Part shown: positions 1 through 64,000 of the stretch, piece after piece
How the letters are laid out: every line of letters begins with the position of its first letter
Numbering within the stretch: the first letter of the stretch is position 1
NCBI GenBank assembly: GCA_031292575.1
Contig: JARLGX010000009.1
Coordinates: 62,001 to 126,000, forward strand
Length of the DNA stretch: 64,000 bases
From: Paludibacter sp.
Lineage (GTDB): Bacteria > Bacteroidota > Bacteroidia > Bacteroidales > Paludibacteraceae
Reading direction: 5' to 3'
Notes under the pieces: generated by a model
What the model was told of the DNA's origin: nothing
The model's input: only the letters and a program-made list of their open reading frames with translations
Databases searched by the model: none
Made by a program: the position numbers and the translations under genes

Positions 1-2
1 AT

Positions 3-794
3 GAAGCTTACGGCAAGCTAAGCATTGGCTTTCCGCTTGCCACGAAAGGCCGGTTGGAACTTGGTGTGGGGTATGGAAATTTAACCGACAATTACAATCA
101 AAACAACACATTGCTAAACTCAGCAACTGGCAATGACCGAAGCACCTTTTCACTCGGAAGTGCATTTTGCAACATCGAAAGGTATACGCTAAACGACAGG
201 ATGTACCCAACCAATGGGTTCAATTATTCTACTTCAATTCAATTGATTGATGGCAAACAGAGTTATAATTCAGCATCAAACTCCAATATAAACACGACAA
301 ACAAAAAAGACATGTGGTTGCAATATCGCGCCAAATCGGATCGTTATTTTCCTCTTTCTTCGCATTTCTGTTTGGGAACGTATGCCGAGCTGGTTTATTC
401 TACCCGAAACCTGCTGCAAACCTATACAAGCACTATTATTCAGGCTCCTGTTTTTCAACCAACGCCTTATACCCGCACTGTTTTCAATGAAGCGTTTAGT
501 GCCAATCAGTTTGCGGCCATTGGCATAAAGCCCATCTACATGTTTACCGATCAACTTCAACTCCGAGCCGAAGCCTATTGGTTTGTACCATACAAAAGCG
601 TTCTGCGGGCTACAAATAATACGGCTTATTATTCCAAATCATTTTCTACTTCGCAATTCATGACTGAAAGTGCATTGGTTTATAATTTCAAAGTGGCTTC
701 GGCAGGGCTATTTGCCAACTATACCATTGCCAATCAATGGGTTTTTGGACTTAATATCGGAATTTTATTGTTCAATCCGAAGTTCTTGGAGTAA
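3..794 (+). CDS. C-terminal barrel of a patatin-like phospholipase/BamA-type outer membrane protein (5' end outside window)
   Basis: The reading frame is open to the left edge of the window, so only the C-terminal part of roughly 260 residues is present; the apparent TTG start at 54 is internal. The visible part has alternating aromatic/polar strands, GVGYGNL-type turns and a final aromatic-rich strand, as in the 16-strand surface-antigen barrels of the BamA/Omp85 superfamily. In Bacteroidota such barrels often sit behind a patatin-like phospholipase and a POTRA domain. That identity is inferred from the style of the barrel, because the catalytic GxSxG domain would lie upstream of the window. 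A plain BamA/TamA homologue is the alternative. A hairpin with a T-rich tail follows about 100 bases after the stop. Confidence 0.55.
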   Translation, partial: EAYGKLSIGFPLATKGRLELGVGYGNLTDNYNQNNTLLNSATGNDRSTFSLGSAFCNIERYTLNDRMYPTNGFNYSTSIQLIDGKQSYNSASNSNINTTNKKDMWLQYRAKSDRYFPLSSHFCLGTYAELVYSTRNLLQTYTSTIIQAPVFQPTPYTRTVFNEAFSANQFAAIGIKPIYMFTDQLQLRAEAYWFVPYKSVLRATNNTAYYSKSFSTSQFMTESALVYNFKVASAGLFANYTIANQWVFGLNIGILLFNPKFLE

Positions 795-897
795 TTCCAA
801 ATTTTATTTAATTTCCGTATTAGTTCAACAAGCTGTTTCAAGATGCATAAATAATGTTTTTATCCCGGATGTTACTTACCACCGGGTTTGCCCGTAA

Positions 898-930
898 CCA
901 TCCTCTTATATTATTAGGAGGATTTCTTAT
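898..930 (+). terminator. Weak intrinsic terminator after the barrel gene
   Basis: ATCCTC at 900-905 pairs with GAGGAT at 918-923 and is followed by TTTCTTATTT. A second short hairpin, CCCGG (864-868) with CCGGG (882-886), lies just upstream. Either could end the barrel transcript. Confidence 0.4.
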
Positions 931-970
931 TTATTACCAGATTTTATAGCCCTGAATAAATTCAATTCTA

Positions 971-979
971 TAATTTTGT
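971..979 (+). promoter_or_regulatory. Candidate Bacteroidota -7 promoter box for the 1003-2496 gene
   Basis: TAATTTTGT fits the TAnnTTTGY -7 consensus of the Bacteroidota primary sigma factor and ends 23 bases before the ATG at 1003. No good TTTG box is seen at 19-21 bases upstream, so the promoter is either weak or activator-dependent. Confidence 0.4.
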
Positions 980-1002
980 ACCGCAACAAAGCCGCAACAA
1001 CT

Positions 1003-2496
1003 ATGAGAAGAATATTTATAGGGTTATCATTTTTCGTTTTGACTATTCACACGTATGGACAAACCCCGCACGATAACCTGATAAAATATTGGAAATACAG
1101 AGATAGATTGAGGACCCGATTTATGGTAGTGAGTAAGAACGTATTGGATTATGGTGTAAATATTCCGGCATCGGATATTTTCTACGACAAAGATCTTATT
1201 AGTTGGGGCGATGCAAACAACAACATGAGCCATTATCTTTCGATGCTGGCCACAGAACTATGGTTATTGAAAAATAACCATCAGGATTATTCCACCACCT
1301 TAAAAGAACTTTATTATGCCATGCTGGCTTTAGAGCGGCTGGATACTTATTCCGAGTCCAATTTAAGATGGAAAGCCGCACACGGTTCATGGCTCGAAAA
1401 TGATTCGCTGGCAAAAAGTTATGTTCAGCCCGGCGATATAAATGGATTTCTCCTTCGCGACGATGTGGGTGATGGCTTCTGGAAAAAATACGGAAGTCAT
1501 TTTGACGTAGGCCATTGTCGGGGAAATTTAAATAATGGGAGTAAATACCAGCTGGAAGAAATGAGCCAGGATGTTATCGAACACATCATGGAAGGATTGA
1601 GCCTTGTCAATACCCTGGTGGGAACGGAGTCTGTTGCAGGTATTCCCTGCAATTTGTCGGATAAGTATATAAAGCCCAGATTAATTCATCTCGGCATTAT
1701 GACCTGCGATTCCGATGCATATCAAAGTCCCCGATCAGTCAATTTTAAGCTATGGGCTCAGGATTTTGTAAAGCGATTTATCCTGTACATGCAATCCGAT
1801 GGAACCTATAAAGGGAAAATCGGAGGAATTATTCCGTTTACTACACATTGGGTATTGGTTAATCCGATTACACATAAACTTGTGCTTGAAGGAAATGGCG
1901 ATGACGGCGGAGTGGCAATGATTAGCAATGGACTCATTGAAGCCGGCAAAGCCATAACCGGTGAGAATCTGAGAATCTATCCCGGACTATTTACAGACAA
2001 AGAATACAATTTAGCGTTTAGACACCCTAAGACTTTTCAGTTAGGGAAGGAAGATAACAAAACACGCTCCCTGGCTTGTTCTGTGTCGGGAAAAAAAACA
2101 TTTGCCGTACTCAGGAAACTTCGCGACCATTACAACCCCCATAAAACAGGTCATTTCCCGATTTATGAACATTTCCCGCTTATGTATTTAGTCTTGCACC
2201 ATCTTACATACACCGATTTAAAATTAAAGGATAAAGTATATAAATCAGAAAAAGCGCTTTACGAAGGCTTGCTTAATTCGGCACCCGTGGGTGGTCCTGC
2301 CAGCAATTGTGGTGTTTATGACTGGACCTCCACATCCCGATGTCTCTGGCCCGAGAATTTAGGAAAAAACTCCACCGAACATATAGAGTATAACGGATTA
2401 GACTATATGATGCTGCATAATCTTTACTGCATAGCTTTTGGCGTAAAAGGATTTAAAGCACTGAATATAGCTGCGAACAAGACTGATAACAATTAA
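1003..2496 (+). CDS. Secreted protein of unknown function
   Basis: This is a 497-residue protein if started at the ATG at 1003. A TTG start at 976 is also open, but the ATG places a clean signal peptide (MRRIF then a hydrophobic stretch ending TYGQ) at the N-terminus, so it is preferred. The mature part is rich in Trp, Tyr, His and paired Asp/Asn (WGDANNN near residue 70, GDDGG near 305) and looks mainly alpha-helical, reminiscent of alpha/alpha-toroid enzymes. Four scattered cysteines in the C-terminal half could form disulfides in the periplasm. No catalytic family could be assigned. It stands alone between a promoter-like box and a spacer of 260 bases. Confidence 0.8.
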   Translation: MRRIFIGLSFFVLTIHTYGQTPHDNLIKYWKYRDRLRTRFMVVSKNVLDYGVNIPASDIFYDKDLISWGDANNNMSHYLSMLATELWLLKNNHQDYSTTLKELYYAMLALERLDTYSESNLRWKAAHGSWLENDSLAKSYVQPGDINGFLLRDDVGDGFWKKYGSHFDVGHCRGNLNNGSKYQLEEMSQDVIEHIMEGLSLVNTLVGTESVAGIPCNLSDKYIKPRLIHLGIMTCDSDAYQSPRSVNFKLWAQDFVKRFILYMQSDGTYKGKIGGIIPFTTHWVLVNPITHKLVLEGNGDDGGVAMISNGLIEAGKAITGENLRIYPGLFTDKEYNLAFRHPKTFQLGKEDNKTRSLACSVSGKKTFAVLRKLRDHYNPHKTGHFPIYEHFPLMYLVLHHLTYTDLKLKDKVYKSEKALYEGLLNSAPVGGPASNCGVYDWTSTSRCLWPENLGKNSTEHIEYNGLDYMMLHNLYCIAFGVKGFKALNIAANKTDNN

Positions 2497-2680
2497 GCCC
2501 GATGCCTGACCAGACCTTGAAATTAATGCTGAAAGTAACGCCGATTACATATCCGTCTAATGCAAGAAAGCGGAATGACACATCCCATTTAACCAGTGTC
2601 AAACTTTGTTTATTTACTTAAGGATAATATTTGTAAGAATGTGGGATTTTAAAACAACTAAATCATGACTGGCATTTATA

Positions 2681-2736
2681 ATTACCTGCAATAAAAAATA
2701 GTTTGCGCAAATTGTATTACACAAACTATTTCAGGT
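2681..2736 (-). terminator. Intrinsic terminator of the FMN-binding protein gene
   Basis: CAAACTATTT (2722-2731) pairs perfectly with AAATAGTTTG (2696-2705), with an outer ACCTG/CAGGT extension. Read on the minus strand the stem is followed by TTTTTTATT, as expected for the gene ending at 2757. Confidence 0.6.
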
Positions 2737-2756
2737 AAATTTAGCAATCAACTTTA

Positions 2757-3143
2757 CTATAACATTTGAGTTGCTTTAGTTACAGTTATTTCTAAAACTC
2801 TGATCAAGAATGAGAATTTCTCTTTCATCATGTCATACTCGTTACCAGAGCTAATGTATTTGGCCGTACCTTTAACAAGAAATCCGGTTCCAGGATAATC
2901 TTTATACCCCAAAACTTCCCTGGTTCCTAAAGTCAGCAATACATTGTTGTTTACATTTACGTTTTTCTCTGTTTTTCTAAAACCATATGCAGGGATTAAG
3001 ATACGTTCATCTTCAGTGACTACAAGGAATGAATTCCATGTATTTACAACATGAGTTTCTACACCCCAAGATGTAATTGATACTATTCCTTCACATTTTG
3101 CTACTTCCAGAAATTTTTCGGATAATTTTTTTTCGTCGCTCAT
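2757..3143 (-). CDS. FMN-binding split-barrel protein (PNPOx-like)
   Basis: This is a 128-residue cytoplasmic protein of the pyridoxamine-5'-phosphate-oxidase-like split beta-barrel fold. It aligns by eye over its whole length with the small FMN-binding protein of Desulfovibrio, sharing the blocks HVVNTWNSF, KTEKNV, LLTLGTREV and PGTGFLVKG, which in that family contact the flavin. It is therefore probably a homodimeric flavoprotein that passes electrons to an unknown partner; the physiological role of the family is unsettled. It lies 126 bases from a Crp-like regulator gene on the same strand and has its own terminator, so the two may be co-expressed. Confidence 0.8.
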   Translation of the reverse strand: MSDEKKLSEKFLEVAKCEGIVSITSWGVETHVVNTWNSFLVVTEDERILIPAYGFRKTEKNVNVNNNVLLTLGTREVLGYKDYPGTGFLVKGTAKYISSGNEYDMMKEKFSFLIRVLEITVTKATQML

Positions 3144-3269
3144 ATTTTTTTATTTGAATATTTCCATGAAATTCTATTAGTTTTAAATACTAAATCAGAT
3201 TTTCAATTTATGATGCAAAATTATCTACTTGCTCGTTTCAAAAAAATAAACTGGTTTAAGAAATTGCAA

Positions 3270-3839
3270 CTACATTTTTTTCCGAAGTTCGCTTACATAT
3301 TCGGGCGTAAGACCTAAGTAAGAGGCTATCATATATTGCGGAACACGTTGAACAAATTCGGGAAATGATGTGCAAAAATGATTGTAGAAATCTTCTTTCG
3401 ACATTTCATACATTAATTTAGATTTAAACTGTGCCCCGGCCAATTCTTTCTGCATAATAATTCTGAAATACCTTTCTAATTTTGGTAATTCATTTAGCAA
3501 TTGGTCTAGCTTTTCAGTATTAATTGAAATAATTTTTGATTCTTCAATGGTTTGAATATAGTAATCGGAAGGTGTGTTATTAATAAAACTCTTTAAGTCT
3601 GAAATCCACCAACCATCTAACGCGAATTGAACAATTTGCTCTACAGCTTTTGCATTGATGAAATACATACGTAAACAACCTTTTTCTACAAAATATAAAT
3701 TTCTACAAACATTATTTTCTTGCAATACAAATTCCTTCTTCTTATAGTTGCTTTGCTCTATATACTTGTTTAAAGTCAATATTTCGTTATCACTTAAGGT
3801 AATATGCTTTCTTATATGTTGAATTAGATTATGATGCAT
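3270..3839 (-). CDS. Crp/Fnr-family transcriptional regulator
   Basis: This 189-residue protein has an N-terminal cyclic-nucleotide-binding-like beta-roll (about residues 20-130, with FVLQENNVCRNLYFVEKG) and a short C-terminal helix-turn-helix ending SYLGLTPEYVSELRKKM. This is the usual compact form of Bacteroidota Crp-like regulators. The phosphate-binding cassette of true cAMP binders (RxS) is not obvious, so the ligand may be something else. It is followed on the same strand by the FMN-binding protein gene, which may be its target. No palindromic operator was recognised in the short spacer. Confidence 0.8.
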   Translation of the reverse strand: MHHNLIQHIRKHITLSDNEILTLNKYIEQSNYKKKEFVLQENNVCRNLYFVEKGCLRMYFINAKAVEQIVQFALDGWWISDLKSFINNTPSDYYIQTIEESKIISINTEKLDQLLNELPKLERYFRIIMQKELAGAQFKSKLMYEMSKEDFYNHFCTSFPEFVQRVPQYMIASYLGLTPEYVSELRKKM

Positions 3840-4082
3840 TAGTTTCTTTAAATTAGGTCTAAATGACTGTTATTCAATGTATATTATATTTTAAAAATAC
3901 TGAGCTTATTCTTATTTGGCAGTTTGCAGGAACGTTCACATTCTCCCTTCTACAAAGTGAATGTTGAGCGAATCCTGCCGAAGGACTTCTCCATATATAA
4001 ACTGGATTGGTCCATGTTTTATTCTGTATTTGTAACTATTTTATCACTTATTTCATCTAAATTGTCTGTCCTCAGTTTATTA

Positions 4083-4366
4083 ACCATAGCCAACCATGGG
4101 AATGGCATCAATGTATTAATCGTCTTTATCCCTGTTACAATTACACCAAAAATTGTTCTGTTTGAAGTTGTCAGTTACTTTATCCATTTGCAGTTTGTTT
4201 CTGTACATTTCCGGAACAGTATTGTTATTCACGGCAGCTTGTTCGGTTACATAATGAAGGAGTTTTGCTGCTTCTTTCTTTTCATCAAACAAGAGCCAGG
4301 CACGCGCTATACGAAGATTTATACTACCCCAAGTCCCTAAAGGAAATGTATAATACCATCCATCGT
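4083..4366 (-). pseudogene. Decayed C-terminal fragment of a glycoside hydrolase (GH15-like)
   Basis: Reading the minus strand from 4366, a stop-free stretch to 4116 begins DDGWYYTFPLGTWG and contains ARAWLLFDEKKEAAKLL and NNNTVPEMY, which resemble the last helices of GH15-type glucosidases. A shift of frame near 4115 gives DAIPMVGYG, the expected closing motif of such enzymes, followed by a stop. A stop codon directly precedes the fragment, so it cannot be expressed as an enzyme. It lies just downstream of the GH3 gene and is probably what is left of a neighbouring carbohydrate gene. The spacer 3840-4402 otherwise shows nothing recognisable, and the 138-codon plus-strand frame across it is taken as a shadow. 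Confidence 0.5.
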
Positions 4367-4402
4367 CTTAAATAAAATAAATTGCGACATAATTAAAACC
4401 AA

Positions 4403-6646
4403 TTATTCAACCAATTCAAACCTATCTTTCAACCGAATATCCCGAGAGGAAGCACCAATCATAAGTTCAAATTCTCCGGGTTCAGCTACCCATTGCAATT
4501 GCTGGTTGAAGAATGAGAGCTTTTCCTTGTCAATCACAAACGTAATTGTTTTTGATTCTCCTGCTTTTAGTTTTATTTTGCGGAAGTCTTTCAATTCCAT
4601 AACCGGTCTTACTATTGAACTTACAAGATCATGCAAATAGAGTTGTACAATTTCTTCTCCATCATAATTCCCTGTGTTTGTTATTGTTGCCGAAGCTTCG
4701 AGTTGCTCCCCGCTTTTTATTTTCTTTTTATTTAATTGCAATTTGCTATATTGAAATGTTGTATAACTTAGTCCATATCCGAATTCGTAGCGTGGATAAA
4801 TGGATAAATCTATATATGCACTTTTGTAATCTCGATCGTTGTCGTTTTTGGCTGGGCGACCTGTATTAAAGTGGTTATAGTAAATTGGTATCTGACCAAC
4901 GCTCAGCGGAAAGGTCATGGTGAGTTTAGCCGAAGGGTTATAATCACCAAAGAGCACATCGGCAATGGCATTTCCGGCTTCACTTCCAAGCCACCATGTA
5001 TACAGAATGGCCGGAGCATTATCGGCTGTGAAATCGAAAACCAATGGACGGCCGGCATTAATAAGCACTACAACGGGTTTTCCTGTGGCAAGAAGCGCTT
5101 TCAGCAATTCTTCCTGAACTCCCGGAATATTTATATTGCTGCGACTTTTAGCTTCGCCTGATAAATCGCGTCGTTCGCCAATACTCAGAATTACAACATC
5201 TGCCTGTTTTGCTACCTTTACAGCTTCGGCAAATCCGTTTCGGTTATTTCCATCAATATCACAACCTTTGGCATATAAAAGTTTCGTTTTGTTGCCAACT
5301 TTATTTTCGAGACCTTGCCATTGCGATACAATGAAACTTGAATCAGTGCCCGGCACTTCCACATCCCAGAAACCTTTGTTTTGCTTCACTGCTTTAACCA
5401 ACGGACCAATAAATGCAATGGTCTTGGTGTCCTTTGATAAGGGCAGAAGATGGTGTTGATTTTTCAATAATACAATGCTTTCCCTTGCTATATTTCGGGC
5501 TGCAATGGGATGATTCGGATTATTTAATTCCATTTGTTCTCTGTCTGCATTACAAAATCGGAAAGGGTCGGCAAACAATCCCAGTTCAAACTTCTTACGC
5601 AAAATTCTTCTTACAGCATCGTCAATGCGTGTAATGGAAACTTTGTTATCTTTGACCAGTTGTTCCAGGTTATTCTTATAGTCTCGGCTTTCCATGTCCA
5701 TATCACAACCGGCATTGATAGCTGCTTGCGCGGCTTCGTATCCATTCTTCACATTTCCGTGTTCAATCATTTCGCCAACGGCACCCCAATCACTAACCAC
5801 AAAACCATCGAATCCCCATTTATTTTTCAAGATGTCTGTTAACAGATACTTATTGGCTGTAGATGGTACTCCGTTTAAATCGTTGAAAGAAGTCATAAAA
5901 GTAGCAATGTGTGCATCCACTGTGGCCTTAAAAGGAGGAAGATACGTTTCCCAAAGTTGTCGGTCACTCATATCAACAGAATTGTAATCGCGACCACCAA
6001 CGGCAGCACCGTAAGCTGCAAAATGTTTCGCACAAGCCATTACCGAATTTAGTTCTCCAAGTTTATCTCCCTGAAATCCTTTAACCCTGGCATAAGCTAT
6101 TTTCGAGCCCAGATACGTATCTTCGCCTGCACCTTCCATTACTCTTCCCCAACGTGGATCGCGGCAAATATCCACCATGGGGGCAAATGTCCAGTGAATT
6201 CCGCTTGCACTTGCTTCGGTGGCTGCAATGCGTGCCGAAAGTTCGATAGCATCCAAATCCCAACTGCATGATTCTGCCAGCGGTATGGGAAATGTGGTTT
6301 TAAAACCGTGAATAACATCCTGTCCGAAAAGCAGTGGGATTTTCAACCGCGATTGCATGGCAATTTTTTGCCAGCTTCGGGTGCGTTCAGTTCCCATGCA
6401 ATTCAGCAACGAACCCACTTGTCCGTGTTGTATCTGCCCACGTTTGTCTTTATCAAGCGTTACAGGCCCGGTGGCTGTCCAATCATCGTTGTATTGGTTC
6501 AATTGTCCTATCTTTTCGTCCAGTGTCATTAAACTCAGCACAGAATCCACCTTTTGATTGATAGTTTTAGTCTGTGCTGTAAGAGCTTGAACTAAAATTG
6601 TATTTAAAATAATGATAAACAATATCTTTGAAGTTACTTTTCTCAT
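4403..6646 (-). CDS. bglX: Periplasmic beta-glucosidase, glycoside hydrolase family 3
   Basis: This 747-residue enzyme hydrolyses terminal beta-linked glucose from oligosaccharides in the periplasm. A signal peptide occupies about residues 1-25. The GH3 N-terminal TIM barrel follows, with KHFAAYG near 207-213 and the nucleophile aspartate in GFVVSDWGA (D286). The C-terminal alpha/beta sandwich has GEAKSR, whose glutamate (E498) is the likely acid/base, and the chain ends with a fibronectin-III-like domain. Length and domain order match BglX. It is transcribed alone on the minus strand, with a decayed GH15-like fragment downstream and a decayed GDSL-like fragment upstream, so it may be the survivor of a small polysaccharide locus. 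Confidence 0.92.
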   Translation of the reverse strand: MRKVTSKILFIIILNTILVQALTAQTKTINQKVDSVLSLMTLDEKIGQLNQYNDDWTATGPVTLDKDKRGQIQHGQVGSLLNCMGTERTRSWQKIAMQSRLKIPLLFGQDVIHGFKTTFPIPLAESCSWDLDAIELSARIAATEASASGIHWTFAPMVDICRDPRWGRVMEGAGEDTYLGSKIAYARVKGFQGDKLGELNSVMACAKHFAAYGAAVGGRDYNSVDMSDRQLWETYLPPFKATVDAHIATFMTSFNDLNGVPSTANKYLLTDILKNKWGFDGFVVSDWGAVGEMIEHGNVKNGYEAAQAAINAGCDMDMESRDYKNNLEQLVKDNKVSITRIDDAVRRILRKKFELGLFADPFRFCNADREQMELNNPNHPIAARNIARESIVLLKNQHHLLPLSKDTKTIAFIGPLVKAVKQNKGFWDVEVPGTDSSFIVSQWQGLENKVGNKTKLLYAKGCDIDGNNRNGFAEAVKVAKQADVVILSIGERRDLSGEAKSRSNINIPGVQEELLKALLATGKPVVVLINAGRPLVFDFTADNAPAILYTWWLGSEAGNAIADVLFGDYNPSAKLTMTFPLSVGQIPIYYNHFNTGRPAKNDNDRDYKSAYIDLSIYPRYEFGYGLSYTTFQYSKLQLNKKKIKSGEQLEASATITNTGNYDGEEIVQLYLHDLVSSIVRPVMELKDFRKIKLKAGESKTITFVIDKEKLSFFNQQLQWVAEPGEFELMIGASSRDIRLKDRFELVE

Positions 6647-6776
6647 TTGCCTGATAGTTTATTTTTTGTTTATAGTACGTTGAATATTATTTTCTCACGG
6701 TAATTAATTGTAATGTTGTCATTATTTCCTTATGATCTGTTGGCCAGACTCCTACAGGTAAAATAATTAGTAATAG

Positions 6777-6872
6777 TCATGTCCAGGTCTTTTTTTTCAC
6801 ACACTTTTTTGTGCTATCACTTTCGGTTATTACAGAAACAGAGCCTCCAAATACCGCTACAGATTTTCCCTA
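6777..6872 (-). pseudogene. Short remnant resembling the start of a GDSL/SGNH hydrolase
   Basis: Within the 366-base gap upstream of bglX (6647-7012), the minus strand encodes KSVAVFGGSVSVITESDS, close to the block that opens many secreted GDSL-type hydrolases of Bacteroidota (K-x-V-A-V-F-G-G-S). It runs into a stop at 6777-6779, and a stop lies just before it. Nothing else in this gap is recognisable apart from AT-rich sequence that presumably holds the bglX promoter. Confidence 0.35.
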
Positions 6873-7012
6873 ATTGAAAGATTTGTCAAAAGTTAATGTT
6901 CTAGCCCTGTTTTTGTGCAAAAGTACTACTTGAAAGTAGAGAAAACAAAACAATCAAATAATTCATGATTCTCTTCATAATAAAAGATATTTAATGTTTA
7001 ATAATTGTTCGG

Positions 7013-7579
7013 TCAATCATTATTTGGTTTGTAACTCAAAACAACTTTGCCACCCGGATAGAGCTTAGATTGTATGGGCGAAAATTTCTGTGTTCTGTCA
7101 AGTAATTTAAAAATTGACATACCGTTGCCTATAGCTACCGGGTTTACAATAAGATGATATTCGTCAATAAGCCCTTCCTTTATTAGTGACGAAACAAACC
7201 CTGCACCTCCATAAACAATAATGTCTTTCCCATTTTGTTTTTTCAAATTGGCAATCTCATCTGCAAGATTTCCTTTTGCCAAAGTGGTGTTGTTCCAGGT
7301 TGATTTGTCAAGTGTTTTGGTAAAAACAACTTTTGGAATATCAACCATTTTTTTTGCAAATAAATTGTCAGGATTGTTTCTGAAAGTATTCTCCCAATGA
7401 CTCACAAAGCCGTCAGCCATTTTTCTGCCAAGCAAAATAGTGTCCGACGAATCAATGAGGGAATTGATAAACTGCAAAAATTGGTCATCCGGATTCCAAG
7501 TCATCCAGTCCGCTTCTCCATTTGGACGGGCAACATATCCGTCTATGGACATTTGTATTTGTAATTTTACTTTTCTCAT
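7013..7579 (-). CDS. Dihydrofolate-reductase-fold protein (RibD C-terminal domain family)
   Basis: This 188-residue single-domain protein starts MRKVKLQIQMSIDGYVA, the usual opening strand of RibD-C/YwjB-type reductases, and carries ILLGRKMADGF and IIVYGGAGFVSSLI, the segments that form the NADPH site in this fold. Family members are predicted NAD(P)H-dependent reductases of small pterin- or pyrimidine-like substrates; the true substrate is unknown. A role in folate or riboflavin synthesis is unlikely, because the protein lacks the deaminase domain of RibD. An attC-like palindrome begins about 50 bases upstream of its start. Confidence 0.85.
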   Translation of the reverse strand: MRKVKLQIQMSIDGYVARPNGEADWMTWNPDDQFLQFINSLIDSSDTILLGRKMADGFVSHWENTFRNNPDNLFAKKMVDIPKVVFTKTLDKSTWNNTTLAKGNLADEIANLKKQNGKDIIVYGGAGFVSSLIKEGLIDEYHLIVNPVAIGNGMSIFKLLDRTQKFSPIQSKLYPGGKVVLSYKPNND

Positions 7580-7630
7580 TGTTTATTATTGTTTGTAGTC
7601 TGTTTCGCTTTAGTCCGTCTTTGTCAATTG

Positions 7631-7791
7631 GACATTTGGCGGTTTACTCCCGTTTGTCGTGACCGTTGGTTGCGGGAGCGTTCGCTGTCGTGAAACGACA
7701 AGGTGAATTGAAAATCAGCGAAGCTAATGCGGGAGCAAAACTGCCGGAATGCACGTCAGCCAGCCAATGCGCATAGGTGTTAGGGGCAGTT
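7631..7791. repeat. attC-like palindromic element A
   Basis: This imperfect palindrome has outer arms GACATTTGGCGGTTT and AAACTGCCGGAATGC and inner arms TGTCGT/ACGACA around a GAA loop, and it ends in GTTAGGGGCAGTT at 7779-7791. Its segments at 7671-7708 and 7727-7768 recur in element B (9558-9690), but A carries about 19 extra bases between them. The terminal GTTAGG and long foldback resemble the R' side of an integron attC site. The left boundary of A is worn and has no CCTAAC. Confidence 0.55.
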
Positions 7792-7800
7792 ATTTGTTTT

Positions 7801-8391
7801 CTATATAATAGTCAATTTGTTATTCTGTATAATTTCAAATGCTTTATTGAATTCAGTCAACCCCTCATGCCATGAGTCAAAATGCATCTTATGCTGTTTA
7901 ATCATATTGCCAAATTTTCGTCCTTGATGCAACTGGTTTCTGTCTGATTCCGAAATATTCTTAAACTCACAAAGCTTGTCGATAACTTTCTCTAAAGTTT
8001 CTCTTTCGTTTAGAAGATTATTATTATTCGCGTGCATTCTAAGAGCGATTTCAAATGTAGCAACATTATAAAAGTCTTCATCGGACAGATCAGGGTCTTG
8101 TATATATCCATATGTTATTTTACACAATTCATAGAATTTCTTTATTGAAGGTCCAGCTTTTAGTAATCCGACAAAGTCAATGTCATCTTTCTTAATATTA
8201 TCCTCCATCATAGTTGTGCCATTCCTCCAACTAACTATGAAAGGAATAGGCTCACCTATTAAACTGATAAAATCAAAATAATCTCCATGTTTTATTGCAT
8301 TAAATTCATCTTTATAGAAGGTAACTTCTTTTCTAGATTTTAATATCTTTAGCATATAAGCTATCGCTTGTTCGATGTATAGGTTTATCAT
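7801..8391 (-). CDS. Cassette-borne protein of unknown function
   Basis: This 196-residue, mostly alpha-helical, soluble protein has no signal peptide and no recognised catalytic motif. Its C-terminal 50 residues (LHQGRKFGNMIKQHK followed by WHEGLTEF) resemble a tail found in other Bacteroidota hypothetical proteins, which is an impression from memory. The gene ends nine bases from the GTTAGGGGCAGTT end of attC-like element A. It is preceded on the same strand, after 59 bases, by the 362-residue gene, so both appear to ride in one cassette-like unit. Its AT content is higher than that of the housekeeping genes nearby, consistent with acquisition. Confidence 0.7.
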   Translation of the reverse strand: MINLYIEQAIAYMLKILKSRKEVTFYKDEFNAIKHGDYFDFISLIGEPIPFIVSWRNGTTMMEDNIKKDDIDFVGLLKAGPSIKKFYELCKITYGYIQDPDLSDEDFYNVATFEIALRMHANNNNLLNERETLEKVIDKLCEFKNISESDRNQLHQGRKFGNMIKQHKMHFDSWHEGLTEFNKAFEIIQNNKLTII

Positions 8392-8450
8392 TATCTATTT
8401 AAGATTTAAATTAATCTATATCATGGTGACCTATTATTATATGAGGAAAA

Positions 8451-9539
8451 TTATTTTTTCTTTTTTAAAGCGTCAAGTTTTCTTTTAATTCCAACTTTAG
8501 GATTAATTTCAACAGCTTTCTCCCAATACTCAATTGTCTTTATTATATTGTCATTTGCATCATAATATTCTCCTATATAACGATATAGTCTGTCAAAACC
8601 GTACGAATATGAAGCATCTTGATCTAATAATGCATTTTCTAGAAGTGTTAGATATTCAGTGTCTTGAAACTTTGCTTCATCAGACTTTAATGAATAGAGC
8701 CCAAGTTTGTCTAAAATAGAACCCGTGACCATTATTTGCATTTCATATTCTTCTTTATTTGTTTGATTTCCATCAAAATCAATCTCAAAAATATAATTTC
8801 TATTGTTAATGAGTCCTATTCGTTTGGAGTTTGCATCAATTGTCACTTTGTTAAATGAGCTTGGTCGTTCAATTCTCTTAATTATTTTCTTAGATTCAAC
8901 ATCAATAATAAATAACTTGTTTCCTTCATCTGTCTCTGAATCGTATGTCTCAAACAATGCTATCTTACCGTCATTACTAATTCCACAAACTCCTAGATTT
9001 GCAAAGGTTTTCTTAGAAAACAATAATTCTCCATTGTTATTAAAAATCATGAATTTTCCAATAAGTTCATCTGAATTTAGCCAATCACAACAGACAACAA
9101 TTCCATTGTTACTTACTAAACAGTCATTAGGTCGCTGGATTCTTTTTTTGAATAAAATTTTCTTTCCGTTTATTAAAGCTAAAGTTCCATTTTTCCATTT
9201 ATCATTGTCATAATAACCATCACAATAAATAACACAATACTCTTTATTAATCGAATACTCTTCAGAACCATAAAAACCCGCAATATCTTCAATTGTTTTT
9301 TCTTTATTTTGTCGAATAGTTCCATCTTTTAATCTTTTTGCGAGTTCTTTCTCATTTATTTCGACTGAAAAGGTAACGCTATTTTTAGCAGTTTTACTCG
9401 ATATGTTTACTAATTCTTCATCTTGCTGATTTGATTTTTTATTCTTTTGATTACTTTCAATAAACGTAGATTTATTCTTTGTCTTAGACAAAAAATAAAT
9501 TGAAAGAACAATAATTGCAAAAACGAAGGCTGTTGTCAT
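8451..9539 (-). CDS. Membrane-anchored beta-propeller-like protein with C-terminal TPR-like helices
   Basis: This 362-residue protein has one N-terminal transmembrane helix (residues 2-18), then a polar linker rich in Lys, Asn and Ser. The central region of repeating short strands (about 95-275, with NGTLALINGKK, GKFMIFNNNGELLF and GNKLFIIDVESKKI) resembles WD40/YVTN-type blades. The last 60 residues (YRYIGEYYDANDNIIKTIEYW) look like a TPR helix pair. It would sit at the inner membrane with its bulk on one side. The start is 19 bases inside the AATTGCCCCTAAC boundary of element B, so the gene fills the cassette together with the following 196-residue gene. Function unknown. Confidence 0.7.
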   Translation of the reverse strand: MTTAFVFAIIVLSIYFLSKTKNKSTFIESNQKNKKSNQQDEELVNISSKTAKNSVTFSVEINEKELAKRLKDGTIRQNKEKTIEDIAGFYGSEEYSINKEYCVIYCDGYYDNDKWKNGTLALINGKKILFKKRIQRPNDCLVSNNGIVVCCDWLNSDELIGKFMIFNNNGELLFSKKTFANLGVCGISNDGKIALFETYDSETDEGNKLFIIDVESKKIIKRIERPSSFNKVTIDANSKRIGLINNRNYIFEIDFDGNQTNKEEYEMQIMVTGSILDKLGLYSLKSDEAKFQDTEYLTLLENALLDQDASYSYGFDRLYRYIGEYYDANDNIIKTIEYWEKAVEINPKVGIKRKLDALKKKK

Positions 9540-9557
9540 ATTTTTTTTGTTTTTTAT

Positions 9558-9690
9558 AATTGCCCCTAACGACCGAGGCTATGGGCATTTGGCGGTTTGC
9601 GGGAGCGTTCGCTGTCGTGAAACGACAAGGTGAATGCGGGAGCAAAACTGCCGGAATGCACGTCAGCCAGCCAATGAACAGAGCGTGTAG
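9558..9690. repeat. attC-like palindromic element B
   Basis: The element begins AATTGCCCCTAAC (9558-9570) and folds as GGCGGTTTGC (9591-9600) with GCAAAACTGCC (9642-9652). An inner perfect hairpin is TGTCGT-GAA-ACGACA. It shares two long identical blocks with element A. The right end (GAGCGTGTAG) looks like a worn GTTAGG. The 160 bases to element C hold no convincing gene, only two small hairpins (AGCAGAAAC/GTTTCTGCT at 9689-9710 and GTAGAAATTCTAC). Confidence 0.6.
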
Positions 9691-9850
9691 CAGAAACTGC
9701 TGTTTCTGCTCTTTTCTTATCTTTTTTCAGCAGTGTTCTTGTAGAAATTCTACTTCTCACAGCACTATTCGTTCTTTCTTTTGTCTTTTCCTTGTTGCGA
9801 CAACTTATTAAAACTGGTCGCTTTCTCCATAATAAAATTACTTCATCAAC

Positions 9851-9955
9851 TTAACGCTCGTTGAACTGTCTTTCCGTAGCGGGAATACGGTTCAACCGAC
9901 GCTTCCTTGTTGGGTCTTTCAGACCACAGGAAGCCTAAGTATTAGGTACAGTTAA
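9851..9955. repeat. attC-like palindromic element C
   Basis: Two stacked hairpins lie between TTAAC (9851) and TATTAGGTACAGTT (about 9940-9953). The first is GTTGAAC/GTTCAAC with inner CCGTA/TACGG; the second is GCTTCCT/AGGAAGC with inner GGTCT-TTC-AGACC. The sequence differs from elements A and B, but the ends have the same AAC...TTAGG geometry. The TAA stop of the ATPase gene lies inside the TTAGG end, as stop codons often do at the edge of integron cassettes. Confidence 0.5.
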
Positions 9956-11114
9956 TTTTTAGTTTTACAAAAGCTTTCATCATGGGATTTATAAATCTAT
10001 ATCTCGTGTTAACACCTTTTCCAATCTTTTTTAGGACATCGCCTCTCTCCGACAAACATAATTGATTAAGATTATATGATATATTACCTCCTTTTACTTT
10101 TTTACCAGTCATAGAATTGTATTTGTCTAATACTTGACTTACAGAAAAGCAGTCAAATTGATCCGACACAGACATTGCACAGGCGTGCAAGACAGATTTC
10201 CATTTGGAATTTCCATTTGTATCTGTAATTGCTTTTTGATAAGATGATCTTAATTGTTCATTTGAATTTTCTATACCAATTTTAATTGCGATTTGAAGAT
10301 AAGCTTGGTTAAATTCATTCTTTTCATTCGAAATGATTTCCTTTGCACCATATTTACAAAGTAAATGAACATAATGTGGAAAACCAGATGAAAACTCAAT
10401 TATGTTTTTTTTGACTTTTTCGCTTATCAAAATGTCTAATTTCGCAAGCCCATTTGTAATGATTTCTGAAGATTCCTCATCTGTCATTCGAGGCATCTTT
10501 ACTTGTTTTAGACAGCGCTCAAGTGACTGATGATTTCCAATTAAGTCTTCAACATTATCAGATATTCCAACTAATACAATAGTTACGTTGTCTGAGTTGT
10601 CTGAAAGAGATTTAATTAAATCTGCGAATGAGGCTCTTGTCTTTTTTGTTGTTATATTATCAAACTCATCAAAAATAAAGAGAAACTTTGTAGTATTGAA
10701 GTTTCTGATAAAATTCACAATGTCAGATGGTGCTACAGTGTCAATTCTGCTAAAATGCTGACCAAGGCTTACAATTGTTTCTTTCTGCTGAGGATTAAAA
10801 CCGATTCCTGTTGTAGTCGTTGAAAACTGAATGCTATTAAATGCTTGTAGCCATAATGATTTAAAGTTATCATCTCTTGTACAAGTTATCTTCGTTGGAA
10901 ATAAATTTGTATATAATGGAACCATAATGTTTGCCAACGATGTTTTTCCAACGCCTCTTTCTCCATATAGAATCGCATGTTGTCCTTCTTCATTTATAGC
11001 GTCCATTATTTTTGTCAGTTGAGATAGTCTACCAATAAAAAAGTCCTTTTGTTTAATTGGTGTTGTTGGTGAGAATACTTGATTCAGCAACAGTAGCTTT
11101 TCTTCTTTTGTCAT
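9942..11114 (-). CDS. AAA-type ATPase with C-terminal winged-helix-like region
   Basis: This 390-residue cytoplasmic ATPase resembles the Orc1/Cdc6-like and MalT-like AAA modules found in accessory loci. The Walker A motif is GERGVGKTS (near residues 51-59), the Walker B is FLFIFDEFDN (near 147) and a sensor-like LVGISDNV follows. The last 90 residues (VLDKYNSMTGKKVKGGNISYNLNQL) look like a DNA-binding winged helix. It could act in defence, replication control or signalling; the sequence alone does not decide. The gene exactly fills a cassette between GTTAGGTGCAATT upstream and ACTGTACCTAA downstream on its own strand, and its stop codon lies in the boundary. No partner gene shares the cassette. 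Confidence 0.75.
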   Translation of the reverse strand: MTKEEKLLLLNQVFSPTTPIKQKDFFIGRLSQLTKIMDAINEEGQHAILYGERGVGKTSLANIMVPLYTNLFPTKITCTRDDNFKSLWLQAFNSIQFSTTTTGIGFNPQQKETIVSLGQHFSRIDTVAPSDIVNFIRNFNTTKFLFIFDEFDNITTKKTRASFADLIKSLSDNSDNVTIVLVGISDNVEDLIGNHQSLERCLKQVKMPRMTDEESSEIITNGLAKLDILISEKVKKNIIEFSSGFPHYVHLLCKYGAKEIISNEKNEFNQAYLQIAIKIGIENSNEQLRSSYQKAITDTNGNSKWKSVLHACAMSVSDQFDCFSVSQVLDKYNSMTGKKVKGGNISYNLNQLCLSERGDVLKKIGKGVNTRYRFINPMMKAFVKLKINCT

Positions 11115-11142
11115 TTCTTTGATTTATAAGGTTGTTTTTTTT

Positions 11143-11155
11143 AATTGCACCTAAC
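11143..11155. repeat. attC-like half site D upstream of the ATPase
   Basis: AATTGCACCTAAC is the counterpart of AATTGCCCCTAAC in element B and lies 29 bases upstream of the ATPase start. No matching palindromic arm is clear beyond it, so the site looks truncated. Confidence 0.45.
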
Positions 11156-11829
11156 ATTAATATCGACTTATCAATTTTTCGTTCCCCAAAAGTACAAACT
11201 CTTTTTAACACCGCCAACAATATTTATGTTTATTTTTAAATAAATCAAAGAAACCTTTATGTATGCGGGTTTCGGTTAAAATACGGAAGTCTGAAAGTCT
11301 GCTTAGGAAGCGTGGAAAGTGGGAGAGAAACTGTCTGAATCAGAACCAACGGTCACTGGCCAGGAGAGTTATACACCGAATTAGAGAATTAATTGAATGT
11401 TGTTTATGCTGCAAATTACGACTCAATCATTTTCTCAACCTAATTTTATGCCGTAACACCTAAAGCGGTAAAATTAAGCATAGTTTGAACTTTGCTATGC
11501 AAAACCCCGATAAATGATACCTTGTACCTATTAAAAAAGAAAAAGTATCCGGTAGAATGGAAATTGTTCTCGTACAAAAAGACTTTGTTCCCGGGAGGAA
11601 AAGGAAGGATTAAAAAAATACGATATTTGTCAATTTAAGGACTGAGAACAATAGTCATTATATAAGTTAGGATATTTGTTATTAAAAAACAGTTAAACGC
11701 AAAGTACGCAAAGAAAAATGTACAAATTTTTGTATCATCAAATATCCGCAAAGTACGCAAAGTGAAAAACTTAAAAGTTTTTCTTGGCGACTTTGCGTTC
11801 AAAATAAATTATTCTTTCAAAATGCATAA
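11156..11829. other. Gene-poor spacer with short repeats
   Basis: No convincing gene was found. The sequence holds a GCATAG/CTATGC hairpin near 11478 and two direct copies of CGCAAAGTACGCAAAG (11698-11713 and 11747-11762). A nested hairpin follows, with CGCAAAG/CTTTGCG outside and GAAAAACTT/AAGTTTTTC inside, ending near 11797. A 66-codon plus-strand frame at 11263-11463 is rejected because it has low complexity and no neighbours or signals. Confidence 0.5.
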
Positions 11830-12141
11830 CTTAACCTGTAGTGCATTTGATAGATATTTTGAATAAAAAGATTGAAGATATTAAATTGCACACAGTTTGC
11901 CAACGAGTGACCTCGTCTGGTGAGCCGAAAAACAAGTGAAGTTGGCGTTAGAAACTGTCCTGTTTGAGCGACGAAGGAGCGAGTTTGGACGGTTTCAGCC
12001 AACTGAGCATAAGTTTTTCGAGTGAAGCGGACGCAGTCTTTTTTGCTTACTTTTTGTGTTAAGGCAAAAAGTAAGTCAGGGTTTGGGGCGGAAGCCCCGA
12101 CAAAATAAAATAACTATTTTATAAATGCACTACGGGTTAAC
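11830..12141. mobile_element. MITE-like element with terminal inverted repeats
   Basis: The left end TTAACCTGTAGTGCATTT (11831-11848) and the right end, whose complement is TTAACCCGTAGTGCATTT (12123-12140), differ at one position. The 312-base interior has no gene but several perfect foldbacks: AAACTGTCC/GGACGGTTT, CTTACTTTTTG/CAAAAAGTAAG and GGGGC-GGAA-GCCCC. Terminal inverted repeats around a non-coding, foldback-rich core are typical of miniature elements mobilised in trans. No clear target-site duplication is visible. Confidence 0.45.
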
Positions 12142-12286
12142 TTATATAAACTCTATTATAATGTTATATTCTTCCTATTAATAGCCGTTTCATCAATCCA
12201 CTCGGCTATTTGATAAGCTTTTATCTTCAACAGAATGCGATGCTTTTCTATTTGTTTCAGATATCGGGTTCCAATTTTGGAATATT

Positions 12287-14758
12287 CTAATTATCTCTTT
12301 CTTTTGTCATTACAAAAGCAGCATGCACTGGTGGCGGACATGTTGTTGAAGTTCCGCGACAAGCCATCCAGAGAATTTCATTAAAATCCTTTTCGTTTAC
12401 AAGATCTTCTTTGCTAAAATTGAACGATTCACTTTTTCTTTGCCATTCGCTCTGCAATACATTTTTCTCAAAAAGATCGGTTTGTGCCGGTAGTGATTTA
12501 AACGAAGGATGGTTAGCCGTAGTATCAAAGCAACGCCACAAAGGTTCTGCTGCTGCATCATACTGGCTCATAGGCGGCAATCCAAGAATCAATTCAATGG
12601 TTCTAAGAACAGAACTGGTGGAATAAAGTGTGTGATCAACAAAGGAATTTTTTACAAATCCTCCAGCAACATAAGTTGTGCTGCGATGTGCATCCACGTG
12701 GTCAGGCCCGTTTTGAGAATCATCTTCAACAATAAAAACGGCTGACTCGTTCCAAATAGGACTTTTACTCAAGTATTCCACAAATAATCCCACAGCCAGA
12801 TCATTATCTGCAACGGCAGCAAACGGTGTAGGACGTCCCAGTTTCAGTCCTTCAGTATGGTCATTAATAAATCGAAGGGTGTTTAATTGTGGTAACTGAT
12901 GATTTAATAGTAATGAATCAAAATCCTGTTTCCATTGTCTGAAGCGTGTAGTGTCCATTACGGTCTGATCCCAACCTGTAAAGTATTTACATAAATGATT
13001 CTTCAAAACAGGTATATTTGGCTTGTAATTATCAGCAAATTCGCCATAAGTACGGTAAGAAACACCATATCTTTTGCAATAATCCCAGATAAAACCATTT
13101 TTATTATTAGCAATATCCCGGTTTCCTTCTGCATCATATTTTCCTCCCCGATTTCCGTAATAAGTTGGCCATGTTTTTTCGAGATAATCGGTAGCATAAG
13201 CTCCCAAACTCCAGTTATGCCCATCGGCACTGACTTCTGCATCGTTGTAGAAATTATCCAGTAAAACAAATTGCTCAGCTAAAGCATGTTGATTGGGAGT
13301 GTATTTCCTGCCAAAGAGCACAAGCGTAGTATCACCATTTCCCTGCGATAAATCGCCTAAAACCTGATCGTATGTACGGTTTTCTTTGACTATGTAAAAT
13401 ACATAATGAATGGGGGATGCATCGCCAACATGCATTGGAATCGGATTGCCTTTCATTCCGTCAGCAGTAGTTTCATCCTCTTTTTTGAAAGCTGTGTTTT
13501 CATATACCTGTTTTGAAAACTTAGCAAGTTTTTCGTTGTCCGGTATTGGAATTATGCTTAAAGTTCCTTTAAACAATCCTGCAATATATTGATAATCGTC
13601 CTCATTATCGTCAGACCCTTTTTGATATTCCACGTTATGATGTTTCTTCACCGGATTTGGTCCTTGTGGATTTGGTAATGATGAAAGCCCTTTTCCGTTT
13701 GATACCAAAATATCTTTTCCTGCAGTTCGCACACAAGTTGGGTACCAACCCGTGGGAATAAAACCTAAACTGCTACTTTTACCGGGTTCTGACACATCAA
13801 ATACTGCCAAACAATTGTTATCTGCATTTGCTACGTAAAGGGTACGGTTATCCGGACTCAATGCCACACTGTTAGTGGTTGATCCAACTAATGTGGTGGG
13901 AAAGAGAGCTGCATTGAGCGTCTCAACAACTTTCTTTGTTGTCAGATTAACCACAGAAACAGAATTGTCTTCGGAATTAGAAACATAAAGTGTTTTAGCC
14001 TTTTTATCAATTACCATATCGTTCGGATGATTGCCAACAGGAATTGAACCTGCAACATCCAACGTAGCAGTATTTATAAGCACAATTTTGTTACAACCCC
14101 AGCAACTGCAATACAACATTTTTTTATCGGGAGCCAACACGCAGGTATATCCTTCAGCACCTAATGGAAGTTGTTTAATTATTTTTTTTGTTTTAAGATC
14201 CACAATGTACACCGAATTATTTTCTTTTGTAACCGTATAAAGCCGGTTTGCAGATTCATCAACTGCAATTCCGGCTATAGAGATATTTTCTTTTGGTATA
14301 CCCAGCTTTATGGTGTCTTTACAACTGAGTTTATTGTTTTGAATAATAAAATGCACAATAAAATTATCATTTCCTCCCGAAGCATACAGGCTTTTACCGG
14401 AATCGCCAAAAGTTAGTCCCAACCAGGATTTCCCAATAATATACGTATCAAGGGTTTTCTGTTGTGTTAAACTTATGAGTTGAATGGATTGAATACTTTC
14501 ACCGTTATTGGTGATGGCAGCCAGTTTCAAATCGGGAGAGATGGCAATATTAAGAGGTAAATCACCCAATGTAATTTGCTTTCCGGTTGGAGTCAAACTC
14601 CAGCCATTGGGCAAGTTAACTTTCCCAGCGGTATTATTGTTTAACTGTGCCTGCAAATTAATTGTACTAACAACAAATGCCAAAACAAGCCACGTTGAAC
14701 AAATTATGTTTCTTTGTCCAATTCTGATTAAATTTTGAAGAATAAGTTTCATAAACAT
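12287..14758 (-). CDS. YVTN beta-propeller fused to an alkaline-phosphatase-superfamily phosphoesterase
   Basis: This is a two-domain secreted protein of about 823 residues from the start at 14758. The open frame extends to 14881, but the ATG pair at 14758/14752 places a signal peptide (hydrophobic segment ending NLQAQ) at the N-terminus. The first half is a seven-bladed YVTN/NHL-type propeller (LYVSNSEDNSVSVVNL and similar). The second half is a phosphoesterase domain (ENRTYDQVLGDL, NHNWS-like ADGHNWSL, VEDDSQNGPDHVDAHR) that carries the metal-binding Asp/His set of the acid phosphatase/phospholipase C family. It probably cleaves phosphate esters in the periplasm or at the surface. It fits the phosphorus theme of the region at 24-44 kb but lies outside that cluster. 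Confidence 0.85.
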   Translation of the reverse strand: MFMKLILQNLIRIGQRNIICSTWLVLAFVVSTINLQAQLNNNTAGKVNLPNGWSLTPTGKQITLGDLPLNIAISPDLKLAAITNNGESIQSIQLISLTQQKTLDTYIIGKSWLGLTFGDSGKSLYASGGNDNFIVHFIIQNNKLSCKDTIKLGIPKENISIAGIAVDESANRLYTVTKENNSVYIVDLKTKKIIKQLPLGAEGYTCVLAPDKKMLYCSCWGCNKIVLINTATLDVAGSIPVGNHPNDMVIDKKAKTLYVSNSEDNSVSVVNLTTKKVVETLNAALFPTTLVGSTTNSVALSPDNRTLYVANADNNCLAVFDVSEPGKSSSLGFIPTGWYPTCVRTAGKDILVSNGKGLSSLPNPQGPNPVKKHHNVEYQKGSDDNEDDYQYIAGLFKGTLSIIPIPDNEKLAKFSKQVYENTAFKKEDETTADGMKGNPIPMHVGDASPIHYVFYIVKENRTYDQVLGDLSQGNGDTTLVLFGRKYTPNQHALAEQFVLLDNFYNDAEVSADGHNWSLGAYATDYLEKTWPTYYGNRGGKYDAEGNRDIANNKNGFIWDYCKRYGVSYRTYGEFADNYKPNIPVLKNHLCKYFTGWDQTVMDTTRFRQWKQDFDSLLLNHQLPQLNTLRFINDHTEGLKLGRPTPFAAVADNDLAVGLFVEYLSKSPIWNESAVFIVEDDSQNGPDHVDAHRSTTYVAGGFVKNSFVDHTLYSTSSVLRTIELILGLPPMSQYDAAAEPLWRCFDTTANHPSFKSLPAQTDLFEKNVLQSEWQRKSESFNFSKEDLVNEKDFNEILWMACRGTSTTCPPPVHAAFVMTKERDN

Positions 14759-14844
14759 TGGGGGATTAGAAAAACCATTAAACACTCGTGGCAAACGATG
14801 GGTTAAGATGTAGATATTAGAGATTATATAAGTTAGTTTTTTAT

Positions 14845-14956
14845 TGACCCCCAAACCCCCAAATGGGGGCTTTAAGACCAAGTATGTAAAATTCTCTTTA
14901 ATGATATTCTTTTCTTAGAACCACTCTTGAGCCCCCATTTGGGGGTTTGGGGGTCA
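14845..14956. repeat. 27-bp perfect inverted repeat of the CCCCCAAA family
   Basis: TGACCCCCAAACCCCCAAAT with GGGGGCT (14845-14871) recurs exactly in reverse complement at 14930-14956, with 58 bases between. Related but weaker pairs flank sites near 41.7 kb and 55.4 kb. It lies upstream of the propeller/phosphoesterase gene. The rest of the gap 14759-15154 is AT-rich and shows only this foldback and the start of the 142-bp repeat. Confidence 0.7.
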
Positions 14957-15075
14957 TAACAGAAAAAATTTCAGAAAAAAAACGTCTACTATCTTGGAAT
15001 TCGAAATTATAAGGATTGTAACTTATATAATGCCTATTATTGAAAATATTTCATTCTATTAATCTGATTTTAATC

Positions 15076-15217
15076 TCGCAAATATACTTTTATTTCACCG
15101 ATATTCAAACAAACAGGGTATTTATTCCATCTGTTTGTTTTCTATTATTTAGCTCTATTTCAGCAGTATTAAAATTTGAAGGCAAGTATCCTCCCGAATA
15201 AGGAGAATGAGGTAAGT
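15076..15217. repeat. 142-bp direct repeat, copy 1
   Basis: This copy matches 21322-21463 at all but four positions and in the same orientation. It contains the promoter and inverted repeat described separately and the last part of the small frame at 15155-15274. The two copies bound a block of about 6.1 kb that holds the complete redox operon. Confidence 0.9.
15078..15140 (-). promoter_or_regulatory. Promoter plus inverted-repeat operator in repeat copy 1
   Basis: On the minus strand a TTTG box (15106-15109) and TATATTTGC (15078-15086) are separated by 19 bases. The inverted repeat AAACAAACAG (15107-15116) with CTGTTTGTTT (15131-15140) and a 14-base spacer overlaps the -33 box. Transcription would run toward the propeller/phosphoesterase gene over 300 bases away. 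Confidence 0.7.
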
Positions 15218-15274
15218 AACCAAAGCAATTACACAAACCAAAACTGCAACTATAACAATCCATCGGGTTTCCAT
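15155..15274 (-). CDS. Small membrane peptide running into repeat copy 1
   Basis: This 39-codon frame begins METRWIVIVAVLVCVIAL, one clear transmembrane helix, five bases after the stop of the FAD-oxidoreductase gene, so translational coupling is plausible. The second half (from TYLILLIRED) lies inside the 142-bp repeat and is also open in copy 2, where it lacks a start. Many Bacteroidota encode small proteins with such an N-terminal helix and a longer charged tail. This one may be truncated by the rearrangement that created the repeat. Confidence 0.4.
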   Translation of the reverse strand: METRWIVIVAVLVCVIALVTYLILLIREDTCLQILILLK

Positions 15275-15278
15275 CACA

Positions 15279-16763
15279 TTAAATTATTTTAAACTGTTGT
15301 TTTTCATTTTTACAAATCAGCTGAACAGCCCATTTGCCGGTTTGAGCGGATGGTGGGAGTCCTCCGCCTGGAAACAACCATTGTCCGGCCATATAAAAGT
15401 TTTGAAGTCCGGGTAGTTTCATTTTCAGAGATTTCATCATGTTGTCTTTCGAAGGCATAAAACCTTCATAAGCACCATCCTTTACTCCCGTGTAACGGAC
15501 ATCGGTTTTTGGGGTTGCCACATCAATTACCTCTATGAACTCTGAAATACCGGGATATTCTTTCTCTAGATAAGCCGTGGCATCTTTCTGAATTTGCAAT
15601 TTTTCGGCTTTATATTCTTTCACGTCCATATTTTCCCACAATTTCCATGGACTGTCAAACCTCAATACTATAGTTGTTTTTCCTTCGGGTGCCATCGTGG
15701 AGTCATAAGCATAATTCATGATTGAATATCCATTTTCTAATTTCGTTTTACCAATCAGTTTCTCTTTGGAGATATTAATAAGAATCGGAGAGTCGGACGG
15801 TATAGCTTTGTTTACCCCGAAAGAGACCTGCACAATAGGTGTAAATAGTTCCCAATTTTTATAAGCAAAATCAATTTCTTTTGAAATGTACTTTGCATCC
15901 AACATATTGTATATTGTTGAATACCCATCGGCAGCACTTATTACGTAATCTGCCTGAATAATTGTACCATCACTCAGCATTACTCCTTTTGCAACATTAT
16001 TTTCAACAATCACTTTATCCACTTTCTTGATATACAATAATTTTCCGCCCAGTTTCCATAGTTTCTCCACCATTCGTTGTGCCAACGGATAAGAACCGCC
16101 TTTAATGTATCCGGCGTTTTTCTGATTAAACCATCCAAGCATAAAAATAAACGCCAATGCTGAAAAGTCCTTGTTACCATACAAGGAAAAGAAAACCGAT
16201 TTAATTCGTTCGCTTTTAAAATTTAATTTATCAAAATACTCCTTGCAAGTCAGCCTTCCAAATTTCCGAATCACATTAAATACAGGAAGCATTTGTGGTA
16301 TGATTTTTATATAATCGAATGGACTACGCAATTCGGGTGCCAATGCAAATGGTTCCAACAAGGCACTTTTTCTCATATCATTACACATCTTCTGGATTGA
16401 GGCTTTGTCTTCGGGAGCTAATTCAATCAGAGACTTCTCCCAACGGTCGATATTGGAATAGATGATAAATTCATTCCCTTCATCATCTAAAATCCGCGAA
16501 TGGATTTCATGGTCGATTATCTCGGTTTCGTTATTGATTACGTTCGTTTCTTTCCATATGTCGTGAAAAGCTCCTTTTGAAGTTCCAACCAACCAATGCA
16601 AACAGTAATCAAAACGATAACCCTTGCGGTCCCAGGCAGTACATTGACCTCCTGCCACAGCACTCATCTCAATTACTTCCGTATCAAAACCATTCATCGT
16701 AGCATAAATGCCTGCTGACAATCCGGCAATACCGCCACCTATAATTACTACTTTTTTACTCAT
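15279..16763 (-). CDS. FAD-dependent oxidoreductase of the phytoene-desaturase/retinol-saturase type
   Basis: This 494-residue flavoenzyme begins with the dinucleotide-binding motif GGGIAGLSAGIYA followed by the acidic end of the second strand (EVIE) and the GGQCTAWDRKGY segment. The C-terminal FAD motif is FYMAGQWLFPGGGLPPSA. This is the layout of the CrtI/retinol saturase family, which reduces, desaturates or isomerises polyene-like lipids. The substrate here is unknown; no carotenoid genes are nearby. It is the seventh gene of the minus-strand operon, eight bases after the flavodoxin-like gene, which might supply electrons. Confidence 0.85.
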   Translation of the reverse strand: MSKKVVIIGGGIAGLSAGIYATMNGFDTEVIEMSAVAGGQCTAWDRKGYRFDYCLHWLVGTSKGAFHDIWKETNVINNETEIIDHEIHSRILDDEGNEFIIYSNIDRWEKSLIELAPEDKASIQKMCNDMRKSALLEPFALAPELRSPFDYIKIIPQMLPVFNVIRKFGRLTCKEYFDKLNFKSERIKSVFFSLYGNKDFSALAFIFMLGWFNQKNAGYIKGGSYPLAQRMVEKLWKLGGKLLYIKKVDKVIVENNVAKGVMLSDGTIIQADYVISAADGYSTIYNMLDAKYISKEIDFAYKNWELFTPIVQVSFGVNKAIPSDSPILINISKEKLIGKTKLENGYSIMNYAYDSTMAPEGKTTIVLRFDSPWKLWENMDVKEYKAEKLQIQKDATAYLEKEYPGISEFIEVIDVATPKTDVRYTGVKDGAYEGFMPSKDNMMKSLKMKLPGLQNFYMAGQWLFPGGGLPPSAQTGKWAVQLICKNEKQQFKII

Positions 16764-16770
16764 GTTTATT

Positions 16771-17319
16771 TCAGATGTTTAAAATAGAAACTTTATTTAG
16801 CTGTTGTATAAAATCTTCAAATCGTTCCAGAATTTCACCTTTAAAATTCTCATCATTCAAATGGGTTTTCATAAAAGCGTCAGTATCTTCTCTTTTGTCA
16901 TCCGGCAAAACAAGTCCAATCGGAAATGCCTGATAAAAAATACATTTATCCTTTAGTATGTTTTCTACTTCTTTGAAAACCAAACCGTGTCCGAACTTTT
17001 CATCTTTCTTAGCATAAGTACTACCGCAACATGTAACAAAAATCAATTTATTGATTTGGCGAAAATACTTGTTAATAAAACTACGAAGAGGTGGAATTAA
17101 TTTACCCATCCAAATCGGACCACATAATATCACTTTGTCATATTCTTTGACATCGTGTTTCATGGACCTGATTCCTAAATGTATGTTCATCAAAAATAAA
17201 AGAAAGATATTCAGTCTTGGCTTAATTTCTTCTATTTCGCACGATAAACTTTTTGAAATCTTTTCGGCTAAATATCTATTGCTTCCTTTGTTTGAATAGT
17301 AAACTACTATTGTTTTCAT
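16771..17319 (-). CDS. Flavodoxin-like protein
   Basis: This 182-residue protein has the flavodoxin start TIVVYYSNKGSNRYLAEKI, where the loop after the first strand binds the FMN phosphate, and CGPIWMGKLIPPLRSF, the second flavin loop. It is likely a flavodoxin or flavodoxin-domain oxidoreductase in the cytoplasm. Its position between a methyltransferase and a CrtI-like flavoenzyme suggests it carries electrons for that pathway. No membrane segment is present, apart from a hydrophobic stretch near residues 38-47 that fits an internal strand. Confidence 0.8.
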   Translation of the reverse strand: MKTIVVYYSNKGSNRYLAEKISKSLSCEIEEIKPRLNIFLLFLMNIHLGIRSMKHDVKEYDKVILCGPIWMGKLIPPLRSFINKYFRQINKLIFVTCCGSTYAKKDEKFGHGLVFKEVENILKDKCIFYQAFPIGLVLPDDKREDTDAFMKTHLNDENFKGEILERFEDFIQQLNKVSILNI

Positions 17320-17373
17320 TTTTTCTTTATTAAGTTCTATTAATCAGTTATAATCCCAAAGTCCCCCGAGCGG

Positions 17374-17937
17374 TTATTCCTTGTTTTTCAGCATAACTGT
17401 CCTGCTAAAAAAGACAGTTGGTCTGTCATTCACCTCCAATCCAAAACCTTTGGCTTTATCGATCATAGATTGAAACGATTTTTTTGATACATGGAACTTT
17501 GGTTCAATTATGAATAGCTGCCCACCGGGTTTTAGTATTGATTTCAATTCTTTAAATAAATTATCATGATCAGGTACTTCGTGCACCATATAGAATGCCA
17601 ACACAAAATCCACTTTCTCAGTTAAGTCTATGCTCTCTTCCTTGCATTTATGGAGTTTGATTCTTTTTTCAAATTTTGTTCCTTTGATTTTCAGTAAAAC
17701 TTTGTCAAGCATTCCTTCCTGTAAGTCTGCAGCTATGACATTTCCTGAATCACCAAGTAACTTGGCAATTTCTATTGAAAAAACGCCCGGACCACATCCT
17801 AAATCCAGCACAGCCATTCCTTCATGAATGTAGGGTTTTAATATCCGTTGTGGGTTTTGCAATAATTTCCTTACAGAATTATCAAGACCTCCTGCCCTCT
17901 CTACCGGGCAAATTCTTTTGTCTTTATCGCTATTCAT
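17374..17937 (-). CDS. Class I SAM-dependent methyltransferase
   Basis: This 187-residue enzyme has motif I VLDLGCGPGVFSIEIA near residues 42-57, an acidic residue ending the second strand (IAADLQ) and the later KPGGQLFIIEPK strand, all typical of Rossmann-fold methyltransferases such as UbiE-like enzymes. An N-terminal CPVERAG segment is a common start in small methyltransferases of this kind. The substrate is not known; the neighbouring quinone reductases and CrtI-like enzyme suggest a quinone or lipid. It lies 54 bases from the flavodoxin-like gene. Confidence 0.85.
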   Translation of the reverse strand: MNSDKDKRICPVERAGGLDNSVRKLLQNPQRILKPYIHEGMAVLDLGCGPGVFSIEIAKLLGDSGNVIAADLQEGMLDKVLLKIKGTKFEKRIKLHKCKEESIDLTEKVDFVLAFYMVHEVPDHDNLFKELKSILKPGGQLFIIEPKFHVSKKSFQSMIDKAKGFGLEVNDRPTVFFSRTVMLKNKE

Positions 17938-17977
17938 TTTTATTTTTTTTAATATCCTATAAAATTCTGGTTGTATC

Positions 17978-18784
17978 TTATCTCAGTTTTCTTAAATATT
18001 GAAGCAAGAATATTGAACTTATTAAAGTGATAAGTCCAAAAACAATTGTCAAGCCGATATTAGCTTCCAACCCTTTCGCTTTCATTACAAGGACCATGGC
18101 AGCAATAGCGATAGCCATGAATATGCAAAATATCATCATGGTGGGAGCCAGCAAAAAACCAATGTTTTTCTTTTTGATCAATGCTATTCCGGTAATGAAT
18201 AAGGCAGGCAGGCAAATGGCAATATCCAACACATGCACCGGATTAACCAACAATCCGCTTTCAGTAATACTTTTAGGAGTTGTATTAGCAAGTGTGGCAG
18301 GAATGATTTCGGAAAGCCAAATGAAATAAAACAATACGGCTATTATAATTAAAAAGATTCCTGTTGATTTTGTGGAGGTTTCTTTTGCAAACCATTCTGA
18401 AACAGTTTCTTTAAGAGATGTGATCAAGTAATAAACCAAGGAATAAAAGGATAGTCCTAAAATAGAGCAATAAGCGATAAAAAGATTATTAAAATGCAAT
18501 CCAAAACTGTAAATGGTATATGAATAAGCCAGATAGAATACGATACCGCTCCAAATCAATAGTCCCAACTTATTTTTGCGCCAGGCAAACAAAGCAGCAA
18601 CCAGTAAAACGGGGACAACAATGAACAAATTTACAATGTCCTGCCCGATACCCTGGGCAGCATAAAGGGCATTTTCCCTTGCATACGTGTTTTCAATAAA
18701 AATACCTGCAAAACTGACAATTGCTGTAAGAATTGCCATGGGAACAGAAAGGAACAAAATAATTGGGTCGTTTTTCTTCTTCAT
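17978..18784 (-). CDS. Multi-pass membrane protein of unknown function
   Basis: This 268-residue protein has about eight hydrophobic helices and short polar loops, with no motif that identifies a transporter family. The N-terminus MKKKNDP is positively charged, so it probably faces the cytoplasm. It sits 40 bases upstream of the methyltransferase gene and 42 bases downstream of the small three-helix membrane protein gene, inside the operon. The function is not recognised. Confidence 0.75.
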   Translation of the reverse strand: MKKKNDPIILFLSVPMAILTAIVSFAGIFIENTYARENALYAAQGIGQDIVNLFIVVPVLLVAALFAWRKNKLGLLIWSGIVFYLAYSYTIYSFGLHFNNLFIAYCSILGLSFYSLVYYLITSLKETVSEWFAKETSTKSTGIFLIIIAVLFYFIWLSEIIPATLANTTPKSITESGLLVNPVHVLDIAICLPALFITGIALIKKKNIGFLLAPTMMIFCIFMAIAIAAMVLVMKAKGLEANIGLTIVFGLITLISSIFLLQYLRKLR

Positions 18785-18826
18785 GATATATTTCTGTGAT
18801 TAGCGCATCATTTTATGTCCTCTTTT

Positions 18827-19168
18827 TTATTTGTTGAGCAATCTGAAAATCAAAATCAGAACTGATATAGCAAAAATCAGTGTATATATAATCTTGTTGT
18901 ATTTTGCTAACCAATTGGGCAGGTAAATATCAAAATTGTCCTTTTTAGCAGCCGTGTATTTTTCTGCGACTAAGGTTAGCGGACATTTTAACTTATTAAT
19001 GGCTAACACAAGTCCTTCAAAAAGAACAAATCCAACACAAATCCAGACCCACATATCAATTTTGTTTACAATTACTGCATACAGCAAGTAGAATAAAATC
19101 AGATAGTAGAACAACCATATAAGTGTGTGAAGACTTTTTATCAGAATGAGTTTAGTATTTCCGGTCAT
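18827..19168 (-). CDS. Small three-helix membrane protein
   Basis: This 113-residue protein has three predicted transmembrane helices (about 12-32, 38-57 and 90-110). Between the second and third is a conserved-looking loop, KCPLTLVAEKYT and IYLPNWLAKYNK, which recalls DUF2784-like small membrane proteins. It belongs to the operon between the second quinone reductase and the eight-helix membrane protein. No function is known. Confidence 0.7.
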   Translation of the reverse strand: MTGNTKLILIKSLHTLIWLFYYLILFYLLYAVIVNKIDMWVWICVGFVLFEGLVLAINKLKCPLTLVAEKYTAAKKDNFDIYLPNWLAKYNKIIYTLIFAISVLILIFRLLNK

Positions 19169-19256
19169 AGTTTAATCAACGTTCTGCACGCTGGTCATTG
19201 AATTGCTGGATGTATGTAGCTTATCATTTATTATTATAGTTATGTTTCTATGAATA

Positions 19257-20267
19257 TTATGACACATCAAATATAATTTTACCTGCATTCGCTGCATTTT
19301 CAATTATTTTATGAACCTCAATGACTTTATTTAAAGGATAATGACCTGCAATTTCAGGTTTGATACTCCCTTTTTCCAACAGTTCAAAAAGCAGACGTAA
19401 ATCTTCTTTGAACCACTCAGGATGCTTTTTTCGCAAGCCTCCAATAGAATAAAAGCTTGTAGATTTTTTACTTGGTAAAATATTCCATAACAAAAGTTTT
19501 ATAAATTCCAATGGTACGTTTCCACCTTTATCCAGCACTGCATTATAAAATCCAAAACCTACAAGTTTTCCATCCGGCCTAAGTGATTTATATGATTTCT
19601 TGAAACTATCGCCACCAATAGGATCGAAAACGGCGTCAACTCCATCTATCGTCAATTCATGAATCCGTTGGACAAAATCTTCACTTTTATAATCTATTGG
19701 GATTCCTCCAAGTCTTTTCACCAAGTCATGTTTAGATTTAGAAGCTGTTCCGTACATTTTTAAATTAAGAAGTTTTCCTAATTGAAGCAAAGCAATACCC
19801 ACAGCCCCTCCTGCTCCATGAATAAGAATAGTTTTTCCCTCTGTGATTTTTGCAATGCGATGCAACATTTGGTAAGCAGTAGTATAAGAAAGAATTAATG
19901 CAACAGCTTCTGAAGAATCAATATTTTCGGACAGACGCGTTAATCTTTCTTCAGGCAAGCAAATATACTCTGCATAAGCTCCAATAACTGTCATATCTGC
20001 AACTCTCTCCCCAATATTGAATATAGCTGAACCTTCTCCGAGTTTATCAACAACACCTACCATGTCGTAACCGGGTGAAAATGGCGGTTTATCTTTTACA
20101 TCCGGGTATTTACCCTTTCGTATCATAATGTCTGTGAAGTTGGCACTTGTTTTCAATATTTTCACTCGAACTTCGCCTGCCTTTGGTTCGGGTAAAGTGC
20201 TTTCTTCAATTAATTTCAAAACCTCCGGTTCTCCGAATTTTGTTATGATAATGCGGTTATAACCCAT
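19257..20267 (-). CDS. Medium-chain dehydrogenase/quinone reductase (VAT1-like)
   Basis: This 336-residue, zinc-free MDR enzyme starts with a GroES-like fold (residues 1-120, with PGYDMVGVVDKLG) and continues with a Rossmann domain carrying LIHGAGGAVGIALLQLGKLL, the NADPH-binding loop. It reduces quinones or alpha,beta-unsaturated carbonyls in the cytoplasm in characterised relatives. Cysteine/histidine zinc ligands are lacking. It is the second gene of the operon, 30 bases after the first MDR gene, to which it is related but not closely. Such pairs often detoxify reactive carbonyls. Confidence 0.87.
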   Translation of the reverse strand: MGYNRIIITKFGEPEVLKLIEESTLPEPKAGEVRVKILKTSANFTDIMIRKGKYPDVKDKPPFSPGYDMVGVVDKLGEGSAIFNIGERVADMTVIGAYAEYICLPEERLTRLSENIDSSEAVALILSYTTAYQMLHRIAKITEGKTILIHGAGGAVGIALLQLGKLLNLKMYGTASKSKHDLVKRLGGIPIDYKSEDFVQRIHELTIDGVDAVFDPIGGDSFKKSYKSLRPDGKLVGFGFYNAVLDKGGNVPLEFIKLLLWNILPSKKSTSFYSIGGLRKKHPEWFKEDLRLLFELLEKGSIKPEIAGHYPLNKVIEVHKIIENAANAGKIIFDVS

Positions 20268-20297
20268 AAAATATTCTTTTAAAATTACGATTGATAT

Positions 20298-21266
20298 CTA
20301 ATTCATATTGACTGTTATCACAACATTTCCAACCTTTTGTCCTGTTTCAACATATCGGGTGGCTTCTATAATTTGTTCAAACTGATAAACCCGGTCAATA
20401 ACCGCTTTGTATTTTCCTTTCTCCATTAACTCTTTAATAAAAACAATGTCTTCTTTTGTATCTTTTGGAATGGGGAAAAGAACTTTTTTACCTCCGAAAA
20501 GTGGAGTTAATAATGCGAGGAAAATGTTTTGGGATAAATAACCAAGTTCAGTAGAGAAATAAATCCCTTTTGGTTTTAGTATATTTCTGCAACAGAAAAA
20601 AGAACTTTTACCCACAGCATCAATCACCACATCATAATGTTGTCCGTTTTCGGTGAAATCTTCTTTGGTGTAATCAATCACTTCATCAGCACCCAGCGAT
20701 TTCAACAGTTCAAAATCCTTTGTCCTGCAAACAGCGGTAACAGTAGCTCCAAAGTATTTTGCAAACTGCACGCTTGCCGAACCTATTGAACCGGACGCTC
20801 CATTGATCAAGATGTTTGGTTTGTGGGTAAAATTAATTTTTTTTATATTAGTCAATGCCAAAAACCCCCCATCGCACACTGCGGCAGCTTCATGGTGTGG
20901 TATATTCGTTGGTTTGGTGGTGATGGATTTTTCTTCGGGGATGCAGATGTATTCCGCGTGTGCTCCAAAATTAAGAGTACTTAAACCGAAAACGGAATCT
21001 CCGGGTTTGAATGTTTTCACATTTTTCCCTATTGCTTCAACTTCGCCTGCCAGTTCCGATCCTAAAATTTTTCTTTTCGGTTTAAACAATCCTCCCACTA
21101 ACCGTACAATAAAGTATTCGGGATTCCTGAATCCACAGTCAGTCCGGTTCACACTCGTAGCAATTATCTTTATGAGTATTTCATTTGCTTTTGGAACGGG
21201 TTTTTCTACCTCTTTGAATTGAAGCACATCGGGAGAACCGTATTTGGTATAAACAACTGCTTTCAT
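20298..21266 (-). CDS. NAD(P)-dependent quinone reductase/alcohol dehydrogenase, MDR family
   Basis: This 322-residue enzyme is read from the ATG at 21266. A TTG at 21281 is open, but AAGGA lies eight bases before the ATG, so the ATG is chosen. It has the GroES-like domain with GSELAGEVEAIG and the cofactor domain with ILINGASGSIGSASVQFAKYF. The HAEYICIPE segment and absence of structural-zinc cysteines place it with quinone oxidoreductase-like enzymes. It is the first gene of the operon, about 50 bases downstream of a consensus promoter that is overlapped by an inverted-repeat operator in repeat copy 2. Confidence 0.87.
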   Translation of the reverse strand: MKAVVYTKYGSPDVLQFKEVEKPVPKANEILIKIIATSVNRTDCGFRNPEYFIVRLVGGLFKPKRKILGSELAGEVEAIGKNVKTFKPGDSVFGLSTLNFGAHAEYICIPEEKSITTKPTNIPHHEAAAVCDGGFLALTNIKKINFTHKPNILINGASGSIGSASVQFAKYFGATVTAVCRTKDFELLKSLGADEVIDYTKEDFTENGQHYDVVIDAVGKSSFFCCRNILKPKGIYFSTELGYLSQNIFLALLTPLFGGKKVLFPIPKDTKEDIVFIKELMEKGKYKAVIDRVYQFEQIIEATRYVETGQKVGNVVITVNMN

Positions 21267-21321
21267 AGGTGTTCCTTTCAACGCTAGTTTTTTAAATGAA
21301 AAAATTACGCTGGTTTTGTTT

Positions 21322-21463
21322 TCGCAAATATACTTTTATTTCACCGATATTCAAACAAACAGGATATTTATTACATCTGTTTGTTTTCTATTATTTAGCT
21401 CTATTTCAGCAGTATTAAAATTTGAAAGCAAGTATCCTCCCGAATAAGGAGAATGAAGTAAGT
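21322..21463. repeat. 142-bp direct repeat, copy 2
   Basis: This copy differs from 15076-15217 at four positions. It starts seven bases beyond the parA stop codon and ends 55 bases before the first operon gene, so it supplies that operon's promoter. Confidence 0.9.
21324..21386 (-). promoter_or_regulatory. Operon promoter with overlapping inverted-repeat operator
   Basis: On the minus strand TTTG (21352-21355), a 19-base spacer and TATATTTGC (21324-21332) match the Bacteroidota promoter consensus fully. AAACAAACAG (21353-21362) and CTGTTTGTTT (21377-21386), 14 bases apart, form a perfect inverted repeat covering the -33 box, the position expected for a repressor such as a TetR-family dimer. 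No such regulator gene is in the window. Confidence 0.75.
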
Positions 21464-21470
21464 GCAGGGG

Positions 21471-22223
21471 TTAATTCTTTAATGATGCTATCTTTTTTAT
21501 TTCTTTCCAAAGGGCTTTGAAAGAAGTAGAAGCTTTTGAATTCGGACTGAATTCGATCAGAGGCTTTCTGTAAATGCCCATCTTCTCAACCTCAGCAAGG
21601 AATGGAATTGACGAATGACAAAGATTAGGTATATTCAGGTTAAGCTCTTTCATCGAGTTTTGATGGACAGATTTGCGGGTCTCTACCATTGATAGAAACG
21701 GTATAACAGACGATTTATCTAACTCATCTTCTTCAAAAAAAGTAATAATTTGTTCGTAAGTACGTAAACAAAGTGGAGTTGGCACCGTAGGAACAAGAAT
21801 ATAATCGCAGGCATGGAAAATATTTTCAGCCAATATGGAAATACCGGGAGGACAGTCCAGAAAAACAACTTCATAGTCCTTTTTCAATTCTTTCAACGCT
21901 TCACGGATTCTTTTTTTTGATTTCTTTGTCTGATCAAGAGTTGTATCCATGTGTCGATAGGAGAAATCAGAAGGAATAATATCAAGTTTGCGATAATCAG
22001 TTTCTGATATAATATCCCGTAACTCCACCTTACCGGTTATAATCTTTTTTAAACTGGCATCATTCCGTTGTTCTTTATCGTAGTAAAACGAAGAAGAACC
22101 CTGTGGATCAAGATCCCACAAAAGAGTTTTATATCCATCAAGACTCGATAGATAAGAGAGATTAACTGAGGTCGCGGTTTTGCCTACTCCGCCTTTGATA
22201 TTGTAAATACCAAATACTATCAT
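21471..22223 (-). CDS. parA: ParA-family ATPase
   Basis: This 250-residue P-loop ATPase has the deviant Walker A KGGVGKTATSVN (residues 10-21, with the signature lysine), Walker A' DLDPQGSSS and Walker B VVFLDCPPG. ParA proteins form ATP-dependent dimers on DNA and move plasmids, chromosomes or protein cargos when stimulated by a partner. No N-terminal DNA-binding domain is present, as in small type Ib and cargo-positioning ParAs. Its ATG overlaps the stop of a small coiled-coil gene by four bases (ATGA), so the two are translationally coupled and probably functional partners. Eight periodic palindromes lie upstream of the pair and may be the DNA site of the system. Confidence 0.9.
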   Translation of the reverse strand: MIVFGIYNIKGGVGKTATSVNLSYLSSLDGYKTLLWDLDPQGSSSFYYDKEQRNDASLKKIITGKVELRDIISETDYRKLDIIPSDFSYRHMDTTLDQTKKSKKRIREALKELKKDYEVVFLDCPPGISILAENIFHACDYILVPTVPTPLCLRTYEQIITFFEEDELDKSSVIPFLSMVETRKSVHQNSMKELNLNIPNLCHSSIPFLAEVEKMGIYRKPLIEFSPNSKASTSFKALWKEIKKIASLKN

Positions 22224-22567
22224 TTCGTTTCTTCGGGTGTTTCTACTTTCTCAACTTTTTGTTTTTTCCCTTTTTTTATGGACTTCTCCTTTTTTAGAGG
22301 TTTGTTTTTTAGCATTTTTTTCACAGTTTGAGCTAACTCCAGCATGACTGTTCGTTCCTGATTAAGATCGCTTTTTTTATTTCTCAATCTATCTTTCAGG
22401 GCAACTACTTCTTTTTCCAACTTCTCAATTTTACGCACTGATGTTTCAAGTGCTTTGATAGCTGACGTGTCTTGTCCTTTTTCGGATGAAATTTGTACAG
22501 ATGCTTTTAAGTTATTGACTGCTTCAACTGCTTCTTCAATGCTTTTTTTAGCGTTCTTCTTTTTCAT
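22220..22567 (-). CDS. Small lysine-rich coiled-coil protein, probable ParA partner
   Basis: This 115-residue, highly charged protein has heptad-like helices over residues 5-90 (IEKLEKEVVALKDRL) and a lysine-rich tail (KKEKSIKKGKKQKVEK). It has no ParB HTH, ribbon-helix-helix or CTPase motif. ParA partners in plasmid and cargo-positioning systems (for example ParG, McdB or PhaM-like proteins) are often small, charged and poorly conserved, so a partner role is inferred from the coupled gene order. The basic tail could bind DNA or polyphosphate. A helical N-terminus with basic residues might stimulate the ATPase. It heads the operon, 454 bases from the palindrome array. Confidence 0.7.
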   Translation of the reverse strand: MKKKNAKKSIEEAVEAVNNLKASVQISSEKGQDTSAIKALETSVRKIEKLEKEVVALKDRLRNKKSDLNQERTVMLELAQTVKKMLKNKPLKKEKSIKKGKKQKVEKVETPEETK

Positions 22568-23020
22568 AATACATATTTTTTATAGTTGATTTAAATTCCA
22601 ATAAAAAAGTGCTGTAAAGATAGTTATATTTTGAGAGTAATAGGACAAACTGATATAAATAAAATAGTTAGTTGAGAATATTCCCATCCCATCCTTCGAA
22701 CTCATAAACAGATAGTTTAAATGAAGCTTATATCGCACTCACGTTATGTTTTTCTTTGTCTGGAATTACTTGTTAACGCGAGATCACTTTTTGATTAGCT
22801 GTTTGAGAAAAACAGCATGCACCGAAGGAGTGTATCAACGCTGTTGAGAAATTCAGGTGTAACTTCATGGCTTATCTATTCCTGTTATCAGACAACCGAC
22901 ATACTCATATCTTTCAACAAACCGTGTTAGTATTCTATCAGATTACGCTGTTGGAATAACAGCTCGGGTTTATTTCCGAATAAGCCATACCACAAGTTTT
23001 TCAGAGTGAAAAGTTAGTGT

Positions 23021-23246
23021 AACAGTCATGACTATTAAAGTAACAGTCATGACTATTAAACTAAAAAAATGTAGCGATATGGTAATAGTAATGACTATTG
23101 AATGAATAGTCATTACTATTGGACTAAAAAGGCATATTGGAAGTATAATAGTTATGACTGTTAGAATATAAGTCATGACTATTTTACTGAAAAGACAGTT
23201 TGAAACAATAATAGTCATGACTGCTTAAATAATAGTCATGACTGTT
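23021..23246. repeat. Array of eight 16-bp palindromes with 21/42-bp spacing
   Basis: Eight copies of consensus AAYAGTCATGACTRTT start at 23021, 23042, 23084, 23105, 23147, 23168, 23210 and 23231. The steps are 21, 42, 21, 42, 21, 42 and 21 bases, so four pairs repeat with a 63-base unit, and after each pair an ACTRAAAA-like tract tends to follow. Spacings of two and four helical turns put all sites on one face of DNA. The array lies between the parA operon and the 23492 gene and is best read as a cooperative binding region, such as a centromere-like site or operator. The rest of the gap 22568-23491 holds no gene. Confidence 0.85.
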
Positions 23247-23426
23247 TTATAAAAATTGTAATACGGAGATATTTAATTACACTGTCAAATTACATTGATA
23301 CTGCTTGTTACAATAAAAAGTCAGATCAAGGCTATATTTATGCGATAGTTTACATTCGTATATCGTATTGATAAAACAATATTCAATTTTATTTATTAAA
23401 TAGTGTAAAATATCAAAATAGATTTT

Positions 23427-23435
23427 TATATTTGC
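23427..23435 (+). promoter_or_regulatory. -7 promoter box for the 23492 gene
   Basis: TATATTTGC matches TAnnTTTGY exactly and lies 57 bases before the gene; no TTTG box is found 19-21 bases upstream. AAGGAG at 23451-23456 is followed at 23468 by ATG-AAC-TAA, an in-frame two-codon leader, before the gene's own ATG. Confidence 0.55.
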
Positions 23436-23491
23436 AGTGCAATTCACTTAAAGGAGACTACTTATTTATGAACTAATAAAAAACTTTTGCT

Positions 23492-24199
23492 ATGCCTGAC
23501 CGATCGAGGATTCCCCGTTTAATCAGTACATTTAATCAGTACATCTTTAATACAAGTTCGTATCTCGCAGCCGGAACTCCAGTAAATAATGCTACCCGAC
23601 TGGGTTTGACTGAAGCAGAAGCAAACAGCTGGGCTAAACTGGCAGAGGAATGGAAACCACTCTTTAATCTGTACAGTAACAAAAAAATATCACGCACTGT
23701 GGCCATTAAAGATCAGTTAATGAATATAATCCGTAAAACAGTAGAGCTTGATCGAACTAATCATATTTTGACCCGGATTGGCGCTTCGACACAGGTTACC
23801 ATTGAGGATATGGGTATATTTCGGATTAAACAAGGGATGGGAACCAAGAGAAACCATACTATTCCACAAACCCCTATCAGTGAACAGGTATCGGTAACAT
23901 TACAACCGATTGGTGGTGGAATAATGCGGGTAAAATGTTATGGCACAAGTTCGGTACGGGCGGGTATTACCAGAAACGCCGACAGTGTTCAATTCCTTTA
24001 CCGCGTGGGCAAAACTCCCCCCACATCGGCTGATGAAGCCGGATTATCGAAAGACCTCTCGTCCAAAGCTATTTTTATGCTTTCGTTGGGTGCGGACAGC
24101 TCAGGCAATTATTTGTATATCTATTTCAGATGGTATAATATGCGGCATCCGAAACTGGCAGGTCCGTGGAGTTCTCTGAATATCACTGCTATTTTGTAG
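23492..24199 (+). CDS. Conserved Bacteroidota protein of unknown function
   Basis: This 235-residue soluble protein lacks a signal peptide. Residues 1-120 are helical (FNQYIFNTSSYLAAG, GLTEAEANSWAKLAEEW). Residues 130-235 form a beta-rich, fibronectin-like region ending YIYFRWYNMRHPKLAGPW. The same two-part layout is familiar from hypothetical proteins scattered through Bacteroidota and related phyla, but no role is known to me. It has its own -7 box and a strong terminator and faces the parA operon across the palindrome array, so it may share regulation with that operon. The start at 23492 is the first ATG after an in-frame stop. Confidence 0.8.
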   Translation: MPDRSRIPRLISTFNQYIFNTSSYLAAGTPVNNATRLGLTEAEANSWAKLAEEWKPLFNLYSNKKISRTVAIKDQLMNIIRKTVELDRTNHILTRIGASTQVTIEDMGIFRIKQGMGTKRNHTIPQTPISEQVSVTLQPIGGGIMRVKCYGTSSVRAGITRNADSVQFLYRVGKTPPTSADEAGLSKDLSSKAIFMLSLGADSSGNYLYIYFRWYNMRHPKLAGPWSSLNITAIL

Positions 24200-24221
24200 A
24201 AAATAAATTTTGATGAAAATG

Positions 24222-24260
24222 AATGCAACTATCCGCAGAAAAGGATAGTTGCATTTTTAT
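24222..24260 (+). terminator. Strong intrinsic terminator of the 23492 gene
   Basis: AATGCAACTATCC (24222-24234) pairs perfectly with GGATAGTTGCATT (24243-24255), followed by TTTATTG. Confidence 0.8.
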
Positions 24261-24298
24261 TGTACCACCTATATAAACCAAATTATCAGCTACAAAAT

Positions 24299-25267
24299 TT
24301 ATCTGTACGATCGTTCAATTTTATAGAGAGCTTCGCCATTGGCGTCCATAAACACTACACGAATACTGTCGCCATGAAAAGTAACTTCCGAAAAACCGGG
24401 GGCGGTATGACTGTAAATTGAGTGAGCATCCATGGAGCTTGGGCGTGGTTCGCCACCTGTGCCGGTAACAACATAATCAACATTCTTACCCTTTTCGCGC
24501 AAATGCTGAAAATCGTGGTCGTGACCGCAGAAATAGAATTGGGCATTGTACTTTTCGAGCAATGGTTTTACTTTACGTATCATATCGGGAGTATTGCCAT
24601 GTGTTTTGCTGGCTGAATAAACAGGATGATGCCCAAAAACAATTTTCCATTGTTCTTTTGAGTTTGCAAGTACATCATTCAACCATTTTATTTGTAGCGC
24701 CGAATCTTGTCTTGCAACGTCGGGATAACCTCCTTTTACGTGGTATTCTTTAATTAACGGTGGAGTATCCAAAAAAATTAAAAGTGCAGAGATAGAATCA
24801 TTCACTTTAGTAACCTTGGTATAATAATGAGCTTCCATGCGCCATCTACGACTCACGTTAGAATAATCTATCTCGGCCTGCGTGTTGCCTTTGTAATCGT
24901 GATTTCCCAGCACCGGATACCAATCGACCATTAGAGCTAAATTTTTATACACGTTTTCGAAACTATTTGTCCAGAGCGGGTCTTGTGTTGAAGCCACTCC
25001 CGCAACCTGAAAATTATCGCCACACGAAACAATAAATTGAGGATGTATTTTTTCAGCTTGCAATCCCATTTGGTTGGCTACAATTTGTTGGTCTTTAAAC
25101 CCGTTCCAACCCCAGTCGCTGATAACAAAGAAATTCAGGGCTCTTTTGTATTTTTTGAGCGTAATGGTTGATGCCGTACTTTCCGCTTTTGTCTTCTTCT
25201 TTGGTATTACTGCCATAAGCGTAAAAGCAGCAACCAGAAATACTACGATTAATTTGATTTTTTTCAT
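24299..25267 (-). CDS. Secreted purple-acid-phosphatase-like metallophosphoesterase
   Basis: This enzyme has 322 residues from the ATG at 25267, which gives a signal peptide (MKKIKLIVVFLVAAF); the longer frame to 25324 would bury it. It resembles type 5 tartrate-resistant acid phosphatases, with motifs SDWGWNG, CGDNFQVAGV, LGNHDY, FGHHPVYS and CGHDH supplying the two-metal site. The residue that is the metal-binding tyrosine in purple acid phosphatases (GDNFY) is glutamine here, so the metal content or activity may differ. It probably releases phosphate in the periplasm. It lies downstream of the YVTN gene in the phosphoesterase/receptor cluster and may be the last gene of that transcription unit. 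Confidence 0.85.
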   Translation of the reverse strand: MKKIKLIVVFLVAAFTLMAVIPKKKTKAESTASTITLKKYKRALNFFVISDWGWNGFKDQQIVANQMGLQAEKIHPQFIVSCGDNFQVAGVASTQDPLWTNSFENVYKNLALMVDWYPVLGNHDYKGNTQAEIDYSNVSRRWRMEAHYYTKVTKVNDSISALLIFLDTPPLIKEYHVKGGYPDVARQDSALQIKWLNDVLANSKEQWKIVFGHHPVYSASKTHGNTPDMIRKVKPLLEKYNAQFYFCGHDHDFQHLREKGKNVDYVVTGTGGEPRPSSMDAHSIYSHTAPGFSEVTFHGDSIRVVFMDANGEALYKIERSYR

Positions 25268-25376
25268 TGGAGTAGAACTTATATTAATGATATTATAAAT
25301 AACACCCATGACCTGCGCTTTCACTTGCCTGCCAGAGGTGTTATTCCGAACCTAACCTTAAAAACTATTTATCGTT

Positions 25377-26390
25377 TCACTCTGGAGCAATTTCTAAGAT
25401 AACAAAGGAACCCGGAATCATCTTGGGTTTTTGTCCTGCCACAGCAACTTCAAAACTTGCTGAAGGCAAATAGAGATGATGGGTTAGCTTGTTTACAGCA
25501 ATAGTGCGCGCACCCTGACCGGTTGGAACATTTTCCAACACGCTGAATTTATTATCTGCATCCTCTTTAACTACAGTCATTGTTTTATCGCCATTCGTAC
25601 TATAGGCACACTTCAACGAAGGATCAAATCCGGCGCCATCGGGTTTTAACCCAATTGGAAGTTCAGCAAGAACTTTACCTGATGTTGCATCTACAACCAT
25701 CATTTTCTTATTGGCACAAGCACTGAATAAAACCTGATTATCAACATCAAAAGCCAATCCTGTAGGTTCCGCTCCCGGAGCAATTGACCATACATTCGTT
25801 ACGGCATAGGTAGTTGTATTAATCTCGGCAATACAACTGGCACTTTCGAGGTTCACATAAATTTTCCCTTTCCCATCGGTCACTGAGAATTCAGGATTAC
25901 CCGAGAATGCAATGGTTGCCACTATTTCATTCGAAGCTGCATCAATTACAGTTGCATTGTTGGAATGCGCATTAAAGGCGAAAACCTTTTGGCTAAATGG
26001 ATCGTAAAGAATAGCATCGGGACTAATACCTGTCACGATAACCCGTTTGATTACCTCAAAGGTATGCGTATCAAATACGGTTACGGAAGAATCCTTCCCG
26101 TTGCTAATAAATCCTTTATTAAAAGTCGGTGCAATGGCAATACCATGTACACCTTTAAGCCCTGTTATTTTACCTATTACTTCTCTTGTCAGTTCGTTGA
26201 TAACCATTACCTGATTTTCATGCGATACATAAAGGCGGTTGGCCTGATCGTCAGAGAAAAGATAATCCCATTTTCCATCACCTCCAACACTTATCTTATT
26301 TACAATCTTATAGCCACCAGTTGCATTAGTTTTGGAATAAACAAAACATACTGATAAAATGGCGATAAAGAATACTGTTATTTTTTTCAT
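25377..26390 (-). CDS. Secreted YVTN-type beta-propeller protein
   Basis: This 337-residue protein has a signal peptide (hydrophobic stretch ending SKTNAT) and seven blades with the YVTN-like pattern, for example NRLYVSHENQVMVINELT and SVTVFDTHTFEVIKR. Such propellers bind partners or substrates outside the cytoplasm and are often found next to TonB-dependent receptors. It has no enzymatic motif. It is 17 bases from the preceding beta-helix lipoprotein gene, so the two are probably co-transcribed. Confidence 0.85.
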   Translation of the reverse strand: MKKITVFFIAILSVCFVYSKTNATGGYKIVNKISVGGDGKWDYLFSDDQANRLYVSHENQVMVINELTREVIGKITGLKGVHGIAIAPTFNKGFISNGKDSSVTVFDTHTFEVIKRVIVTGISPDAILYDPFSQKVFAFNAHSNNATVIDAASNEIVATIAFSGNPEFSVTDGKGKIYVNLESASCIAEINTTTYAVTNVWSIAPGAEPTGLAFDVDNQVLFSACANKKMMVVDATSGKVLAELPIGLKPDGAGFDPSLKCAYSTNGDKTMTVVKEDADNKFSVLENVPTGQGARTIAVNKLTHHLYLPSASFEVAVAGQKPKMIPGSFVILEIAPE

Positions 26391-26407
26391 TTGTTGAGTT
26401 TTAAACT

Positions 26408-27706
26408 TTATTGAACTGGTTGTTTTGTAGGTAAATGTTTATTTCCTGAACCATCAGTTGGGTAAGCTCCCAAATCTTTATTTACAACATCGGCAGTTCC
26501 TTTTTTACCGTCAATAGAGGTAATGAAATAAGTGAACGGAGCTACAGCAATACCTTTTCCAATGGCTGGTGAACTTGAAGGTAAACTTGGATTATTACCA
26601 TCTAAAACAGTTAAGTCAGGCAAAGTGGTTGTTGGTGGAACCCATGTTGTTATAACAGAATTACATAATGTAGCACCGGTTCCGGTTATATCTGTTGATT
26701 GTTTTTTACTAAATGCACCTAATGGATAGATTAATTGAGTTAAAGAATCGGCAGGACAATAGATTAAGTTATTACCATATTTACAATTCGTGGTATCAGC
26801 TTTCGTTGTAATATTTATACCGGTATGGTTTCCAACCATTAAATTATTATAGATATTAGCACGCGTCCATTTATCAATCAAAATAGAGTTAGTGGCTTCT
26901 CCCCTTTTGCGAAAACCACCGTCAACAATCGTATTGTTGAAAATATTCATATTCGTTTGTGGAATAAGAACTGTTCCGGTTTCAAGCTTAATAGCATTGT
27001 TGGCAGCACTCCAGATATAATTATAGGCAATGTCTCCTTTAACACCTTTTTTTACGTTCATTGTTTCCCCATCAGGACCTCCAAGACGTTGGATAACGTT
27101 TCTTTTAATACTGGCGGTAATATTTCCTGCCAAATGAATTCCGTCATCAACACCTCCATAGAACCAGCTGTCTTCCACAACAATATATGCTCCACCATTA
27201 TATGTTTGGCTTCCTTCCACATCAAAACTTGCCTGAGGGCTTCCACTTGAATCAGGTCCACCTGTAAAATTAATGTGTGTGTATTTTACATATACATACA
27301 CAGCAGTAGAATCAAAAACGAATCCACCCCAATGTCCGGTATACGTTGCAAAATCGGTAAACCGACTGGCATCTTGTGATGTAAAAGTAACTTGTTTGGC
27401 TTCAGTACCAAGACTAAGTAAAGTTCCGGAAATCTGGAATTGAAAATTACCTTTGGCTATAATGGTTGCACCCGGTTGAACCGCCAGTGTATCGCCCTTA
27501 GCAACAGCTACATCTCCCACAAGATAATATGTTGAATCTTGCTTCAAAGTTCCTTTCAGGGTTCCTGTCAAATTTTTACTCTTTACAAAGCTTGCAGGTG
27601 CTTTTGGATAATTTGCCGTAGCATCAATAAGATCACTGTTTGACGAACAAGCAGTCAAAGCAAGCATGAAGCCGCTGATAATAACTAAAAAACTGTTCTT
27701 TTTCAT
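26408..27706 (-). CDS. Right-handed beta-helix lipoprotein (module 1)
   Basis: This 432-residue lipoprotein has a lipobox at LTAC (Cys20). After a linker come KGTLKQDSTYYLVGDVAV and a series of short strands with Asn turns (NIYNNLMVGNHTGINI), the hallmark of parallel beta-helix proteins. It is paralogous to the protein at 32160-33620: both have a GDTL(A/L)(V/L)QPGAT/V segment and end with an AIGKG block followed by (L/M)G(A/C)Y. It is expected at the outer membrane, possibly on the surface. It follows a TonB-dependent receptor gene by 48 bases, in the place where SusD-like proteins usually sit, so a role as the receptor's substrate-capturing partner is a reasonable guess. Confidence 0.8.
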   Translation of the reverse strand: MKKNSFLVIISGFMLALTACSSNSDLIDATANYPKAPASFVKSKNLTGTLKGTLKQDSTYYLVGDVAVAKGDTLAVQPGATIIAKGNFQFQISGTLLSLGTEAKQVTFTSQDASRFTDFATYTGHWGGFVFDSTAVYVYVKYTHINFTGGPDSSGSPQASFDVEGSQTYNGGAYIVVEDSWFYGGVDDGIHLAGNITASIKRNVIQRLGGPDGETMNVKKGVKGDIAYNYIWSAANNAIKLETGTVLIPQTNMNIFNNTIVDGGFRKRGEATNSILIDKWTRANIYNNLMVGNHTGINITTKADTTNCKYGNNLIYCPADSLTQLIYPLGAFSKKQSTDITGTGATLCNSVITTWVPPTTTLPDLTVLDGNNPSLPSSSPAIGKGIAVAPFTYFITSIDGKKGTADVVNKDLGAYPTDGSGNKHLPTKQPVQ

Positions 27707-27754
27707 TTGGTTGAAATTTTGAGTGAAGTTTATTTTTAATTGATTGTTATTTAC

Positions 27755-30460
27755 TTATAAAGTATATTTTAAGCCTATAAGGTATGACGAACTTGTTGAA
27801 ATATCTTGTACTTTAATTCCTGATTTGGTATAATACTCCAACTTGGAATTCAATAAATTGCTGGCTTTCCCGTAAATATATAATTTTCTGGAAATGTTCT
27901 TTTCGAACGTTGCTCCTAAGTCGTTGAAATCTTTCTGATATACATCCAACCCATAATATGCGCTTGTATTCTTTACATTTTCGCCTTGCATGGTATAAAC
28001 TACCTGAAGTTTCAGCCCATTTTTTACATCACGATAAATCAATGCTGCATTGATGATGTTTGGAGATTGACCTACCAATGGTCTTGTCTCATTTCTATGA
28101 GTCAACGTGGAGTCGGGTAAATAAAAGATTTTTGGAACAGTAATCACAGATTTTGTATACGTGTAATTTACATTCACTCCAAAGTTCCCGAAGTATTTGA
28201 TTCCTACCAACTCGAAGCCATAATTAACACAATTATTTATATTGGTAGGTGTTGTCACATTATTACTTCCAAGAACGTCTTCAATAGGCCGTTGAATATA
28301 TTTATAAAAAACTCCGGCCGTAAAAACGTCTTCCTTGTCAGGATATATCTCATAGCGCGCATCGAAACAAGTCCCTATCGAGTGTCTTAAATTTTTATTT
28401 CCCTGGGAACCTCCGTTAACTCCCTGGGCATAATAATCAACAAGTTCGGTATAGTTTGGACGACTAATTCCCTGGTAAACAGAAAGACGTATATTCTGAT
28501 TTTCTTGTGCCTGATAGTTTAAATGTAAACTCGGAAGCAAATCGTAGTATGAATATCGATTTTCGGTATATGGAACCTGTACGTTTTGTGTTTCGCTATG
28601 ATAATTAGTTTGATAAGTCAATTCCATCCTCATACCTGTAAGTATCTGAAGTTTTCCAATGTTTGTCCTTAGTTGTATATATCCAGCTTGAATGTCTTCA
28701 GTTGCTTTGTAATTTCCGGGATTATTCAACGGGTTTCCATTTCGCTGTTGAGCATTTCGGTTTTGAGTTACTTCTACTGTTGCAATATCCGGATTAGGCG
28801 GGTTATTGATAGGTGCATCAAAAGTATACTCATTGGCATAGTTATTCCTGAACTTAGACCTTGACATACCTCCGAGTTTAAATTCAAAAAAGTGATTAAA
28901 TAAGTTCGTTTTGTATTTTAAATTCAGATAAGCTGTTTTATTTTCATCAGTATTGTGTTGCCATTCACGGGTTACACAACCATCATAGTTTAAATAGACA
29001 GGTTGAACCGTGGGATGTATTATTTGAATAAAATTTTCAGTTACCAAATCGGGTGAAAGTGAACCTGCCACTGAATAGATTAACGACCAATCAATATCCA
29101 GGTTTGAAAATATCTGATGATGACCTTGCAGGTTTGTGCTATTCAGCGTAGAGATGTCTATATTGGTAACATCCTGATAAGCTATTCTTCCTTTATTAAT
29201 TTCAGCAGTTGTATCGGCTTCGTTACGAACTCTATCCTGAGTCATTTGAAGAAATGAATTGTAAAGACTTATCTTATTGTATTTGTTAATCTCGAAGTCA
29301 AGCTTTATATTTGAGCCCAAACTCATGGTTTGAGTGTCGTAGATTCTTTTATTCCAAGAGGTTATATCCAATGAATTCTTGATATTTGTTTGTGTTCCAT
29401 AGAAATTACTAATACTTCCTTCCGAAGTGTTGTTGATGGTTGCCGAAACAAGTACACCCAGTTTGTCTTTAAAAAACCTATGTCCAAAAGAAAAATTCCC
29501 ATTCAAACTCGGAAGAGCTTTTTTGGTTGTAATTATCATGTTTTGACGGGTAAAATCAGATAAGTTTGCCAGGTAAGTATAGTCGGGAAATTGTTTCAGG
29601 TTTGCTTCAGCCGGATCTTTCATATTTACTACGCTTGTATTGAAGGTAGAAAGATCATGATTAAAGAAATACTGATTATAGCCGGTTGAAAGATCAACAG
29701 ATAATAAAGGATGGTCAGGAGCATCCTTCATTTCTATATTAACTGATCCGCCTAATCCGTTTGCTTCCATGTCGGGAGTCAATGCTTTGGTTACTTCTAT
29801 TCTTCCAACCAGATTGGAAGGAATCATATCCAGAGGAACTGAACGTGTAGAACCGCTTGTGCTTGGAGCTTCAGTTCCGTTTATCAATGTGTTGTTATAC
29901 CGCGGAGGCATACCCCTTACTATCACATCAGTATTATCGCCTGAACTGTTTTTCACCATCGAAACTCCCGACACCCGTTGCATGATATTAGCCACAGTTA
30001 AATCGGGTAAAGTTTCTATACTTTTGGCTGAAATGATATTGATTACATTGGGGGCTAATTTCTCATCAAGTCGTGCTGTGATATCAGTTTCTTTATTTTT
30101 TACACCTTTTACTTCAACATTGTTCAGTTCGTTTGATTTCGGTTTTAAATATATGTCGTAAGTGACTACTGCATCATTATATTTTATAACAACTGCGTCA
30201 ATTACAGAATTTTTATAACCCAACATTTTTGTACTTAATGAATAAGTTCCTTTATTGAGATTTTCAAAAACAAAACTTCCATCAACGTTAGAAACGTAAA
30301 TCTCTTTTGTACCAACAATGTCTACAAATGCTCCTGCTATAGTTTCATGCGTTTCGCTGTCAATAACATGTCCTTTCAGAGTTGCCGCACTTATCTCAAA
30401 AAATGAGAAAAAGAAAAATGTAAAAAGAAAAATAACTGATCGAAAATTAAAATTATTCAT
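27755..30460 (-). CDS. TonB-dependent receptor (module 1)
   Basis: This outer-membrane transporter has about 901 residues from the ATG at 30460; an in-frame ATG at 30472 is less likely. A signal peptide is followed by a carboxypeptidase-like regulatory domain (LKGHVIDSETHETIAGAF), a plug domain (VANIMQRVSGVSMVK, VIVRGMPPRYNNTLING) and a 22-strand barrel ending in an aromatic strand. It is not of the SusC type and no susD gene is present. It takes up an unknown ligand; the neighbouring phosphoesterases suggest organic phosphate or a product of it. It is clearly related to the receptor at 33660-36431. Confidence 0.9.
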   Translation of the reverse strand: MNNFNFRSVIFLFTFFFFSFFEISAATLKGHVIDSETHETIAGAFVDIVGTKEIYVSNVDGSFVFENLNKGTYSLSTKMLGYKNSVIDAVVIKYNDAVVTYDIYLKPKSNELNNVEVKGVKNKETDITARLDEKLAPNVINIISAKSIETLPDLTVANIMQRVSGVSMVKNSSGDNTDVIVRGMPPRYNNTLINGTEAPSTSGSTRSVPLDMIPSNLVGRIEVTKALTPDMEANGLGGSVNIEMKDAPDHPLLSVDLSTGYNQYFFNHDLSTFNTSVVNMKDPAEANLKQFPDYTYLANLSDFTRQNMIITTKKALPSLNGNFSFGHRFFKDKLGVLVSATINNTSEGSISNFYGTQTNIKNSLDITSWNKRIYDTQTMSLGSNIKLDFEINKYNKISLYNSFLQMTQDRVRNEADTTAEINKGRIAYQDVTNIDISTLNSTNLQGHHQIFSNLDIDWSLIYSVAGSLSPDLVTENFIQIIHPTVQPVYLNYDGCVTREWQHNTDENKTAYLNLKYKTNLFNHFFEFKLGGMSRSKFRNNYANEYTFDAPINNPPNPDIATVEVTQNRNAQQRNGNPLNNPGNYKATEDIQAGYIQLRTNIGKLQILTGMRMELTYQTNYHSETQNVQVPYTENRYSYYDLLPSLHLNYQAQENQNIRLSVYQGISRPNYTELVDYYAQGVNGGSQGNKNLRHSIGTCFDARYEIYPDKEDVFTAGVFYKYIQRPIEDVLGSNNVTTPTNINNCVNYGFELVGIKYFGNFGVNVNYTYTKSVITVPKIFYLPDSTLTHRNETRPLVGQSPNIINAALIYRDVKNGLKLQVVYTMQGENVKNTSAYYGLDVYQKDFNDLGATFEKNISRKLYIYGKASNLLNSKLEYYTKSGIKVQDISTSSSYLIGLKYTL

Positions 30461-30549
30461 TATGCAATACATTTTGATTTAGCTCTTATAATTCAAATGA
30501 AATTGAACTCTTTTTAAAATATAGACTAGAATTCTGAATTAATTTTTCA

Positions 30550-30575
30550 CGAAAGTATTGGGATGCTAATACAAA
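30550..30575 (-). promoter_or_regulatory. Promoter-like pair of boxes upstream of receptor 1
   Basis: On the minus strand TTTG (30572-30575) and TACTTTCG (30550-30557) are 14 bases apart. The same arrangement, TTTG-N14-TACTTTTG, occurs upstream of receptor 2. The spacing is too short for the standard promoter, so this may be an activator-linked element. The rest of the 390-base gap to 30863 is AT-rich without a gene. Confidence 0.35.
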
Positions 30576-30789
30576 TAGATTACGAGCTTATGAAAGCATA
30601 TATAATGTTTATTATATTTATAAGACAATCACTAAATTTAACTCTAAGTTTTCTTTCAATAAAATTTATAGATTGAATTACTGCCATTTATAAAATTCAT
30701 TGTATTTTGATTATTTGTTTTATTCAGGTTATTTAAAATTATTTGTAATACTTTCGACTTACTTTATCTATGAATTCAGAGGTTAAACC

Positions 30790-30835
30790 TATAAAAAACA
30801 ACAAAAGCCCATATAATGAAATAATATGGACTTCT
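30790..30835 (-). terminator. Intrinsic terminator of metallophosphoesterase 1
   Basis: AAGCCCATAT (30805-30814) pairs with ATATGGACTT (30824-30833) with one mismatch. On the minus strand the stem is followed by TTGTTGTTTTTT. Confidence 0.6.
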
Positions 30836-30863
30836 GAAAAATTTACGTTTGTAATTCAGTGAT

Positions 30864-32057
30864 CTATTCCAACCTTATTGTCGACGTTTGCCCCCAAACT
30901 ATTGGAGAAGCCGCTCCGGCAGTATTCCACAAGCACTCGCGAACAGTAAGAGTTTTGGTATCTCCGTTTAATGAAATAACCTGAAACGACAGCTTTGTTT
31001 CATCCCCTTTGCCATCCTTAGCCTGATTACCGGAATAATCACCTTTCATAGGTGAATCAACCCTGAAAACGTGGAGGCTTATATCATTATCGGGTCCTGT
31101 GTAGGTGTAAAATTCATTGCTGTTGGTGTTTCCATGAAAATAGGCCTTTATGTTTTTGTGAGCTTTCAGGAATGCAACCAGTCCCCGTTGTTCCATGATG
31201 GTACCTGCTTTTGATGTCGTTCCATCTTTCAATCTTTCTTCCACTTGGTTTTCAAATTTATCGGTTGGGTTAATGTCATGATTGCCATTTGGATTCGTAA
31301 ATTGTTTTGCTTCGCATTCCGGCTCGTCGTGTGTTAGAATAATTACAGGAGTTTTGAGACTTATATTAGCTAAGTCTTTTTCCATCCAAATCCGGTTGGC
31401 AGAATCGGGCCACATGGTTACAAACATAAAATGCACCCCGGCAATATCGCGGGTGTAATTAATTTTATCGGTGTTGAAATTATACGTTTCGGTTGTTTTT
31501 GGGGTAAGGGGTTGCATCATCCTGTTATAGATATTCACCATCGAAGTAGCATCGGTAAGTGGGCTCATGGGTTTTGGAAATCCAATGGCATTGGACACAT
31601 CGTGGTTTCCGCATTCAAGTAAAAAAGGAATCGGTTGATTTTCCTTGTTTTTAAGCGTAATACCATCATTGAGATAATCGGCACTAAATTGAGCCCACGA
31701 AGCCGTTGCCGACTGAATGCCTGTTTGCTGACGGTTGGTAATATCGCCGGTTATAATCATATAGTCGATACTGCCCACTTTCTTACCTGCATTTATTCCA
31801 CCATCGGACGGGAATGCCACTATAGGCAAAGCATTCATTTGTCTGATCATAGCTTGATTCACTGTACTTGACTCAACATGCTGCTCCCCCCGAAAAGTAC
31901 GGAAAATGCCATAATGTAAATCGGATGTATATACAAATTGAACAACGCCGTTGGATTGAGCATAACTGTTGACTGCAAGAAAAAGGATAAACAATAACAT
32001 CAATGATTTGTGAATTGAGTACTTTATCGTTGATCGGAAATTTATATTGGTTTTCAT
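30864..32057 (-). CDS. Secreted calcineurin-like metallophosphoesterase (module 1)
   Basis: This 397-residue protein has a signal peptide ending NSYAQ. It has the metallophosphoesterase motifs TSDLHYG, GDITNR, CGNHDV and LTHDE. The last motif, normally GHxH or GHTN, is HGNTNSNE here, while the paralogue at 36566-37717 has HGHTNYNE, so one metal-site histidine is replaced by asparagine. It is the first gene of module 1; its substrate may be a phosphodiester or phosphomonoester. Terminators at 32089 and 30790 make it a separate transcript. It aligns with the paralogue over nearly the whole length, including FRVDSPMKG and TLTVRECLWN. Confidence 0.85.
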   Translation of the reverse strand: MKTNINFRSTIKYSIHKSLMLLFILFLAVNSYAQSNGVVQFVYTSDLHYGIFRTFRGEQHVESSTVNQAMIRQMNALPIVAFPSDGGINAGKKVGSIDYMIITGDITNRQQTGIQSATASWAQFSADYLNDGITLKNKENQPIPFLLECGNHDVSNAIGFPKPMSPLTDATSMVNIYNRMMQPLTPKTTETYNFNTDKINYTRDIAGVHFMFVTMWPDSANRIWMEKDLANISLKTPVIILTHDEPECEAKQFTNPNGNHDINPTDKFENQVEERLKDGTTSKAGTIMEQRGLVAFLKAHKNIKAYFHGNTNSNEFYTYTGPDNDISLHVFRVDSPMKGDYSGNQAKDGKGDETKLSFQVISLNGDTKTLTVRECLWNTAGAASPIVWGQTSTIRLE

Positions 32058-32088
32058 ATTTGTAATTGTTTTAAATTATAATTTAAAA

Positions 32089-32149
32089 AATCTCCTACAT
32101 AAATTATGTAGGAGATTATTATTGTGTTTCAGTCCTCCCAGGACTGAAA
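32089..32149 (-). terminator. Double hairpin terminator between modules
   Basis: AATCTCCTACATAA (32089-32102) and TTATGTAGGAGATT (32104-32117) form a perfect stem followed on the minus strand by TTTTTTAAATT. A second perfect hairpin, TTTCAGTCCT (32127-32136) with AGGACTGAAA (32140-32149), precedes it. Confidence 0.7.
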
Positions 32150-32159
32150 ATTAATCAGA

Positions 32160-33620
32160 TTAATGTTGATTTCCTGTGCCATTGCTTTGGTAACAACCCA
32201 TATCAACACCCGGAAGAGTTACCTCGGTAGGTTTGAAATTCTTATTTGTAACCTGAACAGCATTCAGTGGAGCAATTTTAGAAGCGTCTGCAGTTCCTTT
32301 TCCGATAGCAGGCGAAGTTGATTGCAATCTGAAATTTAATGTTGAATTTATAGCAGAAATACTTGATAATGCACCTGTCAAGGGCAGCGTAAAGCCTACA
32401 AATTTTGGATCTCCTACTTTTACATAAGCACTACCATCATATACTCCTACAATATTTGGACAGATTCCACCTACAATTGTATATAAATAAGTTTGTTGGA
32501 AATTTGCATTTGACAAAAGAGCTGTATAAGCTGGTATATCAGTCGATTGTGGAACAGTTACTGAAGTAGTACCCGAAGTTAGAGAAGCACCAACCGGATA
32601 AACATTATTCATTACGCGAAGTGAGTCACCGTAAGTATAGTTATAGCCATACGACATATTTATAACATCTGCCGCAGGATTATTATGAATCCGCACACCG
32701 GTACGGCAGTTTACCATCAAGTTATTGAATGCTTTTCCTTTTGCACCTTCTTCGTAATTGATTGAACCTCCGCGACCTGTTGGCGCTTTTTGACGATAAC
32801 CTCCTGAAATATAGGTATTGTTATACATATTTACATTGGTCTGTGGACCAACCCCACCTTTATTCGAAGCTTTTGTTCCATTGGTAGCAGTTCCTACAAA
32901 AAGGTTATAAGCCATATCACCTACTGTACCACTTTTTGCATTTAAACAGTCACCACCGGTAGCTCCACATTTTTCAAACGTATTACGCATAATGTGTATA
33001 CGACCGGTTGAGATACGAACAGCATCATCAATTGAACCATACATCCAGCTATCTTCCATAATAAAGTCTCCGTTTGGATTGGTAAATTGAATACCAAATG
33101 AACCCGCTCCGGCTGAAAGACCTGAAGGGAAGAAAGTTGCTCCAAATTTAGCACCCGTATATTCAATATGTGTCCACTTCAAATCCAATAAAGTACAAGT
33201 AGATTCGCAGTTAAGACCAGTCCAGTATCCAATATAAGCCGAGTCAGCTGCAGCAGAATAACCAGCAGCATCAGTTTTTGTAAATGATTTGTCAGGGCCA
33301 ATATAGTTCGGTGAAGTTTTTGTTCCCAGCGAAATAAATACGCCTTTCACTAAAATAGTTTTACCTCTGCCAACTTTAACTGTAACACCCGGTTGAAGAA
33401 GTAATGTATCACCCGCGTTTACCGTAATATCACCACTTATTGTATAGGTTTTACCACTTAGCATAGTACCTTTTACACTTCCCGAAAGTGGAGAAGCATC
33501 ACTTACCGCACTTCCAACAACAACCGGAGGCGTAGAAATAACAGCTTTCTCTGTACAAGATGTAAAAAGACTGGCGGTAATTAGTGCCAATGCACTTAAA
33601 TAAAAGATTTTTGTTTTCAT
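32160..33620 (-). CDS. Right-handed beta-helix lipoprotein (module 2)
   Basis: This 486-residue lipoprotein has a signal peptide with lipobox FTSC (Cys22). Like the module 1 protein it has GDTLLLQPGVTVKVG near residues 70-85, repeated short strands with Asn turns (AFNNLMVNCRTGVRIHNN) and a closing AIGKG. Parallel beta-helices often bind or cleave polysaccharides, but no catalytic cluster could be recognised, so binding is more likely. It is 40 bases downstream of the module 2 receptor and has its own double terminator. Predicted location is the outer membrane. Confidence 0.8.
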   Translation of the reverse strand: MKTKIFYLSALALITASLFTSCTEKAVISTPPVVVGSAVSDASPLSGSVKGTMLSGKTYTISGDITVNAGDTLLLQPGVTVKVGRGKTILVKGVFISLGTKTSPNYIGPDKSFTKTDAAGYSAAADSAYIGYWTGLNCESTCTLLDLKWTHIEYTGAKFGATFFPSGLSAGAGSFGIQFTNPNGDFIMEDSWMYGSIDDAVRISTGRIHIMRNTFEKCGATGGDCLNAKSGTVGDMAYNLFVGTATNGTKASNKGGVGPQTNVNMYNNTYISGGYRQKAPTGRGGSINYEEGAKGKAFNNLMVNCRTGVRIHNNPAADVINMSYGYNYTYGDSLRVMNNVYPVGASLTSGTTSVTVPQSTDIPAYTALLSNANFQQTYLYTIVGGICPNIVGVYDGSAYVKVGDPKFVGFTLPLTGALSSISAINSTLNFRLQSTSPAIGKGTADASKIAPLNAVQVTNKNFKPTEVTLPGVDMGCYQSNGTGNQH

Positions 33621-33659
33621 ACTTTTTTTTAATTTGTTATTATTTGAATTATATTTTTT

Positions 33660-36431
33660 TTAAAATAAATACCTGAAACCCAACAGGAAGTTTTGTCCAT
33701 ATTGTTCTTTCTGAACAACTATACTATTCGGGCTATCCTGCTGTGGAAGTTGAATATTACTTGGCAAGTAATAATCATTAGGTTTCAGAATCCGGGTTAT
33801 TGCAGCTGAATTAAGCAAGTTGCGTGCTTTCCCAAAAATACTCAAGTTAAATTTTTTACTTAATCTTTGTTCAAATGAAAAATCAATAGTTGTATTGGGC
33901 ATACTCCAGAAATCCAATCCATCCCATCCAGATACCTGCGAAATATATTGTCCAGTGTACACAAGTGAAAACTGACAATCAAGTCCTATTTTCTGATTTT
34001 TGTACAACAGTGATAAATTGCCAATATGATCTGCTTGTCCTTGCATAGGTCTGGTTCTAAGGACACTATCCGTAACCAATTGCGATGTTGGGTCAGCTGG
34101 ATTGCTTCTTCCGTAGGTTTTTTTATAAGTGGTTATGCTCGACTTTGTATAAGTATAATTAGCTGAAACTCCAAAATTTCCAAAGTATTTATTGAAAACA
34201 AGTTCAACACCGTAATTGGTAGCTGTTCCGAAATTTTGTGGTTTCAATTGCAGAGCCGAAGGTCCTGCTTCACGAACTAAACTGTATTCAATGGGATCAA
34301 CAATGTTTTTATAAAAAGCTCCTACTAAGATTTGCTCCGAAGCTCTGGGGAACAGTTCATACCTCAAATCAACATTGGCAGCTTTTGCTTCTTTCAGATT
34401 TGGGTTTCCTTTTTCATCAAAAGTTTCCCCCTTAATGTTATACGGAATTATTTCAAAAAAACCCGGACGTGAAATTGATGAAAAGTAACTTAAGCGCAGA
34501 TTTTGATTTTCAGACAGTTCATATTTTAAATGCAGGCTGGGTAATATATCCATGTAAGGTATTATTCCTGCTCTTCCTGGAAAAGTTGCAGGCATAGGAG
34601 TCGTATAATTCTGAAGATCATGTTCAACTCTTACTCCCACCAATACATTTAATTTGGTCAGAATTTTAAACTTTATTTGTCCATAGCCAGCCATAAGATC
34701 CTCCGTAACATCGTAATCATTTTGATTTACAGGGCTTCCGGCATTGGCATTATATCCGCTAAATAGTACTGTAGCATTCTCAATAGTGCTAAATGTTTGA
34801 GGATTCGGACTTGGATCAAGCGAATATTCAGTATAGAAATTATGTCGGGTTTTGTGTCTGAACATTCCCCCTGCTTTTATTTCAGCATTTTTCGGTAAGA
34901 ATGCCGGATTCCAAAACACATTTAAATAAGCAGCCAAATCCTGATCACTGTTATTTCTCCATTTATGACTGATTCCATTAAGAATTAATGTATTTCCAAA
35001 GTCACTACTTGCTGTATGCAATTCAGCTTCATCCGGATTATTTGCCCAGGCTTTTGAAAAAACTGCCGACCAATCCAACTTAATGGTATTTGTCAAATTG
35101 TGATTTCCCTGAAGAGTGGAGTTATAAATCTTTTCAAGTTGTGTTTGAGATCGGTCATAAACATCAACATTTCCTACACCTGTACTCAAAGATGTCTGAT
35201 CGACATGTCTCGAATCATACTTATTCAACTCAAAATAAGCATTATACAAACTAATTTTATTATTTCTATCAATCTGAAAATCTAATTTATTATGAATCCC
35301 CAATCTATTTTGTAAAGTTGAATATGTTCTGTTTTCTTTAGTTTCAAAAGCCGGCAAGGTTCCGGGGTTTGGTTGTGCTCTTGGAACAGTAACAAATGCA
35401 TCTGAACCGGAATAGGTGTTTTGATTACTGATTGCCAAAACAAATCCTAACCTTTTATCAAAAAACCTATCGCCAAAGCTTATACCACCATTCAGATTTG
35501 GAAATGGTTTTATTCCCTTAAATATTAAATCTTGAATGGGAAAATCTGAGGGTGAAGCATTTGGAATTCCTCTTTCTGAAGGAGCTTGTGGATTTATAGC
35601 CGAAGTATTGAATTGATAAAACGGTCGGTCAAAGAACATCTTATTATAACCAACAGATCCATTAATACTTATAAGAAGTTTGTCAGGCGCATCTTTCATT
35701 ACCAAATTCATTACTCCTCCAATGGCATCTCCTTCCATATCGGGGGTTAATGCTTTAATTACCTCAATACGCGAAATAAGTTCGGCCGGGAAAATATCCA
35801 TGGGAACATATCGGTTTTTATCATTGGGACTGGGGATTTTGATACCATTTATCAATGTATAATTATAGCGTTTGTCCATACCACGTATAATGGCATACTG
35901 ACCTTCGCCGCTATTGGACGTTTTTTGCACGGTAACCCCCGAAACACGTTGCAGAACATTGGCAACTGTAATATCGGGAGATAGTTGAATGGATCTTGCA
36001 GATATTATATTCAACAAATTATCAGCTCTCTTTTCTGAACTTCGGGCATAATCCGATGATTCTTTGTCGAGTTTCCCAACTATCTGTACTTCTGCCAACG
36101 CATTTTTTCGCGGTTCCATTAAAATATCCAGTACAACATCTTTATTCCCCGAAACATAAACCTCTTTCTCCTGTTTAATATAGCCTACATACTGAATACT
36201 AAATAAATGTTTCCCGGGTTTTATTTTCTTAATAAAATAAGATCCGTCAAGTCTGGCTTCATCGTTAATCTTATCATTTAATTTATCAATAATGATTGCA
36301 CCGGTTAAGGGCTCTTGTGTTTTGGAATCAAGGATACGGCCTTTAATTGTAGTTGCATTAATTTGAGTAAGAAAGACAAGGAGAAATAAGAGTATCGTAA
36401 CTTTGAAATGGTTAGTTTTTCCTAAAATCAT
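33660..36431 (-). CDS. TonB-dependent receptor (module 2)
   Basis: This 923-residue receptor has a signal peptide, a carboxypeptidase-like domain (IKGRILDSKTQEPLTGAI) and a plug with VANVLQRVSGVTVQK and AIIRGMDKRYNYTLING. The long barrel ends FLLGFRYLF. The plug and barrel resemble those of module 1, for instance ALTPDME followed by GG(S/V)(V/M)N, so the two arose by duplication and have diverged. The ligand is unknown. It lies upstream of the module 2 lipoprotein gene and 135 bases downstream of metallophosphoesterase 2. Confidence 0.9.
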   Translation of the reverse strand: MILGKTNHFKVTILLFLLVFLTQINATTIKGRILDSKTQEPLTGAIIIDKLNDKINDEARLDGSYFIKKIKPGKHLFSIQYVGYIKQEKEVYVSGNKDVVLDILMEPRKNALAEVQIVGKLDKESSDYARSSEKRADNLLNIISARSIQLSPDITVANVLQRVSGVTVQKTSNSGEGQYAIIRGMDKRYNYTLINGIKIPSPNDKNRYVPMDIFPAELISRIEVIKALTPDMEGDAIGGVMNLVMKDAPDKLLISINGSVGYNKMFFDRPFYQFNTSAINPQAPSERGIPNASPSDFPIQDLIFKGIKPFPNLNGGISFGDRFFDKRLGFVLAISNQNTYSGSDAFVTVPRAQPNPGTLPAFETKENRTYSTLQNRLGIHNKLDFQIDRNNKISLYNAYFELNKYDSRHVDQTSLSTGVGNVDVYDRSQTQLEKIYNSTLQGNHNLTNTIKLDWSAVFSKAWANNPDEAELHTASSDFGNTLILNGISHKWRNNSDQDLAAYLNVFWNPAFLPKNAEIKAGGMFRHKTRHNFYTEYSLDPSPNPQTFSTIENATVLFSGYNANAGSPVNQNDYDVTEDLMAGYGQIKFKILTKLNVLVGVRVEHDLQNYTTPMPATFPGRAGIIPYMDILPSLHLKYELSENQNLRLSYFSSISRPGFFEIIPYNIKGETFDEKGNPNLKEAKAANVDLRYELFPRASEQILVGAFYKNIVDPIEYSLVREAGPSALQLKPQNFGTATNYGVELVFNKYFGNFGVSANYTYTKSSITTYKKTYGRSNPADPTSQLVTDSVLRTRPMQGQADHIGNLSLLYKNQKIGLDCQFSLVYTGQYISQVSGWDGLDFWSMPNTTIDFSFEQRLSKKFNLSIFGKARNLLNSAAITRILKPNDYYLPSNIQLPQQDSPNSIVVQKEQYGQNFLLGFRYLF

Positions 36432-36481
36432 GTTTGTAGTTTTGAAATAATAATTGCAATTTTTAATTAAATATTTTCAAT

Positions 36482-36508
36482 GCAAAAGTATATTCACTAT
36501 ATTTCAAA
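36482..36508 (-). promoter_or_regulatory. Promoter-like pair of boxes upstream of receptor 2
   Basis: TACTTTTGC (36482-36490) fits the -7 consensus and TTTG (36505-36508) lies 14 bases upstream on the minus strand, as before receptor 1. Confidence 0.4.
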
Positions 36509-36565
36509 TATGTTTAGGAAAGATTACAAGCCGAAGTGGATTTAATTACAGGAAGTTAACACCTA

Positions 36566-37717
36566 CTACAAAACAGTTAAAGAAACAGTAGAGCTTGTGC
36601 CCCATTTTATGCTTGAAGCAGCACCGGCACTATTCCACAAGCATTCACGAACGGTAAGCGTTTTAGATTTTCCATCTATTGAAAGGACTTGAAAAGAAAG
36701 CTGACTGTCATCCGAACCTGATACTTCTCCCTTCATGGGCGAATCTACCCGAAAAACTTTCAGGTTCAAATCGCCATCCGGTCCCACGAACGTGTAGTAT
36801 TCATTGTAATTGGTATGCCCGTGAAAATAAGCTTTAATGTTCGGGTGAATTTTCAGGAAAGCAGCCAATTCACGCTGTAAAGGAAGCATCCCTTTGAATT
36901 GCTCTTCAATTTCATTTTCATAATCCGTGGCCATTTCATGATTGCCAAACGGATTGGTGAAATGAGTTGGTTCACCGCCAATCGGATCATGCGTAAAAAT
37001 CAACACCGGGGTGGTTAAGCCGACTTTCCCCAAATCCCTCTCCATCCAAACACGGGCAGCCGAATCGGGCCACATGGTAATAAACATCAAATGCACTCCA
37101 ACCATATCTTTAGAGAAATTGGGTTTGTCGGTACTATAATTATAAGTAGTTGCTGTTTTGGGTGTTGCAGGTTTTAGCATTAAATTATAAATGTTTACCA
37201 TCGCTGCATTATCCGTAGCCGGACTCAGTGCTTTTGGATATCCAATGGCGTTTGCCACATCATGATTTCCACAGGTAAGCAGAAATTCTGCAGGTTGATT
37301 TCTTTTGTTTTTAAGGGTAATTCCACCATTGAGATAATCGGCACTAAATTGTGCCCACGAAGCTGTCGCCGACTGAATTCCTGATTCCTGACGGTTCGTA
37401 ATATCGCCATTAATGGCTACATAGTCGATAAAGTTGATTGTTCTTCCGGCATTCACACCGCCATCGGCAGGGAAAACAGCTTTGGGCAAGGTATTCATTT
37501 GAGCCACCATCGCTTCATTCACACCATTTGAATTAACCACATTTCCTCTGAAAGCGCGTTTAAGACCATAATGTAAATCGGCAGTAAATACAAGTTGAGC
37601 GATTTGGGTGGTGTCGGAAAGTGGAGCTGGTGCTGAAACTTCAGCTTGCTTGCAGGATTGTGTATATATAAGTAGGACAGCAAACGAAATGCAGAAAGAT
37701 AGAATATTAATTTTCAA
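36566..37717 (-). CDS. Calcineurin-like metallophosphoesterase lipoprotein (module 2)
   Basis: This 383-residue protein has an N-terminal signal with lipobox YTQSC (Cys22), so it is probably membrane-anchored, unlike its paralogue. All metal-site motifs are present: TADLHYG, GDITNR, CGNHDV, FTHDP and HGHTNYNE. It likely hydrolyses phosphoesters at the cell envelope and feeds the receptor encoded downstream. It begins the two-module cluster and has a -7 box 22 bases before its start, without a -33 box, which is what an activator-dependent promoter would look like. Confidence 0.85.
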   Translation of the reverse strand: MKINILSFCISFAVLLIYTQSCKQAEVSAPAPLSDTTQIAQLVFTADLHYGLKRAFRGNVVNSNGVNEAMVAQMNTLPKAVFPADGGVNAGRTINFIDYVAINGDITNRQESGIQSATASWAQFSADYLNGGITLKNKRNQPAEFLLTCGNHDVANAIGYPKALSPATDNAAMVNIYNLMLKPATPKTATTYNYSTDKPNFSKDMVGVHLMFITMWPDSAARVWMERDLGKVGLTTPVLIFTHDPIGGEPTHFTNPFGNHEMATDYENEIEEQFKGMLPLQRELAAFLKIHPNIKAYFHGHTNYNEYYTFVGPDGDLNLKVFRVDSPMKGEVSGSDDSQLSFQVLSIDGKSKTLTVRECLWNSAGAASSIKWGTSSTVSLTVL

Positions 37718-37738
37718 AATACTTATTTTTGATTTATC

Positions 37739-37747
37739 ACAAAGTTA
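37739..37747 (-). promoter_or_regulatory. -7 promoter box of metallophosphoesterase 2
   Basis: TAACTTTGT on the minus strand fits TAnnTTTGY. No TTTG is found at the expected distance upstream. Confidence 0.45.
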
Positions 37748-37818
37748 ACTTACTTTTAATTATTGAATTAGCTCATTTTACTTAGGCGTTACGTTTTATA
37801 ACGAATCCAATTACTTCA

Positions 37819-37848
37819 GAAAAAAAGCTGTCCGAATAAGACAGCTTC
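37819..37848 (-). terminator. Intrinsic terminator of the glycosyltransferase gene
   Basis: AAGCTGTC (37825-37832) pairs with GACAGCTT (37840-37847), followed on the minus strand by a run of T. It separates the lipid-type gene pair from the phosphoesterase modules. Confidence 0.8.
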
Positions 37849-37889
37849 CGCAGTTAAAGAAAAGGTCAAAACAAATTAAAGAAATAATT

Positions 37890-38993
37890 TTATGTGCTTG
37901 CATAAATATTGGAATGCTCATATTCAAGTCGGGTTAGTTCGAACAAAAAGAACGATTCAGCCATTTGACTCCAATACTTAAATTCTGTAGTTCTATTATA
38001 TTCCGGCAAAAAGTCAAGCAACACATCAAGGTCGAATTCATTGGCGGTGACTCCTGCTCCCGAACGAATGGCATCCAGCACATTACACTCTTGTTCAATG
38101 TGAGTAGGAATCATCAAAACAGGTTTTTGCATATACATTGCTTCGCAAACCGACTCAAAACCACCGGTAGTGGCGTAAGCTTTACATCCGGCCATATATT
38201 CCAAAAAGAGTGTATCGCTCAATTGATGAAGCGTAAGATTGGATGTCAATGATTCAGTTTGTTTTGCATTTTTTTTATCCCAAAAGAAATGCAGTTTTTG
38301 TTTAGGATGATTGTTGCTCCAGTCGCTCAATTCTTTTGCATAGCCACTATTGAGCATATAACCATGAATATAATTTCCATTAGATATTTTATAATTTAAG
38401 ACTTCCGAACGCAAAAGCGGAGGTACAATTGCAATTTTACCCTGGTACAATTTTTCGTCCATGCGAAATGAAAGTGCGAGCATTTTATAAGCGTTCATTG
38501 CCGTAAGCCGTGAATAAAAGTTCAACAAATGAAATTGTCTGCTGTTTTTTCCGGAATAATTAAACTCCCGAGTCAGGAAATAATACTGATGAGCCACATT
38601 TATCATGGGTGGTTTCGGATTGAAAATTCCATACGTAACCCCACACATCAGTTCGTAAAAATTAATTACAACATCCGGTTGCTTTTTTCGGATTGTTTGT
38701 CGAATGCTAAGCAGGCTGGCAACATAAACCGGCACTAACAATAAATTATACAAAATACTAATTAGCAGCGGAGAATGTTTTCCCTTTGGTGTGGGAAGAA
38801 AATTAGGACTTTGAAATTGTATGATTTCACTTTGGATTTTTTCGGTAAAAAACCCCGGCAGAGTTCTTTTAGCACTGCATCCAACCATTACGCCCACAAC
38901 TTCATGCCCGTTTCGTTCGAGCATCGATTTCAGGCTCAGAGCTTGTGTGAAATGACCCCTGCCCTCCCCTTGCACTACAAACAAGTATCTCAT
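37890..38993 (-). CDS. Glycosyltransferase of the MJ1255/UDP-glucuronosyltransferase-like type
   Basis: This 367-residue GT-B fold enzyme opens MRYLFVVQGEGRGHFTQAL, where the GxGH turn is typical of MurG-like and diacylglycerol glycosyltransferases. The C-terminal half has YATTGGFESVCEAMYMQKP, the nucleotide-sugar-binding region. It lies 16 bases downstream of a PlcP/LpxH-type phosphoesterase gene and probably shares its transcript. In other bacteria a COG2908 phosphoesterase (PlcP) makes diacylglycerol from phospholipids and a glycosyltransferase (Agt) converts it to glycolipid under phosphate limitation. The same role is inferred here from the gene pair beside phoU, not from direct sequence identity to Agt. 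Confidence 0.75.
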   Translation of the reverse strand: MRYLFVVQGEGRGHFTQALSLKSMLERNGHEVVGVMVGCSAKRTLPGFFTEKIQSEIIQFQSPNFLPTPKGKHSPLLISILYNLLLVPVYVASLLSIRQTIRKKQPDVVINFYELMCGVTYGIFNPKPPMINVAHQYYFLTREFNYSGKNSRQFHLLNFYSRLTAMNAYKMLALSFRMDEKLYQGKIAIVPPLLRSEVLNYKISNGNYIHGYMLNSGYAKELSDWSNNHPKQKLHFFWDKKNAKQTESLTSNLTLHQLSDTLFLEYMAGCKAYATTGGFESVCEAMYMQKPVLMIPTHIEQECNVLDAIRSGAGVTANEFDLDVLLDFLPEYNRTTEFKYWSQMAESFFLFELTRLEYEHSNIYAST

Positions 38994-39009
38994 ATTATCA
39001 ATATTGTGT

Positions 39010-39858
39010 TTAGAAAAATGGATTAAAGAAATTATTCGAAAAAGCTACCCGCATTGATTTGCCTGAATTTTGTGATAACTCAATTACTTCAATTGGGTCC
39101 ACTTTTTCAGCCATATCAGTGTGCATATAAACTTCCCACGTTCCATCCTCATGTTCCAGCAACGCCGACATACTTTCCACCCAATCGCCCGAATTCAGAT
39201 AATGTATTCCATCAATCATCCTGTTGGCAGGTTGGTGAATGTGTCCGCAAATAATACCATCGGCATGACGCGAATGAGCCAGCGAAACAAGCTCATTTTC
39301 ATAGTTGGAAATATACGAAACAGCCGATTTTACTTTTTGTTTTATACTTTGCGAAAGCGAGAAGTACGGCAATCCTTTTTTAGTGCGATAGATATTGTAA
39401 ATACGGTTGACCCAAAGTAAAAAAGTGTAACCTACATCGCCTAACTTTGCCAGCCAAACCATGTTCGAGGTTACATTATCGAAAATATCACCATGCACAA
39501 CATAGTAAGTTTTTCCATTTTTTTGATGAACATAATCTTTTACAATTTCAATATTGGCAAATGAAAGAGGTGCTATATGATCGATAAAATCATCATGATT
39601 ACCACGAATATAAATAACTTTTGTGTTATGGTTCTCCATCATTTTCATGATAATTTTAAAGAAATCGGTGTGTTCTTTTTTCCAATTCCCTTTTCCACCT
39701 TTTTGGATATGCCATCCATCTATAATATCTCCGTTCAGAATAAGTGTATTACAATTCACAGTGCGCAGAAAATCAGCAAGCTGACGCGTCTTTGAATGTT
39801 CAGTTCCAAGATGAACATCCGAAATGACAATGGTAGGATAAAATTTTTGATTGTACAT
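39010..39858 (-). CDS. PlcP/LpxH-like metallophosphoesterase (COG2908 type)
   Basis: This 282-residue enzyme has the calcineurin-like motifs ISDVHLG, NGDIIDGW, RGNHDD, VHGDIFD and CGHIHQP and the long-range matches GLPYFSLSQSIKQKVKSA and NSGDWVESMSALLEH. These look more like the PlcP phospholipase C group of COG2908 than like classical LpxH. Automatic annotation usually calls it UDP-2,3-diacylglucosamine diphosphatase. No signal peptide is present, so it acts at the inner membrane on the cytoplasmic side. It is divergent from phoU and forms a gene pair with a glycosyltransferase, which supports phospholipid replacement during phosphate stress. An LpxH role in lipid A synthesis cannot be excluded. 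Confidence 0.75.
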   Translation of the reverse strand: MYNQKFYPTIVISDVHLGTEHSKTRQLADFLRTVNCNTLILNGDIIDGWHIQKGGKGNWKKEHTDFFKIIMKMMENHNTKVIYIRGNHDDFIDHIAPLSFANIEIVKDYVHQKNGKTYYVVHGDIFDNVTSNMVWLAKLGDVGYTFLLWVNRIYNIYRTKKGLPYFSLSQSIKQKVKSAVSYISNYENELVSLAHSRHADGIICGHIHQPANRMIDGIHYLNSGDWVESMSALLEHEDGTWEVYMHTDMAEKVDPIEVIELSQNSGKSMRVAFSNNFFNPFF

Positions 39859-40157
39859 AAGGTTTTTTTTATGTACAAAGTAACAAGTATAATATTGCGG
39901 GAGTAAAACAGGAAGGTTAAAGTGCTGTTACAGTTTCGAGTGCAAAAAATCGCACTTGCAGTTCATAAATAATATTGGAATAAGTTTAAAAAACACACAA
40001 ATGTAATAAACGGTCAAAACTTACAACAGACTTTGTACGTTAATTGCGAATGATACACTGTAATTTGAGAAAAATGATTAAATTTGACCAATCATACATA
40101 TAAAGGGTCCAATGGATATAAGTTGCTTTACAATAAAATAATTACAAAACAAAATAT
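39859..40157. other. Divergent promoter region between plcP-like gene and phoU
   Basis: This 299-base AT-rich gap has no gene. It holds a small hairpin, GAGTGC/GCACTT near 39938-39957. Neither direction shows a complete TTTG-N19-TAnnTTTG promoter, and no Pho-box-like direct repeat could be identified with confidence. Confidence 0.4.
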
Positions 40158-40823
40158 ATGAGACATTTAGAACAAGAACTGATAGCACTCCGTCAGGATG
40201 TTATTGACATGTGGAAAATAGTAATTTCGCAAGTTGCAAATTCAGGCGAAGCCATTTTATCATTCGACAAAGATTTAGCGCAGAAAGTTTCAATGCGTGA
40301 AAAAAAAGTAGATGCGTACGAACTGAAAATTGATAGTGACTGTGAAAACATTATTGCTTTGCATCAGCCGGTAGCAATAGATTTACGCTTTGTGCTGGCG
40401 GCTCTGAAAATTAACTCCAACCTGGAACGAATAGCTGATTTTGCTTATGGAATTTCACGCGTACTGATTAACAATCCTTCCGTTATTTTGGATGCTGAAA
40501 TTATTACCAGTTCCAATTTGAGAGTAATGATAGACCAGGTAAATAAAATGCTTACACAAGGGTTAGATGCTTTTGAAAATGAAAAATCGAACTTTGCTGC
40601 AGCTATTTTTAGCGAAGACAATAAGGTAGACGAAATCAATAATAATGCAGCCCGCATTATAGCCGATTACATTCAAAAAAATCCTGACCGTGCATATGAA
40701 TGTTTGCAATTAGTGAGTGCCTTCAGAAAATTGGAACGCATTGGAGATCATTGCAGCAATATTGCCGAAGAGATTTTCTTTTACTTAGACGCAAAAGTGT
40801 TGAAACATTCACCAAAATTGTAG
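40158..40823 (+). CDS. phoU: Phosphate signalling protein PhoU
   Basis: This 221-residue all-helical protein contains the two characteristic PhoU repeats with metal-binding clusters, ERIADFAYGI near residue 94 and ERIGDHCSNIAEEI near 195. PhoU links the Pst transporter to the PhoR kinase and dampens Pho responses when phosphate is ample. No pst genes are in the window; the gene stands alone before a strong terminator, followed by the PhoB- and PhoR-like genes. Gene order PhoU, response regulator, kinase is common in Bacteroidota, often after pstSCAB, which would have to be elsewhere. Confidence 0.92.
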   Translation: MRHLEQELIALRQDVIDMWKIVISQVANSGEAILSFDKDLAQKVSMREKKVDAYELKIDSDCENIIALHQPVAIDLRFVLAALKINSNLERIADFAYGISRVLINNPSVILDAEIITSSNLRVMIDQVNKMLTQGLDAFENEKSNFAAAIFSEDNKVDEINNNAARIIADYIQKNPDRAYECLQLVSAFRKLERIGDHCSNIAEEIFFYLDAKVLKHSPKL

Positions 40824-40847
40824 ATATATAAGCTCAATAAAACCATA

Positions 40848-40897
40848 CCGATAAGAGACAAACTCGTTTGAATTTGTCTCTTATCGGTTTTATTTAT
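40848..40897 (+). terminator. Intrinsic terminator of phoU
   Basis: CCGATAAGAGACAAA (40848-40862) pairs with TTTGTCTCTTATCGG (40873-40887), followed by TTTTATTTAT. Confidence 0.8.
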
Positions 40898-41006
40898 GCT
40901 GATTTACAACAAAATTAAATATTTGTCATATCTTTGTAATAGATATTACACAGCTCCGAAACAATAGATTTGTTCCTTTGTAACAAAATTTTAATCCATT
41001 AAAAGT

Positions 41007-41696
41007 ATGAATCCTTATCGTATTTTGGTAGTTGACGACGAAGAAGACTTGTGTGAGATTCTTCAATTTAATTTGGAAACCGAAGGATATTCGGTAGATG
41101 TGGCTTATTCGGCCGAAGAAGCATTGAAAAAAGACATTAGCGTTTACAATTTGTTGTTGTTGGATGTAATGATGGGCGAAATTTCGGGATTTAAAATGGC
41201 TCGCCAACTTCGTGAAAATACAGCAACCGCAAGTATTCCTATCATTTTTCTTACAGCTAAAGATTCTGAAACAGATCGTCTTACGGGATTTAATATCGGC
41301 GCTGATGATTATATCTCGAAACCGTTTTCTATTCGTGAAGTTTTGGCACGCGTAAAAGCTGTTATCCGTAGGGTAGATGCAACTAAAACTGAAGCTGCTC
41401 CACCTGTGAAACTGAATTACGAAAAACTTGAAATGTCGCTGGAAAACAAAAAAGTAACACTTGAAGGTATTGAAATTCCATTTACTAAAAAAGAATTTGA
41501 AATTTTAAAGCTCTTTTTGGCAAATAAAAACAGGGTATTTTCTCGCGAAGAAATGCTTACACGGGTTTGGAGCGATGAAGTAATTGTACTTGACAGAACT
41601 ATTGATGTTAATATTACCCGGCTCCGAAAAAAAATAGGTCCCTATGGTAAAAATATAGTAACCCGTCTTGGTTATGGTTATTGCTTTGAAGAATAG
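41007..41696 (+). CDS. phoB: PhoB-like OmpR-family response regulator
   Basis: This 229-residue regulator has a receiver domain at 1-120 with acidic DDEED (11-15), phospho-accepting D53 in LLLLDVMMG and lysine in SKPF. The winged-helix DNA-binding domain follows (FTKKEFEILKLFL, VLDRTIDVNITRLRKKIG). Together with PhoU upstream and a membrane histidine kinase downstream, it is read as PhoB, the activator of phosphate-starvation genes; other OmpR-type roles remain possible. The kinase gene begins 144 bases later. TATCTTTGT at 40929-40937 is a possible -7 box. Confidence 0.82.
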   Translation: MNPYRILVVDDEEDLCEILQFNLETEGYSVDVAYSAEEALKKDISVYNLLLLDVMMGEISGFKMARQLRENTATASIPIIFLTAKDSETDRLTGFNIGADDYISKPFSIREVLARVKAVIRRVDATKTEAAPPVKLNYEKLEMSLENKKVTLEGIEIPFTKKEFEILKLFLANKNRVFSREEMLTRVWSDEVIVLDRTIDVNITRLRKKIGPYGKNIVTRLGYGYCFEE

Positions 41697-41709
41697 GTAG
41701 ATGACTCCT

Positions 41710-41813
41710 AACTCCTAAAGTGGAGTTCTATTTCTTTTACTTTCGTATTGTTAAATACAATTATCTCAAAATAGATAAATCTAATTTGAACTCCCCTTTG
41801 GGGTTGGGAGTTC
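41710..41813 (+). terminator. Hairpins between the PhoB- and PhoR-like genes
   Basis: AACTCC/GGAGTT (41710-41727), followed by CTATTTCTTTT, could act as a terminator or attenuator. GAACTCCC (41788-41795) pairs with GGGAGTTC (41806-41813) as a second hairpin. The sequences belong to the CCCC-rich foldback family seen at 14.8 and 55.4 kb. Confidence 0.5.
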
Positions 41814-41840
41814 TTTAATTTTCCTTATTGGTTAGGTGTT

Positions 41841-43568
41841 ATGACTTTAAATCGTCGTCTTTTTCTCTACTTTTTTAGCATCTTTTTCACGATGCTGGCA
41901 GTCATCTGTTTCTTTCAATATCAACGCGAAAAAGAATTTAGAACAGAACAACTCGACCACCAATTATCCATTTATAACTTTACTATTTACAGGTATGTAA
42001 GCGAACAAAATCCAAGTTGGGAAAAGTTGGAAGAATATGTTCGTCTCTTCCCTGACACAGCCTTGCGGGTAACCGTGATTGACACCACCGGGTTAGTAGT
42101 TTTCGACTCCAGGGTAAAAAAAGGAACTGTACTTCAAAATCATTTGCATCGTCCGGAGGTTGAAATGTCAAACATTTCTGAAAATGGAAAAGCAATCCGC
42201 CATTCCGTTTCTACCGGAAAAGATTATTACTACCTGGCTCATCGTTTTCCCAAAGACTATGTCCGAAGCGCAATGCCTTACAACGTCAGTTTGATTAGCA
42301 TGCTCAAAGCCAATACGTTTTTCTTGTATTTTATGACTTTTGTGCTCATTTTGGCTATTCTGGCACTTTATCTTATTGCCCGTAATTTCACAAAATCAAT
42401 AGATCGATTACGAATTTTTACTCAAAAAGCTGAAAAAGAACAAATTGAAGATACTGATATTGAATTTCCAAATGATGAATTAGGCGAAATTAGTAAAAAC
42501 ATAGTTAAACTATATAAACTGCAATTGCAAACAAAAGATGAGGTAAATAAAGAACGGGAAAAATACATTAAACACCTCCAGATTTCGCAGGAAGGGTTGG
42601 GTATTTTCTCATCAACAAAGAAAGAATTACTTGCCAATACCCATTTTATTCAATATACAAACATCCTTTCCGACCAACAATGCGAGAGTTCGGATCAAAT
42701 ATTTTTGCTGCCCGAATTTGCCGAAGTAAACGAATTTATTGATAAAAGTCTACTTAATAATCAACTAAACAGAAAACGATTAACCATTGAAAAAGGAAGT
42801 CGTGTTTTTTCAGTTCAATGTATTGTTTTTCAAGATGAAACTTTCGAAATTTCTATCAACGACATTACAATTCAAGAACATGAAAATGAATTAAAACGCC
42901 ACCTGACTCAGAATATTTCGCACGAACTCAAAACTCCGGTAAGTAGTATTTTAGGCTATATGGAAAGTATTCTTGAGAACCCTGAAATGGATTTGCAACG
43001 TCAGCGATTTTTTGTAGAACGATCCTTTCATCAGGCACAAAGATTGAACGATTTGTTGCAGGACATTTCTACGCTCAATAAAATGGATGAAGCCAAACGA
43101 TTGTTGGAAAAAGAAAATTGCAACATTTCCGATGTCATCTCTGATGTATTGAACGATGTCCATTTGGAAATAGAACAAAAGGGCTATAAAATATTAAGAA
43201 ATTATCAACCAACTATCCAAATTCAGGGGAATCGTTCATTAATTTATTCTATTTTCCGCAATTTACTTGATAATTCATTGGCCTACGCCGGTGAAAAAAT
43301 TAATGTTGAAATAAGTTGTTATCGTGAAGATGAACAGTTCTTCTATTTCTCGTTTAGCGACAATGGAATTGGTGTCTCTGAAGAACATTTAAACCGCTTG
43401 TTTGAAAGATTTTATCGGGTAGATAAAGGGCGTAGCAGAAAGATGGGTGGAACCGGACTTGGTTTAGCCATTGTAAAAAACGCGGTTATCTATCATAAGG
43501 GAACTATCTCAGCCAAAAGTGTTCCGGGTGGTGGATTAAGCTTTATTTTTTCGCTGAGAAAGTTTTAA
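41841..43568 (+). CDS. phoR: PhoR-like membrane sensor histidine kinase
   Basis: This 575-residue kinase has transmembrane helices at about 7-25 and 155-180 enclosing a periplasmic segment of about 130 residues. A HAMP-like linker (FTKSIDRLRIFT) and a PAS-like region (about 235-345) follow. The dimerisation helix carries the phospho-accepting H361 in NISHELKTPVSSILGYM. The ATPase domain has N (IFRNLLDNSLAYAG), G1 (FSDNGIGVS) and G2 (GGTGLGLAIVKNAV) boxes. The layout matches PhoR-type kinases of Bacteroidota. Two hairpins separate it from the PhoB-like gene; the next gene starts 25 bases after the stop. Confidence 0.82.
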   Translation: MTLNRRLFLYFFSIFFTMLAVICFFQYQREKEFRTEQLDHQLSIYNFTIYRYVSEQNPSWEKLEEYVRLFPDTALRVTVIDTTGLVVFDSRVKKGTVLQNHLHRPEVEMSNISENGKAIRHSVSTGKDYYYLAHRFPKDYVRSAMPYNVSLISMLKANTFFLYFMTFVLILAILALYLIARNFTKSIDRLRIFTQKAEKEQIEDTDIEFPNDELGEISKNIVKLYKLQLQTKDEVNKEREKYIKHLQISQEGLGIFSSTKKELLANTHFIQYTNILSDQQCESSDQIFLLPEFAEVNEFIDKSLLNNQLNRKRLTIEKGSRVFSVQCIVFQDETFEISINDITIQEHENELKRHLTQNISHELKTPVSSILGYMESILENPEMDLQRQRFFVERSFHQAQRLNDLLQDISTLNKMDEAKRLLEKENCNISDVISDVLNDVHLEIEQKGYKILRNYQPTIQIQGNRSLIYSIFRNLLDNSLAYAGEKINVEISCYREDEQFFYFSFSDNGIGVSEEHLNRLFERFYRVDKGRSRKMGGTGLGLAIVKNAVIYHKGTISAKSVPGGGLSFIFSLRKF

Positions 43569-43592
43569 TTGCTACTTACCAATAATCATTCT

Positions 43593-44858
43593 ATGAAACT
43601 GTTTCGCAGCAAATGGGCAGCATTGTTTTTTAGCAATTTTCTGGGAGTGTTCAACGACAACTTCGTAAAGAACTGTATCATTTTTATTGCCATTGGTTGG
43701 TCTATGCCTAAATGGATAACCCAGTCGCAACTCATTTCCATGGTGTCGGCTTCGTTAATTGTTCCATATCTTTTTCTTTCACCGTTAGCAGGGCGGTTTG
43801 CCGTTATTTACTCCAAAAAAAGCGTTTTTAGAATAAGTAAACTGTTCGAAATCCCGGTTTTGGTTTTGGCCTGTGTGGCATTCAATTTTCACTGGGTAAT
43901 GGTAGCCGTTTTAGCTGTATTACTTATGGGAATTCTCAGTTGCATGTACTCACCTTCAAAGTACAGTTTAATACGGGATATTGGTGGCGAGCATGGTGTT
44001 TCGTACGGTAGCGGAGTGTTCGAGATGATGGCTTTTTTAGGGATTTTATTAGGAACGGTAACAGCTTCAGTTGTTTCAGATCACTATAATCAGTGGCTCA
44101 TTTTTGGTATTTTTATTGGTTTGGCTATTCTTGGTTATATGGTTACACGTTCTATCCGCGCTCATGAATTACCCGAGAACAAAGAAGAAGTTGGCACATT
44201 GAATCCGGTACGATTTATCAGAGACTCTTACCTATTTGCACATCAACATGCAAATGTGAATAGTGCTATTTTTGGCGCATCAGTCTTTTGGATGATTGGC
44301 GGCATGCTGCAAATGAATCTGGTTATTCATACGAAACATATTTACCATGCTTCCAATTCCATTACCGGCATAGTTATGGCTTGTGCAGCCATTGGCATTG
44401 CACTCGGGACCTGGGCTGCAGGGAAAATTTCGGGTAAGGATGTAAAAACAGGACTCATTCTGATTGGCATTGGAGGCATGAGTATAGGTTTCTTCCTTAT
44501 CACATTTTTCCAATTGAGTTTGGTTATATTTATAGTTCTTATTTTCTTTGTTGCATTTATGGGAGGAATTTTCCAAATTCCATGTTTGTCAATGCTGCAA
44601 AATTCTAATCTTGGCCGGAAACTTGGCGACATGATTGGGTATTTAAATATGCTCACTTTTATTTTTGTTTTGCTTGGAACTTTTCTCTTTTCAGCTATAA
44701 CTTACTTTACTTCCGAAAATAGTTTCGTTGTGTTCGGAGCTATTTTGGTTATCTGTCTATTTGTAACAATCTACTTTCACAAAAAATCTCCTGAATTTTT
44801 AATAGAGACAAAAAAAATGTTACATTTTGCACGTAAAAATATAAAAAGAAAGCTCTAA
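43593..44858 (+). CDS. MFS transporter, LplT-like
   Basis: This is a 421-residue protein from the ATG at 43593; a TTG at 43569 directly after the kinase stop is also open but would add a non-membrane leader. Twelve helices are predicted. The N-terminal FFSNFLGVFNDNFVKNCIIF and YSPSKYSLIRDIGG resemble the lysophospholipid transporter LplT and the transporter domain of Aas fusions (FLxAFNDN, YSPxKYG). LplT flips lysophospholipids inward for re-acylation. Here it is the third gene after phoB and phoR, so phospholipid recycling under phosphate stress is a sensible inference. Other MFS substrates are not excluded. A bidirectional terminator follows. Confidence 0.8.
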   Translation: MKLFRSKWAALFFSNFLGVFNDNFVKNCIIFIAIGWSMPKWITQSQLISMVSASLIVPYLFLSPLAGRFAVIYSKKSVFRISKLFEIPVLVLACVAFNFHWVMVAVLAVLLMGILSCMYSPSKYSLIRDIGGEHGVSYGSGVFEMMAFLGILLGTVTASVVSDHYNQWLIFGIFIGLAILGYMVTRSIRAHELPENKEEVGTLNPVRFIRDSYLFAHQHANVNSAIFGASVFWMIGGMLQMNLVIHTKHIYHASNSITGIVMACAAIGIALGTWAAGKISGKDVKTGLILIGIGGMSIGFFLITFFQLSLVIFIVLIFFVAFMGGIFQIPCLSMLQNSNLGRKLGDMIGYLNMLTFIFVLLGTFLFSAITYFTSENSFVVFGAILVICLFVTIYFHKKSPEFLIETKKMLHFARKNIKRKL

Positions 44859-44880
44859 GAATAATCTCAGAGCTTTTCAT
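44849..44880. terminator. Bidirectional terminator between the LplT-like and OmpA genes
   Basis: AAAGCTCT (44849-44856) pairs with AGAGCTTT (44869-44876) and ends with T-rich sequence in both directions. The LplT-like stop codon lies in the stem. Confidence 0.6.
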
Positions 44881-44897
44881 TTTATTGAGCGAATTTA

Positions 44898-46124
44898 TTA
44901 CTTCTTGACAACCAGTTCAGCACGCCGGTTTTTATAACGACCTTCTTTTGTTTTATTAGATGCTTTAGGATTTTCTTTCCCAAATCCTGCTGTAATTATA
45001 GCTGAGGCAGTAAGCCCTTTATAAATCAAGTACTCTTTTACTACATTAGCCCTCTCTTCCGAAAGGTTTTTATTTATCTTATCGCCTCCGATACTGTCTG
45101 TATAACCTGAGACTACTAGTTTTGACCATGCCTTATTTACTTTTAAGACCAAAGCAACCTGATCTAAAATAGCTCTAGTTTTTGGTTGTAATTTGTAAGA
45201 AGCAAATTCAAAATTCACATCCAAAAGAACTGTTGTTGAATCCAAACCATTATTATCAACTTTTGCTTGAGGAATTTCCTTTAGGTCATTTTGCAATTGT
45301 GCTTTATTTGCATCCTTTTCGTCATTCAAAGCTTTTAGATTAGCCTCTAATTTTTGTATTTTTTCTTTGTTAGCTTCATTTTCATCTTCAATTGCTTTTA
45401 ACCGACTTTCTGTAACAAGATTATTCTTTTCAGGTTGGTTATAATATTCTCCTACACTCAAATTGCGAACATGCTTCTTACTCCTAGTTCCAAACTTATA
45501 ACGCAGACCAATAGTTAATGCAAATGCATCATTTCCATATACCATACCACCTTGACTATTCATGCTTGAACTTATGCCACCTAAATCTTCTCTAAAATAG
45601 TATCGGTATTGAGCCTCAGTACGTAATGCCCAAGCATCACTGATTTTATATTCAAGACTCAATGCACTTGTAACCAAGGGTGACATCAGGCTATGCTTTT
45701 CGCCTGTAGACACTAGTCTATTAGAGTAGAATCCAAGTCCCCCACCCCAGTTGCCGTAAACATCTACTTTCCCCCAGAAACCATCTCGCTTGGGTGTTAG
45801 CAAGTTTGCCAGATTCACAGAGCCGAATAGTGAAAAATCAAGTGTATTTCCTTTAGCTGTGTTTCTGTCAAAAGTCAAATAATCAATGCTGCCACCAAAA
45901 CCGACCAATGGATTAATTGTATATTCCAAAAATACACCGGGAAAAGTCCAACCCATATCATCAATATAATTACTAAAGCCTGTCTTTGTTGATACTGGTG
46001 TTACACGAAAATAGTCCAAGCCACCTTTTGCTCCTATTGACCAATGAGATAATGTATCCTGAGCTCTAAGATTAGAAGCTAAAACAGATATGACAAGAAA
46101 CATAATGAGTAAAATTCTTTTCAT
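44898..46124 (-). CDS. OmpA-family outer membrane protein
   Basis: This 408-residue protein begins with a signal peptide ending NLRAQ, then an eight-stranded barrel-like domain (about 25-215). A coiled-coil linker (ESRLKAIEDENEANKEKIQ, 235-290) leads to the C-terminal OmpA peptidoglycan-binding domain with VVSGYTDSIGGDKINKNLSE and the conserved Asp/Arg pair in LSEERANVV. It anchors the outer membrane to peptidoglycan. The gene is alone in its direction; the linker is longer than in many OmpA proteins. Its promoter should be in the 302-base gap 46125-46426. Confidence 0.9.
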   Translation of the reverse strand: MKRILLIMFLVISVLASNLRAQDTLSHWSIGAKGGLDYFRVTPVSTKTGFSNYIDDMGWTFPGVFLEYTINPLVGFGGSIDYLTFDRNTAKGNTLDFSLFGSVNLANLLTPKRDGFWGKVDVYGNWGGGLGFYSNRLVSTGEKHSLMSPLVTSALSLEYKISDAWALRTEAQYRYYFREDLGGISSSMNSQGGMVYGNDAFALTIGLRYKFGTRSKKHVRNLSVGEYYNQPEKNNLVTESRLKAIEDENEANKEKIQKLEANLKALNDEKDANKAQLQNDLKEIPQAKVDNNGLDSTTVLLDVNFEFASYKLQPKTRAILDQVALVLKVNKAWSKLVVSGYTDSIGGDKINKNLSEERANVVKEYLIYKGLTASAIITAGFGKENPKASNKTKEGRYKNRRAELVVKK

Positions 46125-46426
46125 AATCTATACTTTATTAAAGATAAATATATTTGAATGAATAACAATTAATAACCACTTTTGTTTCGTTCAACGTATT
46201 AGATACTAAGAACAATGAGATTGAGCATTCTGGGTTTAGCATTTAGATTAGCCGAATGAATAAAATCAAACGATATTGCCTAAGATTACATTTATTATCA
46301 AAATTTCTGTTGTAGAACATACAAAACCGAAATACAATTTTAATATAGATTTCATACATTGCCATACGATTTTTCATTTAAAAAACAGTTATTTTTTAGT
46401 ATTAATTCTTTTAATTTTAATACATT
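46125..46426. other. Divergent intergenic region between ompA-like and EF-G2 genes
   Basis: No gene is seen in these 302 AT-rich bases. GTATTAA (46399-46405) and TTAATAC (46418-46424) form a small inverted repeat just before the EF-G2 start, a possible regulatory site. Confidence 0.4.
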
Positions 46427-48586
46427 ATGAAAGTATATCAATCGAATGAAATTAAAAACATTTCATTGCTGGGAAGTTCCGGCTCGGGGAAAACCACTCT
46501 TGTAGAAGCCATGCTTTACGAGAGTGGAGTTATAAAACGCAGAGGCACAGTTCATGGCCAAAACACAGTTTCTGATTATTTTCCCGTAGAAAAAGAGTAT
46601 GGCTATTCCGTTTTTTCAACCATTATTCAAACCGAATGGAAAGAGAATAAACTAAATTTTATTGACTGCCCCGGTTCCGACGATTTTATTGGTGGTGTTG
46701 TGACTTCACTCAACGTAACCGATACTGCTCTAATCCTTCTCAACACACAATATGGTGTAGAAGTTGGAACCAATAATCACTTCCGTTACACCGAAAAGTT
46801 TAACAAACCCGTTATTTTCGTAACCAATCACCTCGATCAGGAGAAAGCTGATTTTGACAAAACACTAATTCAACTCAAAGAAACTTTTGGGAATAAAGTT
46901 GTTCAGATTCAATATCCAATACTTACAGGCCCACAATTTAATGCAGTTGTTGATGTGTTGAAGATGAAAATGTATCAATGGAAACCCGAAGGTGGCGTTC
47001 CTGATGTGTTGGAAATTCCAAGCAATGAAATTGAAAAAGCTCAAAATCTTCACAACGTCTTAGTTGAAGCAGCTGCTGAACATGATGAAGAATTGATGGA
47101 AAAATTCTTTGACCAAGGGTCATTAACCGAAGATGAATTACGCATTGGTATTCGTAAAGGAATGATTCACCGCGATATGTTTCCCGTTTTCTGTATTAGC
47201 GCAGGTAAAGATATGTGCGTTCGTCGTTTGATGGAATTTGTTGTAAATGTATCTCCAAGTGTGAATGCAACCGCAAAACCTAAGACTATGGACGGCATTG
47301 AAGTTACAGCCGACTCAAACGGGCCAACAAGTATCTATGTCTTCAAAACCAGCGTTGAACCTCATATTGGTGAAGTATCTTACTTTAAAGTAATGAGTGG
47401 AAAGCTCAAAGAGGGCGACGACTTAGTCAATGTTGATCGTAGTTCAAAGGAACGGATAAGTCAGATTTTTGCAGTTGCCGGGCAAATCCGCACTAAGGTG
47501 GATGAAATCTCTGCTGGTGATATTGGCGCTACGGTAAAGCTAAAAGATACCCGGACAGGAAACACTCTGAATATAAAAGGCTGTGAATATGATTTCAAAG
47601 AAATAAAATATCCGGAACCTAAATATCGTCGTGCAATTAAAGCAAAGTCAGAAGCCGATGAAGAAAAATTAAGTGAAGTCCTCACCCGTATGCACGAAGA
47701 GGATCCAACCTGGATTATTGAACAATCAAAAGAACTGAAGCAAACCATTTTGTATGGCCAGGGCGAATTTCATCTACGCACTTTGAAATGGCGCATTGAA
47801 AATAATGATAAAATTCAGATAGAATTTAAAGAACCTAAAATTCCGTATCGCGAAACCATTACAAAAAATGCCCGTGCCGATTATCGTCACAAAAAACAAT
47901 CGGGTGGTTCCGGTCAGTTTGGTGAAGTACACTTGATTATTGAACCTTATTACGATGGAATGCCTGCACCCGACACATTCCGTTTTGGCGGTCAGGAATA
48001 TAAAATCAGTAATCGCGATACGCAGGTTGTTGACTTAGAATGGGGCGGTAAATTGGTGCTAATAAACAGCATCGTTGGAGGTTCAATTGATTTACGTTTT
48101 TTGCCTGCGATAATGAAAGGAATCATGGAACGCATGGAACAAGGTCCTCTGACAGGTTCATATGCCCGTGATGTACGCGTAATTGTTTACGATGGTAAAA
48201 TGCATCCGGTTGATTCAAATGAAATTTCATTCCGTCTGGCAGGTCGAAATGCCTTTGCAGCGGCTTTTAAAGAAGCTGGTCCAAAAATTCTTGAACCTAT
48301 TTATGATGTAGTAGTTCAGGCTCCCTCGGATCGATTAGGTGATGTGATGAGTGATTTACAGAGTCGTAGGGCTGTAATCATGGGTATGGAAAGCGAAAAA
48401 GGATATGAAAAACTCTCGGCTAAAATTCCCCTAAAAGAATTAGGAAGTTACTCCACCACTTTGAGTTCACTTACCGGTGGTCGCGCTTCATTCAGCATGA
48501 AATTTGCCAGCTATGAGCTTGTCCCAATGGATATTCAGGATAAACTATTGAAAGAATACGAAGCTTCGAAAAAAGAAGAAGATTAA
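46427..48586 (+). CDS. fusA2: EF-G2-like translation factor with altered GTPase motifs
   Basis: This 719-residue paralogue of elongation factor G has all domains (GTPase 1-285, beta-barrel, then domains III-V including YARDVRVIVYDGKMHPVDSN). The P-loop GSSGSGKTT is intact, but the switch II motif is DCPGSDDF, where EF-G has DxPGHxDF, so the catalytic histidine is serine at residue 84. The RGIT switch I motif reads YGYS, and NKxD is NHLD at 134-137. Such changes match the EF-G2 of Bacteroides, reported to support translation without GTP hydrolysis during starvation. Lack of GTPase activity here is inferred. The gene has its own terminator. Confidence 0.85.
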   Translation: MKVYQSNEIKNISLLGSSGSGKTTLVEAMLYESGVIKRRGTVHGQNTVSDYFPVEKEYGYSVFSTIIQTEWKENKLNFIDCPGSDDFIGGVVTSLNVTDTALILLNTQYGVEVGTNNHFRYTEKFNKPVIFVTNHLDQEKADFDKTLIQLKETFGNKVVQIQYPILTGPQFNAVVDVLKMKMYQWKPEGGVPDVLEIPSNEIEKAQNLHNVLVEAAAEHDEELMEKFFDQGSLTEDELRIGIRKGMIHRDMFPVFCISAGKDMCVRRLMEFVVNVSPSVNATAKPKTMDGIEVTADSNGPTSIYVFKTSVEPHIGEVSYFKVMSGKLKEGDDLVNVDRSSKERISQIFAVAGQIRTKVDEISAGDIGATVKLKDTRTGNTLNIKGCEYDFKEIKYPEPKYRRAIKAKSEADEEKLSEVLTRMHEEDPTWIIEQSKELKQTILYGQGEFHLRTLKWRIENNDKIQIEFKEPKIPYRETITKNARADYRHKKQSGGSGQFGEVHLIIEPYYDGMPAPDTFRFGGQEYKISNRDTQVVDLEWGGKLVLINSIVGGSIDLRFLPAIMKGIMERMEQGPLTGSYARDVRVIVYDGKMHPVDSNEISFRLAGRNAFAAAFKEAGPKILEPIYDVVVQAPSDRLGDVMSDLQSRRAVIMGMESEKGYEKLSAKIPLKELGSYSTTLSSLTGGRASFSMKFASYELVPMDIQDKLLKEYEASKKEED

Positions 48587-48612
48587 ACACACGATTATTT
48601 CTATTCAAAACC

Positions 48613-48650
48613 AAAGCAGTTACTCCGAAAAATGGGTAACTGCTTTTTAA
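48613..48650 (+). terminator. Intrinsic terminator of the EF-G2-like gene
   Basis: AAAGCAGTTAC (48613-48623) pairs with GTAACTGCTTT (48636-48646), followed by TT. Confidence 0.75.
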
Positions 48651-48681
48651 AAAAAAAGTCTCTTATTTCTTTAATAAAATA

Positions 48682-48711
48682 AAAACGGATTTTCAATCAA
48701 ATTGAAAATCC
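48682..48711 (-). terminator. Intrinsic terminator of the glycyl-tRNA synthetase gene
   Basis: GGATTTTCAAT (48687-48697) pairs with ATTGAAAATCC (48701-48711). The minus-strand tail is CGTTTTTATTTTATT. Confidence 0.65.
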
Positions 48712-48737
48712 ATTTTTATTCGTATATAGTTGATAAA

Positions 48738-50285
48738 TTATCCTACAATTTTCTTAAATAAGTTTTTCATGTTTACCAAATCACCGATAATTTTGTGTAA
48801 GTCGGCTATGGCAACACGTTCCTGCAACATAGTATCGCGATAACGAATAGTTACACAATTATCTTGCATAGTGTCATGATCCACAGTAATGCAAAATGGC
48901 GTTCCGATTGCATCCTGACGGCGATACCGTTTTCCGATGGAGTCTTTTTCGTCATAAGCACATTTGAAATCGAACTTCAATTCGTTCATAATTTCACGGG
49001 CTTTTTCAGGCAAACCATCCTTCTTTACCAAAGGTAAAATTGCAGCTTTTATTGGAGCCAAAACCGGAGGCAACGTGAGAACTACGCGACTATCACCTCC
49101 TTCAAGCACTTCTTCGTTGTACGAAGCCGCCATGATTGACAAGAAGGTTCTATCCACCCCAATCGAGGTCTCAATAACGTACGGAGTATATGATTGATTA
49201 ATTTCAGGATCAAAGTACTTGATATTTTTACCCGAAAATTTTTCATGACTACTTAAATCGAAATCGGTCCGTGAGTGAATTCCTTCCACTTCTTTGAAAC
49301 CGAAAGGCATTTCAAATTCAATATCGGTAGCAGCATTGGCGTAGTGAGCCAGTTTATCATGATCGTGGAAACGATATTTCTGGTCTCCAAGTCCAAGAGC
49401 TTTGTGCCATTTCAACCGGAATTCTTTCCAATGCTCAAACCATTTCATTTCTTCGCCCGGACGAACAAAAAACTGCATTTCCATTTGTTCAAATTCACGC
49501 ATACGGAAGATAAACTGACGGGCAACAATTTCGTTGCGAAATGCTTTACCTATCTGGCAAATTCCAAACGGAATCTTCATACGACCTGTTTTTTGAACAT
49601 TCAGGAAGTTTACAAAAATACCCTGAGCTGTTTCGGGACGAAGGTATATTTTCATTGCTCCATCGGAAGTTGAGCCCATTTCGGTAGAGAACATTAGATT
49701 AAACTGGCGAACATCAGTCCAGTTTTTTGTTCCACTTACAGGGCAAACCACTTCATAATCTTCAATAATAGCTTTCAACTCCACCAAATCATTATCGTTC
49801 AAAGCTTTTACAAACCTTCCGTGGATTTCATCGCGTTTTGTCTGGTTTTCAAGCACACGTTCGTTGGTTTTCTTGAACATTTCGGCATCAAAACTTTCAC
49901 CAAAACGCTTAGCAGCTTTTTCTACCTCTTTGTTTATTTTATCGTCATATTTTGCCAATAAATCTTCTATCAACACATCGGCACGATAGCGTTTTTTGCT
50001 GTCTTTGTTGTCAATCAACGGATCGTTGAATGCATCTACGTGGCCGGAAGCTTTCCAGGTTGTGGGGTGCATAAAAATGGCGGCATCGAGCCCTACTACA
50101 TTTTCGTTGAGCAACACCATGCTGTCCCACCAGTATTTTTTAATGTTGTTTTTCAGTTCAACACCATTCTGACCATAGTCATACACAGCACCCAGTCCGT
50201 CATAAATTTCGCTCGAAGGAAATACAAAACCGTATTCCTTACAATGTGCAATCAGTTTTTTGAAAACATCTTCTTGTGAAGCCAT
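48738..50285 (-). CDS. glyQS: Glycyl-tRNA synthetase, dimeric single-chain type
   Basis: This 515-residue class II synthetase charges tRNA-Gly with glycine. It is the eukaryote/archaeal-like alpha2 form that Bacteroidota use in place of the alpha2beta2 enzyme. Motif 2-type arginine RNEIVARQFIFRMREFEQMEMQ and motif 3 SIGVDRTFL are visible, and GLGAVYDYGQNG near residue 30 is a family hallmark. The C-terminal anticodon-binding domain starts near 400 (VLTLPPVLAPIKAAIL). Length and motifs are normal. It is a single-gene unit. Confidence 0.96.
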   Translation of the reverse strand: MASQEDVFKKLIAHCKEYGFVFPSSEIYDGLGAVYDYGQNGVELKNNIKKYWWDSMVLLNENVVGLDAAIFMHPTTWKASGHVDAFNDPLIDNKDSKKRYRADVLIEDLLAKYDDKINKEVEKAAKRFGESFDAEMFKKTNERVLENQTKRDEIHGRFVKALNDNDLVELKAIIEDYEVVCPVSGTKNWTDVRQFNLMFSTEMGSTSDGAMKIYLRPETAQGIFVNFLNVQKTGRMKIPFGICQIGKAFRNEIVARQFIFRMREFEQMEMQFFVRPGEEMKWFEHWKEFRLKWHKALGLGDQKYRFHDHDKLAHYANAATDIEFEMPFGFKEVEGIHSRTDFDLSSHEKFSGKNIKYFDPEINQSYTPYVIETSIGVDRTFLSIMAASYNEEVLEGGDSRVVLTLPPVLAPIKAAILPLVKKDGLPEKAREIMNELKFDFKCAYDEKDSIGKRYRRQDAIGTPFCITVDHDTMQDNCVTIRYRDTMLQERVAIADLHKIIGDLVNMKNLFKKIVG

Positions 50286-50521
50286 AATATATTTAGTTGC
50301 GAGTTACGAGTTTCAAGTTGTGAGAAATAAGAATACGACAAAATCTAATTAAAATTGTCTTGAAAAATGAGGTGCAAAGTTACTGTTTTTTTTGTATTTT
50401 TGTGGATTGAATTGGAAAAATACTATTGAAACAAGTAGTTTAGTAAATATAAATTACAATGTTTTTCAGTAGCTAAATACCAGCTCCTTGTAACTCGTAA
50501 CTAACTATCTTGTAATTATAC

Positions 50522-53449
50522 ATGAGCACTGACGAAATAATTGAAGCGGAAAACGAAGAAAACGAAATGACAGGCGCAGCCGATGAAATTGTATCTGAGA
50601 CTGAATCTGCTGCGCATTCAACCTATAAAGTACCAAAGATTAGTGACGATGCCGTAAAACATCATCTGTCGGGCATGTACCAAAATTGGTTTTTGGACTA
50701 TGCGTCGTACGTAATTCTGGAACGTGCTGTACCCGATATTTACGATGGATTAAAGCCGGTACAACGCCGTATTCTACATTCCATGAAGCGGCTCGACGAT
50801 GGACGTTACAACAAAGTGGCTAACATTGTGGGGCATACCATGCAGTTCCACCCGCACGGTGATGCGTCAATTGGCGATGCATTGGTACAACTCGGACAAA
50901 AAGATTTGCTGATTGATTGTCAGGGTAACTGGGGAAATATACTTACAGGCGACGGCGCAGCTGCTCCACGATATATAGAGGCCCGTTTGTCTAAATTTGC
51001 GCTCGAAACAGTTTTTAATCCCAAAACTACCGAATGGAAATCTTCATACGATGGTCGTAACAAAGAACCGATTGCATTGCCCGTAAAATTCCCATTGCTG
51101 CTGGCACAAGGTGTTGAAGGTATTGCCGTTGGGTTGAATTCTAAAATTTTACCTCACAACTTCAATGAATTACTCGATGCCTGCGTGGCACATTTGCGCG
51201 GAGAAACTTTTATTCTTTTTCCTGACTTCCAAACTGGTGGTTCCATTGATGTCTGCCGTTACAACGATGGCGAACGTGGTGGAGCTGTAAAGATTCGGGC
51301 GAAAATCGGAAAAATAGACAACAAAACACTGGCTATTACCGAAATCCCTTTTGGAACAAATACTTCCAAACTCATTGAATCCATTATTAAAGCCAGCGAC
51401 AAGGGTAAAATCAAAATCCGTAAGGTTGACGATAACACGTCGGCAAATGTGGAGATTCTGGTGCATCTGTTGCCGGGTTCATCGTCCGATAAAACCATTG
51501 ATGCATTGTATGCTTTTACCGATTGTGAACTAAGCATTTCGCCTAACTGCTGCGTGATTCATGATAATAAACCACGTTTTTGCGGTGTAAGTGAAATGTT
51601 GCGTATCAGTTGCGAACACACGATGGATTTGCTGAAAACTGAGCTCGAAATTCAAAAAGCAGAATTACAGGAGCAGCTGTTCTTTACTTCACTCGAAAAG
51701 ATATTTATCGAAAACCGGATTTATAAAGACAAAGGCTTCGAGGACAGTACATCGCAGGACGAGGTTATTCTTCATATCGACAACCGATTGGAGCCTTTCA
51801 AAAAAGATTTTATCCGCGAAATCGTTCGCGAAGACTTTTTGAAATTGCTTGAAATTAAAATGATGCGTATCACCAAATTTGACTCTGATAAAGCAAACGA
51901 TACGTTGATTGCAATTCAGAAAAAAATTGATGAAATTGATCATCATTTGGCTAATTTGGTCGATTATACCATTGCCTGGTACGAAGGGTTGAAAGCTAAA
52001 TATGGAAAAGATCATCCTCGTTTGACCGAAATCCGGAATTTTGAAACCATTGTAGCTTCAAAAGTAGTGGAAGCTAACGAAAAATTGTATGTAAACTACG
52101 ATGAAGGATTTATTGGCACTTCACTTCGCAAAGACGAATTTGTATGTAATTGCTCTGATATTGACGATATAATTATTTTCTTTAAAGACGGTAAATATAA
52201 AGTGGTAAAAGTTGCCGATAAGATTTTTGTTGGGAAAAACATCCTCCATTTGGATGTTTTCAAAAAGAATGACAAACGAACCGTCTACAACACTGTTTAT
52301 CGCGACGGGAAAACCGGACCGTATTACATCAAACGTTTTGCTGTAAATGGTATCACGCGCGATAAAGATTACGATGTGACACAAGGAACTGCCGGATCGA
52401 AAGTGATCTATTTTACTACCAATCCGAATGCCGAAGCCGAAGTTATCCGCGTGACTCTGAAACCAAAACCACGTCTCAACAAACTTGTTTTTGAAAAAGA
52501 TTTCAGCGAAATTGCTATCAAAGGCCGTCAGTCAATGGGAAATATCCTGACTAAAAACGACATCCATAAAATTGCTTTGAAACAAAAAGGCGGTTCAACG
52601 CTGGGAGGTCGCCAGGTGTGGTTCGACCGCGATGTGTTACGCCTGAATTACGACAACCGTGGTGAACATTTGGGAGAATTCCAGAGTGATGATTTGATTT
52701 TAGTTGTTTCGAGCAAAGGAAATTTCTATACCAGTAATTTCGACCTGAATAACCATTATGACAAGGACATATTAGTTATCGAGAAATTCGATTCCAACAA
52801 GGTTTGGTCGGTGGCATTGTGGGATGCTGAGCAGAAATTCTACTATCTGAAACGTTTCCAATTAGAACCTTCGGCAAAACCGCAAAACTTCCTGGGCGAT
52901 AACGCCGAATCGCGACTGATGTTGATGACCGATATTGATTTTCCACGCTTCGAAGTTATTTTTGGGGGAAATGATGCATTCCGCGAAACTTTGGTAGTGG
53001 ATGCTGAAGAATTTATTGGAGTAAAGAGTTATAAAGCCAAAGGAAAACGCCTCTCAACTTTTGAAGTGGAGACTATTAACGAACTTGAACCTATCCGGTT
53101 TGCTCCTGTAAAAGAAGAAAGTTCTGATGACAATGAAGGTGGAGAAAATGGAGAAAATTCTGACGAAACTGAACTTTCAGAAGTTGAAATTGCAGACGAA
53201 ACAAACAATGCTGAAGTCGAAAATACTGAAGCTTTAAACGAAGATACAGAGCTTGCTGAATTTTCGGACGAACCGGAATTCACCGTAATTGCAGAGACTC
53301 CGAAAACTGAAGAGCCAAAAGAAAAACCGACCAAACCAAAGAAAGAAAAACCAATAAAACCGATTGAAATGGATTCAAAGTCTAAGGATGACATCATTGA
53401 CCAAGGTCGTGAATTGGATGATATAACCGGGCAACTGACGTTGTTTTAG
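50522..53449 (+). CDS. parC: DNA topoisomerase IV subunit A
   Basis: This 975-residue type IIA topoisomerase subunit has GLKPVQRRIL (77-85) and APRYIEARLS, with catalytic Tyr151 breaking the DNA strand. A winged-helix/tower core and a beta-pinwheel of wide blades occupy about 540-830. The C-terminal 140 residues are unusual: a long acidic low-complexity segment (EEIADETNNAEVEN-like) and then a Lys/Pro-rich tail (KTEEPKEKPTKPKKEKP). Such tails occur in Bacteroidota ParC proteins and may tune DNA wrapping. The parE gene is not in the window. Two long foldbacks follow the gene. Confidence 0.93.
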   Translation: MSTDEIIEAENEENEMTGAADEIVSETESAAHSTYKVPKISDDAVKHHLSGMYQNWFLDYASYVILERAVPDIYDGLKPVQRRILHSMKRLDDGRYNKVANIVGHTMQFHPHGDASIGDALVQLGQKDLLIDCQGNWGNILTGDGAAAPRYIEARLSKFALETVFNPKTTEWKSSYDGRNKEPIALPVKFPLLLAQGVEGIAVGLNSKILPHNFNELLDACVAHLRGETFILFPDFQTGGSIDVCRYNDGERGGAVKIRAKIGKIDNKTLAITEIPFGTNTSKLIESIIKASDKGKIKIRKVDDNTSANVEILVHLLPGSSSDKTIDALYAFTDCELSISPNCCVIHDNKPRFCGVSEMLRISCEHTMDLLKTELEIQKAELQEQLFFTSLEKIFIENRIYKDKGFEDSTSQDEVILHIDNRLEPFKKDFIREIVREDFLKLLEIKMMRITKFDSDKANDTLIAIQKKIDEIDHHLANLVDYTIAWYEGLKAKYGKDHPRLTEIRNFETIVASKVVEANEKLYVNYDEGFIGTSLRKDEFVCNCSDIDDIIIFFKDGKYKVVKVADKIFVGKNILHLDVFKKNDKRTVYNTVYRDGKTGPYYIKRFAVNGITRDKDYDVTQGTAGSKVIYFTTNPNAEAEVIRVTLKPKPRLNKLVFEKDFSEIAIKGRQSMGNILTKNDIHKIALKQKGGSTLGGRQVWFDRDVLRLNYDNRGEHLGEFQSDDLILVVSSKGNFYTSNFDLNNHYDKDILVIEKFDSNKVWSVALWDAEQKFYYLKRFQLEPSAKPQNFLGDNAESRLMLMTDIDFPRFEVIFGGNDAFRETLVVDAEEFIGVKSYKAKGKRLSTFEVETINELEPIRFAPVKEESSDDNEGGENGENSDETELSEVEIADETNNAEVENTEALNEDTELAEFSDEPEFTVIAETPKTEEPKEKPTKPKKEKPIKPIEMDSKSKDDIIDQGRELDDITGQLTLF

Positions 53450-53474
53450 AACTGGGTTAAGGGTTTTCAACATT

Positions 53475-53592
53475 GGGTTTCGTGGGCTATAACCGCGGTC
53501 TTTTACATACATAAACCGCGGTTATAGACCGCGAAACCCGACTGCAGAGTATAACAATGTCCGAAAAGTCTGATGATTTTTCGGACATTGTT
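53475..53592 (+). terminator. Two long foldbacks downstream of parC
   Basis: The first runs from GGGTTTCG (53475) to CGAAACCC (53532-53539) with an inner CTATAACCGCGGT/ACCGCGGTTATAG stem. The second is AACAATGTCCGAAAA (53553-53567) with TTTTCGGACATTGTT (53578-53592). They probably terminate parC; the rest of the gap to 53782 holds the fumarase promoter region and no gene. Confidence 0.5.
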
Positions 53593-53782
53593 GTGAATAT
53601 CAGTTTCCTTTTTTAGTGTATAAAATTTCCCCATAGGTTCAATTTATTTTAAAATTCCGAACTAATTTTTCAGGCAATTGTTTGCTCTTTGCAAAGCAAT
53701 TTTCTATGGATTGCGGAAAAATTTCCGTAATTTTGCGCGACTTTAAAAAGAAATTGTAAATGACTAAATAGTAAATGTTATC

Positions 53783-55414
53783 ATGGCAAAAGAATTTAAG
53801 TATCAAGAACCATTTCCACTGGGAAAAGACACCACCGAGTATTATTTGCTTACCAAAGAGCATGTATCAGTATCGAAATTTGATGGACAGGAAATCCTGA
53901 AAGTAGAACCTGAAGCACTTACCATGTTAGCTCGTGCTGCCTTGCGCGACTGCTCGTTCTTGCTTCGCCCTGCGCATCAGGCACAGGTTGCAGCTATCCT
54001 GGCCGATCCCGAAGCAAGTGAAAACGATAAATATGTGGCATTGACTATGCTGCGTAACGCTGAAATATCTGCAAAAGGTATTTTGCCCTTTTGCCAGGAT
54101 ACAGGGACTGCCACTGTTTATGCAAAAAAAGGCAGCAACGTGTGGACAAATGGTACTGACGAAGAAGCTTTATCGAAAGGTATCTACGAAACTTACACAG
54201 AAGAAAATCTGCGCTACTCGCAAAATGCAGCTTTGAACATGTACGAAGAAGTGAATACGGGTACCAACCTTCCGGCACAAATTGATCTGGTGGCCGGACA
54301 TGGTAACGATTACAAATTCCTGTTTATAGCAAAAGGAGGTGGATCGGCCAACAAGTCATACTTGTTTCAGGAAACAAAAGCTTTATTGAACCCAACATCG
54401 TTGGAAAAATTCCTGACTGAAAAACTAAAGACATTAGGTACTGCGGCTTGTCCACCTTATCACATTGCTTTTGTTATCGGCGGAACTTCGGCGGACGCAT
54501 GTATGAAAACTGTGAAACTGGCTTCTACAAAATATTACGATGAACTTCCAACGGTAGGCAACGAACTTGGTCAGGCTTTCCGTGATGTGGAAATGGAACA
54601 AAAAATTCTGAAACAAGCCCAAGCTTCGGGAATAGGTGCTCAGTTTGGCGGTAAGTATTTTGCTCATGACATTCGCATTGTACGTCTTTCGCGCCATGGT
54701 GCTTCCTGCTTTGTGGGTATGGGGGTTTCCTGCTCTGCCGACCGTAACATTAAAGGAAAAATAAATAAAGATGGAGTTTGGGTTGAACGCATGGAAGACA
54801 ATCCGGGTCGTTTAATTCCTGAAGAATTCCGCCACCAGGGCGAAGGCAATGCAGTGAAAATTGATTTAAACCAACCAATGAAAGAGATTTTGGCAACTTT
54901 ATCAAACTATCCGGTTGCAACACGTCTTTCATTGAACGGAACTATCGTTGTCGGTCGTGATATAGCACATGCCAAGCTGAAAGAACTGATTGATGCCGGC
55001 AAACCGCTTCCACAGTATGTAAAAGATCATCCAATTTATTACGCCGGTCCAGCCAAAACGCCTAAAGGAATGCCTTCGGGTTCGTTTGGACCAACCACGG
55101 CAGGTCGCATGGATTCGTATGTGGATTTGTTTCAGGAAAATGGCGGCAGCATGATTATGATTGCCAAAGGAAACCGTACACAGCAAGTAACAGATGCTTG
55201 TCAGAAACACGGTGGATTTTACCTTGGCTCTATAGGTGGACCTGCAGCTATTCTGGCACAACAAAACATCAAGAAAGTAGAATGTCTGGAATATCCTGAA
55301 TTAGGCATGGAAGCCATTTGGAAAATAGAAGTGGAAAACTTTCCTGCATTTATCCTGGTGGACGATAAAGGAAATGACTTTTTCAAACTGATTAAACCAA
55401 CAATGGTTTGTTAG
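53783..55414 (+). CDS. fumA: Class I (iron-sulfur) fumarate hydratase
   Basis: This 543-residue single-chain enzyme interconverts fumarate and malate with a [4Fe-4S] cluster. The likely cluster cysteines lie in LPFCQDTGT (C104), [11 protein letters not shown] and [10 protein letters not shown]. The C-terminal half contains [16 protein letters not shown] and [16 protein letters not shown], typical of FumA/FumB-type enzymes. Class I fumarases are oxygen-sensitive, which suits an anaerobe or facultative organism. The gene is preceded by a spacer and followed by a strong terminator, so it is monocistronic. Confidence 0.94.
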
Positions 55415-55421
55415 AAAGAAC

Positions 55422-55515
55422 AAGCCCAAACCCCTAAGAGGGTAACAAGAATCGGCTGTATTCATCAAAAGAGTACAGCCAATTTTTTCTTTAAGCCCCT
55501 TAGGGGTCTGGGGTT
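55422..55515. repeat. Imperfect inverted repeat flanking the fumarase terminator
   Basis: AAGCCCAAACCCCTAAGAGG (from 55422) and the complement of AAGCCCCTTAGGGGTCTGGG (from 55493) are related. They belong to the same CCCC-rich family as the 27-bp perfect repeat at 14845. Confidence 0.5.
55454..55489 (+). terminator. Intrinsic terminator of the fumarase gene
   Basis: GGCTGTA (55454-55460) pairs with TACAGCC (55474-55480), followed by AATTTTTTC. Confidence 0.8.
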
Positions 55516-55519
55516 ATCA

Positions 55520-57430
55520 TTATAATTTCAACCTCACTCCTACATTGAAATTAATTCCGGGCTGAATTAATCCTCCAAAATCGGCATAAGTAGTATTCAA
55601 GATATTATTAACATCGGCATAAATTTCATAGAGTTTTTGCATCCAAAGCAATCGTCCGTTCAACATAAAGTAAGGCGTATAATTTACTAATTTATTCGTC
55701 AAACTGGTATATTGTCCTGCCCTATCGGAATAAGAACCTGTCCAACTAGCCGCAAGGTTATTCCATATTTTGTGTTGAATTGCCAATGTAACTTTGTTTT
55801 TCAGGTAATCTAACGCATATTTTGAATCGAAGCCTGTGGCCGATTTATCCATAGACAGATAAGAATAAGTCGTTGAAACCTTATTCAGGAATGAATGACG
55901 AAAGTAATACTCAAATGCAAAATCGGCACCGATGGCATCAACATTCGTCAGATTTCGACTTTGCCATTTGGTAGAATCAGGTTGTTTGATCCAGTCAATT
56001 ACGTCCTGACCAAAGCGTTTGTAAAGACTGACATCCAGCTTCCAGTTAGTTTTTTGGATTTTAGTACCCACTTCTACAGTTTGCGATTTCTCCGGTTTCA
56101 AATTTGGATTGGAAATTTGAGTTGCGCTGTTATAATACAAATCGGTAAAGGTTGGAAGGCGCACAGCCGAATTAGCATCAGCAAATACTCGTACGTTCTC
56201 GCTGAAAGCATAAGCAATGTCGGCACCACCATATCCGTATAATCCAAATGAAGTACTACTTGTTCCGGCACCACCCACCGAGAAATACCACCGATTTAAG
56301 TTGAATGTTTGGTCAATAAAACCGGTCTCAAGCAAGCGATTTGCCTGGTGGGTAAAAAATTGATTCGTTTCAAAGGGAATCGCCATTTGCTGAGCCATTG
56401 GATTGCCCAATACATTACTAAAAATATGCTCGTTCCGAATATCAACTCCAACAGTTGTTTTTCCCAAATCAGACAAATACGAAACTGTTGCTTTACCTCC
56501 AGTCACGTCCGTCATATGATAATTATGACTGGTGTACCACGAAGGTGCACCAATAAAATCACGAAATAATTCAAACTTGTCGTCGTGCCGGCGCCAATAG
56601 GCCTGAGCTGTAAATGTAAATTTTCCTCTATTCATGGACCAGTCTACAGCTGCAAGAAAGGTTTTTGAATTCTCATACTGATTTGGGAATGCCAACGCAT
56701 AAAAGCCATTTGCACCAAATGCCTTTAGTTGAGTTGCCAATTGCAAATCGAATTTTCCTGCATTCTTTGTATTCAAAACCGATTGCGCAAATGCACTTGA
56801 CAAATCATAATCAGTATTAGCCATGTATCCGGTACTACTATTGTGCGAAACAGATGCAAAAGTATGAAACTTTTCTTTTCCCAAATTTCCAGAAACCGAT
56901 TCGCCAAAAGAATTAAAGCTTCCACCAACAAGTTCTGCATTCAGAAAAGGTTTCCCATTATTTTCAGTAACAATATTGATGGCACCGCTAAATGCATTTG
57001 GACCGAGGACACGGGCTGATGAACCTTCCAGAATTTCCACCCGGCTCACATCCGATAAATTCAACGGTATATCTAAATTAAAATGCCCTGTTTGCGGATC
57101 GGTGATATTAATTCCATTCAACAGCACCAATACCTGATCGAAAGAACCACCACGCACGGAAATATCGGCTTGCGTGCCGTTAGTACCGCGCTGGCGAATA
57201 TCAATACCCGAAACATAATCCAACAGTTGATCGATACTTTGAACTGCAGAACGCTTGATTTCATCTTTATTTATAACTGTAAGCACGCGCCCCATTTCGG
57301 AATACAACTTGTTCCGGGTGGCATTTACTTGCACATCCGAAAGATTTACAGAATCTGTTTTCATCTGACACCTAACTGATTGAAAAGCGACTAAGAGCAT
57401 CAACGAACAAAAAAAGGAAGTTTTTCTCAT
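55520..57430 (-). CDS. TonB-dependent receptor, BtuB-like size
   Basis: This 636-residue receptor has a signal peptide ending SVRCQ and no carboxypeptidase-like domain, a plug (SAVQSIDQLLDYVSGIDIRQ, ISVRGGSFDQVLVLLNG) and a barrel ending NVGVRLKL. Its length and GINITDPQTGHFNLDIPL plug segment are like BtuB/cobalamin-type receptors, though no cobalamin riboswitch lies upstream and no other B12 gene is near. The ligand is therefore uncertain. A small gene at 57463-57807 precedes it, with a terminator-like hairpin between the two, so expression may depend on read-through. Confidence 0.88.
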   Translation of the reverse strand: MRKTSFFCSLMLLVAFQSVRCQMKTDSVNLSDVQVNATRNKLYSEMGRVLTVINKDEIKRSAVQSIDQLLDYVSGIDIRQRGTNGTQADISVRGGSFDQVLVLLNGINITDPQTGHFNLDIPLNLSDVSRVEILEGSSARVLGPNAFSGAINIVTENNGKPFLNAELVGGSFNSFGESVSGNLGKEKFHTFASVSHNSSTGYMANTDYDLSSAFAQSVLNTKNAGKFDLQLATQLKAFGANGFYALAFPNQYENSKTFLAAVDWSMNRGKFTFTAQAYWRRHDDKFELFRDFIGAPSWYTSHNYHMTDVTGGKATVSYLSDLGKTTVGVDIRNEHIFSNVLGNPMAQQMAIPFETNQFFTHQANRLLETGFIDQTFNLNRWYFSVGGAGTSSTSFGLYGYGGADIAYAFSENVRVFADANSAVRLPTFTDLYYNSATQISNPNLKPEKSQTVEVGTKIQKTNWKLDVSLYKRFGQDVIDWIKQPDSTKWQSRNLTNVDAIGADFAFEYYFRHSFLNKVSTTYSYLSMDKSATGFDSKYALDYLKNKVTLAIQHKIWNNLAASWTGSYSDRAGQYTSLTNKLVNYTPYFMLNGRLLWMQKLYEIYADVNNILNTTYADFGGLIQPGINFNVGVRLKL

Positions 57431-57445
57431 AACAATTAAAATAAA

Positions 57446-57482
57446 AAACGGTTGAAATGAGATTAGCTCACTTCAACCGTTT
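57446..57482 (-). terminator. Terminator/attenuator between the small gene and the receptor
   Basis: AAACGGTTGAA (57446-57456) pairs with TTCAACCGTTT (57472-57482), followed on the minus strand by a T-rich tail. The stop codon of the small gene lies in the loop region. Confidence 0.6.
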
Positions 57483-57807
57483 GGTTTAATAAAAAATATG
57501 TTTTTAAACTGCACGCAGCAGCACTTTCAAAAGTTTTTTCCAATAAAATAGTATCCTGCAATTGTTGAATTGCAAGTTTCAAATCAGCCTGTTCCTTGAG
57601 TTTATCAGGTGATTCAGACTCTGAATTATTCAAACAATATGAAGACGAACAAGTGCCGACTGCCTTTTGAAGCGACTTATCAGAGATGGAAATCGCCACA
57701 CAACCAATAGTTACGCTGCAAGCCAAACTACAAAAAATAGCATATCCTGCCCTGCTCCAGCGACGGAAGCGTAAAGATTTTGCCTGTTGCAGTTTTTTTG
57801 ATTTCAT
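57463..57807 (-). CDS. Small membrane-linked protein of unknown function upstream of a receptor gene
   Basis: This 114-residue protein begins with a very basic segment (KSKKLQQAKSLRFRRWSRAG), then one hydrophobic helix (YAIFCSLACSVTIGCVAIS) and a polar C-terminal half with several cysteines (C47-C58 region). The RFRRWSR-GYAIFCSL arrangement is familiar from short proteins that precede TonB-dependent receptor genes in Bacteroidota, and the helix could tie into the inner membrane or act as an uncleaved signal. No enzyme motif is present. The next gene is separated by a hairpin. Confidence 0.65.
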   Translation of the reverse strand: MKSKKLQQAKSLRFRRWSRAGYAIFCSLACSVTIGCVAISISDKSLQKAVGTCSSSYCLNNSESESPDKLKEQADLKLAIQQLQDTILLEKTFESAAACSLKTYFLLNQTVEVS

Positions 57808-57870
57808 TAGTTACATTGAGTTTTGAAGGCGCAAAAGTAAACAAAAAACTTTTAAAACATCGTTATATAA

Positions 57871-57905
57871 AAAGAAAAGGTGCTTCTGAAACCAAAAGCA
57901 CCTTT
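57871..57905 (-). terminator. Intrinsic terminator of the DUF6242-like lipoprotein gene
   Basis: AAAGGTGCTT (57876-57885) pairs with AAGCACCTTT (57896-57905). The minus-strand tail is TCTTTTTATA. Confidence 0.75.
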
Positions 57906-57925
57906 CTAAATATCTATTGTTCAAA

Positions 57926-59311
57926 CTACTGAATTAAAAAACTTTTTCGATTTAATTTTCCAGTCCAAATATCAGAATAAACAGTTGAACCAGATTTTCC
58001 GCCAATAATAAAAATTCTATTTGATTCAGTTATTACATCCTTTGAATCCAGTGTATTATATGTTCGAGGTTTAAATACAACAGCAGTTTGATAGCTACGC
58101 GGCAAGTAACCCGAAGGAAGTCTGTTACGAAGCGTATCTGCAGTTTTCCAACTTAAACCCTGATCTTTAGAAATTTTATAATGAGTCATACCATTGTCTG
58201 TCCTTCTTCCAAAAACCAATAACTTGTTGTCATACGAAATTACAGATGCACCAATCGCCAACGTATCCAGCGTATGGTTTTCGCTACTGAAATCCACCCA
58301 ATACAATCCATCTTCGGTACTCCATGAGTTGTGCAAAACAGCTCCGGTAGGTGAGAATCCACCAAGTACAACCGCACCTGTTTTTCCGGTAATTGATGGG
58401 AAACTTACTGATGCAAAATCGCGAACCGGGAAATTATCAGGTATTGTACCGGTTACATTCCATGCATTTCCGTCGGCAGAATATGCAAAATGCAGGCTTG
58501 AATCAGAGACTAACTGAACAACAGCCCATAACTGACCATTTAAAGTGAACAGGAGTGATTTGAACGTAAAAACTGATACGGTACTTTTACTCCAACTTAA
58601 ACCATCAGAGCTTGAATATATATTAAATCCATCTTGAGTTAGATATAACTTTCTATTGAATTGAGTCATATCACCCAATGGCGTATTAACTGGCAATCCA
58701 GTAACTGTTGTTCCGGCCCAGGAAGAACCATCTAAAGATTTGTATGAAGTTACGTTTGTCCCATCATTAAAGTAGTAAAACATAGTACTATCATTCAAAA
58801 CAATTGTTTTTTGACTGGTAGCATTACCAGAATTTAAGTCCATAGGAACTTTATTCCACACATATACTTCAGGGTCAACTTTGTGTACATTTACTTTAAC
58901 ATAGTAATTTTTATATGTTTTGGCGTCAGTTGCGTAATTCTTTATTCGAACTATTTGTCTGAAATCAATTGTATCTTTTCCTGTAACAATAGCCGAGTCT
59001 TTTTTGTACTTATAACCTGATAGGGGGAAATAAAACTTTGCTCCAGCCGTACTGGTAAAGCTAAAAGTAGGATAAACGCTGTCAACACGGGTTTTATAGG
59101 GTAAAGAGTCAACATTCACAATTGTCATACCATCTGCATCCAACGTGAACTTAGCCGTGCTTAGATAAGGAATACTATCATTTGCAGCAAAAGTCAACGA
59201 AACAAACGAAGGATCACTCGAAGTTGTTACCGAAGATGTTGTTCCCAAGCAAGAACTGAGTAAAATAATAGAGAAAAGAAAGAATGTTAACTTGAACTGA
59301 TTGAATTTCAT
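57926..59311 (-). CDS. DUF6242-like lipoprotein with kelch-like repeats
   Basis: This 461-residue lipoprotein has a lipobox LLSSC (Cys21) and an N-terminal beta-sandwich (about 35-150, FVSLTFAANDSIPYL). Six or so short propeller-like blades follow, with repeating S-SDGLSW and NKLLVFGRR patterns (LYLTQDGFNIYSSSDGLSW). This resembles DUF6242 proteins of the Bacteroidales. The role is unknown; location should be the outer membrane. It stands alone between a terminator and an AT-rich gap. Confidence 0.75.
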   Translation of the reverse strand: MKFNQFKLTFFLFSIILLSSCLGTTSSVTTSSDPSFVSLTFAANDSIPYLSTAKFTLDADGMTIVNVDSLPYKTRVDSVYPTFSFTSTAGAKFYFPLSGYKYKKDSAIVTGKDTIDFRQIVRIKNYATDAKTYKNYYVKVNVHKVDPEVYVWNKVPMDLNSGNATSQKTIVLNDSTMFYYFNDGTNVTSYKSLDGSSWAGTTVTGLPVNTPLGDMTQFNRKLYLTQDGFNIYSSSDGLSWSKSTVSVFTFKSLLFTLNGQLWAVVQLVSDSSLHFAYSADGNAWNVTGTIPDNFPVRDFASVSFPSITGKTGAVVLGGFSPTGAVLHNSWSTEDGLYWVDFSSENHTLDTLAIGASVISYDNKLLVFGRRTDNGMTHYKISKDQGLSWKTADTLRNRLPSGYLPRSYQTAVVFKPRTYNTLDSKDVITESNRIFIIGGKSGSTVYSDIWTGKLNRKSFLIQ

Positions 59312-59482
59312 ATCGACAAAGTTTTTTTTGAACGGACAAAGTTAAAAACATTTTAGGTCATCTAAACCCAACTCCTTAAGTTTTATTGTTTTTTATCATT
59401 AAAAACAAGTTTTTTGGAGAAAATAAAAACGAATTGAATTTTAAAACTAAAAATACTCTTAAAAAAGCATCTCACCAGTATT

Positions 59483-60244
59483 TTAATTCAGTTCCAACAA
59501 CACCGGACAATGATCGGAATGAACAACTTCAGCAAGTATTGCTGCAAATTTCAGTCTATTCCGTAATGGTTCGCTTACCCAATGATAGTCAATGCGCCAT
59601 CCTGCATTACGGAAACGCGCTCCACCACGGTAACTCCACCAACTATACTGTTCGGCTCGTTGATCAAACACTCTGAAAGAATCAATCATACCGGTAGCCT
59701 CATATTGGTCAAGCCACTCCCGCTCTTCGGGCAAAAAACCGGAAACACCATTTTGGCGTTCAGGATGATTAATGTCGATAGGCTTATGGCAAATGTTATA
59801 ATCCCCACAAATTACAAGGTTTGGTCTTGTTTTCCGCAATTCGAGGACAAATGGTGCAAATGCAGCCAAAAATTCCATTTTGAAAGCCTGACGTTCATCG
59901 CCGGAAGATCCGGATGGAACATAAACACTGATAATGGACAAATCGCCAAAATCTGCTCGGATTACTCGTCCTTCAGAATCAAAGCGTGTATTATTCATTC
60001 CAACTACCACTTTATCAGGAGCTTGCTTACTCAAAATAGCCACACCACTGTATCCTTTTTTTTCAGCGGAATGTAAGTACGATGTATAACCAAGCTCGGC
60101 AAAAAGCATGGTATCAATCTGATCAGGTTGAGCTTTAGTTTCCTGTAAACAAAGTACATCAGGACTTTCAGTCTGTAACCATTCGGTGAAACTTTTTGTT
60201 AATGCAGCTCTGATGCCGTTAACGTTATATGATATGATTTTCAT
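59483..60244 (-). CDS. xth: Exodeoxyribonuclease III
   Basis: This 253-residue AP endonuclease/3'-5' exonuclease is for base excision repair. Motifs are [25 protein letters not shown] (metal-binding glutamate), [14 protein letters not shown] with Asp/Asn, and [10 protein letters not shown] with the catalytic Asp-His. Length and motif order match ExoIII/ExoA. The ATG overlaps the stop codon of the upstream ABC ATPase gene by four bases, so translation is coupled to the Mla-type genes, an unusual partnership but simple co-location is possible. Confidence 0.95.
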
Positions 60245-60999
60245 TGATTTGCTTGTTTAACTTGTTTGTATAATTCCGATGCGAATACAAAATTGTTCAG
60301 CGCCTCATTATCAACATGAAAAATATCATTTTTGTTTCCTTGCCAGGCTTTTTCTCCGTTTTCGATAAAAATTATGTTTTCACCAATCTCCATTACAGAA
60401 TTCATATCGTGTGAATTGATAATTGTAGTAATATCAAATTCGTGAGTAATTTCATGAATAAGCTTGTCTATAATCAACGATGTTTTGGGGTCAAGCCCTG
60501 AATTAGGCTCATCGCAGAAAAGGTATTTTGGTTGAAGTGCAATAGCACGTGCAATAGCTACACGTTTTTGCATGCCTCCACTAATTTCGGATGGCGCCAA
60601 TTTAAATGCTTTTTCTTCCAAATTTACATGTTTCAGGCAAAAATAAGCACGATCAATCATTTCCTCTTTTGAAGTCGGCGAAAACATTTCGAGCGGATAC
60701 ATTACGTTTTCCAACACGCTCAACGAATCGAAAAGAGCAGAACCCTGAAATAACATGCCTACTTCGCGTCTCAAAATGCGAATTTCACTCATTCGCATAT
60801 CCGGAAGATTCCGACTGTCGTATTCAATTCGACCTTTGTCAATTCGATGCAATCCAATGATACTCTTCATCAAAACAGTTTTTCCTGAACCACTCTGACC
60901 GATAATCATGTTTGTCTTTCCTGTTTCAAAAATTGCCGAAACGTTTTTCAATACTTGATTTCCATCGAAAGATTTATCTATATTTTTTACTTCTATCAT
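60241..60999 (-). CDS. mlaF: ABC transporter ATP-binding protein, MlaF-like
   Basis: This 252-residue ATPase has Walker [14 protein letters not shown] (near residue 34), signature [14 protein letters not shown], Walker [14 protein letters not shown] and the H-loop INSHD. The DEPNSGLDP sequence and the partner gene upstream identify the MlaF/Ttg2A group, which exchanges phospholipids between the membranes to keep outer-membrane asymmetry. The permease gene is 16 bases upstream; no mlaD gene follows, its place being taken by xth, so the substrate-binding MCE protein must be elsewhere. Confidence 0.9.
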
Positions 61000-61015
61000 C
61001 TTTTAAAACTGTTCA

Positions 61016-61756
61016 TTAGTTCAACATGATTTTGGTGATAAGAATATTGAAAAACAGAATCAGAATACTTCCGTTTACAACCGCATTGGTACTGGCTTTA
61101 CCTACATCCAATGCACCACCGTAAGAATAATAACCATAATAGGCCGCCACAGAAGAAATGATAAATGCAAATATCATGGATTTGAGCAAGGAATAAAAAA
61201 TATAGAATGGTACAAAAGCATACTGAATGCCCATCAGATAATCACCTGTCGTCAAAATATTGGTCAGGATTCCAACAAAATATCCTCCAACCAGTCCAAG
61301 TCCCATACTGAAGATTACCAAAAACGGCATCATAACCACGAAAGCCACAATTTTTGGAAGAATCAGGTAGTTAGCTGAATTTACCCCCATAATTTCCAAC
61401 GCATCAATTTGTTCGGTAATGCGCATGGTGCCGATTTCAGATGCGATATTTGAGCCAACTTTACCTGCCAGAATCAAACATAAAATGGTAGAAGAAAATT
61501 CGAGTAACAAGGTATCGCGTGTTACCAAGCCGGTGGTGTAAACCGGTAAAAGCGGATTCGAAGTATTCAGCTTAGTTTGCATGGTCATAATAAAACCAAT
61601 GAAGACTGATATAATGGCAACAATAGGCAACGACTGAAGTCCTAATTTTTCTAATTCTTTAGGAAATTGACGGAAAAACATTTTTCGACGGTCGGGCAAA
61701 ACAAACACCCGTTTCATCAACAAGAAATACTTTCCTGTTTCGCTTAATAAGCTCAT
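61016..61756 (-). CDS. mlaE: ABC transporter permease, MlaE-like
   Basis: This 246-residue permease has five hydrophobic helices and the family signature EIGTMRITEQIDALEIMGVN. It forms the membrane core of the phospholipid-transport complex with MlaF. The gene is first in a three-gene unit with mlaF and xth. No signal peptide is present. Length is normal for the family. Confidence 0.92.
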   Translation of the reverse strand: MSLLSETGKYFLLMKRVFVLPDRRKMFFRQFPKELEKLGLQSLPIVAIISVFIGFIMTMQTKLNTSNPLLPVYTTGLVTRDTLLLEFSSTILCLILAGKVGSNIASEIGTMRITEQIDALEIMGVNSANYLILPKIVAFVVMMPFLVIFSMGLGLVGGYFVGILTNILTTGDYLMGIQYAFVPFYIFYSLLKSMIFAFIISSVAAYYGYYSYGGALDVGKASTNAVVNGSILILFFNILITKIMLN

Positions 61757-61993
61757 ATATAAATTTTATAAGTAGTGTTTTTTTTTGAAAATCCGGTTAT
61801 GATTACATCAAAACCCATTTTTTTCTGAAGTGCAAATATACTCTTTTTTTGAATAACAATAAAACGCTCCCATCACACGACTTTCAAGCCTGTTTGTATA
61901 ACAAGGGTTGTGATATTTAATTGTTAAGATCAAAGAAATGAAAAGTCTTTATTTTTTCCTATAATGTATTTCCCAACGGTATTTTTACCCTGC

Positions 61994-62851
61994 TTACTTC
62001 CTAACAAAAGTTGAAGGGAATGCTAATAACTGGTATTGAATGGTTTTAGCTAAGCGGTAATCGCCCAGAGCATTGGGGTGCAACCGATCTGTGTCTTTGT
62101 CATGAAAGTATTGTAACTGAGTTTCGGCCAGCGGATACATGCCACTTATTGAATAGAGATCGATTAACGGAACCGCCCAATAAGAAGCGGCTTGTTTCAA
62201 AGCATCAATGTACGTATCAATATACAAACCCTGTCCATTACTGTAGTTTTCATCAGGTTGCACATTTTTCTCACTAAACTTAGCAAAACCCCTGTGGATA
62301 GGAGTCATGATAATAATCTGTTGTTGAGGATAATTATTTTTCAGGTACGACATTACTTTATTAATGCGTCCACAAAACGTAGAATCATTTATTATAGGAG
62401 TCCGGTATTTTCGTTTCACCTCATTTCCATTAAAGTTAGTTTGTTTCGTTGATTCACTGAAAAACTCTCCCATTGGAATTCCGTGGTTATAATCATTTGT
62501 CCCGGCAAAAATCAAGATGGCATCTACATCCGTTCCCATCTCCTCATTCATTTTAATTGCCTGTCGGTAAATACCGTTCCACTGATCTCCATTGACACCA
62601 TACACCGAAGGTTCTATTCCCAATAGTTCAGCAAGATATTCCCAGTAAATACAAGCAGTGCCGGTGCGACGCTTATCGGTCATTGAATCACCCAGAAAAG
62701 CCACCCGTTTACCTCGCCACTGTGAGTCAGGGGTTTTTTCACTCGCCATTACAATTACTTTGGGAATAACTTTGGACACACTCTGTTGGGCATTTGCATT
62801 AAACCCAACTGCCAACAAAAGGATGCCGGCGCTTGTTATTATTTTCTTCAT
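61994..62851 (-). CDS. Secreted GDSL/SGNH hydrolase
   Basis: This protein has about 285 residues from the ATG at 62851, which starts a clean signal peptide (MKKIITSAGILLLAVGF). The frame extends to 62989 but that part has no such signal. SGNH blocks: FLGDSMTDKRR with the nucleophile serine, GVNGD, FAGTNDYNHG and DRLHPNALG with Asp/His. It is an esterase or lipase of the periplasm, probably acting on acetylated or acylated carbohydrates. The upstream gene for a CBM48-like protein is on the same strand and may be co-transcribed. Another GDSL fragment lies at 6777-6872 and is unrelated in position. Confidence 0.85.
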   Translation of the reverse strand: MKKIITSAGILLLAVGFNANAQQSVSKVIPKVIVMASEKTPDSQWRGKRVAFLGDSMTDKRRTGTACIYWEYLAELLGIEPSVYGVNGDQWNGIYRQAIKMNEEMGTDVDAILIFAGTNDYNHGIPMGEFFSESTKQTNFNGNEVKRKYRTPIINDSTFCGRINKVMSYLKNNYPQQQIIIMTPIHRGFAKFSEKNVQPDENYSNGQGLYIDTYIDALKQAASYWAVPLIDLYSISGMYPLAETQLQYFHDKDTDRLHPNALGDYRLAKTIQYQLLAFPSTFVRK

Positions 62852-62985
62852 ATTTTGATATATTCTACGTTTTATAGAAGTAGCTCTTTTCGATATGTGT
62901 GACACGCATTTGCAAATTAACCAAGTGACTTTATTTATTGTTCGATCAACATAAAAAGATTTATCTAACAATATTATTGCAGGTA

Positions 62986-63741
62986 TCATTTGTTTGATGC
63001 CGCTTTTGAATTGGTTATCATGTTGATAAGATCACCTGGATTGGTCGAATTTTTCATCGCATCACGCATCTTTTGCTTTTGTTCGGGAGTGAGTACATCA
63101 GTCATCTTCATCAATGTATTTGTCAGCGATTCCAATATTTGAGTAACGACTCCAATTACTTGCGCGTTGTATTGCTTTTCAAGAACGGGATCGGGTTTAT
63201 CAGCCAGTAAATTCAAATTGACCTTCTGAATTATACCCAGCAACTGAGGAATAGCCGGAGCAAGACTTTTGGTAATAGAATCTTTCATCAACATCATCTG
63301 TCCTATTTGTTCTTTGCTCAACATACCCGCAAGTGGATTTTGAACTTCTTTTTTAGGAGCCGCCACATTCCAGGCTGTCACAGTATCTTTTATCTTTAAC
63401 TTTCTGGTTGATGTAAATTTACGGTTGTCAACTTCTTTTCCATCAACGGTTTTCTCCACGTGTTCCCATCCGCCAAGCGTATATTTATATTCATACTTTT
63501 TGTTGGCAAAACAAGGTACGTCCAGTTTGTAATGACGACTATCCACCCGCATCATTCGGTAGTTCTCATCGCTGGGATTCCAACCATTAAAATTTCCTGC
63601 AATGTATACAGCAGAATCCGGAGAGATTCCCTTACCGGGAAGTTCAACCATAAAACGGACAACCGTTGTCTGGGCACTTACAGCATTGTGAGCATACAAG
63701 CCAAACACAATACAGCACAAAAACACAAAGAACTTTTTCAT
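62986..63741 (-). CDS. Secreted CBM48-like protein
   Basis: This 251-residue protein has a signal peptide ending AVSAQ. Residues 28-120 form a glycogen/starch-binding-like early-set domain (AVYIAGNFNGWNPSDENY, YEYKYTLGGWEHVEK), the pattern of CBM48/CBM20 modules. The second half is helical (EKQYNAQVIGVVTQIL, LTPEQKQKMRDAMKN) with no known domain. Lacking an enzymatic part, it may bind glycans or serve another role with the GDSL hydrolase encoded next. The end of the gene overlaps the longer reading frame of that hydrolase by four bases. Confidence 0.8.
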   Translation of the reverse strand: MKKFFVFLCCIVFGLYAHNAVSAQTTVVRFMVELPGKGISPDSAVYIAGNFNGWNPSDENYRMMRVDSRHYKLDVPCFANKKYEYKYTLGGWEHVEKTVDGKEVDNRKFTSTRKLKIKDTVTAWNVAAPKKEVQNPLAGMLSKEQIGQMMLMKDSITKSLAPAIPQLLGIIQKVNLNLLADKPDPVLEKQYNAQVIGVVTQILESLTNTLMKMTDVLTPEQKQKMRDAMKNSTNPGDLINMITNSKAASNK

Positions 63742-64000
63742 GTGATTATTTTTAATAGTTTATACTAAATATCCCAGCCAAATGGCACATTGGGTTTAAA
63801 CTCTCACTAATGGAAATTGGGAAATAATACGGATGACTCTTATTACAATATGTAGTTTGGTAGTGTTTTTAGGAAGATTTTTGTAATCGCTCAACAATAT
63901 TTCTTTAAAAAATAAATTGTAGCTAATTTGTTTTTTAATTCTCCAAAATTACAAAATATCTTTTAATTATCAGTTGTTACTTTTCTTCTTTTTATTCCAA
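63742..64000. other. AT-rich right end of the window
   Basis: The last 259 bases contain no gene, terminator or repeat that I could support. They should include the promoter of the CBM48-like gene. Confidence 0.5.

Follow-up and report, generated by a model that had tools for sequence, protein, structure and literature searches.

A 21-bp-grid array of near-palindromes upstream of an orphan gene in Paludibacter sp., and family-typical array periods beside patchy multicopy genes of Bacteroidales

The window analyzed here, a stretch of 64,000 nucleotides from Paludibacter sp., contains an array of eight near-palindromic 16-bp sites, AAYAGTCATGACTRTT, at 23021..23246, to which no strand is assigned. 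To its left lie two minus-strand genes, encoding a parA-type ATPase (21471..22223, assigned by family searches) and its partner, a 115-aa lysine-rich protein judged coiled-coil-like by eye (22220..22567); we regard both as neighbors of the array that stand outside its system. To its right, a plus-strand gene for a protein of 235 aa, here called ORF235 (23492..24199), is followed by a metallophosphoesterase gene (24299-25273, assigned by Pfam). A putative promoter, TATATTTG at 23427..23434 on the plus strand, lies ~180 bp beyond the array end and 65 bp ahead of the ORF235 start, and it fits TAnnTTTG, which we take to be the Bacteroidetes -7 promoter consensus. Since this promoter-like box stands between the array and ORF235, the array is probably located upstream of the transcript.

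The sites start at 23021, 23042, 23084, 23105, 23147, 23168, 23210, and 23231, so that successive starts are separated by 21, 42, 21, 42, 21, 42, and 21 bp and the sites themselves by gaps of 5 and 26 bp. The preliminary description of this DNA had reported eight palindromes on a 21/42-bp grid, forming four pairs in a 63-bp unit, and this array proved real in position and steps alike. Tandem Repeats Finder (TRF) assigned it a period of 63 with 3.8 copies, and the other three repeats of 63 bp show 67-71% identity when compared with the reference unit. On the 21-bp grid each unit comprises three slots, the third of which is degenerate; as read from the sequence, the first degenerate slot occupies 23063..23078 (no strand) and further ones start at 23126, 23189, and 23252, with ACTAAAAA-like sequence just ahead of or at these starts. 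The exact AAYAGTCATGACTRTT is present at three sites, four sites deviate by one mismatch and one by two. As 16-bp palindromes, all eight are imperfect, with symmetry at 12 or 14 positions, and the AGTCATGACT core is perfect at five. Allowing up to three mismatches, the window holds nine matches, including a single stray at 7363, versus a mean of 1.3 in dinucleotide shuffles of the window, and none of 100 shuffles equaled nine.

When the eight sites are compared pairwise, the 6+6 arms reach an identity of 0.86, the center 0.82, and the five following bases 0.45, a contrast somewhat overstated by the choice of sites by match and the exclusion of the degenerate third slots. Arms that are kept while spacers drift argue for two-fold symmetric, sequence-specific recognition of double-stranded DNA. 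Conserved arms with nonconserved 5-bp spacers are in keeping with the earlier proposal that bound dimers would line up on one face of the DNA, and related arrays keep the 21-bp steps. Throughout the 3.46-Mb genome (40 contigs), all seven sites with at most one mismatch fall within the array, and of four more with two mismatches one belongs to the array and three lie elsewhere; a reversed control pattern gave nine sites in the same genome. With the closest matches confined to the array and three two-mismatch sites elsewhere, nothing in this genome points to a regulon of single AAYAGTCATGACTRTT sites. No reading frame is open across all sites, and a coding repeat (21 bp being seven codons) was rejected. 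By its repeats, which are 16-bp sites separated by 5 and 26 bp instead of longer repeats with unique spacers, the array does not qualify as a CRISPR array.

The neighboring parA gene first suggested a centromere or an origin-linked array served by the parA/coiled-coil pair. The parS, parC, and parH centromeres of ParA-type partition systems consist of iterated sites for a dimeric protein near parA. The window resembles them in its iterated sites near a parA gene. The adjacency of array and pair and the 115-aa coiled-coil-like partner next to the ParA-type ATPase also speak for this reading, and a G040 array (C303) lies ~3.5 kb from a chromosomal parA/parB pair recognized by eye. Unlike in those systems, the pair is conserved without the array. 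The ATPase has matches at E<=1e-30 in 6 of 99 other genomes, and in all six the coiled-coil gene adjoins parA; the motif array accompanies the pair in none of them, two pattern scans found no motif site pairs anywhere in these six genomes, and the fetched surroundings of their parA pairs contain no 21-bp array of any kind. Conversely, the palindrome array recurs away from the pair, beside ORF235 homologs in other bacteria (G278 and Mariniphaga). These are the two observations that the preliminary description had named as making a partition role unlikely. The window is part of a 154-kb contig of a 3.46-Mb genome, and no plasmid record matched the array. A link of the array to parA is thus not supported, its adjacency to parA looks incidental, and the partition reading, largely refuted by the relatives, appears very improbable. 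Of the further suggestion, an operator shared by the divergent genes, a role as operator of the rightward gene may still hold. As an observation in its own right, a chromosomal pair of parA and a gene for a lysine-rich coiled-coil-like protein, like that at 21471-22567 of the window, occurs in 6 of the 99 relatives.

Plasmid-origin iterons offer a second comparison. They are direct repeats of ~17-22 bp in helical phase, situated directly upstream of the gene for their binder. The window array shares with them helically phased repeats upstream of a gene; it differs in its chromosomal contig, multicopy occurrence, palindromic units, and a sequence that varies between loci of one genome. Neither ORF235 nor the coiled-coil protein matched a replication-initiator family in Pfam, NCBIfam, or PHROGs. 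With no initiator match among these neighbors, and with a fibronectin type III (FN3)-like C-terminal half in ORF235, an iteron-type origin was dismissed.

Two relatives, G031 and G022, carry the parA pair followed by the same metallophosphoesterase gene as the window, with neither array nor ORF235 in between. At 1.73 kb, the interval from the coiled-coil gene to the phosphoesterase gene of the window compares with ~0.86 kb (G031) and ~0.5 kb (G022), and the extra DNA of the window, containing both array and ORF235, extends over ~22880..24295 (boundaries by eye, no strand), without any target-site duplication noticed by eye at its edges.

Searches of Pfam, NCBIfam, and PHROGs assigned ORF235 to no family above cut-off, and no PDB relative was found; the sequence and structure searches run showed no likeness to a DNA-binding family or fold. 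An AlphaFold2 model built from five ORF235 sequences (mean pLDDT of 77.5, pTM of 0.44) predicts a helical N-terminal half, with helices to residue 109, and seven strands after residue 133, the C-terminal half resembling fibronectin type III and related beta-sandwich domains in Foldseek (TM by target <=0.72). PADLOC yielded no match for ORF235, two DUF6261 proteins (see below), or two other proteins flanking arrays, and one weak match for parA (E of 0.0028); a defense system was accordingly dropped for ORF235 and the other four array-flanking proteins. The family is patchy and multicopy. Homologs were detected in 9 of 100 genomes of the near set, including the own genome with four copies, in 9 of 295 genomes of the order-wide set, and, among 395 genomes drawn phylum-wide, in the own genome only. 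No ORF235 was found in plasmids, and none of 63 pattern stretches from viral contigs contained a relative.

The window palindrome itself recurs beside ORF235 homologs. In G278, from another family of the order, a AAYAGTCATGACTRTT array on 42-bp steps is situated directly upstream of an ORF235 homolog 54% identical to that of the window; this array was first met through the ORF235 search and then again by a DNA scan. When 295 genomes of the order were scanned for AGTCATGACT on 42-bp steps with at most two mismatches, four matched: the own genome (G000), G278, G166 with a 21-bp tandem array of a different unit, and G169 with a single chance-like match. A reversed control pattern matched one to three times in each of six of these genomes. 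Among these 295 genomes, arrays of the window palindrome are confined to G000 and G278, both within the nine ORF235-bearing genomes. G278 has in addition a second array (CATG type, contig C2), and the stretch read around it contains no ORF235 match. When genome contigs were scanned exactly, and without regard to genes, for a pair of AANAGTNNNNACTNTT sites at a distance of 21 bp, 28 stretches were obtained, about half of them without an array beyond the matched site pair. A profile search detected an ORF235 homolog in 4 of the 28, namely, two G040 contigs already found in an earlier pattern scan, a stretch of a Bacteroidetes metagenome-assembled genome (MAG; L074), and one of a Mariniphaga MAG (L086), in which AATAGTCATGACTTTT on 42-bp steps lies just 3' of the homolog. 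Sister arrays of AACAGT-RYRY-ACTGTT on strict 21-bp steps were found in the congeners G016 and G040. That of G016 has 15 sites and lies ~18 kb from the nearest ORF235 match. Those of G040 lie on four contigs, two of which have no ORF235 match (C303 and, near a contig end, C263); one array sits at a contig end, within an ORF235 homolog truncated on its 5' side, and a variant form is located upstream of a LytTR-ORF235 gene pair. Taken together, the array most likely goes with ORF235 rather than with parA, as far as the genomic contexts tell.

Also in G040, at and around L062 5606-6280, a gene that has a PNHFHLM motif and looks like one for a REP-associated (RAYT-type) transposase adjoins an ORF235 homolog; TCATCAGATGACTT...AAGTCATCTGATGA palindromes are repeated around this gene. 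Palindromic arrays were likewise seen in stretches that contain no ORF235 homolog. In four of six viral-contig stretches (L097, L098, L099, and L102), AAGAGT...ACTCTT palindromes follow each other in ~20-21-bp steps, and Spirochaetaceae and Treponema MAGs have 21-bp palindromic arrays of AAGAGTTATAACTCTT and AAAAGTTATAACTTTT (L080 5870-6200 and L091 1585-1700). Among the rejected matches, viral contig L043 has a tandem repeat of 21 bp that differs in sequence, and the blind-scan matches L087 and L100 read by eye as coding heptad repeats. Compared with phages, the window array gave one 32-base match (E of 0.3).

Arrays at ORF235 loci were scored as self-identity over 126 bp at lags up to 63-70, with a threshold of 0.60, at 40 loci, among them L041 (G098:C78, array present); a G098:C176 match without a locus and same-gene duplicates were excluded. 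An array with a best lag of 21, 42, or 63 was present at 23 of the 40 and one with lag 41 at none, 17 loci, including three of the four in the own genome, remaining without an array at this threshold. An ORF235 homolog with such a 21/42/63-bp array within ~1.5 kb is found in the window and at 23 of the 40 loci in all. Unit sequences vary between the loci, and by inspection the type of array does not correspond to overall ORF235 identity. The control DNA comprised 80 stretches (1.303 Mb) from eight of the ORF235-bearing genomes, free of ORF235 homologs. Clusters with a lag of 21/42/63 numbered 36 in this DNA; another 24 clusters had different lags, which in nine cases was 41. Against 3.56 arrays expected, 18 were present at the 28 ORF235 loci whose genomes had supplied control DNA (Poisson, 4.7e-8). 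The expected number is raised by coding repeats left in the control DNA and by the choice of its stretches by hand, at contig starts or round coordinates, repeats being possibly commoner there. Arrays with a 21-bp grid are common in these genomes, yet about five times enriched at ORF235.

This abundance raises the question whether the arrays are neutral minisatellites, with slippage amplifying units of 20-21 and 41-43 bp and the resulting arrays coming to rest in the wide gaps between patchy genes. The 36 and 24 clusters (lag 21/42/63 and other lags, respectively) in the 1.30 Mb of control DNA, arrays without an ORF235 or DUF6261 gene, and the contig-end array of G040 that is fused to a 5'-truncated ORF235 homolog speak for this explanation. 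Against it stand palindrome arms that persist while spacers drift, the same 16-mer in three bacteria with unlike spacers, and an array period that depends on the gene family; we hold it to be a rather unlikely alternative. A documented element of similar kind is BrickBuilt of Porphyromonas gingivalis, a minisatellite MITE with 23-nt units of one shared sequence, a leader, and a tail (PMC4596501). BrickBuilt and the window array are both intergenic tandem arrays in Bacteroidales with many copies per genome; the arrays described here differ in their period of 21 or 41 bp, their locus-specific units, and their position beside particular gene families (PMC4596501). Because units are locus-specific and the motif array of the window is unique in its genome, we rejected a BrickBuilt-like MITE, a judgment made on the units.

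Palindromes are weak in many ORF235 arrays, and weaker there than in DUF6261 arrays (see below), with p<0.1 in 6 of 24 units versus 0 of 14 arrays elsewhere, and palindromicity as a rule for all ORF235 arrays was therefore abandoned. The neighbors of 32 of the 36 control arrays were inspected by eye, and 12 arrays flank 200-350-aa proteins of unknown function (control stretches L134, L141, L146, L159, L190, L191, L200, L202, L206, L207, and L212), some with a beta-sandwich-like C-terminal end. The neighbors include three members of one family (alignment A3), two DUF6261 proteins, and a group with one member above the cut-off for a carboxypeptidase-regulatory-like domain; an FN3-like label for the flanking families is weak, as the Pfam cut-off was passed only by L207 (carboxypeptidase-regulatory-like) and the two DUF6261 proteins. 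Comparison by hhalign showed no homology among ORF235, DUF6261, and two other flanking families (pairs A1-A5 and A3-A5 excluded), leaving common ancestry of the flanking proteins unsupported. Arrays with a period of 20/60 bp in G098 and G211 (L132 13840, L142 16964, and L192 8064) are perhaps a third period class with a gene family of its own.

Among 198 genomes of the order, 20 carry DUF6261 (PF19775), with up to 18 matches listed per genome. At 30 DUF6261 loci (L233-L262), the best lag was 41 in 17, 43 in one, and 42 in four, and eight had none; the 17 lag-41 arrays compare with 0.70 expected. A DUF6261 profile detected seven homologs in the control DNA, five with a 41/42-bp array directly upstream (L151, L202, L210, L212, and L156, the last being the same locus as L262), one without (L216), and one cut by the stretch start (L196). 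A looser scan, with no shuffle calibration and kept outside the statistics, detected upstream arrays (lag 41-43) at 24 of 25 DUF6261 genes, with a median gap of 141 bp. The sole DUF6261 gene found in plasmid records, that of WP_004367630.1 in Prevotella nigrescens FDAARGOS_1486 (NZ_CP082843.1), has a lag-41 array of 0.94 identity at its annotated start, with a unit containing TGCCGA-NNN-TCGGCA. The DUF6261-like frames of two short, unannotated phage-collection records (MT839608.1 and MT837725.1) have no array. Set against each other, 23 ORF235 arrays have a period of 21/42/63 and none of 41, and DUF6261 arrays have a period of 42 only in four cases and of 41 in 17 (Fisher, 8.7e-9). Array sequence is specific to the locus, and array period, 21/42/63 bp for ORF235 and 41 bp for DUF6261, to the family.

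DUF6261 palindromes, too, vary from locus to locus. Palindrome statistics covered 15 of the 17 lag-41 arrays, whose start and copy number were chosen by eye. In 10 of the 15 the consensus unit contains a palindrome with p<0.05; mean identity between copies is 0.86 in arms and 0.72 in spacers, arms exceeding spacers in 13. Many arrays combine arms with variable centers, as would hairpins that act as RNA or single-stranded DNA and for which pairing ability alone matters. Since 58 arm changes are one-sided and four compensatory, sequence recognition is favored over mere hairpins; no Rfam family scored above cut-off, so that no known RNA family covers the array, which moreover precedes the promoter-like box of ORF235. 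We thus consider a hairpin function improbable.

The array might instead be the operator of a LytTR- or LuxR-type regulator with sites two helical turns apart, as such regulators are encoded beside several ORF235 paralogs: the seven flanking regulators tested comprise three LytTR, three LuxR (GerE), and one AraC-type domain. LytTR operators consist of two or three 9-bp direct repeats, ~21 bp apart, and like the window sites they lie two helical turns apart on one face. Unlike them, the window has eight sites, which are palindromes instead of direct repeats, and the type of regulator varies between loci. A LytTR gene stands beside some ORF235 paralogs, and none was among the frames tested at the window array, where the five larger frames within ~2 kb (dehydrogenase, parA, coiled coil, ORF235, and phosphoesterase) have neither a LytTR nor a LuxR domain. 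This explanation seems unlikely as well.

At roughly even odds (a probability of about 0.5), we favor the array as a platform for a dimeric, sequence-specific protein that would act on ORF235, and as one case of a wider arrangement in Bacteroidales. What we observe is the array, its absence at parA in six relatives, its occurrence together with ORF235 homologs, the relation of period to family, and the conservation of arms; what we infer is protein binding, a dimeric state, and regulation. The eight sites would be bound cooperatively by the putative dimer on one helix face upstream of ORF235: at 10.5 bp per turn, 21 bp correspond to two helical turns and would place adjacent dimers on the same face, and the 41-bp period of DUF6261 arrays is close to four turns. 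The simplest form of action would be that of an operator or upstream activating region of ORF235. Speaking against this reading are the ORF235 loci without an array, the abundance of 21-bp arrays in these genomes, the weak palindromes of many ORF235 arrays, the Mariniphaga array 3' of its gene, and the AACAGT-arm arrays that also occur without a nearby ORF235 match. Array and ORF235 would form a module, which is absent between the parA/coiled-coil and phosphoesterase genes of the two relatives. As the palindrome changes between loci within a genome, the binder should be encoded at the locus, which makes the product of the adjacent gene, here ORF235 itself, the simplest candidate; for ORF235 paralogs, an adjacent LytTR, LuxR, or AraC regulator would be another. 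The wider arrangement would consist of patchy multicopy genes for proteins of ~235-310 aa, many beside an array with a locus-private palindrome and a family-typical period.

It is tempting to go further and to speculate, though we find this doubtful, that in a number of Bacteroidales families with patchy, multicopy genes (ORF235, DUF6261, and others) every gene encodes a reader of its own locus-specific palindrome, with a spacing fixed by the family, yielding mutually orthogonal DNA addresses. We know of no counterpart to a chromosomal set of such addresses. Searches of the open-access literature, which leaves most subscription papers and all preprints outside its scope, found no account of arrays at DUF6261 or of 21-bp palindromic arrays in Bacteroidales, and DUF6261 is named in one paper on another subject. 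Judged against this literature, the novel part is the relation between family and period; the window array alone is modest.

If the pattern holds, it may become a source of orthogonal protein-operator pairs. It would raise testable questions, such as whether each paralog reads its own array and which benefit a bacterium draws from several private addresses on one chromosome. Many orphan proteins would then be accompanied by a DNA ruler whose period is fixed and whose sequence is private, giving a first functional handle on DUF6261, annotated as of 'unknown function', and on the ORF235 family, which is absent from databases.
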